From an uncultured Clostridia bacterium (GTDB lineage: Bacteria > Bacillota > Clostridia > Oscillospirales > Oscillospiraceae): 40,461 nucleotides of DNA. The first letter of the stretch is position 1; each line of letters starts with the position of its first letter. The translations under genes and the position numbers were made by a program. The notes under the pieces were generated by a model. The model saw only the letters and a program-made list of their open reading frames with translations. It had not been told where the DNA came from and did no database searches. Below, piece by piece: positions 1 to 40,461 of this stretch. The DNA is taken from NCBI GenBank assembly GCA_947365965.1, contig CANAZG010000020.1:1-40461 (forward strand), written 5' to 3'.

Positions 1-34
1 GGCACCCCTCCCGTCAGATACCTACCCTGTGTAG

Positions 35-334
35 TCCCTTGTAAACTGTACTTTTGGGTTAGACAAAAATCTAAAGGGGAATATAAGAATAGATTGCGTT
101 GCCCAAAGAGATCAGGTGTACTTGTATTCAACTGTGAATGTGGATTCAATTGCAATGAAATTGAATCAAAACGGAATTATGACTAATATAGGGAATACGC
201 CAATCCAGTCCTTATGTAACGAAGCCTATTGGTATATGTTAAGAAAATGCAATTGTCATGTGATTTTTATCCATGTTCCGTCTAAAAAATATGTTACAGA
301 AGATTTTATTGAAAAAGTAAGAGCCGCATTATAA
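35..334 (+). pseudogene. Pyroglutamyl-peptidase I-like fragment (C-terminal part only)
   Basis: The frame stays open from just after a TAG at 32-34 to the stop at 332-334; the only start-like codon near is a GTG at 116, which would give 72 aa with no clear ribosome binding site. The peptide resembles the C-terminal half of cysteine peptidase family C15: a YLYSTVNVDSIA segment, then GNTPIQSLCNEAYWYML, matching the family's region around the catalytic Cys (usually AGTxxCN), then FIHVP, which carries the catalytic His. Similarity seems to begin upstream of the GTG (IRIDCVAQRD), so the GTG is probably not a true start. The N-terminal part with the catalytic Glu is missing. The region is AT-rich compared with the rest of the window. 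A remnant left after deletion or insertion is the likeliest reading; a short expressed protein is possible. Confidence 0.45.
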
Positions 335-338
335 TGCT

Positions 339-504
339 CTAGGGCATGTTTGAAAATTGTCAACACGCCCAAACAGCAGGCCTTTTTCCGCCATACAGCG
401 TTAAATTTTCTTGCCATCCGTCAGGATGCCTGCGAAAATTTGCCTTGTCTGGCAAAAAAATTCCTTGCTGTTGGGCATATCGCCAATTATCAAACAAGCC
501 CTAG
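339..504. repeat. 166-bp imperfect palindromic element (MITE-like)
   Basis: The ends (339-370 and 473-504) are inverted repeats matching at 26 of 32 positions, both starting CTAGGGC when read inward. Inner pairs are symmetric about position 422 as well: CAGCAGG (374-380) with CCTTGCTG (463-470), and AAATTTTC (403-410) with GAAAATTT (434-441). The whole element can fold as one long hairpin. TA lies at both outer edges inside CTAG, which would fit a TA target duplication of the IS630/mariner type, but no transposase is present. It fills the gap between the peptidase remnant and the next gene. A 61-aa open frame over it is judged spurious. Confidence 0.6.
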
Positions 505-652
505 TTTATTTCTGCTAGGTTGGTACACCACTTAGTACACAAGCGAGCCTATTTCAACCTGTGTGAATTTGTATCAGCAAAAGCAGCAGCAAGCTGAAAA
601 TGCTTGAAACTGCACAGCATTGATTAAGACTGAACCAGCGTCCCTATCATTG

Positions 653-674
653 AAAGAAAAAGAATCAAAAAGAA
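653..674 (-). repeat. T-rich intergenic repeat, copy A (single arm)
   Basis: Read on the minus strand this is TTCTTTTTGATTC followed by TTTTTCTTT. It matches copies B (3986-4007) and D (20912-20933) except for one A/C position, and copy C (20803-20824) with small differences. It lies just upstream of the membrane protein gene at 708. Unlike B and D it has no complementary arm beside it, so it cannot form the hairpin. Confidence 0.5.
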
Positions 675-707
675 CGTTCACCATTGTTATTTGGAGGAGC
701 TCAGGCA

Positions 708-1130
708 ATGACCAGAACCCATAAAGTGATGATTTTTTCCTTCATCTTTTTTATATTGGGGCTGCTGTTTGCCGCTGTTATATGGCTGCGACGCCAAAAT
801 CTGGACATAGCGCAAACTCCGGAACACATGATAGAGATCAGAGTGGAAAATAACACAGATGAACCTTTTGAAAATATAAAATTCGGTATTTTAGATGCGG
901 ATAACACGCTGCTGGAAGAAATAGATTTCAAGGAAACCGATGAAAACACAGCGCGGTTTTGGGTTGGATACACGAATACAACGGATTTCTACTTAAAGAT
1001 CAGAACATCAGAGCGTTTTATTGAAGAAACTTTTGATATAAGGGAAAAGAATCAAGTGGACAACCCACAGCTTCTTTTGCTGCGTGTCCTCAAAGAAGAC
1101 GGAATAGTAAAAATCCAGGAATCCCCATGA
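708..1130 (+). CDS. Small membrane-anchored protein of unknown function
   Basis: 140 aa. I chose the ATG at 708 over an upstream TTG at 684 because GGAGGAGC (693-700) lies just in front of it. Residues about 7-28 form one hydrophobic segment (MIFSFIFFILGLLFAAVIW) followed by RR, so the remainder is probably outside the cell, anchored at the N-terminus. The outer part, about 110 aa, is rich in acidic and beta-prone residues (IEIRVENNTDEPFENIKFGI), suggesting a small beta-sandwich. I recognise no family. Base composition is clearly more AT-rich than the neighbouring lacZ, which suggests a different origin. It ends 31 bp before lacZ and may be cotranscribed with it, but nothing shows a shared function. 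Confidence 0.7.
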   Translation: MTRTHKVMIFSFIFFILGLLFAAVIWLRRQNLDIAQTPEHMIEIRVENNTDEPFENIKFGILDADNTLLEEIDFKETDENTARFWVGYTNTTDFYLKIRTSERFIEETFDIREKNQVDNPQLLLLRVLKEDGIVKIQESP

Positions 1131-1161
1131 GGATGTTTCCCATCAGACAAGGAGATGCGCT

Positions 1162-3927
1162 ATGCAGGCAGATTTGCAATGGCTGACCAACCCAGCCGTG
1201 TTCCAGGTGAACCGGCTGGATGCCCACTCCGACCACATGTGCTGCGCCTCCGCCCAGGAGGCGGCCCGGGGCGAGACCTCCCTGCGCCAGTCCCTGGACG
1301 GGGTGTGGCGGTTCGCCTGGAGCAGGGCCCCCGCAGCCCGCCCGGCGGCGTTCTGGCGGGAGGATTTTGACGACTCCGCCTTTGGGACCATTCTTGTGCC
1401 GGGCCATATGGAATTGCAGGGCTACGGCCAGATCCAGTATATCAACAGCCTCTACCCCTGGGACGGCCACGCCCAGCTGCTGCCCCCCCAGATCGACTGG
1501 GAGGACAACCCGGTGGGCAGCTACGTCCGGACCTTTGACCTGGACCCCGGCCTGCGGGGGAAACGGGTGTGCGTCAGCTTCCAAGGCGTGGAGCAGGCCC
1601 TCTTCCTCTGGCTCAACGGCCATTTTGTGGGCTACGCCGAGGACAGCTTCACCCCCTCGGACTTTGACCTTACCCCCTATATCCGTTCCACCGGCAACCG
1701 GCTGTGCGCGGAGGTCTTCAAGCGCTCCAGCGCGGCCTGGATCGAGGACCAGGACTTCTTCCGGTTCAGCGGCATCTTCCGCTCCGTGTTCCTCTACGCC
1801 AAGCCGGCGGTCCACCTGGAGGACCTGTGGCTGCAGGCGGGGCTGGAGGGCTCTGACGGCGTTCTGTCTCTCCGGCTGCTGCTGAGCGGGGAGACGGAGG
1901 GCGCGTCCGTCTCCTGCCGGGTGGCCCATCCGGACCAGGGCGTCCTCTTTGACGGGGAGTTGTTCCTGAAACCGGAGGGGCGGTACCTCCGCAGCCAGCG
2001 CCTCCGGTTTGAGAACGTCCTCCCCTGGAGCCACCAGACCCCGGCGCTGTACCAGGTGACGCTGACGCTCCGCTCCCGGGGCCGGGTCATGGAGGTGACG
2101 CCCTGCGAGACCGGCTTCCGCCGCCTGGAGATACGGGACGGCGTGATCCTGCTCAACGGGGAGCGGCTGGTGCTCCGGGGGGTAAACCGCCACGAGTGGA
2201 GCCCGGAAACCGGCCGGGCCATCGGTCAGGCGGACATGGACGCGGCCATGTCGGTGTTCCTCCGGAACAATATCAACGCGGTGCGCACCTGCCACTACCC
2301 CAACCAGACAACGTGGTACCAGCTGTGCGACCAGAACGGGATCTACGTGATGGACGAGGCCAATCTGGAGAGCCACGGGTCCTGGCAGAAGCGGGACGGC
2401 ATAGACCCGGCCTGGAACGTGCCCGGGAGCCTGCCGGAGTGGCGGGAGTGCGTGGTGGACCGGGCCAGGAGCATGTTCGAGCGGGACAAGAACCACGTGT
2501 CCATCCTCTTCTGGTCCTGCGGCAACGAGTCCTACGCCGGGGAGGACATCCTGGCCATGGCGGACTTCTTCCGCGCCAGCGACCCCAGCCGGATCGTCCA
2601 CTACGAGGGCGTGTACAACTGCCGGGCCTTTGACCGGATTTCCGACGTGGAGAGCCGGATGTACGCCCCGCCGGAGGCGGTCCGGGCGTATCTGGAGAGC
2701 AGTCCCGCCAAGCCCTTCCTCCTGTGCGAGTATATGCACGACATGGGCAACTCCCTGGGCGGCATGGAGAGCTATATCCGTCTGGAGGAGGCGTTTCCCC
2801 AGTACCAGGGCGGCTTCATCTGGGACTACATGGACCAGGCCCTGTGGCGCAGGGACTGCAACGGCCGCCGCGTGCTGGGCTACGGCGGGGATTTCGGGGA
2901 GCGGCAGAGCGACTACGCCTTCAGCGCCAACGGCATCGTCTTTGCCGACGGGACGGAGAAGCCGGCCATGCAGGAGGTGCGGTACTGGTACGCCTCCCCG
3001 GAGGCGCGGGCGGCCCGGGACGAAGCCAACCGCCAGGCGGCGGCCAGCGTGCCCCCTCTGCCGGCAAAAGCCCCCGGCCCCCTGCGCGTGGTCCGCGGGG
3101 ACGGGGCCCTGGGCGTTCGGGGCCGGGACTTTGAGGTCCTGTTCTCCTACGCGGAGGGCGGCCCGGCGTCCCTGGTGTCCGGGGGGAGGGAGTGGCTGTG
3201 GCGGGCCCCCCGTCCGGCCTACTGGCGGGCCCCCACGGAGAATGACCTGGGCTGCGGCTTTGCCCTGAAAAGCGCCGTCTGGGCTGCGGCGGACGGGTGG
3301 CAGCGGTGCGAGAGCATGGAGGCGCTGGCGGAGAGCGAGGCCGCAGTCAGCGTCCGCTGCACCTTCGCCGCACCGGCCCTGCCGGGGCTCCGCACGGAGG
3401 TGGTGTACACGGTGGACGGCTCCGGCCGCATGGAGGCGTCCGTCCTCTACCGGGGCGGGCCGGGACGGCCTCAGCTGCCCCTGCTGGGCCTGCGGTTCGC
3501 CACGCCGGTTCCGGTGGCGGCGGTGCGGTGGCTGGGCCTCTCCGGGGAGACCTACCCGGACCGGAAGCGGGGCGGCGTCTTTGGCTGGCACCATGAACGG
3601 CCCCACATCCCCGGCTATCTGGTCCCCCAGGAGTGCGGCTGCCACGCGGACACCCGGGCGGTCCTCCTGGACATGGCGGACGGCTGCCGCCTGACACTGG
3701 AGATGGCGGACCGGCCCCTGGCCTTCTCCGCCATCCCCTACACCCCCCAGCAGCTGGAGCAGGCCGCCCACCGGGAGGAGCTGCCCCCGCCTGTGCGCAC
3801 GGTGGTCACGGTCTGCGGAGCCATGCGGGGCGTGGGCGGCATCGACAGCTGGCGCAGCGATGTGGAGCCCCCCTATCAGGTGGACAGCGGACAGGATATC
3901 CGCTTCTCCTTCCTCATCCATCTATAA
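1162..3927 (+). CDS. lacZ: Beta-galactosidase, glycoside hydrolase family 2
   Basis: 921 aa; hydrolyses terminal beta-galactosides such as lactose. AAGGAG (1149-1154) precedes the ATG. The architecture follows the LacZ type: N-terminal jelly-roll domain, beta-sandwich, TIM barrel, second sandwich and the C-terminal small-chain domain (YLVPQECGCHADTR). The barrel carries GVNRHEWSPETGR, then YVMDEANLESHG. The acid/base is Glu456 in SCGNES and the nucleophile is Glu523 in LLCEYMHDMGNS; both are present, with spacing close to E. coli LacZ (461/537). It is about 100 residues shorter than the E. coli enzyme. No signal peptide is seen, so it should act in the cytoplasm on imported sugar. No lactose permease or regulator lies beside it. 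A strong terminator follows. Confidence 0.96.
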   Translation: MQADLQWLTNPAVFQVNRLDAHSDHMCCASAQEAARGETSLRQSLDGVWRFAWSRAPAARPAAFWREDFDDSAFGTILVPGHMELQGYGQIQYINSLYPWDGHAQLLPPQIDWEDNPVGSYVRTFDLDPGLRGKRVCVSFQGVEQALFLWLNGHFVGYAEDSFTPSDFDLTPYIRSTGNRLCAEVFKRSSAAWIEDQDFFRFSGIFRSVFLYAKPAVHLEDLWLQAGLEGSDGVLSLRLLLSGETEGASVSCRVAHPDQGVLFDGELFLKPEGRYLRSQRLRFENVLPWSHQTPALYQVTLTLRSRGRVMEVTPCETGFRRLEIRDGVILLNGERLVLRGVNRHEWSPETGRAIGQADMDAAMSVFLRNNINAVRTCHYPNQTTWYQLCDQNGIYVMDEANLESHGSWQKRDGIDPAWNVPGSLPEWRECVVDRARSMFERDKNHVSILFWSCGNESYAGEDILAMADFFRASDPSRIVHYEGVYNCRAFDRISDVESRMYAPPEAVRAYLESSPAKPFLLCEYMHDMGNSLGGMESYIRLEEAFPQYQGGFIWDYMDQALWRRDCNGRRVLGYGGDFGERQSDYAFSANGIVFADGTEKPAMQEVRYWYASPEARAARDEANRQAAASVPPLPAKAPGPLRVVRGDGALGVRGRDFEVLFSYAEGGPASLVSGGREWLWRAPRPAYWRAPTENDLGCGFALKSAVWAAADGWQRCESMEALAESEAAVSVRCTFAAPALPGLRTEVVYTVDGSGRMEASVLYRGGPGRPQLPLLGLRFATPVPVAAVRWLGLSGETYPDRKRGGVFGWHHERPHIPGYLVPQECGCHADTRAVLLDMADGCRLTLEMADRPLAFSAIPYTPQQLEQAAHREELPPPVRTVVTVCGAMRGVGGIDSWRSDVEPPYQVDSGQDIRFSFLIHL

Positions 3928-3938
3928 AATGGCATAAC

Positions 3939-3977
3939 GGGAGCCCCTGGGAGAACTTGTTTCTCCCAGGGGCTCCC
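3939..3977 (+). terminator. Rho-independent terminator after lacZ
   Basis: A perfect 17-bp stem (3939-3955 with 3961-3977) and 5-nt loop begin 11 bp after the lacZ stop and are followed by TGTTGATTTTCTTTTT. The gene on the other side converges, so the stem may serve both directions. Confidence 0.85.
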
Positions 3978-3985
3978 TGTTGATT

Positions 3986-4026
3986 TTCTTTTTGCTTCTT
4001 TTTCTTTTTTCCAAAAGAAAAAGAAG
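3986..4026. repeat. T-rich intergenic repeat, copy B, with 14-bp hairpin
   Basis: The 22-nt T-rich unit (3986-4007) runs into a perfect inverted repeat: CTTCTTTTTCTTTT (3995-4008), loop TTCC, then its complement (4013-4026). It sits 12 bp beyond the stop codon of the minus-strand nuclease gene. Copy D has the same arrangement beside another minus-strand stop codon. Confidence 0.65.
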
Positions 4027-4038
4027 GCGTTCCCTCTG

Positions 4039-4905
4039 TTACGGCTTGCAGGTGCCGCAGGGGTCATACCCCCGGTTCATCAGCTCCTCCCTGCTGCCGG
4101 AGAAGTCCTGGCGGTTGGCCTCGCCGATAGAGGCGGCCCCGGAGCAGGAGGGCAGGTGGAACTTCTTGGAGCTGGTGTTGAGCACATACTCCTTCTCGTC
4201 CCCGGTCCGCTCCTCCAGGCGGCTCTCCCCGGTGGCGTAGTCGATGACCACGCCGGGCTGGCAGTTGTAGACATACACGTTGAAGCATACGCCCTGGCCC
4301 TGGTCCTCCACGCTCTTGGCCTCCAGCTGCACGCCGCTGGCCACCAGATTCTCCCCCTCAAAGAAGGGGGTCACCCGGTAGAGAACGTGGTTCTCCGTCT
4401 CCTTCACGTAGTCGGCCACCATGTTCTCAAAGGGCAGCATCCCGTCCACGTTCATGTACCGGGTGCCGGTGATGAGGTTCTGCTTGTTGGCGTTCTCTCC
4501 GGTGAGCTGGAAGCCGATGAGATGGCAGCGGTTATAGAGGTACTTGCCGTCCACGCAGTCATACTTCACCGTCTGCCAGCCCGTGGGCTTCACGGAGCCG
4601 ATGGCCCCCCGCTCCTCCGTGGGCATCAAATCCGTCCCTACGCAGGCCATGGCCTGCCCGCACCGGCCCAGCTGGTCCAGGGGGCTGTAGGTCTCATAGG
4701 AGCTGGACGTGAGCTGGCTGTCCGTAAAGCCGGGCTCGTTGTCCAGCAGGACCACGTAGGGATCTCCGGAAAACGCCGGTATATTCTCCGGCGCAAAGGT
4801 GTTCCCGGGTCCGGCCTGGGAGATCTCAATGGAAACGCATCCGCCTCCCAGCAGGCACCACAGCGCCAGCAGCAGGGCCGCAAGGGCTCTCTTTCCCTGC
4901 TTCAA
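4039..4905 (-). CDS. DNA/RNA non-specific endonuclease, lipoprotein
   Basis: 288 aa. The start is a TTG at 4905 with GGAGGTG upstream; it overlaps the previous gene's stop in TTGA. Residues 1-22 are a hydrophobic signal ending GGGC, so Cys23 is a probable lipidation site, although the residue at -3 is Gly rather than the usual Leu. The nuclease core has NRCHLIGFQLTGENANKQN, then LITGTRYMN; in this beta-beta-alpha-metal fold His128 would be the general base and the following Asn binds metal. The usual DRGH is NRCH here, a known variant. The C-terminus, ending CGTCKP, has FHLPSC and CGTC, a small Cys/His metal-binding module often found at the end of such Firmicutes nucleases. It should degrade extracellular nucleic acid at the membrane surface. 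Confidence 0.88.
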   Translation of the reverse strand: MKQGKRALAALLLALWCLLGGGCVSIEISQAGPGNTFAPENIPAFSGDPYVVLLDNEPGFTDSQLTSSSYETYSPLDQLGRCGQAMACVGTDLMPTEERGAIGSVKPTGWQTVKYDCVDGKYLYNRCHLIGFQLTGENANKQNLITGTRYMNVDGMLPFENMVADYVKETENHVLYRVTPFFEGENLVASGVQLEAKSVEDQGQGVCFNVYVYNCQPGVVIDYATGESRLEERTGDEKEYVLNTSSKKFHLPSCSGAASIGEANRQDFSGSREELMNRGYDPCGTCKP

Positions 4906-5306
4906 CGGCGATACACCTCCCTTGTAATGCACTCGTGGCTGGACCCGGCAAACTCCCTGCGCTCCGTGAGGACAAAGCCCTCCAGGGGCAGGGTACAGTG
5001 CAGGTCCGCCGGATACCGCCGGTTCCAGCGGTAGAGAATCAGTCCCTCCATCCGCTCCAGCCAGGGGGCCGGGTCCGCGGTCTCCACAAAGCACAGCTCC
5101 CCGGGTCCGGCCCGGTCCAGGCAGTCCTCCGCCTCCCGCAGATCCCCCCCATTGGGGCCGAACTGGGCCAGGGAGTAGCCGTTCATCCAGACCGGCCGCC
5201 CCGCCGCCAGGGCCAGCAGGTCCTCACGGAGGACCCGGTCCTGGCTCTGACGGCGGCGGTTGAAGAGCATCCCGCCCCGGTCATCCACGCAGACAACCGC
5301 GATCAT
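4902..5306 (-). CDS. Conserved small cytosolic protein, function unknown
   Basis: 134 aa, no signal peptide. Its ATG (5306-5304) overlaps the stop of the SLH gene in ATGA, and its own stop overlaps the nuclease start in TTGA, so translation of the three is probably coupled. Visible motifs are CVDDRGGMLFN, RRQSQDRVLRED, WMNGYS, ILYRWNRRYPAD and FAGSSHECIT. The first 20 residues recall the start of dihydrofolate reductase (MIAVVCVDD), but the DHFR signature is not complete. I recall similar short proteins from gut Firmicutes with uncertain names (some labelled ribonuclease Z without support). Pairing with a secreted nuclease allows the guess that it protects the cell from, or helps make, that nuclease; this is not shown. 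Confidence 0.8.
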   Translation of the reverse strand: MIAVVCVDDRGGMLFNRRRQSQDRVLREDLLALAAGRPVWMNGYSLAQFGPNGGDLREAEDCLDRAGPGELCFVETADPAPWLERMEGLILYRWNRRYPADLHCTLPLEGFVLTERREFAGSSHECITREVYRR

Positions 5307-6463
5307 GGCGATTCCAGCACGTTCACGCACAGGCGCATGAGGATGGTGGCCGCCTGGGCCCGGGTGGCGCTGCCGTCGGGGACCAGCAGGCCGTTCATGC
5401 CGCCGATGAGCCCCGTGCTCACGGACCATGCCATGGCCTCGCGGGCGTAGGAGGACACCTCGGCCTGATCCGGGAAGGTGTCCAGACTGGCCTGGGCGGT
5501 CACGTCCACGCCCCTGTACCGGGCGTAGCGCATGAAGATGGCCGCCATCTGCTCCCGGGTGATGGCCTGGCCCGGACGGAAGGAGCCGTCCTCAAAGCCG
5601 TTGACAATGCCGTTGGCGGAGGCCCAGGCCACGCTCTGGGCGTAGTACGCGTCCCCGGCCACGTCGGTGAAGGCGGTCCCCGCCCCGGCCTCCGGCGTGC
5701 CCTCCAGCCGGTGGAGGATGGTGACGATCATGGCCCGGGTGGTGGTCTGCTGGGGGGAGAACTGGTTCTCCGCTGTGCCGCTCATCATGCCCCGGGCGTA
5801 GACGAAGCGAACCGCCTCGTAGAACCAGTCCTGGGCGCTCACGTCCGTAAAGGGCAGGGTGACGTTCCCCAGGTCCGGCGTGGAGGGCTGCTGGGTCTCC
5901 GGCGGCTTCTCATCGGGCTTCTCCGGCTTGGCAGTTCCTCCGCCGGTACCGCCGCCGTTCCAGCCGCCGCCGGAGCCGCCGGGATTCCGGGAGCCGATGA
6001 CCACCGGCACGTCGCCGCCCATGGAGCCCGTGAGGGGCTCCAGACCACGGTTCAGGAGGGTCATCTGGGCGGTCCGGGGGAGACTGTCAGTCCCCCCCTT
6101 GGACCCCATGGACAGGGTGCCCAGCTCCAGCAGACCCCGATTGTTCAGGGGGGTCTGGCCGGAGAGATAGAGGATTACCTCCGTCTTCCCCTGGGACGCG
6201 GCGGTCTGACAGCCGGGGCTGTAGACCCCCGCGCCGTAGGGGGTGAAGGTGCAGCCGGCGTACTCCCCGGTCAGAGTCAGCTCCACCTGAGCACCATAGA
6301 TCCCGCTGCCGTCCAGGCCCTCCAGGGCCAATTGGAGCTGACCCGTCTCCCGGCCTGGGGTGCATACCAGCTCAGGCCGGGCGGCGGCCCGGGCCGCCGG
6401 GGCAAGGCCCAGCAGCAGCGCCAGGGCCAGGGCCAGAGATAAAATGGAATGATTTCTTTTCAT
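5303..6463 (-). CDS. Secreted SLH-domain protein with possible cohesin-like N-terminal domain
   Basis: 386 aa from the ATG at 6463; a TTG at 6469 overlapping the previous stop (TTGA, GGAG 5 nt upstream) is an alternative adding two residues. A signal peptide ends near ARAAA (residues 1-30). Residues about 32-150 form a beta-rich domain (QLQLALEGLDGSGIYGAQVE ... ILYLSGQTPLNNRG ... LELGTLSM) with the look of a cohesin or similar nine-strand sandwich. A Gly-rich then Pro/Lys/Glu-rich linker follows, then three SLH repeats (FTDVSAQDWFYEAV; FTDVAGDAYYAQSV; FPDQAEVSSYAREAM), which bind the pyruvylated wall polymer. It is the second gene after the dockerin-bearing M60 peptidase, so it could be that enzyme's wall anchor. 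The SLH call is firm; the cohesin call is inference. Confidence 0.88.
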   Translation of the reverse strand: MKRNHSILSLALALALLLGLAPAARAAARPELVCTPGRETGQLQLALEGLDGSGIYGAQVELTLTGEYAGCTFTPYGAGVYSPGCQTAASQGKTEVILYLSGQTPLNNRGLLELGTLSMGSKGGTDSLPRTAQMTLLNRGLEPLTGSMGGDVPVVIGSRNPGGSGGGWNGGGTGGGTAKPEKPDEKPPETQQPSTPDLGNVTLPFTDVSAQDWFYEAVRFVYARGMMSGTAENQFSPQQTTTRAMIVTILHRLEGTPEAGAGTAFTDVAGDAYYAQSVAWASANGIVNGFEDGSFRPGQAITREQMAAIFMRYARYRGVDVTAQASLDTFPDQAEVSSYAREAMAWSVSTGLIGGMNGLLVPDGSATRAQAATILMRLCVNVLESP

Positions 6464-6465
6464 GC

Positions 6466-9400
6466 TCAATTATTCTCCAATTTGATGTAGGGCAGGTCTT
6501 CACCGCCGGGGCAGCTGATCCAGATGGTCTCCGCGCCCAGATGGACGCTGCCGCCGGTGGCCGTGTCCGAACGGGAGAGAACCGCCTTAATCTCGCTGGG
6601 CAGATTGTATTTGACCTCTTCAAAGTCCTTATCCAGTTTATCCGCTTCCGGGAGCTTGATCTCCCCCTGGTCCGCAGGAACGAAGAGGAAGAAGCCGTCG
6701 CTGATGTCAAGGCTCATGTCGCCCTCCACCACCGCAGCAAAGAGGAGGCCGTAACCGGCCACAGTCTTTGGCACAAGATCATCGCTCTGCGTCCCATCCT
6801 CGTTGATGGTGGTCTCCAGGTATTTGCCGTCAATCCGCAGGTTGTTGAACACCGGACTGCCTCGGTAGGTCCCGGTAATGACCAGGGTACCGGCGGGTAT
6901 GGTCTCCGTGCCCTCAAGGGTATCGTAGGTGTAGTCGCTGTAAAGGCGGCCCACCGAGCCCGTCTCCAGGAAGGCGATATCATCGCCGGGGTAACCGATG
7001 AGCTGCACCTTGCTCTTGTCCGTGATGCCCGTGCCGGTGACGGTGACCGTCAGGGATTCATAGGTATAGATCCGGGTGTCGTCCGGAGCCGCGCCGGGCA
7101 TCTGGAGGTAGCGGACATAGCTGCCCTGCTCATCCACAGCCTGATTGACGCTTGTGTCGCTGCTAATGATATAGGTATCATTCACGCTGACGGAGATCTC
7201 CGCGTTTCCTACCCAGCCGCCGGCCGCTATCTTGATGCCGGACACAGGGGTGTTTTCCGAGAAGATGAACTTTACGCCGTTTTCCACTTCTTCTGTGGTG
7301 TAGCCGGTTTCAATCACGTTGTCGTAGGCAATGCGCACGGGGCCCGGTTCCGCATTCGCCGTGCCCACCAGATTGCCCAGGATGTCGTAGGCCTTCACGG
7401 TGTACTCATAATTCCGGTGGTTGCCGGAGCCAATAACGTCCTCATATGTTCCGGCTCTATCGGCTATGACAAAGTCAATAGGCGTGCCATTGCGGATAAT
7501 CTCAAAGCCCTGGATCGTCCCGGTGCCGTTGAAGGAGAAGGAGAGGTTCACTTCCTTATTCCCGTTCTTCTGCACAGAGGCGGTCACTGTGCCGGCGGCC
7601 GCTTCCTCGCCGCGCAGCGCCGCCCGGCGGCTCTCGTCGCTGAGATACCAGATGGCCCGATCCTCAGCAGGGTAGGAGGAGCTGATCTGGGTCTTCACGC
7701 TTTCGCTCAGCTGCATTCCCCAGCGCCGGAAGAAATCGTTCAGATTCTTTCCAGTTACACCGGCGGCGGTGAGGGCCACCTTTTCGTCATAGGTAGCGGC
7801 CCCGCCGGTGTAGGTCCCGGCCTTCCAGGCCGTGAAGAACTTGTTGTAGAAATCCAGGGAATTTGCACTGTCTGTATAAGCCAGATGGAGCTGCCAGTAC
7901 ATGCCCAGCTGTACGAACACGTTCCCCGCCGCGCCGGGGTAGCCCTGGGCGGTCTTGGTGAAGATGTCCTTGTACTTCTTGCTGTCCTCCAGGCGGGAGC
8001 GCTGGGTGTTGTCCCGGCCGTCATAGGTCTGGACCATGATGGAGTAGATGTTGTTGGTGATCTCCGCCCGGCCCAGTTTATCCATGTTGTGGCCGATCTC
8101 ATGGGCAATGCCCCAGCCGAAGAGGCTGTTGGGGTTCCCCTTGCCGGTCACGCTGAGAGGCTTACCTACCACCATGCCGCCGCAGGAGCCGTAGCCGATG
8201 CCGATATGGCTGCCGGCGGCGTACATGAACGCGCCGGAGAACATGGTCATGCACCGGATGTTCTGCCGGGTGTGCATGTCGTTGGCCCCATAGGTAGCGC
8301 TGATGCCCTGGGTGGTCTTGCAGATGTACATGATATCCTCCCAGGCCAGGATGTCATTATAGAGGGTGGTAATTTTCTCTTCCCGGGTCCCGTTGCCCAG
8401 GGCGGCGCTCACCGCTGCGGCGGGCAGGGAGAGGAGCACCGAGGGGGTGGAGATCTCCGTGACGTTGCGCCAGTCGGACGTGGGACTGCCGAACGGGGTC
8501 TTCACGTACTGGGCCAGATTGTCCACGTAGCGGCCAATGGCCTCCCGGCGGGCGGCGCCATCATCACCCAGGCTGTACCAGTCGGACAGCTCCAAGGTGG
8601 GGATGGCCGTACCACGGAGGACGTGGAGCTTGATATTCTGGGCATTGTCCTTGCTGCCGCCGTAGGTGAGGTAGAGGCTGCCGCCCTTGCTCTTGTCGGC
8701 GTCCGAGGTGATCTGGGGGATGGCCAGGATGTTCCGGCCGTTGCGCAAGGTGCCCACGGTCTTCTGCCAGGAGTTGACCTGGGCGTTGAACTGGGTGGCC
8801 ACCAGGCTTACCGGGGCGTCTGTGGGGATCCCCTCCGCGTAGATCACCAGCTCAGTCCCCGCCCCGGCGGCCACGCCCAGGGGCTGGAGGACACTGCCGC
8901 CCTGGCCATACTCGCTGTCCGCGCTGCCGTTCCGGGCCTGGATGCCGTTGACCACCACGCCGGTGGTGCTCTGACCCTTCAGAAGACTGCGGGCCAGCTT
9001 CAGCTCATCCTGCAAAACGTCCACGTAGAGGTAGTAGTTCTTCTCGTCGCTGTTCAGACGGGCCTGGAGGGCCTCGATCTGCTCCAGGGTCACGCCGGAC
9101 TTGAGGGCGGTGTGGAGATCCGAGGCAAAGAGAGCGGCGATATCCCCGGGCAGGTTCCTCTCCGCGCTGTAGGTCATGAACATGAGCTCCGAGAGGCTCA
9201 CCGCCGTGTAGCCGTTCTGGTCAATGGTGATGGCGATCTGCTTGACATTCTCCACCGGCTCAAAGGGCAGGAAAGCGAAGCGGTCGTTGACCACGTTGTT
9301 GGGGATGGTCTCCCAGGTCCGCAGGCCGCCGTCCGTCTGGTTCTCGTTGGGCACGATCCTGGTGCCCGGTCCGCTCAGGTCATCCCCCTCCCGCCAGATG

Positions 9401-11421
9401 GTGACCGTGTAGGCCTTCAGGTTGGCGGAATAGGTACCATCCATCCGGGGGATCCACAGGGCGGCGGTCAGGTGCTGGGGCTCCTTAAGGGTGCAGATCA
9501 CCTGCTTGCTCCGCTCGTGGTTGCCGTCCCCCCAGGCCTGACTGGTCCAGTGGGTGCGGAAGTCCCCGTCCGCCATGTTGGCGGGCTGGAAGCCGTCGGG
9601 GTGGGCGGTGTGAGAGTAGTTGCCCGTGTCGGCCAGACGGATGGATTCAATATCCTGATACTCCAGTACGCCCTCCGTGGGGATGCCGGCGGGCCGGGAG
9701 TAGTCCACGGCCTTGGGAGTGCCCTCCGCGATGGTGGACTGGGGGCCCCGGCCGATGTCGTTGCAGGCCACTACGTAGATCTGATAGGTCACGCCGTTGG
9801 TCAGGCCCTCGATCGTGACCTGGGTGTCCTCCAGCCGGCCGCCAAACTGGGTCCAGTTGGCGGCGTCCTTCTCCCGATAGAAGAGCTCGTACCACGTGGC
9901 GTTCTTGGCGGTCTTCCAGCCCACCCGCAGGGCGCCGTCCATGCTGGTCGGGGTGACCCCGTCCACCTTATCCGGCACCGCAGCGGGCTGGGGGGTGGCG
10001 GTGACGGGCTCAGAGGGCTTGCCCTCCCAGCTGCCGTCGGTGGCAGTGACGGTGAAGCAGTAGGTTTTCAGATTCTCCAGGCCCGTGACAGTGGCGCTGT
10101 TCACGTTCACATGGAGCTCCTGGGTCAGGTCCTCCTTGCCCTGGGGCCAGTAGAGGATCTTATAGCCGGACACGTTGGGCAGACTCCGCCAGCGCAGGCG
10201 CACGCTCTCGCTGCCCGCCTCGGCCGCTACGTCCGTCACCTTGGTGTTGGGGGCGGCGGGGTTCTCCGGCACAATGTCCTGGAGGAACTGGATGGACTCC
10301 ACAGCCGCGTATTTGCCGTCCTGCGTCTTGACAACGGTGATGGTGATCTTTTTCACCGGCACCCGCTTGCCCAGGTTGATGGTGATGACGTTGCTGTCCG
10401 GGTTCCGGGTGATGGCGTGAACGCCCTCGGGCGTGGTGTAGTCAAAGGGGATGCTGATCTCGTTCTCCCACGCGTCCTCCACCACGACTTCGCCGGTGAG
10501 GATGGCCCCGTCCTGCCCGGCGGCGGGGGTGACGATCTGGATCTCCGTCATATCTGTGACCGAGGACAGGGGCAGGGGCAGCACCACGTCCTTCCCGCTG
10601 GGGGCAGTGAGCTTGACGGGCTTTTTTTCCTTCGTATCCAGGAAGAGCTTCGAGAGATCGCCATCGAGGACGGTAATATTGTTTTTGTTCAGCTCATCCT
10701 CAATGTCACTGACCAGAATGGGCGGGTAGAGCAGGGCGGTGGGGATGACCTCCGCGCCGCCGGAGGCCTTCAGCTGCCGGTCTATGTAGGCCAGATCCAC
10801 GATATCGATGAGCCCGTCGCCGCTGAGGTCATAGCGCTTCAGATCCTCGGGATCCTGGGATTGCAGGGCCGCAGCCAGGGCCTCCCGGTCTGCGGCGTTC
10901 ACCTGTCCGTCGTCGTTCACGTCGCCCAGGGTGAAGGTGCCGTCCCCGGTGCCCAGCAGGACGTGCTGGGCGTACTGGGAGAGGGTAACCGACTGGGAGA
11001 AGGGCACATAGCCCCGGCCTGTGAACCGGAGGGTGTATGTTCCCAGGGGCAGGCCGTTGAGCTCCAGGTCCAGATACCCGGGCCAGCTGCCGCCGCCCAG
11101 GTCCCCGCCGTCCCGGCTCCGGGCGGAGACCAGGACCTGACTGGTTTTAGAGTTGATGGGAAGGTCGCTCTCGCTAAAATCAGTGAGGGGGACGGTCCTC
11201 AGGGAGGTATTCCCCTGGAGGACCTCCACCTGGACATTCCGGGCTGCCAGGGTGTCCAGGGACTGGGCGTAGTCGATGCGCAGGGTGGCAGTGATGCTGC
11301 CGTACACATCGCCGCCGGAGGCCGCCGCCCGGGCGGTCTGCCCTGGCAGCAGAGAGAGAACCATGACCACCGCCAGCAGGGCGGCAGTCAGGCGCTTGTG
11401 GAAAAGGGGTCTCATGGTCAT
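6466..11421 (-). CDS. Secreted M60-family zinc peptidase with dockerin, Fn3 and F5/8C-like domains
   Basis: 1651 aa. I chose the ATG at 11421 because AAAGGAG lies 5 nt before it; a GTG at 11436 and an ATG at 11415 are alternatives. Order: signal peptide to about residue 38 (ending TARAAA); beta domain; type I dockerin about 166-222 with two calcium loops (GDVNDDGQVNAAD and DLSGDGLIDIVD); two fibronectin III domains about 394-565; a galactose-binding/F5-8C-like domain about 587-750; M60 catalytic domain about 940-1240; and C-terminal beta domains. The zinc site is HEIGH (H1107, E1108, H1111) with Glu1120 in AEITNNIY, matching the M60 pattern HEXXH-X(8-28)-E. Characterised M60 enzymes cut O-glycosylated proteins such as mucins. 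It heads the four-gene cluster. Confidence 0.92.
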   Translation of the reverse strand: MTMRPLFHKRLTAALLAVVMVLSLLPGQTARAAASGGDVYGSITATLRIDYAQSLDTLAARNVQVEVLQGNTSLRTVPLTDFSESDLPINSKTSQVLVSARSRDGGDLGGGSWPGYLDLELNGLPLGTYTLRFTGRGYVPFSQSVTLSQYAQHVLLGTGDGTFTLGDVNDDGQVNAADREALAAALQSQDPEDLKRYDLSGDGLIDIVDLAYIDRQLKASGGAEVIPTALLYPPILVSDIEDELNKNNITVLDGDLSKLFLDTKEKKPVKLTAPSGKDVVLPLPLSSVTDMTEIQIVTPAAGQDGAILTGEVVVEDAWENEISIPFDYTTPEGVHAITRNPDSNVITINLGKRVPVKKITITVVKTQDGKYAAVESIQFLQDIVPENPAAPNTKVTDVAAEAGSESVRLRWRSLPNVSGYKILYWPQGKEDLTQELHVNVNSATVTGLENLKTYCFTVTATDGSWEGKPSEPVTATPQPAAVPDKVDGVTPTSMDGALRVGWKTAKNATWYELFYREKDAANWTQFGGRLEDTQVTIEGLTNGVTYQIYVVACNDIGRGPQSTIAEGTPKAVDYSRPAGIPTEGVLEYQDIESIRLADTGNYSHTAHPDGFQPANMADGDFRTHWTSQAWGDGNHERSKQVICTLKEPQHLTAALWIPRMDGTYSANLKAYTVTIWREGDDLSGPGTRIVPNENQTDGGLRTWETIPNNVVNDRFAFLPFEPVENVKQIAITIDQNGYTAVSLSELMFMTYSAERNLPGDIAALFASDLHTALKSGVTLEQIEALQARLNSDEKNYYLYVDVLQDELKLARSLLKGQSTTGVVVNGIQARNGSADSEYGQGGSVLQPLGVAAGAGTELVIYAEGIPTDAPVSLVATQFNAQVNSWQKTVGTLRNGRNILAIPQITSDADKSKGGSLYLTYGGSKDNAQNIKLHVLRGTAIPTLELSDWYSLGDDGAARREAIGRYVDNLAQYVKTPFGSPTSDWRNVTEISTPSVLLSLPAAAVSAALGNGTREEKITTLYNDILAWEDIMYICKTTQGISATYGANDMHTRQNIRCMTMFSGAFMYAAGSHIGIGYGSCGGMVVGKPLSVTGKGNPNSLFGWGIAHEIGHNMDKLGRAEITNNIYSIMVQTYDGRDNTQRSRLEDSKKYKDIFTKTAQGYPGAAGNVFVQLGMYWQLHLAYTDSANSLDFYNKFFTAWKAGTYTGGAATYDEKVALTAAGVTGKNLNDFFRRWGMQLSESVKTQISSSYPAEDRAIWYLSDESRRAALRGEEAAAGTVTASVQKNGNKEVNLSFSFNGTGTIQGFEIIRNGTPIDFVIADRAGTYEDVIGSGNHRNYEYTVKAYDILGNLVGTANAEPGPVRIAYDNVIETGYTTEEVENGVKFIFSENTPVSGIKIAAGGWVGNAEISVSVNDTYIISSDTSVNQAVDEQGSYVRYLQMPGAAPDDTRIYTYESLTVTVTGTGITDKSKVQLIGYPGDDIAFLETGSVGRLYSDYTYDTLEGTETIPAGTLVITGTYRGSPVFNNLRIDGKYLETTINEDGTQSDDLVPKTVAGYGLLFAAVVEGDMSLDISDGFFLFVPADQGEIKLPEADKLDKDFEEVKYNLPSEIKAVLSRSDTATGGSVHLGAETIWISCPGGEDLPYIKLENN

Positions 11422-11463
11422 CAATACTCCTTTCACAGTCGGTCATTTTCTCACCAGATTGCC

Positions 11464-11529
11464 GTCAGCGCGCCGTGTCCAACGCGCTGACCCATCTAGG
11501 AAGCGGCGAGGAGAAGCTCCACGCCGCTT
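11464..11529 (-). other. Two GC-rich hairpins between ileS and the M60 gene
   Basis: The gap after ileS holds two inverted repeats: 8 bp (11501-11508 with 11522-11529) and 9 bp (11464-11472 with 11483-11491). Neither is followed by a T run on the minus strand, so they are weak terminators at best. I see no convincing promoter for the M60 gene here, so readthrough from ileS is possible. Confidence 0.4.
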
Positions 11530-11545
11530 ATCGTATGATGGAAAA

Positions 11546-14293
11546 CTACTGAATATCCAGCTTTCGTACCACCCGGGCGCACCGGGCGCAGAGGGTGGGG
11601 TGCTCGCCGTCCCTGCCCACGGAGGGGAGGATTTTCCAGCACCGCTCGCACTTGACCCCCTGGGCGGGGGTCACGGTGACGCTCTCATGTTCGCCCGCCT
11701 CCACCTGGGAGACGATCAGCAGGTCCGCCAGCTCCTCCTCGGTCAGCTGCCGGCCTCCGGCCAGCAGGGCGGCGGGCAGGGTGACCCTGGCCTCCAGGCC
11801 CTTGCCGATCTTCTTCTCGCTGCGGGCGCTCTCCAGGGCGATGTTCACCGTATCCCGGACCTTGATGAGCCCGTCCCAGGCGGCCATGGCGTCGTCGTCC
11901 AGGGCGTAGTCCACAAAGGGCTTGTTCATCTGGTTGAGGAGCACGTTGCGGGGATCGTCCCCGGACCGATGGGGCATGGCCTGCCAGATCTCGTCGCAGG
12001 TGAAGGCCAGAATGGGGGCGAAAATCTTGGTCATGGTGTCCAGGATGAGATATAGGGCGGTCTGGGCGCTGCGGCGGAGCAGGCCGCTGCGCTCCTCGCA
12101 GTAGAGCCGGTCCTTGATGATGTCCAGATAGAAGCTGCTCAGCTCCACCACGCAGAAGTCGTTCACCGCGTGGCTGACCACGTGGAACTCGTAGTTCTGG
12201 TAGGCCGCCTCGCACCGCTCCATGAGCCTGTTCAGTCTGGTCACGGCCCAGCGGTCCAGCTCCAGCATCTCCTCCGGGGCCGCCAGATGGTCCGCGTCAA
12301 AGCCGTCCAGGTTGCCCAGGCAGTACCGGGCGGTGTTGCGGAACTTGAGGTAGCTCTGGGAGAGCTGCTTGAAGATGTTGTCCGAGCACCGCACGTCCGC
12401 GTGGTAGTCCGCGGACCCGGCCCACAGGCGGATCATGTCCGCGCCGTACTTCTTGAAGATGTCCGCCGGGTCTACGCCGTTGCCCAGGCTCTTGTGCATG
12501 GCCTTGCCCTCGCCGTCCACGGTCCAGCCGTGGGTGACGCACTCCTGGAAGGGTGCGCCCTGGCCCAGGGCTCCCACGGCGGTGAGCAGGCTGGACTGGA
12601 ACCAGCCGCGATACTGGTCCAGGCCCTCCATATACACCGTGGCGGGCCAGAAGCCCTGGTCCCGCTTCATGGAGGCGAAGTGGGTGGAGCCGGAGTCGAA
12701 CCAGCCGTCCAGGGTGTCCTCCTCCTTGGTGAAGTGGGTTCCGCCGCAGTGGGGGCACTGGTATCCGGCGGGGAGGATGTCCCCGGCCTCCTTCTCATAC
12801 CACGCGTTGGAGCCCTGGGCGGCGAAGAGCTGGGAGACGGCGGCAATGGTGTCGCCGTCGCACACCGGCTTGCCGCAGTCCTGGCAGTAGAACACCGGGA
12901 TGGGCAGGCCCCACCGCCGCTGCCGGGAGATGCACCAGTCGGACCGCTCCTGGATCATGGAGACCATCCGGTCCTTGCCCCAGCCGGGGATCCAGCGCAC
13001 GCTCTCCGTGGCCGCCACGGCCGCGTCCTTGAACGCGTCCACGGAGCAGAACCACTGGGGGGTGGCCCGGAAGATGATGGGATGCTTGCACCGCCAGCAG
13101 TGGGGGTAGGAGTGGGTGATGTCCTCGCTGGCAAAGAGGGCCCCGCTCTCCTTCATGTCCGCCAGGATGACGGGGTTGGACTCGTCGGTGGTCATGCCGG
13201 CGTACTTGCCGGCGTAGTCGGTGTGGCGGCCCCGGTCATCCACCGGCACCACCATCTCCATGCCGTAGCGCTTGCAGGTCTGGTAGTCGTCCGCGCCGAA
13301 GCCGGGGGCGGTGTGGACGCAGCCGGTGCCGGAGTCCATGGTGACGTACTCCGCGTTTACCAGACGGCTGGTCTTGGGGAGGAAGGGGTGGTCGGCCAGC
13401 ATGTTCTCGAAGAAGGAGCCCGGGTGGGTCTCCAGGACCTCCCAGCTCTCCATGCCGCCCACCTTCATCACCTTCTCCACCAGGGCCTCGGCCAGAATAT
13501 AGGTCTCGCCGTTCCCGGCCTTGACAAGGGCGTAGCTCTCCCTGGGGTGGAGGGCGATGGCGAGGTTGCCGGGCAGGGTCCAGATGGTAGTGGTCCAGAT
13601 GAGGAAGGAGAGGCTGCCTCTGCCGCTCAGCTTCCCCAGATCGTCCCGCAGGGGGAACTTCACGTACACGGTGGTGACCGGGTCCTCCTGGTACTCGATC
13701 TCCGCCTCCGCCAGGGCCGTCTCGTCGTGGGGGCACCAGTACACGGGCTTGAGGCCCTTGTAGATCACGCCCTTTTTGTACATCTCCCCGAAGATCTTGG
13801 CCTCCTCGGACTCAAAGGCCGGGTCCATGGTCAGGTAGGGGTGGTCCCAGTCCCCGATGACGCCCAGGCGCTTGAAGCCCTCCCGCTGCACGTCCACGTA
13901 GTGCTGGGCGAACTCGTGGCAGGCGGAGCGGAACTCGGGCACGCTCATCTTCTTCCGGTTGAGCTTGTTCTTCTTGATGATGGCGGACTCGATGGGCATG
14001 CCGTGGTTATCCCAGCCGGGGATATAGGGGGTGTAGAAGCCCCGCATGGCGGCGGAGCGGACCATGAAGTCCTTGATGGACTTGTTGAGGGCGTGGCCCA
14101 TGTGAAGCGCGCCGTTGGAGAAGGGGGGGCCGTCGTGAAGGGCGTAGCGGGGCCTGCCCTCGTTCTTCTTGAGAAGCTCGCGGTAGAGGTCCATGCCCTC
14201 CCACTTCTCCAGCATGGCGGGCTCCCGGGCCGGCAGGCCCGCCCGCATGGGGAAGTCGGTCTGTGGCAGGTTGATTGTCTTGTTGTAGTCCAT
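11546..14293 (-). CDS. ileS: Isoleucyl-tRNA synthetase
   Basis: 915 aa, the usual bacterial length (B. subtilis 921). It charges tRNA-Ile with isoleucine. The class I HIGH motif appears as GALHMGHALNK and the KMSKS loop as AMHKSLGNG. The editing (CP1) domain lies between them, with TAPGFGADDY. The C-terminal zinc motif is CERCWKI ... CARC. The ATG at 14293 is preceded by AGGAGG, 12 nt upstream. It lies downstream of nrdR but has its own consensus promoter (14403-14431). A GC-rich hairpin stands between that promoter and the gene. No T-box element is recognisable in the short leader, although T-boxes often control ileS in Firmicutes. Confidence 0.97.
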   Translation of the reverse strand: MDYNKTINLPQTDFPMRAGLPAREPAMLEKWEGMDLYRELLKKNEGRPRYALHDGPPFSNGALHMGHALNKSIKDFMVRSAAMRGFYTPYIPGWDNHGMPIESAIIKKNKLNRKKMSVPEFRSACHEFAQHYVDVQREGFKRLGVIGDWDHPYLTMDPAFESEEAKIFGEMYKKGVIYKGLKPVYWCPHDETALAEAEIEYQEDPVTTVYVKFPLRDDLGKLSGRGSLSFLIWTTTIWTLPGNLAIALHPRESYALVKAGNGETYILAEALVEKVMKVGGMESWEVLETHPGSFFENMLADHPFLPKTSRLVNAEYVTMDSGTGCVHTAPGFGADDYQTCKRYGMEMVVPVDDRGRHTDYAGKYAGMTTDESNPVILADMKESGALFASEDITHSYPHCWRCKHPIIFRATPQWFCSVDAFKDAAVAATESVRWIPGWGKDRMVSMIQERSDWCISRQRRWGLPIPVFYCQDCGKPVCDGDTIAAVSQLFAAQGSNAWYEKEAGDILPAGYQCPHCGGTHFTKEEDTLDGWFDSGSTHFASMKRDQGFWPATVYMEGLDQYRGWFQSSLLTAVGALGQGAPFQECVTHGWTVDGEGKAMHKSLGNGVDPADIFKKYGADMIRLWAGSADYHADVRCSDNIFKQLSQSYLKFRNTARYCLGNLDGFDADHLAAPEEMLELDRWAVTRLNRLMERCEAAYQNYEFHVVSHAVNDFCVVELSSFYLDIIKDRLYCEERSGLLRRSAQTALYLILDTMTKIFAPILAFTCDEIWQAMPHRSGDDPRNVLLNQMNKPFVDYALDDDAMAAWDGLIKVRDTVNIALESARSEKKIGKGLEARVTLPAALLAGGRQLTEEELADLLIVSQVEAGEHESVTVTPAQGVKCERCWKILPSVGRDGEHPTLCARCARVVRKLDIQ

Positions 14294-14355
14294 GAGTGGC
14301 GATATCCTCCTACACGCTTCCCCGCCAGCCGGAAGGCCGCAGCAGGGAAAAGATC

Positions 14356-14381
14356 AGCCCCACCCCCGTGGGGGCGGGGCT
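14356..14381 (-). promoter_or_regulatory. GC-rich hairpin in the ileS leader
   Basis: Twelve-base arms (14356-14367 and 14370-14381) pair completely only as minus-strand RNA, where one pair is G-U; on the plus strand the same place is A-C. After the stem the minus strand reads GATCTTTTCCC, a weak T tract. The hairpin lies between the ileS promoter and start codon, so it could terminate, attenuate or pause ileS transcription. Confidence 0.5.
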
Positions 14382-14402
14382 GTCATCCGCAGTATCGCTC
14401 TA

Positions 14403-14431
14403 ATTTTATATGGCCTTCCCTGTTTTGTCAA
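14403..14431 (-). promoter_or_regulatory. ileS: Sigma-A type promoter for ileS
   Basis: On the minus strand TTGACA (14431-14426) is followed after 17 bp by TAAAAT (14408-14403). This is close to the full consensus. Transcription should start near 14396, giving a leader of about 100 nt. Confidence 0.75.
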
Positions 14432-14477
14432 CCACTTTTCAGAAAAAGCCCCAGGAATTTCTGGCCGTCCGCCCCGC

Positions 14478-14933
14478 CTACTTCTCCTCCAGCAGCTTGG
14501 TGAGCTCGGCCATAAAGGTGTGGATATCCTTGAACTGACGGTACACGGAGGCGAAGCGGACATAGGCCACCTCGTCCACTCCCCGCAGCTTCTCCATCAC
14601 CTGCTCTCCCACCATGTCGGTGGTGATCTCCCGCTCCAGGCAGTTTTGCAGATTCTGCTCGATCTCATCGGTGAGCTGCTCCAGCCGGGCCAGGGGCACG
14701 GTCCGCTTCTCGCAGGCCCGGAGCATGCTGCCCAGGACCTTGTTGCGGTCAAAGCTCTGACGGCTGCCGTCCTTCTTGATGACCACCATGGGCAGGGACT
14801 CCATGGTCTCGTAGGTGGTGAACCGCTTCTCGCAGGCCAGACACTCCCGCCGGCGGCGGATGCTGTTGCCCTCGTCGGCGGGACGGCTGTCCACCACCTT
14901 GCTCTCCTTGTAGCCGCAATAGGGACACTTCAT
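14478..14933 (-). CDS. nrdR: Transcriptional repressor NrdR
   Basis: 151 aa, the standard length. NrdR represses ribonucleotide reductase genes by sensing (d)ATP. The N-terminal zinc ribbon is [17 protein letters not shown] ... [12 protein letters not shown] with two CxxC pairs. Residues about 49-139 form the ATP-cone domain ([17 protein letters not shown] ... [11 protein letters not shown]). The ATG at 14933 has AGGAGGG 8 nt upstream. An extended -10 promoter lies at 15002-15010. No nrd gene is nearby, which is usual for this regulator. Confidence 0.97.
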
Positions 14934-15001
14934 CTGTGGGGCCCTCCTCTCTTTGCGCCGCCAACGCCGCCGGTGAGGCGCTGTGCCGCTGAATTGGCTA
15001 C

Positions 15002-15010
15002 AGTATATCA
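15002..15010 (-). promoter_or_regulatory. nrdR: Extended -10 promoter for nrdR
   Basis: The minus strand reads TGATATACT (15010-15002), an extended -10 box. The -35 region is poor. It lies about 70 bp before the nrdR start, in an AT-rich stretch. Confidence 0.5.
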
Positions 15011-15072
15011 CATTTTTTCGAAAAATGGAAGTTTTCCATCTGGTTTCAGAAAAAATTTCTCCCCGGCAGGGC

Positions 15073-16137
15073 TCAGAACGCCAGGAGCATGTCATACCAC
15101 ACCGCCCCGCCGTGGACGGAGCCGGACACCCCCAGGCTCACAAAGCCGAAGCTCTCGTAGTAGGCCAGCTTCCGGGCAAGGCAGGTGAGGACCACGCCCC
15201 GCCGTCCCTCACGGCGGGCCTGGGCGATGAGTCCATCCAGCAGCACCCGGCCATAGCCCCGGCCCTGGAAGGCGGGATCCACCGCCAGACTGAACACGGA
15301 CTGGTAGGCCCCCGTTGGATGGTGGCAGCCGGTGTCCGCAAACATCTCGTCCCGGATGGTCCGCTCGTCGATCACCGGACCCATGGCGTAGCCCACGATC
15401 CGGCCCTCCGCCTCCCCCAGCAGGACGTGGTCCGGGTAGGCGCTCAGACGGGCCTCCATGGCCTCCCGGCTGGCCGCCTGGGCTGCGGGGAAGCAGGCCT
15501 CCTCGATCTCCGCGCACCGCGCCGCGTCCGCGCCTCCGGCGGCCCGGAGGGTCAGGCCCCGGCCCTCCAGGTCCGCCAGGAAGTCCCGGGAGGCGCGGAT
15601 GGACGCACCCACGTTGGCCATGTCCGCCATGTTGGCCCGCTGAATTTCCTCCGTGTTGGACGAGCAGCAGTCCTCCAGAACCACCACCCGGTAGTCCAGG
15701 GAGATGGCGTCGTAGCAGGTGGTGCGGATGCAGTTGGGGGTGGTGGTGCCGGTGAGGACCACCGTGTCCACCCCCAGCCGCCGCAGCAGCAGGTCCAGGG
15801 GCGTCTGGAAGAAGGCGGAGTACCGGGGCTTTATGATCTCATAGTCCCCCGCCTGCCGGTCAAACGCCGGCGGGTTCTCCACAGACAGGGGGCCGGTGCT
15901 ACCGGGGGTGAGGGGCCTGCCCCCCGCCGCCCAGACCTGATAGCGGGTGTTCTCCACGTCGCTGCCGTCGGCCCGGTAGGCCCGGTTGACGAAGATCACC
16001 GGCGCTGCGGAGCGCCGGCAGGCGGCGATCACCTGGGCGCAGGCGGGCACCGTGGCCCGGGCCCCCCGGATGCACAGGGGGGATTCCGGGTTGAGAAATC
16101 CGTTCTGCATATCAATGACAATCAGCGCTTGCTTCAT
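15073..16137 (-). CDS. Isochorismatase-family hydrolase fused to a GNAT acetyltransferase
   Basis: 354 aa from the ATG at 16137 (AAGGAG 6 nt upstream). Residues 1-200 form a cysteine hydrolase of the isochorismatase/nicotinamidase superfamily: Asp in [10 protein letters not shown], Lys in [10 protein letters not shown], Cys in [14 protein letters not shown], the usual D-K-C triad. Residues about 215-354 form a GNAT N-acetyltransferase; the acetyl-CoA loop is [15 protein letters not shown], followed by [12 protein letters not shown], and it resembles the arylalkylamine (AANAT-like) branch. A single protein therefore joins an amide hydrolase to an acetyltransferase. It follows azlD by 32 bp and probably shares its transcript. 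The substrate is unknown. Confidence 0.9.
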
Positions 16138-16169
16138 AGCCGTCTCCTTATTTATATCTAAAAAATGAC

Positions 16170-16478
16170 TTAAATCAGAATCCACTCCGACACAAACACC
16201 ACCACGCAGCAGGCCACGGCCACCAGGAACAGGCTCCCGCCCCGCCAGGCCAGAACCGCCCCGGCCGCCAGGGCCAGCAGTCCCGCCAGGGGGCGCTGGG
16301 TGGCCTCCGTGATGGCCGGGAAGGTCATCACCGCCAGCGTGACATAGGGCACATAGTACAGGAAGGAACGAAGGGTGCGGTTGGTGATCTCCCGCCGGAT
16401 GAGCGCCAGGGGCGTGACCCGGATGAGGTAGGACACCAGGGCGGAGACCAGGATGTAGATCCATATGTTCTGCTTCAC
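16170..16478 (-). CDS. azlD: Branched-chain amino acid exporter, small subunit
   Basis: 102 aa with about three or four hydrophobic helices, matching AzlD. AzlC and AzlD together form a permease that exports branched-chain amino acids or analogues such as azaleucine. The GTG start (16478) overlaps the azlC stop in GTGA, so translation is coupled. Family features are the start WIYILVSALVSYLIRVTPL and RSFLYYVPYVTLAVMTFP. Confidence 0.93.
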   Translation of the reverse strand: MKQNIWIYILVSALVSYLIRVTPLALIRREITNRTLRSFLYYVPYVTLAVMTFPAITEATQRPLAGLLALAAGAVLAWRGGSLFLVAVACCVVVFVSEWILI

Positions 16479-17188
16479 GCCTCCGCCTCCTCTGCCACAG
16501 GGAATAAAATCGCCGCCCCCAGTGAGATGGCCACCGTCAGCACGATGGTCTTCACCCCCGAGGACATTGCCGCCAGGGCGGGGAGACTGGCGGCGGCCCA
16601 GCTGGCGGCAAAGCTCAGGAGCACCAGGGCCAGCACCACCCGGTTCCCCCGGGCCGGGGGCACAATGATGGCCAGAAACATGCCGTAGAGCCCCACGCTC
16701 AGGGCGCTCACCAGCCGCAGGGGCAGCACGTTGCCCACCACCACGCCGAAGAAGGTGCCCAGGGCCCAGCCGGGGATGGCCACAGCCATGGCCCCGTAGG
16801 TGTAAAAGGGGTTCAGCCGCCCGGGAAAGGCGATGGAGACGCCGAAGATCTCGTCCGTCACGTCAAAGGCCAGCAGCATCCGGTGGCCCATGCCTGTCTC
16901 CGGGGCCAGCTTCTGGCTGAGGGCGCAGCTCATGAGCAGATACCGGGCGTTGGCCACCAGGGTCATGACGGCCACCTCCCAGTACCCGGCCCCCGCGCTC
17001 ACCAGGGAGAACACTGCGTACTCCCCGGCGGAGGCGTTGTTGGTCAGGCTCTCCACCATGGCCTGGAGGGCGGAGAAGCCGGCGTTCTTGGCGGCAATGC
17101 CCAGGGTGAAGGCCACGGCGAAGTAGCCCAGGGCAATGGGCATCCCGTCCCGGACGCCCCGGCGGAAACAGGTCTGGTTGCTCTCCAC
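16475..17188 (-). CDS. azlC: Branched-chain amino acid exporter, large subunit
   Basis: 237 aa from the GTG at 17188, which has GGAGG 8 nt upstream and gives the typical AzlC start (FRRGVRDGMPIALGYFAVAF). An ATG at 17203 or 17251 would lengthen it with less support. It has about six hydrophobic helices and the family segments YWEVAVMTLVANARYLLMSC and FDVTDEIFGVSIAF. It forms a two-component inner-membrane permease with AzlD, directly downstream. A TTGACT/TATCAT promoter overlaps the end of the preceding tfoX-C gene. Confidence 0.93.
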   Translation of the reverse strand: MESNQTCFRRGVRDGMPIALGYFAVAFTLGIAAKNAGFSALQAMVESLTNNASAGEYAVFSLVSAGAGYWEVAVMTLVANARYLLMSCALSQKLAPETGMGHRMLLAFDVTDEIFGVSIAFPGRLNPFYTYGAMAVAIPGWALGTFFGVVVGNVLPLRLVSALSVGLYGMFLAIIVPPARGNRVVLALVLLSFAASWAAASLPALAAMSSGVKTIVLTVAISLGAAILFPVAEEAEA

Positions 17189-17221
17189 GGGTTTTTCCTC
17201 CATTTCCCAGCGGTTTTCTCT

Positions 17222-17251
17222 ATGATAGAGCCCTTTTAGTCCATAAGTCAA
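17222..17251 (-). promoter_or_regulatory. azlC: Promoter for azlCD
   Basis: On the minus strand TTGACT (17251-17246), an 18-bp spacer and TATCAT (17227-17222). The -35 overlaps the tfoX-C stop codon. It would give azlCD a leader of about 25 nt. Confidence 0.5.
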
Positions 17252-17514
17252 GGCCGCGCAGGCGCCTGCATCTGCTGGAGCCAGGCCTTCAGACTGGTCT
17301 TGCAGCCGCTGTCCAGCGTCTTGATGTCCACGCCCTGGATCGCGGCCTCCAAGTGGTAGAGAATCACCACGCAGGTGCCGGGATACCGGGCCTTGAGCCG
17401 GAAGACCGCCTGCCTGCTGCCCAGCTCCACCAGCTCCTCCGCCGAGTGAATGCCCACGGCGTGAAGCTTTTTCTCCATGGTTCTGCCCAGTCCCAATGTT
17501 GTCAGCGTCGCCAT
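17248..17514 (-). CDS. TfoX C-terminal domain protein
   Basis: 88 aa, consisting of just the TfoX/Sxy C-terminal helix-hairpin-helix-like domain: LTTLGLGRTMEKKLHAVGI, SAEELVELGSRQAVFRL, YPGTCVVILYHLEAAIQGVD. In gamma-proteobacteria full TfoX governs competence; stand-alone C-terminal domains are common in Firmicutes and their role is unknown. GGGAG lies 5 nt before the ATG. It is separated from ricT by a terminator-like hairpin and from azlC by a promoter, so it is probably a single-gene unit. Confidence 0.88.
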   Translation of the reverse strand: MATLTTLGLGRTMEKKLHAVGIHSAEELVELGSRQAVFRLKARYPGTCVVILYHLEAAIQGVDIKTLDSGCKTSLKAWLQQMQAPARP

Positions 17515-17563
17515 AACATCTCCCTTTCTATCTGCGTCCTCTTTTGCCGCTCCCTACAGAAAC

Positions 17564-17604
17564 GCCCGCCGTCTCCGCGAAAATCTGCCTCGGAGACGGC
17601 GGGC
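17564..17604 (-). terminator. Hairpin terminator after ricT
   Basis: A 14-bp perfect stem (17564-17577 with 17591-17604) stands just after the ricT stop; on the minus strand it is followed by GTTTCTG, so the T run is weak. Confidence 0.6.
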
Positions 17605-17611
17605 GCGTCCT

Positions 17612-18916
17612 CTATCCCTCGCCGGGGCCCTTGCCCCGGGGCCGCCTGCGGGGGCGGTGACGGCTGGGCTGCCGGTTTTCGCCGGCGGGCCGGGGCTCGC
17701 CGGACTGCTGGCGGGCCGCCCGGTCTGCGGCTGCCTTCTTCTCGGCAGTGGTGTCGGTGACCGCCCGGACAGGCAGCTTCTCCGCCCTGTCAGGCCGCTT
17801 GTCCGTCCGGGGCGGGCGCTCCGCCTTCTGGGGCCGGCCGCCCTCAGGCCGGGGCTTGTTCTCCCGGCGGGGGGCCTGCTTCTCCGGGGGCTGCTGGGCG
17901 GCAGGCTTGTCGCTCCGACGGCGGTCCCTGCGGCGGCGATTGCCGCGCCGCTCCTCGTCCTCCTGGGGCGCGGCCAGCACCGAGGGCACGGCGATGGGGT
18001 CCTTGCCGCCGGTGCGGCGGGTAAAGCGGGACGGGGAGGCGTCCCCCTCCACGGCGGCCCGGGGAGGCCGCTCGGCGGGGATCTCGATGCCCTCCCGGCT
18101 GCCCTTGCCGTTGCGCAGGATCCGGATCTCGCTGCTCTTGTAGCGGCGGGGGGACTCCGGGGCGCTGTCCAGCCGGACCTGGACCTGCTCCTGGAGCAGA
18201 TCCACGCCGCTGACGTTGCCCACCCCGTCGGGGGTGTCCACAAAGCTCTCCGCCTTGGGCATACGCTTGCCGGCGTCCTCATAGGCGGCCTGCTCGTATT
18301 TGAGGCAGCACATGAGGCGGCCGCAGGTGCCGGAGATCTTGGTGGGGTTCAGGCTGAGGTTCTGGGTCTTTGCCATCTTGATGGACACGGGAATGAACTC
18401 GTCCAGGAACTGGCTGCAGCACAGGGGCCGGCCGCAGATGCCGATGCCCCCCAGCATCTTGGCCTCGTCCCGCACGCCGATCTGGCGCAGCTCGATGCGG
18501 GCCCGGAACACGCTGGCCAGATCCTTGACCAGCTCCCGGAAGTCCACCCGCCCCTCGGCGGTAAAGAAAAAGATAATCTTGTTGCCCTCGAAGTTGCACT
18601 CCACCCGCACCAGCTTCATCTCCAGGTGGTGGGCGGCGATCTTCTTCTCGCAGATGGAGAAGGCCTCCTTCTCCCGCTTGCGGTTGTAGGCGGCGGCCTT
18701 GTGGTCGTTTTCCGTAGCCAGGCGCACCACGGACCGCAGGGGCTGGATCACGCTCTGGTCCGGCACCTCGTGGTTGCCCTCCACGCACCTGACATATTCC
18801 ATGCCCTGGGCGGTCTCCACCACCACGTACTCCTCCGCCGCCACCTGGAGGCCGCGTGGATCAAAGTAGTAATTTTTTGAGCCTCCGCGAAAGCGGATGC
18901 TGATGACTTCTGCCAT
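17612..18916 (-). CDS. ricT: PSP1-domain protein RicT (YaaT), with long basic tail
   Basis: 434 aa. Residues 1-about 265 match RicT/YaaT: ISIRFRGGSKNYYFDP at the start, then the PSP1 core with VEGNHEVPD, and two Cys clusters, CGRPLCCSQF and CGRLMCCLKYE. In B. subtilis RicT joins RicA and RicF, binds an Fe-S cluster and steers RNase Y in mRNA processing; it also affects sporulation and biofilm. The last 170 residues or so are an unusual extension rich in Arg, Pro, Lys and Glu (RRRDRRRSDKPAAQQPPEKQ and alike), probably disordered. B. subtilis YaaT is about 275 aa without it. It follows holB by 55 bp, the usual holB-ricT order in Firmicutes. The ATG is at 18916. Confidence 0.93.
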   Translation of the reverse strand: MAEVISIRFRGGSKNYYFDPRGLQVAAEEYVVVETAQGMEYVRCVEGNHEVPDQSVIQPLRSVVRLATENDHKAAAYNRKREKEAFSICEKKIAAHHLEMKLVRVECNFEGNKIIFFFTAEGRVDFRELVKDLASVFRARIELRQIGVRDEAKMLGGIGICGRPLCCSQFLDEFIPVSIKMAKTQNLSLNPTKISGTCGRLMCCLKYEQAAYEDAGKRMPKAESFVDTPDGVGNVSGVDLLQEQVQVRLDSAPESPRRYKSSEIRILRNGKGSREGIEIPAERPPRAAVEGDASPSRFTRRTGGKDPIAVPSVLAAPQEDEERRGNRRRRDRRRSDKPAAQQPPEKQAPRRENKPRPEGGRPQKAERPPRTDKRPDRAEKLPVRAVTDTTAEKKAAADRAARQQSGEPRPAGENRQPSRHRPRRRPRGKGPGEG

Positions 18917-18936
18917 GTAGTTATCCTCGATTCCTC

Positions 18937-18952
18937 GCGCCCCGAAGGGCGC
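18937..18952 (-). other. UUCG-loop hairpin between holB and ricT
   Basis: GCGCCC-TTCG-GGGCGC on the minus strand, 20 bp before the ricT start. It has no T run, so it is not a terminator; it may stabilise or process the mRNA between the two genes. Confidence 0.4.
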
Positions 18953-18971
18953 AACTCAAAATAAACGGGGC

Positions 18972-19826
18972 CTATCTCAGCTCCGTCAGCTCCGCGGCCA
19001 GCGCGCCGGTCAGATGGCCCACGCCGGTGTTGTAGCCGCACCAGCCGATAAACCGCTGCAGCACGTCCGCCGCCGCCGAGATCCGCCGGGGCCCCAGCTC
19101 CCGGGCCAGCCGCCGTGCCATAGGGCCGCCGGGACCGCCGTAGCCGGCGGCTAAGCCCCGGGCCAGCAGGTCCCGGGCGTCGGAGAGCAGGGCCCGCAGC
19201 TCCTCCCGGCCCGTCTTGCCGCTCTCCAGCCGGGAGAAGTAGGCGGTAATGTCCGCCGGCCGGCCCTCGCACAGCAGGCGGCACAGCTCCTGGGCCCCGC
19301 CCTCCGCCTCCGCCGTCTCCGGCTCCGGGTTGGAGAGCTTCCACTCCACCGCCCGGGAGCGGATGGTGGGCAGGAGCACGGCGCTGTTTACCGCGCAGAA
19401 GAGGAAAGCGGCGTGGGACGGGCCGTCCTCCACCACCTTGAGCAGCACGTTCTGGGCCTTGGGGTCCAGCAGACCGCAGTCGGGGAAGATGTAGATCTTC
19501 CGCCTGCCCTCATTGGGCAGGGTGCAGGCGTCCGCCACCACGTCCCGGAGCACGTCAATGGCGATATTCTTGTGCTCCGGATCCGCCACCACGGCCACGT
19601 CCGGATGGATGCCCCGCAGCACCTTCCGGCAGGGGCCGCACAGGCCGCAGGGCCGGTTTGTTCCCTGGCACTCCATGGCTGCGGCGGCGAACCGGGCCGC
19701 AGCGGCCAGATCCCCCGAACCGCTGAGGATGAGGGCGTGGCCCAGGGCGTCCCGGCCGGCGGCCTCCCGCAGCCGCTCCGTCAGGCGGGGCTCGCCGGGG
19801 ATGGCGGGCATATTCTGTTCTGACAA
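18972..19826 (-). CDS. holB: DNA polymerase III delta-prime subunit
   Basis: 284 aa from a TTG at 19826 with a purine-rich GGGGGAG 7 nt upstream; the next ATG (19811) has no such site. Delta-prime is the stator of the clamp loader. Visible features are GHALILSG, a degenerate P-loop region (no GKT/S, as in other delta-prime proteins), the zinc cluster CGLCGPCRKV, HPDV, then FPDCGLLDPKAQNVLLKVVED (sensor/Walker B-like region) and TIRSRAVEW (sensor 1/SRC-like motif as SRA). It is followed by ricT, the usual neighbour in Firmicutes. Confidence 0.92.
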   Translation of the reverse strand: MSEQNMPAIPGEPRLTERLREAAGRDALGHALILSGSGDLAAAARFAAAAMECQGTNRPCGLCGPCRKVLRGIHPDVAVVADPEHKNIAIDVLRDVVADACTLPNEGRRKIYIFPDCGLLDPKAQNVLLKVVEDGPSHAAFLFCAVNSAVLLPTIRSRAVEWKLSNPEPETAEAEGGAQELCRLLCEGRPADITAYFSRLESGKTGREELRALLSDARDLLARGLAAGYGGPGGPMARRLARELGPRRISAAADVLQRFIGWCGYNTGVGHLTGALAAELTELR

Positions 19827-19870
19827 GGTCCCTCTCCCCCTCTCTCCTTGCCGGAGGCGCAATTGCCATT

Positions 19871-19900
19871 ATCTTACCACAGGGCGGGCGAAAAAATCAA
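19871..19900 (-). promoter_or_regulatory. holB: Possible promoter for holB-ricT
   Basis: On the minus strand TTGATT (19900-19895), an 18-bp spacer and TAAGAT (19876-19871), with TGG just before the -10. It falls in the only AT-rich stretch between punA and holB. Confidence 0.42.
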
Positions 19901-19945
19901 TCTTTTTCGCATCTGCCCGGGGAAATCCGGTTTCCGCCCGGGGAA

Positions 19946-20764
19946 CTACCCCACGTCGATCATGAGCTCCAGCAGGCGGGTGAAGTCCCGCTTGACCCGG
20001 CCGGCGGTCTCCACCACCTCCTCGTGGCTCAGGGGCTGGGGCAGCACGCCGGCGGCCATGTTGGTGATGCAGCTCACGCCCATGACCTGAAGCCCCGCGT
20101 GGCGGGCCGCCAGGGCCTCGGGCACGGTGGACATGCCCGCCGCGTCGCCGCCCACGGCCCGGAAGAAGCGGATCTCCGCCGGGGTCTCGTAGTTGGGGCC
20201 GCTGTACATGACGTACACGCCCTCCCGCAGGGGGATGCCCGCCTCCCGGGCCAGGGGCAGCAGCTTCTCCCGGAGCGCACGGGTATAGATGTCGCTCATG
20301 TCCGGGAACCGGGGGCCGAACTCGTCCAGGTTGGGCCCGATGAGGGGGTTCATGCCGGAGTAGTTGATGTGGTCCGTCAGGAGCATGAGGGTGCCGGGCC
20401 GGAAGTCCAGGTTGATACCCCCGGCGGCGTTGGTGAGAATGAGTGTGCGCACGCCCAGCTTGGCCATCACCCGCACGGGCAGGGTGATCTCCTGCTGGGA
20501 GTAGCCCTCGTAGTAGTGGATGCGGCCCCGCAGGGCGGCCACGGTCCGGCCCCGGCAGGAGCCCACAACGAAAGCCCCCTGGTGGCCCTCCACCGTGGGC
20601 AGGGGGAAGCCGGGGATGTCGGCGAAGGGGATGACGGTCTGGTCCTCCAGCCGGTCGCAGAAATCCCCCAGGCCGCTGCCCAGAATGAGGCCCAGCTCCG
20701 GGACCCGGTCCGTGCGGGCGCGGATGGCCTCCACGGCCCCATTGATGCGCTCTGAGATGGTCAT
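19946..20764 (-). CDS. punA: Purine nucleoside phosphorylase (trimeric, inosine/guanosine type)
   Basis: 272 aa. It cleaves inosine and guanosine with phosphate to base plus ribose-1-phosphate. Family motifs are LGLILGSGLGDF (phosphate-binding Ser/Gly loop), FPLPTVEGHQGAFVVG, LRGRIHYYEGYS, LTNAAGGINLDFRPG, YVMYSGPNYETPAEIRF (purine-binding Glu), GMSTVPEALAARHAGL and SCITNMAAG. AAAGGAGG lies 9 nt before the ATG at 20764. A second, unrelated-fold-subclass phosphorylase, DeoD, lies at 35826, so the organism has both kinds. Confidence 0.96.
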   Translation of the reverse strand: MTISERINGAVEAIRARTDRVPELGLILGSGLGDFCDRLEDQTVIPFADIPGFPLPTVEGHQGAFVVGSCRGRTVAALRGRIHYYEGYSQQEITLPVRVMAKLGVRTLILTNAAGGINLDFRPGTLMLLTDHINYSGMNPLIGPNLDEFGPRFPDMSDIYTRALREKLLPLAREAGIPLREGVYVMYSGPNYETPAEIRFFRAVGGDAAGMSTVPEALAARHAGLQVMGVSCITNMAAGVLPQPLSHEEVVETAGRVKRDFTRLLELMIDVG

Positions 20765-20802
20765 AAGGTTTGGCCTCCTTTTTAGCAGCCATTTTTTCTT
20801 AA

Positions 20803-20824
20803 GGGAAAAAGAATCAAAAAAGAA
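20803..20824 (-). repeat. T-rich intergenic repeat, copy C (degenerate)
   Basis: On the minus strand this reads TTCTTTTTTGATTC then TTTTTCCC, the same unit as copies A, B and D with one extra T and a changed end. It lies 40 bp before punA in the opposite orientation to copy D, so C and D bound the gap between ygjP and punA as inverted copies. Confidence 0.5.
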
Positions 20825-20911
20825 TTTCAGCGGCTGTATACGCGAGTGCGGTCCGTCTTACGGCAGCAGGACATGAGACGGCCGGCAGCAATAAAAGCAC
20901 GTCTAAAGTTT

Positions 20912-20952
20912 TTCTTTTTGCTTCTTTTTCTTTGTTCACAAAGAAAAAGAAG
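20912..20952. repeat. T-rich intergenic repeat, copy D, with 14-bp hairpin
   Basis: The 22-nt unit (20912-20933) is identical to copy B and again runs into a perfect hairpin: CTTCTTTTTCTTTG (20921-20934), loop TTCA, complement (20939-20952). Relative to copy B the loop-closing pair has changed from T-A to G-C on both sides. It abuts the stop codon of the minus-strand gene at 20953. Confidence 0.65.
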
Positions 20953-21468
20953 TCACTCCCGCAGCAGCCTTCGCCGCTCCCGCCAGTCCGGCAGGACCTC
21001 CTCCACGCAGGCGTAGAAGGCGCGGCTGTGGTCCTTGTGGCAGATATGGGCCAGCTCGTGGACCACCACATAGTCAATGGCCGCCTCCGGATACTGCATC
21101 AGCCGCCAGGAAAAGCAGATCCGGTTTTTGCCGCTGCAGCTGCCAAAGCGGGTACGGGCCCCTGTGATGGTGATACCCGCAGGGGTCAGGCCCATGACAG
21201 CCCCGTAGCGGGCCACCCGGCCCGGCAGCTCCTCCCGGGCCCGGCGGATGTATTCGCTCCGCTCCTCCTCCGTGGGCTCGGGCCTCGCCGCCTGACGGCG
21301 GCGCTGGCGCTCCAGATGCTCCGCGATCCAAGCCCCGTGGTCCGCCACAAACTGGTCAATCCGCTTCTGGCTCAATCCCATGGGCGAGCGGACCACCACC
21401 TCCCCCTCCCTGGTGATCTCCAGGGCCAGGGTGCGGCGGCGGGAGCGGACAAGCCGGTAAGCGTCCAT
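20953..21468 (-). CDS. YgjP-type zinc metallopeptidase (DUF45)
   Basis: 171 aa. The C-terminal half carries VVHELAHICHKDHSRAFYACV, a HELxH zinc site with further His residues as in YgjP/DUF45 proteins, then LPDWRERRRLL. The centre has ARTRFGSCSGKNRICFSWRLM, typical of the family (RWGSC-like). No signal peptide; cytosolic. Its biological substrate is not known in general. The ATG (21468) overlaps the preceding alpha-glucosidase stop in TGATG, so the two are translationally coupled despite having no evident shared role. Confidence 0.92.
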   Translation of the reverse strand: MDAYRLVRSRRRTLALEITREGEVVVRSPMGLSQKRIDQFVADHGAWIAEHLERQRRRQAARPEPTEEERSEYIRRAREELPGRVARYGAVMGLTPAGITITGARTRFGSCSGKNRICFSWRLMQYPEAAIDYVVVHELAHICHKDHSRAFYACVEEVLPDWRERRRLLRE

Positions 21469-23069
21469 CACTCTAAAATCACAGCCTCCCAGGGCTGGAG
21501 CACGCCCTCGAACCGCGCCCGGGGGTAGTTGGAGCGCAGCAGGCTCCCCTGTACGCTCACCCGGGCGGGATCGTCGCTGAAGTTGAGCAGCACCGTCAGC
21601 TGCTCCTCCCCCAGGCGGCGGCGGTAGGCGAACAAAGGCGGCGCGGCCTCCATGGGCACGAACTCGCCCCGGCGCAGCACCTCCCGCTCCCGCCGCAGGG
21701 CCGCCAGATCCTTGTACCAGTTCCAGATGGAGGCTGGGTCCTCCTCCTGCTGGGCCAGATTGATGGAGGCGCAGTTGTGGTTCACCCCCAGCCAGGGGCG
21801 GCCCTGACTGAAGCCCGCCTGGGGCCCGTTGTCCCACTGGAAGGGGGTGCGGGCGTTGTCCCGGCTGGTGCGGGAGATGATCCTCCAGCGCAGCTTCTGG
21901 GGCACGTGGAACCGGCGCAGCAGCCTGTCCACATTCTTGCTCTCCACGTCGTTGAGCTGGCGGATGCGCTGGAAGTCAAAGTCCAGCATCCCGATCTCCT
22001 GGCCCTGGTAGAGGAAGGGGGTGCCCCGCAGGGTCAGCAGCAGGGTGGCCAGCAGCTTGCCGCTCTCCTTCCAGTACCGCACGCTGCCGAACCGGGGGAT
22101 GGACCGGGGCTGGTCGTGGTTCTCCAGATACAGGGCGTTCCAGTCCAGCTCCCTCTGCCACTGGGTCAGGCAGTCGAAGAACACCTTGGGCCGGAATTTC
22201 CGCTTCAGCCACTTCACATAGTACTGGTCGCACTCCATGTGCTGGAAGGAGAACACCATGTTCAGCTCCCGCCGCTCCGGCGCGCACAGGTCCCGGGCCT
22301 GCTGGGGCGTGACAAACACCGTCTCCCCCACGGTAAAGGCCTGGTACTCGTCCAGCACCTCCCGCAGCTGGCGGAGGATGCGGTGGTTCTCCTCCTGGGA
22401 GATGTAGCGCTCCTGGCCGGTGAGGGCCAGCCGCTTTTTGCCGCTGCCCAGGCTCTCCTTCCACAGCACGTTGATAACGTCGCACCGGAACCCGGCCACC
22501 CCCTTGTCCAGCCAGAAGCGGAGAATGTCCTTCACCTCCTCCAGCACCGCCGGGTTGTGGTAGTTCAGATCCGCCTGGGACTTGGCGAAAAGGTGGAGGT
22601 AGTACTCGCACCGCTGGGGGTCAAACTCCCAGCACTCCTCGCCGAAAAAGCCGGTCCAGTTGTTGGGCAGCGCCCCGTCGGGGCCGCCGTGGGACCAGTA
22701 GTAGTAGTCCGCGTAGGGGCTGGTCTTATCCCGGCTCTGCCGGAACCAGTAGTGGTCCGTGGAGGTGTGGTTGATGACCAGATCCATGAGGATCCGGATG
22801 CCCCGGCTCTTGGCCTGGGCGATGAGCTCCTCCATGTCCTCCATGGAGCCGTACTCCGGGTTGATCTCCCGATAGTCGCTGATGTCGTAGCCGTTGTCCG
22901 CGTTGGGGGACTTGTAGACCGGGCTGAGCCAGATGGCGTCCACCCCCAGCTCCTGGAGGTGGTCCAGCCGGCTGATGATGCCGGGGATGTCCCCGATGCC
23001 GTCGCCGTTGGAGTCCTGGAAGCTGCGGGGGTAGATCTGGTAGATGATCGCGTCCTTCCACCAGTCCAT
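21468..23069 (-). CDS. Alpha-glucosidase, GH13 (oligo-1,6-glucosidase type)
   Basis: 533 aa from the ATG at 23069 (GGAGG 9 nt upstream). It should hydrolyse short alpha-glucosides such as isomaltose, maltose or sucrose in the cytoplasm. The start DAIIYQIYPRSFQDSNGDG contains the Ca site of this subfamily; LMDLVINHTSTDHYWF is conserved region I; the nucleophile is Asp197 in GFRCDVINVL, the acid/base Glu249 in TVGETVF, and the third Asp is 319 in LENHDQPR, all present. Unlike its GH1-like neighbour it is therefore catalytically complete. It starts one base after that neighbour's stop. A trehalose-6-phosphate hydrolase or other member of the same subfamily cannot be excluded. Confidence 0.93.
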   Translation of the reverse strand: MDWWKDAIIYQIYPRSFQDSNGDGIGDIPGIISRLDHLQELGVDAIWLSPVYKSPNADNGYDISDYREINPEYGSMEDMEELIAQAKSRGIRILMDLVINHTSTDHYWFRQSRDKTSPYADYYYWSHGGPDGALPNNWTGFFGEECWEFDPQRCEYYLHLFAKSQADLNYHNPAVLEEVKDILRFWLDKGVAGFRCDVINVLWKESLGSGKKRLALTGQERYISQEENHRILRQLREVLDEYQAFTVGETVFVTPQQARDLCAPERRELNMVFSFQHMECDQYYVKWLKRKFRPKVFFDCLTQWQRELDWNALYLENHDQPRSIPRFGSVRYWKESGKLLATLLLTLRGTPFLYQGQEIGMLDFDFQRIRQLNDVESKNVDRLLRRFHVPQKLRWRIISRTSRDNARTPFQWDNGPQAGFSQGRPWLGVNHNCASINLAQQEEDPASIWNWYKDLAALRREREVLRRGEFVPMEAAPPLFAYRRRLGEEQLTVLLNFSDDPARVSVQGSLLRSNYPRARFEGVLQPWEAVILE

Positions 23070-23070
23070 G

Positions 23071-24366
23071 CTATCTCTCCTCCCGGGCCGCCGGGTAGGG
23101 GGCGGCACAGTACTCCCGGTACAGCTCCTCGCTGACCCCGCCCTGGGCGATGACCTGGCTGTAAAACCGGCCGCTCCACTTCACCCGCCGCTCCCGGTCG
23201 CTGCCCTCCAGGGCCACCAGACCGAACCGGGCGGAGAGGCCCTCCGTCCAGGTCCAGCCGTCGCAGAGGGTGTCGTGATAGTACCGCTCCACAGGCAGCT
23301 CGCTGCCGCACAGGGCCTCCAGGTGCTCGGCAATGTACCGGGCCCGGAAGTGCTCGCCGTTGTCGCAGGCGCCGTTGGCGGTGATATAGATGGGCCGGGG
23401 AACCAGCCTGTGGAGGCTCTCGCACACCTCCACAATGCCCGCCGGGCTGATCTCCCAGCCCAGATCGCTCACCGGGCGGCCCTTTGCCGCGCCGTCGGCG
23501 GGTCCGCTCACCGTGGAGCGGGCGTAGTAGTTGACCCCGTGGAAGTCGCAGTACCGGCCCGGGACGATAGCCGGGTGGCGGCCGATGGGAAAGCCGGTCC
23601 GGCCGGTGCACATGGCCCGGGCCAGACTGCCCTGGAACAGTTGCTCCGCCCGGGAGGCCCAGAAGCGGTGGACTGGGTCGGCGCTGTCCTCGGGCCCGAA
23701 GGCGCGCAGATGGAGGGCCACGCCCACCCGGGTGTCCTGGAAGCCCATTTGCAGCCGGGTCTTGCGGATGAGGCCGTAGGCCTCGATGTGGGCGGCGGCC
23801 AGATTGGTCATGACGCGGGCCATGTCCAGAAGGTTCCTTTTGCCCGGTGGCCACGCGCCGGTGAGCCAGCCGTTGTAGGCGTAGAGATTGGGGGCGTTGA
23901 AGGTGACGTACTCGCTGACCAGATCCCCGAAGCTCTCCACCATCCTGCGCACGTAGCGCAGAAAGCAGGTGATGTTGTCGCTGCTGGCAAAGGCCCCCCG
24001 GTCCTCCAGCCACAGGGGGTTGGAGAAGTGGTGGAGGGTGAGCAGGGGCCGGATGCCCCGGTCCGTCAGGTCCTGGAGCTCCCGGCGGTAGCGGTCAATG
24101 GCCTGCTGGTCAAAAACGCCGTCCTCCGGCTCCACCCGGCTCCACTCCACGCTCATCCGGCAGCACTGGACGCCCAGCTCCTCCATCAGCGCCCCGTCCT
24201 CCTGCCAGCGGGCAAAGTGGTCCACGCAGGCGGCCGGGTCGGCGCTGTCCTTGATGTGCCCCTGGGCGTACCAGCGGCGCCAGCTGCTGTCCAGCGGCCC
24301 CCCCTCGATCTGCGGGGCCGCCGTGGTCACGCCCAGCAGCATGCCGGGCTTTAGCTGAAAATTCAT
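23071..24366 (-). CDS. GH1-like protein lacking both catalytic glutamates (probable pseudoenzyme)
   Basis: 431 aa; the fold is clearly glycoside hydrolase family 1 (LLGVTTAAPQIEGG, MSVEWSRVEPEDGVFD, LLTLHHFSNPLWLED, FHGVNYYARS, ARFGLVALE). In active GH1 enzymes the acid/base Glu is in TFNEP and the nucleophile in TENG. Here they read TFNAP (Ala158, codon GCC) and ITANG (Ala330, codon GCC). The glucose-binding DNFEW region is also changed, to DGWTWTEG. The frame is otherwise intact and full-length. It should not hydrolyse glycosides by the normal route; binding, sensing or regulation of the coupled GH13 enzyme is possible. AAAGGAGG lies 4 nt before the ATG. It follows yhaM by 47 bp and may share its transcript. 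Confidence 0.92.
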   Translation of the reverse strand: MNFQLKPGMLLGVTTAAPQIEGGPLDSSWRRWYAQGHIKDSADPAACVDHFARWQEDGALMEELGVQCCRMSVEWSRVEPEDGVFDQQAIDRYRRELQDLTDRGIRPLLTLHHFSNPLWLEDRGAFASSDNITCFLRYVRRMVESFGDLVSEYVTFNAPNLYAYNGWLTGAWPPGKRNLLDMARVMTNLAAAHIEAYGLIRKTRLQMGFQDTRVGVALHLRAFGPEDSADPVHRFWASRAEQLFQGSLARAMCTGRTGFPIGRHPAIVPGRYCDFHGVNYYARSTVSGPADGAAKGRPVSDLGWEISPAGIVEVCESLHRLVPRPIYITANGACDNGEHFRARYIAEHLEALCGSELPVERYYHDTLCDGWTWTEGLSARFGLVALEGSDRERRVKWSGRFYSQVIAQGGVSEELYREYCAAPYPAAREER

Positions 24367-24413
24367 GGTTCCTCCTTTTCGCGTTGCTGCGGTTCCTTGT
24401 AAACAGACGCCGC

Positions 24414-25361
24414 TCAGCTGTGGCGGTAGATCTTCTTGTCCAGGGCGAACACCCGCTTGCTGAACTGCCCCGCCGGCACGTCCTCCAGGGTCTCCTGGTA
24501 GATCTCCATGCGGCTGTCGATGAGATCAATCATGCTCAAAAGCTCGCTCTCCGCGCACATGGGCCGCACTGCGGCCCCGAACTCCGGCTCCCCGTGGTGG
24601 GAGAGAAGCATGTGCTGGAGGAGGGTGCTCTTCTCCTCCGGGACGCCCAGCTCCCCGGCGGCCTCCGCCGCCGCCTGGGCTCCCATCACCAGATGGCCCA
24701 GCAGCTGGCCCCGGACCGAATACTCCGTCACCAGCCCCAGGGAGGAGGTGACGAACTCGTCGCACTTGGCAAAGTCGTGGAGCAGGGTCCCCGCCAGCAG
24801 CAGGCTCCGGTCGATCACCGGCTCGTAGAGCTTCGCCAGATAGTCCGCTGTGCGCACCATGTACAGCGTGTGCATCAGAAGGCCCCCCACAAAGCTGTGG
24901 TGCATGCTCTTCCCCGCGGGGATGGAGGCAAACCGCTCCCCGTACCGCTCCAGCAGCTTCCAGCAGACCGCCCGGTAGTCGCTGTCCCCGATGCTCTCCA
25001 CCACCGAGCGCAGCTCCTCCATGGCCGCGTTCGTGTCGATGGGCGCCACGGGCACCAGATCCCCCAGGTTGAATCGGTCCCCCTCCTGGGTCAGCCGCAG
25101 GCGGGAGATAATCAGCTGGGGCGCGCCGCGAAACTCGTTCACCGTGCCCCGGATCTTCAGCACATCCCCCTCGTCGGACTGACCCACCGGCCCGCTATAG
25201 TCCCAGACCTTGGCCTCGATGGCGCCGGAGCGGTCCGCCAGCACGGCGCTGAGAAAGGGCTTCCCGCTGTTGGAGACCCGGGCCTGGGCGGTCTTGAGGA
25301 TATAGAACCCCTCCACCTCGTCCCCGATCTCCAGCTGGGCGATCAGCTTGTTATATTCCAT
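24414..25361 (-). CDS. yhaM: 3'-5' exoribonuclease YhaM family
   Basis: 315 aa, close to B. subtilis YhaM (314). An N-terminal OB-fold (about 1-95; GFYILKTAQARVSNSGKPF, IEAKVWDYSG) precedes an HD hydrolase domain with HHSFVGGLLMHTLYM, then LLAGTLLHDFAK and MLLSHHGEPEFGA (HD and metal-binding His). It degrades RNA and single-stranded DNA from the 3' end in the cytoplasm. The ATG at 25361 has only a G-rich stretch upstream; an in-frame TTG at 25370 is an alternative start. It is divergent from ylxM and has its own promoter. Confidence 0.93.
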   Translation of the reverse strand: MEYNKLIAQLEIGDEVEGFYILKTAQARVSNSGKPFLSAVLADRSGAIEAKVWDYSGPVGQSDEGDVLKIRGTVNEFRGAPQLIISRLRLTQEGDRFNLGDLVPVAPIDTNAAMEELRSVVESIGDSDYRAVCWKLLERYGERFASIPAGKSMHHSFVGGLLMHTLYMVRTADYLAKLYEPVIDRSLLLAGTLLHDFAKCDEFVTSSLGLVTEYSVRGQLLGHLVMGAQAAAEAAGELGVPEEKSTLLQHMLLSHHGEPEFGAAVRPMCAESELLSMIDLIDSRMEIYQETLEDVPAGQFSKRVFALDKKIYRHS

Positions 25362-25422
25362 AATACACAATCGCGCCCCCTGCCCGGGAGCGCTTCCTCC
25401 TGTTCTATGGTTCCATGGTCCC

Positions 25423-25452
25423 AGTATACCATATTTTATAGGGGAATGTCGA
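25423..25452 (-). promoter_or_regulatory. yhaM: Promoter for yhaM
   Basis: On the minus strand TCGACA (25452-25447), an 18-bp spacer and TATACT (25428-25423), with TGG before the -10 (extended -10). Confidence 0.6.
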
Positions 25453-25557
25453 GAGCATTCCGTCAAATATCGGGGGAAATCCATTTCCCCATCCCCCCGG
25501 ACCGCCGGCTGCCGCGGATCACGCCGCCAAAATTCCTCCCTCCGCGCGGATCCCCCC

Positions 25558-25586
25558 TTGACTTTCCGTCGGAAATGGGGTATGAT
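25558..25586 (+). promoter_or_regulatory. ylxM: Promoter for ylxM-ffh
   Basis: TTGACT (25558-25563), a 17-bp spacer and TATGAT (25581-25586), 48 bp before the ylxM start. Confidence 0.65.
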
Positions 25587-25596
25587 AGTCAGGCAT

Positions 25597-25616
25597 GTAA
25601 AGCGCAGGCGCTTTAC
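25597..25616 (+). other. Small hairpin in the ylxM leader
   Basis: Perfect 9-bp arms, GTAAAGCGC (25597-25605) and its complement (25608-25616), with a 2-nt spacer. It lies between the promoter and the GAGGAGG ribosome binding site. It could stabilise the 5' end of the mRNA. Confidence 0.35.
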
Positions 25617-25633
25617 ACGAGGAGGGAAACGGC

Positions 25634-25999
25634 ATGAAAAACCAGACCTACCGCATGACCATGCTGTTCGATTTCTACGGAGAAGTGCTGACGGACCGGC
25701 AGAAGGAGTTCTTCGATCTGTACTACAACGAAGATCTGAGCCTGTCGGAGATCGCGGAGAACAGCGGTATCAGCCGCCAGGGCGTCCGGGACGTGATTGT
25801 CCGGGCGGAGGGCGTTATGCAGGAGATCGAGGACAAGACCGGCCTCATCCGCCGCTTCCTCCAGATGCAGACCCATATCGACGCCATCCAGAACGCGGCG
25901 GCGGAGCTGAAAACCATCAATTACCGGCAGTACGAGGACGCCAGAATCGACGCCCTGGCCGATACCATTCACCTCTCCGCCCAGGCGCTGAGGGAGTAA
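25634..25999 (+). CDS. ylxM: YlxM family DNA-binding protein
   Basis: 121 aa, a sigma-70 region 4-like helix-turn-helix protein: MLFDFYGEVLTDRQKEFFDL, then LSLSEIAENSGISRQGVRDVI, the recognition helix. YlxM usually precedes ffh, as here, and is thought to modulate the signal recognition particle. The ATG follows GAGGAGGG. It ends 15 bp before ffh. Confidence 0.93.
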   Translation: MKNQTYRMTMLFDFYGEVLTDRQKEFFDLYYNEDLSLSEIAENSGISRQGVRDVIVRAEGVMQEIEDKTGLIRRFLQMQTHIDAIQNAAAELKTINYRQYEDARIDALADTIHLSAQALRE

Positions 26000-26014
26000 A
26001 GGAAGTGAGAACCC

Positions 26015-27412
26015 ATGGCATTTGAAGGACTTTCCGAAAAACTGAACGCGGCGTTTAAGCGGCTGCGGGGCAAGGGCCGGGTCACGGAGGCCGACGTAAA
26101 GGAGGCCATGAAGGAGGTCCGTCTGGCTCTGCTGGACGCCGACGTGAGCTACAGCGTGGTCAAGGACTTTGTGGCCAAGGTCACCGAGCGGGCCGTGGGC
26201 GCGGACGTGCTGGAGAGCCTCACCCCCGCCCAGCAGATCATCAAGATCGTCAACGAGGAGCTCACCGCCCTCATGGGCGGCGGCAGCGAGAAGATCAGCT
26301 TCGCCTCCCACCCGCCCACGGTCATCATGATGGTGGGCCTCCAGGGCGCGGGCAAGACCACCAACGGCGCCAAGCTGGCCGGGTATCTGCGCTCAACCAT
26401 GGGCAAGCAGCCCCTGCTGGCGGCCTGCGACGTGTACCGCCCCGCCGCCATCACCCAGCTGCAGGTGGTGGGCGAGCAGCTGGACATCCCCGTCTTCGCC
26501 CTGGGCCAGGTTAACCCGGTCCAGATCGCCCAGCACGCGGTGCGCCACGCCCGCGAAAACGGCTACGACACCGTTCTGCTGGACACCGCCGGCCGGCTCC
26601 ACATCGACGAGCAGCTCATGAACGAGCTGAAGAAGATCAAGAGCGCCGTCACCCCCAACGAGATCCTCCTGGTGGTGGACGCCATGACCGGCCAGGACGC
26701 GGTGAGCGCGGCCACGGCCTTCGACGAGGCCCTGGGCATCGACGGCGTGGTGCTCACCAAGCTGGACGGCGACGCCCGGGGCGGCGCGGCCCTGTCTATC
26801 CGGGCGGCCACCGGCAAGCCCATCAAGTTCGTGGGTACCGGCGAGAAGCTGGACATGATCGAGCTCTTCCACCCGGACCGCATGGCCTCCCGCATTCTGG
26901 GCATGGGCGACATGCTCTCCCTCATTGAGAAGGCGGAGCAGAGCTTTGACGAGAAAAAGGCGGCGGAGCTGGAGGAGAAGCTGCGCAAGAACCGCTTCAC
27001 CCTCACCGACTACATGGAGCAGATGGCCCAGCTGCGCAAGATGGGGGATCTGAGCCAGATGGCCGCCATGTTCCCCGGTCAGATGGGCAAGCAGATGGCC
27101 GGCGCTCAGATCGACGACAAAATGCTCAACCGGCAGGAGGCGGTCATCCTCTCCATGACCCCCAAGGAGCGGGAGAACCCGGGCCTGCTGGACGCCAGCC
27201 GCAAGAAGCGGGTGGCCGCCGGATGCGGCCTGGAGGTGGCGGATGTAAACCGCCTGCTCAAGCAGTATGAGATGATGCTCCAGCTCACCCGCCAGCTCAG
27301 CAAGGGCAAGATGCCCCTGGGGCTTGGGAAGATGCCCAACCTGGGCAGTCTGGGCAAGGTGGGCGGCATGGGCAAGATGCACGGCTTTGGCCGGAAAAAG
27401 CGGCTGAAATAG
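26015..27412 (+). CDS. ffh: Signal recognition particle protein Ffh
   Basis: 465 aa. It binds 4.5S RNA and signal sequences and targets ribosomes to the membrane. The N domain (ALLDADVSYSVVKDF) precedes the G domain with P-loop GLQGAGKTTNGAKL, DVYRPAAITQL, DTAGRLHIDEQL and TKLDGDARGGAAL. The methionine-rich M domain has QMAQLRKMGDLSQMAAMFPG, SMTPKERENPGLLDASRKKR (the SRP RNA-binding part) and a Gly/Met/Lys-rich tail. All motifs are present. It is followed by rpsP and khpA. Confidence 0.98.
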   Translation: MAFEGLSEKLNAAFKRLRGKGRVTEADVKEAMKEVRLALLDADVSYSVVKDFVAKVTERAVGADVLESLTPAQQIIKIVNEELTALMGGGSEKISFASHPPTVIMMVGLQGAGKTTNGAKLAGYLRSTMGKQPLLAACDVYRPAAITQLQVVGEQLDIPVFALGQVNPVQIAQHAVRHARENGYDTVLLDTAGRLHIDEQLMNELKKIKSAVTPNEILLVVDAMTGQDAVSAATAFDEALGIDGVVLTKLDGDARGGAALSIRAATGKPIKFVGTGEKLDMIELFHPDRMASRILGMGDMLSLIEKAEQSFDEKKAAELEEKLRKNRFTLTDYMEQMAQLRKMGDLSQMAAMFPGQMGKQMAGAQIDDKMLNRQEAVILSMTPKERENPGLLDASRKKRVAAGCGLEVADVNRLLKQYEMMLQLTRQLSKGKMPLGLGKMPNLGSLGKVGGMGKMHGFGRKKRLK

Positions 27413-27489
27413 GATGTCCGACTGTAAATGCGTCAGCATTTATAAATAAACATTAATAATAAAAAACTTACTATCGGAGGAAACAAATC

Positions 27490-27729
27490 ATGGTTAAGAT
27501 CAGACTGCGCCGCATGGGCGCGAAGAAGGCCCCCTATTACCGCGTGGTTGTCGCCGACAGCCGCTATCCCCGCGACGGCCGCTTCATCGAGGAGATCGGC
27601 ACCTATAACCCCTGCGTGTCCCCCGCTGAGATCAAGATCGACACCGACCGGGCCAAGGAGTGGATCAAGACCGGCGCACAGCCCACCGACACGGTCCGCG
27701 CCCTGCTCAAGAAGGTTGAAGTGCTCTGA
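27490..27729 (+). CDS. rpsP: 30S ribosomal protein S16
   Basis: 79 aa. Typical start [25 protein letters not shown], then [14 protein letters not shown]. Small-subunit assembly protein. AGGAGG lies upstream of the ATG, after an AT-rich gap of 77 bp behind ffh. Its stop overlaps the khpA start in TGATG. Confidence 0.98.
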
Positions 27730-27977
27730 TGGACGCGGGACACAGCCTGAAGGACCTGCTGCTCTACATCGCCAGAAATCTGGTGGAGAACCCTGACGCC
27801 GTCTCCGTGACGGAGGTGGAGGGGGACCAGGAGCTGACCTTGGAACTGCGCGTGGCCCCCGAGGACATGGGCAAGGTGATCGGCCGCCAGGGCCGCATCG
27901 CCAAGGAGATCCGCACCCTTGTCCGCTCCTGCGCCCAGCGCTCGGGGCAGAGGGTCTCCGTGGACATTGTGGATTAA
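27729..27977 (+). CDS. khpA: KH-domain RNA-binding protein KhpA
   Basis: 82 aa. The KH core reads MGKVIGRQGRIAKEIRTLVRS with the GxxG loop as GRQG. In Firmicutes KhpA works with KhpB (Jag/EloR) in RNA binding and cell elongation. It is translationally coupled to rpsP. The usual following genes, rimM, trmD and rplS, are absent here; a terminator follows instead. Confidence 0.95.
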   Translation: MDAGHSLKDLLLYIARNLVENPDAVSVTEVEGDQELTLELRVAPEDMGKVIGRQGRIAKEIRTLVRSCAQRSGQRVSVDIVD

Positions 27978-27999
27978 GCGCCGATTCCGGCGGAGGACC

Positions 28000-28031
28000 G
28001 GGCGGCCAGCATTGCTGGCCGCCCAGTCCTT
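28000..28031 (+). terminator. Terminator after khpA
   Basis: An 11-bp perfect stem (28000-28010 with 28014-28024), then AGTCCTTTTT. It ends the ylxM-ffh-rpsP-khpA unit. Confidence 0.85.
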
Positions 28032-28087
28032 TTTATTTCCAAAAGGTAACAAAAACTCTTTTTTGCCCCACGAGATCCCAACAGTCT

Positions 28088-28116
28088 TTGACATCCGCCC
28101 CGGTTTCCTGTATACT
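28088..28116 (+). promoter_or_regulatory. Consensus promoter for the GH13 gene
   Basis: TTGACA (28088-28093), a 17-bp spacer and TATACT (28111-28116), 47 bp before the start codon. Confidence 0.75.
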
Positions 28117-28163
28117 GGGTCCACATCACCGCGCCGGGAGCGCCGGCGAGAAGGAGAACTTTT

Positions 28164-29474
28164 ATGTGGTTTGACGAATCGGTCATCTATCAGATCTATC
28201 CCCTGGGCCTGTGCGGCGCCCCCCGGGAGAACGACGGCATCCAGGCCCACCGCATCCTGCGGGTTCAGGAGTGGGCGGAGCATATTAAGGCCCTGGGGGC
28301 GGACACGGTCCTCTTCAACCCCCTCTTCGACAGCGACCGCCACGGCTACGACACCCGGGACTACCGCACCGTGGACTGCCGCCTGGGGACCAATCAGGAC
28401 TTCCGCCAGGTCTGCGACGCACTCCACGCCGCCGGACTGCGGGTCATGCTGGACGGCGTGTTCAACCATGTGGGCCGGGGCTTCTGGGCTTTCCGGGACG
28501 TGCAGGAGAAGAAGTGGGACAGCCCCTACAAGGACTGGTTCCACATCAGCTTTGACGGCAACACCGGCTACAACGACGGCTTCTGGTACGAGGCCTGGGA
28601 GGGCCACTACGAGCTGGTGAAGCTGAACCTCCAGAATCCGGCGGTGGTGCAGCACCAGTTTGACGTCATCCGGAGCTGGGTGGAGCAGTTCGGCATCGAC
28701 GGGCTGCGCCTGGACGTGGCCTACTGCCTGAGCCCGGACTACCTGCGGCAGCTGCGGGCCTTCACCGACGGCCTCAAGCCGGACTTCGTGCTCATGGGGG
28801 AGACCCTCCACGGGGACTACAACCGATGGATGAACGACAGCGCCTGCCACTCGGTGACCAACTACGAGTGCTACAAGGGCCTCTGGTCCAGCTTCAACTC
28901 CATGAACCTCTTCGAGATCGGCCACAGTCTGGCCCGCCAGTTCGGCCCTGAGCAGTGGACCCTCTACAAGGGCCGGCATCTGCTCAGCTTCCTGGACAAC
29001 CACGACGTGGAGCGCATTGCCAGCATCCTGACCAACCAGGAGCACCTGCGTCCGGCCTACGGCATCCTCTTCGGTATGCCCGGCGTGCCGTCGGTGTACT
29101 ACGGCAGCGAGTGGGGCCTGGAGGGCCGGAAGAGCCAGGGGGACGACGCCCTGCGCCCGGCGCTGGAGAGGCCGGAGAGCAATGAGCTGACCGGGTTCAT
29201 CGCCCGTCTGTCCCAGGCCCGCCGGAGCAGCCGGGCCCTGTGCTACGGCGGCTACCGGAACGTGGTGCTTACCAACCGGCAGATCATCTTTGAGCGGGCC
29301 GTGGAGGGGGAGCGGGTGCTGGTGGCGGTCAACGCCGACGGCGCGCCCTACACCGCCCACTTTGACGCCGGGTGCGGCATGGCGGTGGATCTGATTACTG
29401 GGGAGAACCACGACTTCGGCGGCGGCAGCCAGCTGGCCCCCTACAGCGTGGCCTTCTGGAAGATGGAGCGGTAG
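28164..29474 (+). CDS. GH13 alpha-amylase family enzyme (short maltodextrin-hydrolase type)
   Basis: 436 aa, short for GH13 and with no signal peptide, so it is cytosolic. It should act on alpha-glucans or maltodextrins. The start is SVIYQIYPLGLCGAP, as in small cyclomaltodextrinase-like enzymes. Region I is VMLDGVFNHVG; the nucleophile is Asp184 in DGLRLDVAYC, the acid/base Glu213 in LMGETLHG, and the third Asp is 281 in LDNHDVER, all present. There is no N-terminal carbohydrate-binding domain of the neopullulanase kind. AAGGAG precedes the ATG. It has its own promoter and terminator, so it is a single-gene unit. Confidence 0.93.
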   Translation: MWFDESVIYQIYPLGLCGAPRENDGIQAHRILRVQEWAEHIKALGADTVLFNPLFDSDRHGYDTRDYRTVDCRLGTNQDFRQVCDALHAAGLRVMLDGVFNHVGRGFWAFRDVQEKKWDSPYKDWFHISFDGNTGYNDGFWYEAWEGHYELVKLNLQNPAVVQHQFDVIRSWVEQFGIDGLRLDVAYCLSPDYLRQLRAFTDGLKPDFVLMGETLHGDYNRWMNDSACHSVTNYECYKGLWSSFNSMNLFEIGHSLARQFGPEQWTLYKGRHLLSFLDNHDVERIASILTNQEHLRPAYGILFGMPGVPSVYYGSEWGLEGRKSQGDDALRPALERPESNELTGFIARLSQARRSSRALCYGGYRNVVLTNRQIIFERAVEGERVLVAVNADGAPYTAHFDAGCGMAVDLITGENHDFGGGSQLAPYSVAFWKMER

Positions 29475-29483
29475 GGAGGAAAG

Positions 29484-29533
29484 GCTTTCCCGCTTTGGGG
29501 ATTTGTGTCCCCAGTGGGAAGCAGCCTGTTTTG
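29484..29533 (+). terminator. Terminator after the GH13 gene
   Basis: Nested arms (29484-29491 with 29516-29522, and TGGGGA with TCCCCA inside) form a hairpin followed by CAGCCTGTTTTGG. Confidence 0.55.
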
Positions 29534-29588
29534 GAATAAAAGTAAAGGCTCTATCAGCAAATATTATGGATCAGAATTTGGAGGAAAA

Positions 29589-30269
29589 ATGGATAGACCC
29601 ATTACAACGCTGTTTATGCTTATGTCGGTTGACGGGAAGATCAGCACTGGAGCGGCAGACGATCTGGATGTCGATAAGGACTTCCCGAACATCCCAGGCG
29701 TAAGGGAGGGACTGCATCAATATTACGAGATAGAGCAGACAACGGACATGTGGTCCCTCAACTCTGGCAGAGTACAGGAGAAGATGGGCGTCAACACGAA
29801 GAACATGCCCAATAAGACGCCGGTTTCCTTTGTGGTTATTGACAACAGTCATTTGACCGAACACGGCGTTCGCTACTTTTGCGCCCTGTCGAAGGAATTT
29901 GTGCTCATCACATCCAATACAGGTCATCCGGCGTTTCAGGTGGAGGAAGACAACCTTCATATCATCTGCCAAAGGGAGTTGTCCTTGACGGATGCGCTTG
30001 CACAGCTCAAATCGGAATTTGGGTGTCAGAGAATAACCATACAGAGCGGCGGCACATTAAACGGACTGTTTCTTCGGGAAAAATTGCTCGATTATATTGA
30101 TATTGTAGTTGCTCCTGTTTTAATTGGCGGTAAGGACACATCCACCTTGATTGACGGAAAATCTTTGCTGTCAGAAAGTGAATTATCACTGTTAGGGGCG
30201 CTGAAATTGCAGGAGTGCGTGGTTTTGGAAGACTCATATCTCAGACTGCGCTATGAGGTAATCCGTTAA
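29589..30269 (+). CDS. RibD C-terminal-domain reductase (dihydrofolate-reductase fold)
   Basis: 226 aa from the ATG at 29589, preceded by GGAGG only 4 nt away. Family features are FMLMSVDGKIS at the start, TIQSGGTLNGLFL (NADPH-binding) and VVAPVLIGGKD. The RibD-C domain reduces a pyrimidine in riboflavin synthesis, but stand-alone copies like this are usually of unknown substrate. The gene is distinctly AT-richer than both neighbours and uses different codons (ATA, TTA, AGA), a sign of recent transfer. No riboflavin gene is nearby. Confidence 0.85.
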   Translation: MDRPITTLFMLMSVDGKISTGAADDLDVDKDFPNIPGVREGLHQYYEIEQTTDMWSLNSGRVQEKMGVNTKNMPNKTPVSFVVIDNSHLTEHGVRYFCALSKEFVLITSNTGHPAFQVEEDNLHIICQRELSLTDALAQLKSEFGCQRITIQSGGTLNGLFLREKLLDYIDIVVAPVLIGGKDTSTLIDGKSLLSESELSLLGALKLQECVVLEDSYLRLRYEVIR

Positions 30270-30307
30270 TCATTTCCGGGTCATACGGCTGTTAAGCGGC
30301 TATCGAA

Positions 30308-30334
30308 CCCCGCCGGACAACACGTCCGGCGGGG
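30308..30334 (+). terminator. Terminator after the RibD-like gene
   Basis: An 11-bp perfect stem (30308-30318 with 30324-30334), 5-nt loop, then TATATTAT. The T run is weak. Confidence 0.6.
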
Positions 30335-30347
30335 TATATTATCGCAC

Positions 30348-30375
30348 TTGTTTTTTCGAAATTTTGTGCTACAAT
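30348..30375 (+). promoter_or_regulatory. Promoter for the DUF2461 gene
   Basis: TTGTTT (30348-30353), 16 bp, TACAAT (30370-30375), with TG one base before the -10, an extended -10. Confidence 0.5.
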
Positions 30376-30408
30376 AAACGCACACACAGAAAGAGAGAGG
30401 AGCCCGCC

Positions 30409-31086
30409 ATGTTTACTGGCTACAGCGACAAGACCCTGGAATTTATGTGGGGCATCCGCCTCAACAATGACCGCACATGGTTCACCGCCCACAAGGACGA
30501 CTATTTGCAGCACCTCTACCAGCCCACCATGGACCTGGGCCGGGAGGTATACGATCAATTTATGGACAAATTCCCCAAGCTGGATTTGAACCTCCACGTC
30601 TGCCGCATCTACCGGGACGCCCGCCGCCTCCACGGCCAGGGCCCCTACAAGGACCATCTCTGGCTCACCATCCGGCCGGAGAACGACATCTGGAGCCGCC
30701 AGCCGGTGTTCTGGTTCGAGATCACCCCGGAGGGCTGGAGCTACGGGGTGGGCTTCTGGAACGCCAGCGCCCAGACCCTGGCGGCCATGCGCAGGGACAT
30801 CGACGAGAACCCAGCCCGGCTGGAGAAGCTGGTCCGGCGGCTCAGGCGGGACGGCCGGTTCCAGGTCCAGGGCAGGGACTACGCCCGGCCCAAGGGAAAT
30901 CCGTCCCCCCTGACGGCGGAGTGGTACAACAAGCGGGACATCTCCGTGGGCTGCCAGCGGGAATTTGACCAGCTGGTGTGCTCCCCGGCGCTGGTGGAGG
31001 AGCTGGTGGACGGCTTCGCCTTCCTGGAGCCCGTGTACCAGTACTTCCAGTCCTTCTGCAAAAACGGGCTGGAGGATCTGAAATAA
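30409..31086 (+). CDS. DUF2461 family protein
   Basis: 225 aa, matching the TIGR02453/DUF2461 family: FMWGIRLNNDRTWFTAHKDDY near the start, RIYRDARRLHGQGPYKDHLWL in the middle, FWFEITPEGWSYGVGFW. The start at 30409 follows GAGAGGAG. The proteins are soluble and widespread in bacteria; no reaction is established. No signal peptide or membrane segment. A hairpin precedes it and spoVAC follows it. Confidence 0.92.
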   Translation: MFTGYSDKTLEFMWGIRLNNDRTWFTAHKDDYLQHLYQPTMDLGREVYDQFMDKFPKLDLNLHVCRIYRDARRLHGQGPYKDHLWLTIRPENDIWSRQPVFWFEITPEGWSYGVGFWNASAQTLAAMRRDIDENPARLEKLVRRLRRDGRFQVQGRDYARPKGNPSPLTAEWYNKRDISVGCQREFDQLVCSPALVEELVDGFAFLEPVYQYFQSFCKNGLEDLK

Positions 31087-31102
31087 CTGGAAAAAACGCC
31101 GC

Positions 31103-31132
31103 GCATACGCCGAGGCCGGATGGGACACACTA
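31103..31132 (+). promoter_or_regulatory. spoVAC: Candidate forespore sigma-G promoter for spoVAC
   Basis: GCATA (31103-31107), exactly 18 bp, then CACACTA (31126-31132), close to the sigma-G pattern of -35 GMATR and -10 CATNMTA. spoVA genes are known to be read by sigma-G. The transcript would start near 31139, leaving a very short leader before the ATG at 31153. Confidence 0.4.
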
Positions 31133-31152
31133 CCGGCAGGGAGTGATGCAAT

Positions 31153-31587
31153 ATGGAAATGTCCAAGCAGGAGTACCAGAAGTACGTGAAGGAGCGGGCC
31201 CAGAGCTCTCCGCTGGTCAAGGACTGCCTGCTGGCCTTCGCCATCGGCGGGGGCATCTGCGTGGTAGGCCAGCTGGTCATGGACGGCTACACCGGCATGG
31301 GCCTGGAGAAGACGGACGCCGGCACGGCTACCTCCATCACCATGGTGTTCCTGTCCGTGCTGCTGACGGGGCTGAACCTGTACAACAAGCTGGCCCGGTA
31401 CGGCGGCGCGGGGACCCTGGTGCCCATCACCGGATTTGCCAACGCGGTGGCCTCCCCGGCCATCGACTTCAAGAGCGAGGGCCTGGTCACGGGCATGGCG
31501 GCGAAGATGTTCACCGTGGCCGGGCCGGTCATCGTCTTCGGCGTCACCGCCAGCGTGCTCTATGGCGTGATCCTCATGCTGCTGTAG
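31153..31587 (+). CDS. spoVAC: Stage V sporulation protein AC
   Basis: 144 aa with several hydrophobic helices. SpoVAC is part of the SpoVA channel that moves dipicolinic acid in spore formation and germination; in B. subtilis SpoVAC behaves as a mechanosensitive channel. Family segments: KDCLLAFAIGGGICVVGQ, NLYNKLARYGGAGTLVPITG and FANAVASPAIDFKSEGLVTG. GGGAG precedes the ATG. A strong terminator follows straight after, so spoVAD and spoVAE, usually next, are not in this unit. Confidence 0.95.
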   Translation: MEMSKQEYQKYVKERAQSSPLVKDCLLAFAIGGGICVVGQLVMDGYTGMGLEKTDAGTATSITMVFLSVLLTGLNLYNKLARYGGAGTLVPITGFANAVASPAIDFKSEGLVTGMAAKMFTVAGPVIVFGVTASVLYGVILMLL

Positions 31588-31592
31588 AGAGA

Positions 31593-31639
31593 GCCCGCGC
31601 ACACCGCCCTGGTGTGCGCGGGCTTGCTTCTCTTTTTTT
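31593..31639 (+). terminator. Strong terminator after spoVAC
   Basis: A 13-bp perfect stem (31593-31605 with 31611-31623), 5-nt loop, then TTGCTTCTCTTTTTTT. It also lies between two converging genes. Confidence 0.9.
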
Positions 31640-31658
31640 GGGCTTCTGATCCGGGGCC

Positions 31659-34600
31659 TTACCCCTCCGCGAACCGCATGACGATCTGGGCCAGTTCCGC
31701 CCGGGTGGTGAGGCCCTGGGGATCCAGGACGCCGCTGGACCGGCCGGCGATCAGGCCCTCTCCCACGGCCCAGGAGAGACCGTCCCGGGCCCAGTCCGCC
31801 ACACTGGAGCGGTCCGCAAAGCCGGAGAGATCCCCCGCCGGGTCCACGGGGCCGTAGAGCTGGGCGCACCGGCGGAGCATGACCGCCAGCTGCTGCCGGG
31901 TGACGCTGGCCATGCCGCCGAAGGTGTTCTCATTGTACCCGTCCACGATGCCCTGGCCGTAGGCCCAGGTGAGGGCGGGCAGGTAGGGGGTTTCGGCGCT
32001 GATGTCGGTAAAGGGCAGATCCCCGGCGCTGAAGGCGGTGGAGGGGCTGCCGGCGGCGGCGTACAGGGCCGAGACCACCTGGGCCCGGGTGGCGCTGTCC
32101 TGGGGCTGGAAGGTGAGGGCCGTCTCCCCCTCCATCAGGTCCTTGGCGCGGACGTAGTCCACCGCCTCGTGGTACCACGCGCCCTTGTTTACATCCGTTA
32201 GAATGGCCGCCGGGCACTCCGCAGCTGAGAGGGTCTCCAGATCATATACATACCCCACCGCGTTGGAGGCGTAGTCCTCCGCCGCCACGTAGATCTCCTC
32301 CGCGCCGGAGGCGTCCACGGTCACGCTGACGCTCTCCCCGGCGATCTGGGGGGTCAGCCGCTTCTCCGAGAGCAGGCGGCCGCCGCTGTCCCACACCGCG
32401 GCATAGGCCAGATGCAGATCGTCCTGGAAGGTCACGGTGAGATTTCCCGCATCCCCGGACACGTTCACCGTGGGGGCCGCCCCGTCGATGGTCACAGGGA
32501 AGCTCCACTCCCGGTAGGGCGCGTACTCCTCCGAGAGGAGCCAGCGGTAGGTCTCCGGCGCGCCGTAGTCGCTGCCGCTCTGGCCGTAGACGGCCTCCAT
32601 CTCCTTGTCGTAGTCCAGCCAGGCGTAGAAGTCCACCCGCACCCGCGTGCCGGCGGGCAGGGGATTGCCGCCGCTGTCCGTGCCGTCCCACTGGTAGTTG
32701 GAGCTGCCGCCCATCCGCTGCTCGTAGCCGTTGTACTGGGACTTCACCAGCCAGGGGCTGTCCTGCACCGCGTAGACGGCCCCCGTGTCCTGATCGGACA
32801 CCAGCATCACCGCCCGGGCGGCGTTGCGCAGGGTGAAGAGCTCTATGTTCAGCAGATGTCCGGCGCTGTACATGGCCTGCACGTCCTTCCGGGACAGGCT
32901 GTTATACAGGTCGCTGTGGCGGCCCGGGTTCAGGCCGCTCTCACCCAGGAGGCGATCTGTGGTCTCGCCGGACCGGCCCAGGCGGGGCAGGTTGGCCCCC
33001 ATGTTCACCGCCAGCAGGTCCCAGTAGTCGTCCTTCCCGCCGGAGGGGAGCAGCGCGTCCTGCACGTCCCGGAAGTCCACCGGCTCCAGGAGGGGGGCGG
33101 CGCTCCAGTCGCCGCAGTAGCCCAGGAAGGTGGCGTGGACCGCCTGACCCTCCCCGGCGTCGGCGGTGATGTAGCCCTCCACGAAATAGCCGTTGGAGAA
33201 CACCGAACGGAGGCGGGGCAGATCAGCGGAGATTGCCACGGTCACGGTCTTCTCCCCTCTGGCGGGCACGGTCACCGGCTCCAGGCCGGAGACGGTGACC
33301 TCGCCAGTGATGTCCATGGGGGTCATGCGGCTGTAGTAGGTATCCCCCTGCTTCTCATAGGCGTCGGTGACCACCTCCGCCGCCAGCTGGACGGTCAGCT
33401 CCCGGTCCGAGAGGTTGCGCAGGGTGAAGGAGGCGGTAAAGCTGCCCGTCTCGCTGTCCCCCAGCTCCAGCAGGGGGTCCAGAATGGTGAGATCGCTGGC
33501 CGCAGCCGCCGCCGGGTCCACCAGCCCCGCCCCCTGCTTCCGGGGGGAGAAAGGAACGCCGCTGTTGTCCCGAAGGATCTGCGCCGCGCTCTCCATCAGG
33601 CTCTGGGCCAGATTGGCGGCCTCCTGCCGGTTGGTGACGCCCCGCTCCCGCAGCGATTGCAGCAGCACCGCGAAGGCGCCCGCCGCGCTGCCGGAGGCCA
33701 TGGAGGTGCCGCTCTCCTGGTAGAAATAGCTGTCGTCCCGGCTGCCGGCGGACAGGGTCATGCCGCCGAAGGCGGTCAGCTCCGGCTTCAGGCGCAGGTC
33801 GGAGGTGGTGCCCCAGTTGGAGTACCCGGCTGTCACCGGATTGCTGCCCACGCCGGCGCTCCACTCCGCCGCGCCCACGCCCAGGGCGCCGATGTAGGAG
33901 GCCGGGGAGCAGAGGGTGCCGTAGTCGGTGTAGCTGGCGGTGGGCAGGGAGGAGCCCTCCATCTTCATATCCAGGGCACCGCCGATGTTGCCGGCGGCGC
34001 AGCAGATGATGACCCCCGCCCGGCGCATCTGGGCAAAGGCCTGACAGTACAGGCCGTCCAGCACGTCGTCCTGGGCGTAGCCGTTGGGCGTGCCCAGGGA
34101 GAGGTTGACCACGTCCGCCCCCAGATTCCACGCGTCCTCCAGAGCCCGCAGGATCACCGCGTCGTCCGCGCCGCCCACGGTGCCGTCAGGGAACACCTTC
34201 ATGCTGAGGATCTGCGCCGCCGGGGCCGCGCCCCGGAAGGCCCCCTGCGCCTCGGGGACGTACCCCGCCGCCAGGGCGGCCACGTGGCTGCCGTGGTCGT
34301 CTATGGTGGACACGTCCGTGTCCCGGCCGAAGTAGTCGTAGGCAAAGGGAATGCGGGCGGAGAGGTAGGCCCCCTTGGTGCCGCCCTTGCGGGCAAAGGC
34401 CTCCACGTCCGCCCGGCTCAGGGCCGGGGACTGGGCCAGACCGTAGTCGGCAAAGGCGTCGTGGGTGACCCGCATACCGCTGTCCAGCACGGCGATGACC
34501 ATGCCGCCGCCGTCATAGCCCTGGTCCCACATCTCCTCCAGGCCCATCATAGCCAGGCCGCCGTCCTCTCCGGCGGCGCCGCCGCGCTGGGGCAGGGCGT

Positions 34601-34892
34601 AGGTGCGGGCAAGGCCCACCCCCTCCACGCCCTCTAGGGACTCCGCCGATGCGAGACCCGCCGGGTCCGCCTCAATGGCGGCGCCGGAGAAGAGGCTGTC
34701 GTAGGTCCACAGGACCTCCACGCCCTCCAGGGACGCCAGCGCTGCGGTCAGCGCCTCCGGATCGGCCTGCCGGTCAAAGCGGACCACCGCCCGCTCCGGC
34801 GCGCCGCCGGCGGCCAGGGCGGCCCCGGAGAGAGCCGCCCCGGCCAGCAGGGCCATGAGGACGGTCAGCAGATGATATGTCTTTTTTCTCAT
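31659..34892 (-). CDS. Secreted subtilisin-like S8 serine protease with SLH anchor
   Basis: 1077 aa. Signal peptide to about residue 28 (ALAAGG). A propeptide follows ([20 protein letters not shown]). The catalytic triad is Asp137 (VIAVLDSGM), His200 ([10 protein letters not shown]) and Ser397 ([12 protein letters not shown]). Between His and Ser lies a PA-like or insert region; after the protease come Fn3-like beta domains (about 470-870) as in lactocepin or C5a peptidase. The C-terminus has three SLH repeats ([48 protein letters not shown]), anchoring it to the wall. It should degrade extracellular proteins at the cell surface. GGGGG precedes the ATG, and a promoter lies just upstream. Confidence 0.94.
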
Positions 34893-34921
34893 ATTGGTAC
34901 CCCCAGGTGATGAATACCCGC

Positions 34922-34950
34922 ATTATATCATACCCCGGGGCGGAGGGCAA
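34922..34950 (-). promoter_or_regulatory. Promoter for the S8 protease gene
   Basis: On the minus strand TTGCCC (34950-34945), 17 bp, TATAAT (34927-34922), with TGA before the -10. It stands back to back with the deoC promoter. Confidence 0.65.
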
Positions 34951-35039
34951 CCGCTCTTTCGACGCTTTTCTCTGGCAAATGGGGAGAAGTTTTCCGGACA
35001 GGAGGGCGCAAAACAGATCTTTCCATTTTTGTGAAAATG

Positions 35040-35062
35040 TGGTATACTATCTATATGTATAC
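35040..35062 (+). promoter_or_regulatory. deoC: deoC promoter with paired GTATAC sites
   Basis: An extended -10 TGGTATACT (35040-35048) lies 53 bp before deoC. The palindrome GTATAC occurs over the -10 (35042-35047) and again 15 bp on (35057-35062), a position that would suit a repressor site. Confidence 0.45.
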
Positions 35063-35101
35063 AAAAATATGCCGCTTACGCGGAGAAACGAGGGGAACTA
35101 C

Positions 35102-35767
35102 ATGGAGCTGAGCAAAATTCTGTCCACGGTGGACCACACCCTGCTGTCCCAGGGGGCAACGTGGGAGGAGATCCGGGGCGTGTGCGACGACGGGATCAAG
35201 TACGCCGCCGCCTCCGTCTGCATCCCCGCCAGCTATGTCAGGCAGGCCAGGGAGTACGTGGGGGACAAGCTGGCCGTGTGCACGGTCATCGGCTTCCCCA
35301 ACGGCTACAGCACCACCGCCGCCAAGTGCTTTGAGGCCGGGGACGCTGTGGACAACGGGGCGGACGAGATCGACATGGTCATCAACATCGGCTGGGTGAA
35401 GGACCGGAGGTGGGACGACCTGCTCCGGGAGATCAAGGCCGTGAAGGAGGCCTGCCGGGGCCACCTGCTCAAGGTGATTATTGAGACGTGCCTGCTCACC
35501 GATGAGGAGAAGATCAAGCTGTGCGAGATCGTCTCCGCCTCCGGCGCGGAGTATATCAAGACCTCCACCGGCTTTGCCGGCGGCGGGGCCACCCGGGAGG
35601 ACGTGGCCCTCTTTGCCAAGCATGTGGCCCCCCATGTGAAGATCAAGGCCGCCGGCGGCATCTCCAGCCTCCAGGACGCTGAGGACTTTATCCATCTGGG
35701 CGCGTCCCGCCTGGGCACCAGCCGCATCGTCAAGGCCGTGAAGGGCATCGAGGGCACGGGGTATTAA
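35102..35767 (+). CDS. deoC: Deoxyribose-phosphate aldolase
   Basis: 221 aa. It splits 2-deoxyribose-5-phosphate into acetaldehyde and glyceraldehyde-3-phosphate in nucleoside catabolism. Motifs: [55 protein letters not shown] (Schiff-base Lys region), [15 protein letters not shown] (catalytic Lys) and [10 protein letters not shown]. The ATG at 35102 follows GAGGGG. deoD and a nucleoside-type lipoprotein follow on the same strand. Confidence 0.97.
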
Positions 35768-35825
35768 TCCTCCCGCCGGCAGAGAAAAGAACGGATACTA
35801 TAATAAAAGAAAGGAATTTCCGCCT

Positions 35826-36542
35826 ATGTCCACTCCTCACAACGCCGCCAAGCCGGGCGATTTCGCCAAGACTGTCCTCATGCCCGGAGATCCCCTGCGG
35901 GCCAAATTCATCGCCGACACCTTCCTGGAGGACGCGAAGCTGGTCAACAACGTCCGGGGCATCCATGGCTACACCGGTTCCTACCGGGGCACGCCGGTGT
36001 CCGTCATGGCCTCCGGCATGGGTATGCCCTCCATTGGCATCTACTCCTATGAGCTCTACAGCCACTACGGCGTGGAGAACATCCTCCGCATCGGCTCCGC
36101 CGGGGCCATCAGCAGCAAGCTGAAGCTCCGGGACGTGGTGGCCGCCCAGGGGGCCTGCACCAACTCCCGGTTCGCCCGCCAGTACGGCCTGCCCGGCGAC
36201 TTCGCACCCATTGCCGACTTCACCCTTCTGGAGACCGCCGTGGCCGTGGCCCGGGAGATGGGCGTGGAGATGCCCGTGGGCAACCTGCTCTCCTCCGACA
36301 CCTTCTACGACGCCTCCGGCTCCACCATGAAGTGGGCGGAGATGGGGGTGCTGGCCGTGGAGATGGAGGCCGCCGGCCTGTACATGACCGCCGCCAAGCT
36401 GGGCAAGCGGGCCCTGGCCATCTGCTCCATCTCCGACAGCATTGTCACCGGCGAGGAGCTGCCCGCCGAGGAGCGCCAGACCACCTTCACCGCCATGATG
36501 AAGATCGCCCTGGAGACGGCGGTGCGCATGGCCGGCCGGTGA
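35826..36542 (+). CDS. deoD: Purine nucleoside phosphorylase, DeoD type (hexameric)
   Basis: 238 aa. It releases purine bases from inosine, guanosine or adenosine and their deoxy forms. Motifs: TVLMPGDPLRAKFIAD, MASGMGMPSIGIYSYEL, IRIGSAGAI, SSDTFY, VLAVEMEAAGLY and CSISDSIVTGEE (the catalytic Asp of DeoD, here SDS). AAAGGAAT precedes the ATG. With deoC, 58 bp upstream, it covers the two steps from deoxynucleoside to central metabolism apart from the phosphopentomutase. Confidence 0.97.
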   Translation: MSTPHNAAKPGDFAKTVLMPGDPLRAKFIADTFLEDAKLVNNVRGIHGYTGSYRGTPVSVMASGMGMPSIGIYSYELYSHYGVENILRIGSAGAISSKLKLRDVVAAQGACTNSRFARQYGLPGDFAPIADFTLLETAVAVAREMGVEMPVGNLLSSDTFYDASGSTMKWAEMGVLAVEMEAAGLYMTAAKLGKRALAICSISDSIVTGEELPAEERQTTFTAMMKIALETAVRMAGR

Positions 36543-36638
36543 CTGCCGGTCTCTCCTCATCCCGGCTGAAATTCGTCATATTCACAAAAATTTTTCAGTC
36601 TGGCCACAAATCCTTCCCATTTTCACCCCTTTTTCTGG

Positions 36639-36667
36639 TTGCTTTATGGGAGGAGATAGGGTATAAT
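36639..36667 (+). promoter_or_regulatory. Promoter for the BMP lipoprotein gene
   Basis: TTGCTT (36639-36644), 17 bp, TATAAT (36662-36667), about 93 bp before the start codon, so the gene has a leader of moderate length. Confidence 0.65.
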
Positions 36668-36759
36668 GGGGCTGTCCATTCCGGGAACCGGGCCCCGTGT
36701 TCGGCTCGTCTCTTTGCGCCGGGAGGGACAAATCATAAAAGAAAGGTTGATTGATTCCA

Positions 36760-37986
36760 ATGAAGAAGTTATTGGCCCTGCTGCTGACCCTGTCCATGGT
36801 TTTCGCCCTGGCGGCCTGCGGCGGCAACGACAACAAGCCCAGCGACAACAGCAACACCCAGACCAATACCCCCGCACCTGACGCCAACACCCCCGCACCC
36901 GACAGCACCACCCCTGCGCCCGCCGGTCCCGTCAACCCCGACGAGATTGACGACACCATGACCAGCGCTGACAACAAGTACGTCATCGCCATGGTCACCG
37001 ACGTGGGCCAGCTCAAGGACAAGTCCTTCAACCAGGGCACCTGGAACGGCGTGAAGCTCTACGCCAGCGAGAACGGCAAGTCCTACAAGTACTATCAGCC
37101 CGCCAATGGCGACAACGCCACTGACGAGGACCGCTATCAGGCCTACAAGGCCGCCATTGACGGCGGCGCTGAGGTCATCGTGGCCCCCGGCTTCCTCCAG
37201 GAGGCCGCCATGGTCAAGGCCGCCAGCGAGTACCCCGACGTGAAGTTCATCTTCATTGACGGCTATCCCCTCTCCGACGCCAGCGGCAACACCCTGGCCA
37301 ACGTGGTGGGCGTGGCCTTCCATGAGGAGCAGTGCGGCTACCTTGCCGGCTACGCGGCCGTCAAGGAGGGCAACACCAAGCTGGGCTTCACCGGCGGCGG
37401 CGGCGGCACCAACCCCGCTGTCAACCGCTACGGCTACGGTTTCGTTCAGGGCGCCCAGGCTGCCGCCGCTGAGGACGGCGTCAACGTGGAGATGAACTAC
37501 AGCTACCTGTACGGCGACGGCTACTCCGCCTCCGCTGAGCTCCAGACCCAGATCAACGGCTGGTACTCCAACGGCACCGAGATCGTCTTCGCCTGCGGCG
37601 GCTCCATGTGCAACAGCGTGTTCGCCGCTGCCGCGGCCAACAACGCCCTGTCCATCGGCGTGGACGTGGACCAGTCCGGCGAGTCCAACACCGTCATGAC
37701 CTCCGCTGTGAAGGGTCTGGCCGAGGCTGCCAGCCTGATGCTGGGCCGGTTCTATGACGGCAAGTGGGACGAGGTCGGCGGTCAGGCCGTGAACCTGGGC
37801 GTGGATGACGACGCGGTGGGCCTGCCCTTCGCCTCCTCCCAGTTCGAGGTCATCACCGAGGATATCTACAACACCCTGGTGGACGGCATGAAGACCGGCG
37901 GCTCCCTGGAGGTCAAGGGTGAGTACGACACCTTCCTGGCCGGCGGCGAGACCTTCGCCAACGTTGCTGTCAACTTCGTGAAGTAA
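36760..37986 (+). CDS. BMP family substrate-binding lipoprotein (PnrA/nucleoside-type)
   Basis: 408 aa. Signal sequence with lipobox LAAC (Cys about residue 20). A Thr/Pro/Asp/Asn-rich linker follows (three repeats near TPAPD), then the BMP domain: VIAMVTDVGQLKDKSFNQGTW (nucleoside-binding Asp and Asn), AAIDGGAEVIVAPGF, VKFIFIDGYPL, GYLAGYAAVKEG, LGFTGGGGGTNPAVNRYGYGF and IGVDVDQSG. Such proteins feed nucleosides to an ABC transporter of the BmpDEFG/PnrABCD or RnsBACD type. No ATPase or permease gene follows; a terminator does. An in-frame TTG at 36751 is a less likely start. It fits the deoC-deoD neighbourhood. Confidence 0.93.
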   Translation: MKKLLALLLTLSMVFALAACGGNDNKPSDNSNTQTNTPAPDANTPAPDSTTPAPAGPVNPDEIDDTMTSADNKYVIAMVTDVGQLKDKSFNQGTWNGVKLYASENGKSYKYYQPANGDNATDEDRYQAYKAAIDGGAEVIVAPGFLQEAAMVKAASEYPDVKFIFIDGYPLSDASGNTLANVVGVAFHEEQCGYLAGYAAVKEGNTKLGFTGGGGGTNPAVNRYGYGFVQGAQAAAAEDGVNVEMNYSYLYGDGYSASAELQTQINGWYSNGTEIVFACGGSMCNSVFAAAAANNALSIGVDVDQSGESNTVMTSAVKGLAEAASLMLGRFYDGKWDEVGGQAVNLGVDDDAVGLPFASSQFEVITEDIYNTLVDGMKTGGSLEVKGEYDTFLAGGETFANVAVNFVK

Positions 37987-38011
37987 GTATTTTCCATCAA
38001 AAGCCAAAGAG

Positions 38012-38044
38012 CCGCCCCGCCGGGTATCCCGGCGGGGCGGTTTT
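38012..38044 (+). terminator. Terminator after the BMP lipoprotein gene
   Basis: A 13-bp perfect stem (38012-38024 with 38028-38040) and TTTT. It separates this gene from the converging gene at 38055. Confidence 0.85.
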
Positions 38045-38054
38045 ATGCTTTCAT

Positions 38055-40211
38055 TTACTTGGCCAGGTTTTCCCGCAGGGCGGCCACCTGCTGGTCGGTC
38101 ATGCCGTGGCTGGTGAGGTAGGTCTCGGCCCCGGCCTGGAGGTCCGCGCCCTCCAGGGAAGCGCCCTTCTCCAGTCCGGCGATGGTGCGGAGCATGTTGG
38201 CGATGTTGTTGCTCACGATCAGCTCATACTTCTCGCTGTCGCTCTCCTTGGTCACGCCGTAGTAGTTGGCATAGGAGACCATGTAGTCCGCCACAACCTC
38301 CTCCTCTGTCGCGCCCATCAGGCACTCCAGCAGGGCGGAGGTGAACCCGGCCCGGTCCTTGCCCTCGGTGCAGTGGACCAGATAGGGACCCTCCAGGGCG
38401 GACAGACGGGCCAGACCGCCGGCCAGGGTCTCGGCAAAGCTGTCGGAGGTGTAGTCCACAGGCATCCCCAGGGCCACCACCTTGCCCGCCTCATAGAGGT
38501 CCTTGTAGTAGCCGGAGGCAAAGTCCTCCTCGGCGATGAAGGCCTCGATCTCCTCGTCCGTGTCCCCCAGGTTCAGCACGGCGGCCACACCGGCGGCCTC
38601 CATGAGATCATTGCCGTAGGCGGCGCGGCCATTCTCGTTGTTCACCGGGCTGGCGGAGCGGTAGAGGGTCCCTATGTCCCCCACAGTCACGGCCCGGAAG
38701 TTGGCGAACACCTCGTCGCTCTCGTAGTCCTCCCGGCTGTTGGTGTACACCAGGGAGTTGAGGGTCTGGGTGTCCTTCTGCCCGCCGGCCTGGGCCAGGG
38801 TGATGGCGGCAGTATTGCCCACGTTCACCCCCGCCGTCTCAAAGAGCTTGCCGTAATTGATGCACACGGCGATGTTGGTGTGGCCGGGGTAGGCCCGGAC
38901 CATGGGCTCGCCGTGCTCCACGTAGTAGCCGTCAAAGAAGGGGATGTTCCGGAGGGTATAGCCGTTGTCAAAGGTCACGTTCACCGTGTCCCCCAGGGCA
39001 AAGCCCCGGGCCAGGAAGTCCTCGATGGTCACGTCCAGCACCGTGTGGCCGTACTTCTCCACCTCGGTGATGGTCCCCGTCACGGGGCCCTTGGCGGTGT
39101 CGTAGGTGCTGCCAAAGATAGCGCCGTTGACGATCCACACGTCCTCAAAGTTGGGCTGGCCGTCCTCGGTGAGGGCACAGACCAGATAGTCTCCCGCGCC
39201 GTGGGGCACGCCGGTCCGGTTGGCGTAGAGCACGTCGCCCCAGGCGGTGTCCACCTGGACGGCCACGCCGGCGGGGACGTAGCAGGCGTAGTTGGTGTCC
39301 GGCTGGGCTTTGGTCTTCAGCGCAATGTCAGTATCCTTGCTGGCGGTGAAGTCCTCAGCAGTGAGGGGGCTGCCGTCCGGCTTGGTGTAGGTGGAGAGCA
39401 CCTTGCTCACCTTGGTCACCCACTGCTCGCCCACGGTGCCGGTGAGGATGACGCTCTCATCGTCGTCGGCCACCGTGTAGTCCACGTCCTCCAGCTCGTT
39501 GTGGATCTGGGTCTCCTGGGAGACCATGCGGCCGGAGATGGCGTACTCCGTTTTGCCGGTGAGGAAGAACTGGTCCCGATTTTCCTCCAGGTAGTCCTTG
39601 AGGCTCACCACCTCCAGGCCGGTGAACACCTGGAACATCTTGGCCAGCTGGGCGCGGGTGGCCAGACCGCCGGGGTTCAGGTTCCCGTCCGGATCCCCGG
39701 CCAGGACGCCCATCTTCACGCACCAGGCCACACCCTCCCGGGCGTTCTCCGGGATGGCGGCGCTGTCAGGGGCGTCCGCCTGGCTGCCGTCCGCGCCGGC
39801 GGGCAGGTGGGCAAACTGGGCGTAGCGGTAGAGCATGTCCGCGATCTCCGCCCGGGTGGCATCCTCGCCGCCCCGGAAGGGCTTGTCAGCGTCCACCAGC
39901 CCGGCCTCTCCGGCCCAGGCGGCCACGTCGGCGTACCAGCGGCCCTCCGCGTCGGCGAACATGTTCTCAGGCGCGTCGGGGGAGCCGGCCAGATTGTAGA
40001 GGACCTGGATCACCGTGGCCCGGGTGACCGTGCCGCCGGGAACAAAGGACCCGTCGATGCCCTTCATGATCCCCTTTTCTACGACATAGTCCACGTTCTC
40101 CTTGTACCACGCCTCCTGGGCCACGTCAGGAAAGTCCGCAGCCAGGGCCGCCGGGACCGTGGTCAGGGCCATGCACAGGGTCAGAAGCAGTGCCAGCAGT
40201 TTTCGTCTCAT
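38055..40211 (-). CDS. SLH surface protein with SAM-HAT-like and tyrosine phosphatase domains
   Basis: 718 aa. A signal peptide (ending ALAAD) precedes three SLH repeats (about 25-210: FPDVAQEAWYKENVDYV, ADAEGRWYADVAAWAGEA, ENAREGVAWCVKMGV). The middle, about 370-470, looks like a SAM hydroxide adenosyltransferase domain (GTITEVEKYGHTVLDVTIED, PGHTNIAVCINYGKLFETAG). The C-terminal part, about 500-718, is a protein tyrosine/dual-specificity phosphatase of the Y_phosphatase3 kind: LVHCTEGKDRAGF, nucleophile Cys614 and Arg620 (CX5R), with GTLYRSASPVN upstream. It is secreted and wall-bound, so the phosphatase should act outside the cell. The ATG is chosen at 40211 (AGGTGG 7 nt upstream). Confidence 0.9.
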   Translation of the reverse strand: MRRKLLALLLTLCMALTTVPAALAADFPDVAQEAWYKENVDYVVEKGIMKGIDGSFVPGGTVTRATVIQVLYNLAGSPDAPENMFADAEGRWYADVAAWAGEAGLVDADKPFRGGEDATRAEIADMLYRYAQFAHLPAGADGSQADAPDSAAIPENAREGVAWCVKMGVLAGDPDGNLNPGGLATRAQLAKMFQVFTGLEVVSLKDYLEENRDQFFLTGKTEYAISGRMVSQETQIHNELEDVDYTVADDDESVILTGTVGEQWVTKVSKVLSTYTKPDGSPLTAEDFTASKDTDIALKTKAQPDTNYACYVPAGVAVQVDTAWGDVLYANRTGVPHGAGDYLVCALTEDGQPNFEDVWIVNGAIFGSTYDTAKGPVTGTITEVEKYGHTVLDVTIEDFLARGFALGDTVNVTFDNGYTLRNIPFFDGYYVEHGEPMVRAYPGHTNIAVCINYGKLFETAGVNVGNTAAITLAQAGGQKDTQTLNSLVYTNSREDYESDEVFANFRAVTVGDIGTLYRSASPVNNENGRAAYGNDLMEAAGVAAVLNLGDTDEEIEAFIAEEDFASGYYKDLYEAGKVVALGMPVDYTSDSFAETLAGGLARLSALEGPYLVHCTEGKDRAGFTSALLECLMGATEEEVVADYMVSYANYYGVTKESDSEKYELIVSNNIANMLRTIAGLEKGASLEGADLQAGAETYLTSHGMTDQQVAALRENLAK

Positions 40212-40279
40212 TTTCGTTCCACCTTCTCTGCCGGTTTGATTTTTCCGGGGACTCCGGAACTCCGGCAGCTCTCCCCAGT

Positions 40280-40308
40280 ATTCTAGCAGTCCCGGTGGGA
40301 AATGGCAA
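40280..40308 (-). promoter_or_regulatory. Promoter for the SLH-phosphatase gene
   Basis: On the minus strand TTGCCA (40308-40303), 17 bp, TAGAAT (40285-40280), giving a leader of about 60 nt. Confidence 0.6.
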
Positions 40309-40346
40309 GAACAATGGCGAAAAAACGGGTCAAAGGCTGAAAAGCA

Positions 40347-40381
40347 GGTCCCGCGGAGCGCACACAGCGCTCCGCGGGACC
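40347..40381 (-). terminator. Terminator of a minus-strand gene beyond the right edge
   Basis: A 15-bp perfect stem (40347-40361 with 40367-40381), 5-nt loop; on the minus strand it is followed by TGCTTTTC. It probably ends a gene transcribed leftward from outside the window. The bases 40382-40461 hold no gene that I can see. Confidence 0.6.
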
Positions 40382-40461
40382 ATCCGGTTTTATACGCCGA
40401 CAAGAAAGGGGCGCCACCACATTAAACACCGGGATACACACCACAAAACCGGCGTTGGTCG

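Follow-up and report, generated by a model that had tools for sequence, protein, structure and literature searches.

A bacterial GH1-fold protein without its two catalytic glutamates: a candidate pseudo-glycosidase from a clade with repeated losses at the catalytic site

Plant myrosinase is a GH1 enzyme that lacks the acid/base glutamate and keeps the nucleophile; in engineered glycosynthases, which are man-made and need fluoride donors, the nucleophile is replaced and the acid/base residue is kept. Proteins without conserved catalytic motifs are termed pseudoenzymes (PMC10211241), and the closest precedent for the protein described here is animal klotho, a GH1 pseudoglycosidase in whose domains catalytic glutamates are replaced, a source naming N239 and S872 in human and N241 and A874 in mouse (PMC8302672). 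Klotho is described as acting as a lectin rather than a glycosidase (PMC10628560), and to bind sugar-mimicking motifs of FGFs (PMC7828330). The same paper, which defines a lectin-like pseudoglycosidase by its binding of glycans without cleaving them, names further pseudoglycosidases that bind without cutting, human YKL-39 (GH18) and a GH33-like protozoan protein (PMC7828330). A literature search of partial coverage, by which absence is unproven, brought up no paper on bacterial GH1 proteins dead by nature that we could identify as such.

The stretch of DNA analysed here (40,461 nt, hereafter the window) carries on its minus strand (23071..24366) a gene for a GH1-fold protein of 431 aa in which both catalytic glutamates are missing, as assigned from Pfam PF00232 and a predicted model. 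The Pfam profile (Glyco_hydro_1) matches over its full length (residues 5-408) with 203 bits against a cut-off of 22.6, and solved GH1 beta-glucosidases align in sequence with almost the entire chain (best 199 bits); the NCBIfam equivalog TIGR03356 scores 220 bits, under its cut-off of 478.5. At codon 158 (23893..23895, minus strand), the acid/base position, GCC (Ala) turns TFNEP into TFNAP, and at codon 330 (23377..23379, minus strand), the nucleophile position, GCC (Ala) turns TENG into TANG (ITANG). The 14 other genus orthologues have GAG or GAA at both codons, so each change from Glu to Ala amounts to two base substitutions. The sugar-binding region is altered as well, reading CDGWTW where a CDNxEW (DNFEW-like) motif is expected. 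There, codon 372 (23251..23253, minus strand) encodes Thr where the DNxEW motif has its glycone-binding Glu, a residue near-invariant in 34 orthologues with both catalytic glutamates (Glu/Glu members), and codon 365 (23272..23274, minus strand) encodes Asp where the Trp of the -1 subsite would stand (motif alignment, YYHDTLCDGWTW versus YYHWCFCDNWEW), a position aligned with Arg in the Glu/Glu members G184, G411 and G054. In GH1 enzymes the Glu equivalent to position 372 holds the 4- and 6-hydroxyls of the sugar; of the ten -1 subsite residues, a set taken from Thermotoga BglA, six are retained (Gln19, His113, Asn157, Asn279, Tyr281 and Trp373).

Neither the acid/base nor the nucleophile Glu by which a retaining glycosidase is recognised is present, and the absence of both places the protein among pseudoenzymes as these are defined by sequence; judged from its residues, it is very likely dead as a retaining glycosidase. 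A preliminary description of this DNA had reported the two Ala residues with their GCC codons, the altered DNFEW region and an intact, full-length frame, and all of these were confirmed, with an in-frame stop closing the 431-codon frame (24366..23071, minus strand). The open frame proves little here, although it is intact: the gene has a GC3 of 0.92, like its neighbours, and an antisense open frame of 436 aa (window 23044-24354, plus strand), a by-product of that GC3, spans nearly the whole gene, so that intactness is weak evidence of selection.

The retention of the rest of the fold, likewise claimed earlier, is borne out by prediction. An AlphaFold2 model of the window protein (alignment of 38 proteins) reached a pLDDT of 93.6 and a pTM of 0.93, and its best solved matches in Foldseek were the Thermotoga and Pyrococcus GH1 beta-glucosidases (TM 0.85-0.88); the model of G323, a protein from genus g80 that has also lost a catalytic Glu, reached a pLDDT of 93.0 with 1vff as best solved match. 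Both are predicted with confidence to be GH1 (beta/alpha)8 barrels, from alignments that include intact GH1 members.

Genus-level comparison places the change on a single lineage. In a search of 25 genomes, 14 besides the window's own carry a GH1 orthologue (63-70% identity), and all 14 have Glu at both catalytic sites; the Ala/Ala state is therefore private to the window lineage among the genomes examined. It is known from one genome only, 76.6% complete, and a search of this genome with the window GH1 as query (E 0.001) revealed no second GH1 in the part assembled. The mean identity of the window GH1 to the genus was 66.7% versus 74.6% among other pairs, and the corresponding values for the adjacent GH13 were 78.9% versus 80.4%, the other-pair means omitting pairs inside one tight group of four.

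This GH13 gene (21468..23069, minus strand) starts with an ATG at 23069, one base past the GH1 stop, as had been stated before. Its product is of the alpha-glucosidase type (Pfam Alpha-amylase, 467 bits; nearest solved structures of the oligo-1,6-glucosidase type, PDB 9u7v at 496 bits and 1uok at 482 bits), with the catalytic motifs GFRCD, GETVF and NHD intact. Beyond it lies a YgjP-like metallopeptidase (20953..21498, minus strand, with a provisional start), the C-terminal part of an ORF at 20953..21837; it shows 68.9% mean identity to nine genus orthologues, and its family was assigned through the G234 orthologue. The order GH1-GH13 is that of the genus, followed at several loci by an MFS_2-family sugar transporter and the YgjP-like peptidase. 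The transporter is absent between GH13 and YgjP in the window and was not found elsewhere in its genome at E 1e-60. It is likewise lacking in G368, G411, G406 and G184, which keep both glutamates, so transporter loss was set aside as an insufficient cause of the Glu loss. In other parts of the clade, the gene after GH1 can encode a GH36 alpha-galactosidase instead of GH13. Two further genes of the window may be mentioned: a second GH13 (28164-29474, plus strand), nearest to cyclomaltodextrinase and maltodextrin glucosidase models but under their cut-offs, and a 1077-aa product (31659-34892, minus strand) whose translation, on visual inspection, resembles a secreted protease of the subtilisin type carrying surface-layer repeats at its C-terminus.

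The wider clade comprises GH1 orthologues of one bacterial family together with four intact members elsewhere in the order. It was drawn from 400 genomes of the family, 394 genomes of the order (source of the four intact members beyond the family), named genomes that were scanned (one member, SUG1290) and a search of genus g80 (four more complete members); other genus searches added none. Both glutamates are present in 34 of the 50 complete members collected and at least one is missing in 16, in a sample that is not random, g80 having been searched because it is dead and the window's genus having been searched whole. The even family-level draw gives a similar picture, with 11 of 32 complete members lacking at least one catalytic Glu (33 members with the partial G149, which was left unscored). 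Members without at least one catalytic Glu are called dead here; the class includes those that lost a single Glu and is thus one predicted from sequence. The truncated hits L036 (G149), L048 and L060 were dropped from the alignment, the partial hit G418 (L111) lies outside the 50, G231 and G270 are not clade members, and loci L001, L002, L003, L004 and L006, taken to be the same as G029, G403, G368, G184 and G185, were counted once. Frequent Glu loss looks like a trait of this clade, since 13 GH1 proteins that lie outside it but are encoded in genomes of the window's genus keep Glu wherever it can be read (nucleophile 13/13; acid/base 12/12 readable, one X).

The residues now found at the two sites differ between lineages. 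Written as acid/base and nucleophile, the window protein has A/A, G040 E/A, G067 E/G, the seven g80 species E/L, G129 R/gap, G190 R/A, G015 G/E, G034 S/E, and G088 and G159 Q/E in an altered motif, the nucleophile region of G129, G190 and G088/G159 being gapped or altered in the alignment and its exact state there unsure. G040, g80 and G067 (L061, L066-L068 and L071) thus keep the acid/base Glu and have lost the nucleophile; G015, G034, G159 and G088 (L062, L063, L069 and L070) have lost the acid/base Glu and seemingly keep the nucleophile, with further pocket residues gone. Conservation of the Ala/Ala pair among homologues, a check suggested by the preliminary description, was not seen: the pair was found in no relative, each lineage having lost the site differently.

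The maximum-likelihood tree (LG+C20) needs four changes, all of them forced by well-supported branches, and a tree built without the motif columns forces the same four. Because members within two of the forced groups lost different glutamates, the count rises to about six to eight losses if Glu was never regained, depending on weakly supported forks. Eighty-two positions are near-invariant in the 34 Glu/Glu members, and the window protein keeps 76 of them; the six changed are E158A, V161L, Y307S, E330A, D338E and E372T, three of which are active-site glutamates. Across eight dead lineages, nine -1 subsite positions changed 42 times compared with 18.9 expected when the changes of each lineage were dealt randomly over the 82 positions (p < 0.0001; 0 of 20,000 shuffles as high as 42). 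With the two catalytic sites removed, 32 changes were observed versus 14.1 expected, and only this comparison is free of selection bias because the lineages had been picked for catalytic Glu loss. Taken singly, the pocket excess was significant in five lineages (G000, p = 0.016; G040; G129/G190; G015; G034) and not significant in G067, G088/G159 and g80. As a control, one of six active members with many near-invariant changes has a pocket change (G054, N279S). Furthermore, 7 of the 20 near-invariant positions changed in g80 show the same new residue across all seven species.

Selection was measured with a codon model of our own writing (one omega per branch class, F3x4 frequencies). Three dead groups represented by several genomes are under purifying selection: omega was 0.172 within G088/G159, 0.087 within G129/G190 and 0.127 within the seven species of g80, and omega = 1 was rejected in each (2dlnL 86, 148 and 860, respectively). 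These values stand for the three multi-genome groups, G040, G015, G034 and G067 being single-genome lineages. Synonymous sites were near saturation in most comparisons, least so in the G088/G159 pair, which is the most telling. In the active groups tested, omega was 0.011-0.093, with saturated pairs giving the lowest values. Constraint thus tends to be weaker in dead proteins than in active ones, yet the dead ones are far from neutral.

For the branch leading to the window GH1, the dN/dS check proposed earlier gave a two-sided answer. Its omega of 0.151 was raised relative to 0.079 elsewhere in the genus (2dlnL 9.86, with synonymous lengths near saturation), yet omega = 1 was rejected (2dlnL 66), a result that stems from one genome and holds for the branch as a whole, before and after the Glu loss taken together. 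When each of the 15 GH1 sequences was made the foreground in turn, only that of the window stood out. The GH13 of the same genome is raised likewise (0.129 versus 0.056; 2dlnL 13.9), perhaps through codon bias, and the omega value was for this reason rejected as proof of relaxation specific to GH1. Amino-acid branch lengths were judged the better test, using trees of 13 of the 15 genus members for GH1 and GH13 and of 10 for YgjP. The window branch was the longest of 13 for GH1 (0.407, 1.7 times the next at 0.237), the second of 13 for GH13 (0.175; longest 0.179) and the fifth of 10 for YgjP (0.265), and the GC content at first and second codon positions of the window GH1 was the highest among the 15 genus orthologues. 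Branch length and identity that depart in GH1 only, together with this composition, suggest that GH1, unlike its neighbours, has been partly relaxed or has changed its role.

Taken together, we lean towards reading the window GH1 as a pseudo-glycosidase in which catalysis was lost on this species' branch and which was kept for a non-catalytic role. Such a kept role is, on balance, the likelier outcome for the window lineage because of the history of its sister lineages and the sparing of near-invariant residues outside the pocket. The preliminary description had proposed selection for a non-hydrolytic job, which is plausible because the glutamates were lost with the predicted fold intact and three sister groups are under purifying selection, yet the Ala/Ala pair itself was found in no relative. 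On our preferred reading, catalysis would have been dropped on the branch to the window species and the barrel retained; the protein would bind a sugar or glycoside without cleaving it, a role proposed because six of the ten -1 subsite residues remain and one that these residues make possible, and it would act in the sugar operon as a partner of binding or regulatory kind, expressed together with GH13. In lineages that have also lost the sugar-binding residues, any surviving function would rest on the barrel surface. A broader and more doubtful proposal is that the GH1 of this clade already served a second, non-catalytic function when the first loss occurred, so that catalysis could be dropped at least four (probably six to eight) times with the barrel remaining under selection. 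Were that so, the window gene would represent a young, clean case (double Ala, pocket half kept) and g80 an old one, with its seven shared new residues at near-invariant positions.

The main rival is early decay, according to which this lineage ceased to need the enzyme, for instance once the transporter was lost, and the gene has just begun to erode, its frame still open for shortness of time. We consider it less probable than a kept role but serious, because the state rests on one genome. An acceleration specific to GH1 among the genes compared, the drift in base composition at the first two codon positions and the sugar transporter not found in the genome all fit it, and by arithmetic from the codon-model result the observed omega would arise if the gene had spent about 8% of the time neutral and 92% under constraint. 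At the neutral distance implied by that mixture a frame would stay free of stops with a probability of 0.06 to 0.43, a range that depends on the mutation model, and the open frame was accordingly rejected as proof of selection. Against decay stands the pattern of change, since random decay would not target the three active-site glutamates found among only six altered near-invariant positions (hypergeometric chance about 0.0002 for this trio, chosen post hoc, and 0.016 for the nine pocket positions); moreover, the four other genus members without the transporter keep both glutamates, and dead groups elsewhere are conserved. The picture of a decaying gene among intact homologues, against which the preliminary description had set its claim, is therefore half borne out: close homologues are intact and the GH1 branch is the longest, but neutrality over the whole branch is rejected.

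An unlikely alternative holds that the frame is kept solely for ribosome-coupled translation of GH13, the GH1 protein itself being idle. The spacing suits it, as the GH1 and GH13 frames overlap or lie at most four bases apart in all 13 other genus loci showing both (with starts called mechanically) and one base apart in the window. Coupling of this kind would explain an open frame but neither the 76 of 82 near-invariant residues kept nor the confident predicted fold, and it does not extend to the remaining dead members, whose flanks yielded no such GH13. The latter result comes from a tblastn search with the window GH13 (E 1e-5) of the sequence flanking these 15 members, 11 of the stretches being 4.6-19.5 kb long (the G190 contig ending just past the gene) and those of G415, G416, G423 and G424 3.4-4.2 kb; the search covered the flanks alone, which are short in five of the 15, and was positive in five of seven stretches of active members. 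A partnership with GH13, suggested earlier for the window protein, thus fails as a general reason for dead GH1 proteins, and closely spaced GH1-GH13 pairs also occur in the genus with GH1 intact. A shared neighbour gene pointing to one function was looked for in the flanks of the dead lineages and none was found: these vary, the longer stretches placing GH1 between a transketolase or M24 peptidase and a TetR or sodium symporter gene, or near SSB-like and housekeeping genes. Migration of catalysis to a new pocket carboxylate with different chemistry is highly improbable, for although Trp365 to Asp gives the -1 subsite an acid, and D338E sits eight residues past the old nucleophile, Asp365 is not seen in intact genus orthologues and the sugar-holding Glu372 is lost too.

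The repeated loss in this clade bears on how such proteins are counted. Glycoside hydrolases are often enumerated by family profile alone, yet in about one third of this clade a catalytic Glu is missing, and the Pfam GH1 cut-off is still exceeded by the window protein and by all ten other dead members scanned (57-193 bits for the latter). Because relatives have repeatedly lost portions of the cutting site and kept the remainder of the protein, the barrel shape probably serves a second purpose other than cutting. Provided that the dead members are functional, they make up a natural gradation from the intact enzyme to single and then double loss with altered pockets, which could reveal the non-cutting role of the GH1 barrel and whether a second job drove the loss of catalysis.

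Compared with known systems, the window protein shares its fold, length and a near-full-chain sequence match with the beta-glucosidases of Pyrococcus horikoshii (1vff) and Thermotoga maritima (BglA, 1od0), but lacks both catalytic glutamates and the glycone-binding Glu. The residue pattern of myrosinase recurs in G015, G034 and G088/G159, which lack only the acid/base Glu in the alignment, and that of glycosynthases in G040, G067 and g80, whereas the window protein is without either Glu. YKL-39 and the GH33-like protein differ from it in belonging to other GH families and to eukaryotic hosts. Klotho shares the GH1 fold and the replacement of catalytic glutamates, but is a two-domain animal co-receptor for which one replaced Glu per domain is named (PMC8302672). 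The co-receptor architecture of klotho, two GH1-like domains with a membrane anchor, is not that of the window protein, which consists of one GH1 domain beginning at residue 5 of 431 aa; it is a single bacterial domain in which both glutamates are replaced, and represents one of several separate losses in its clade.
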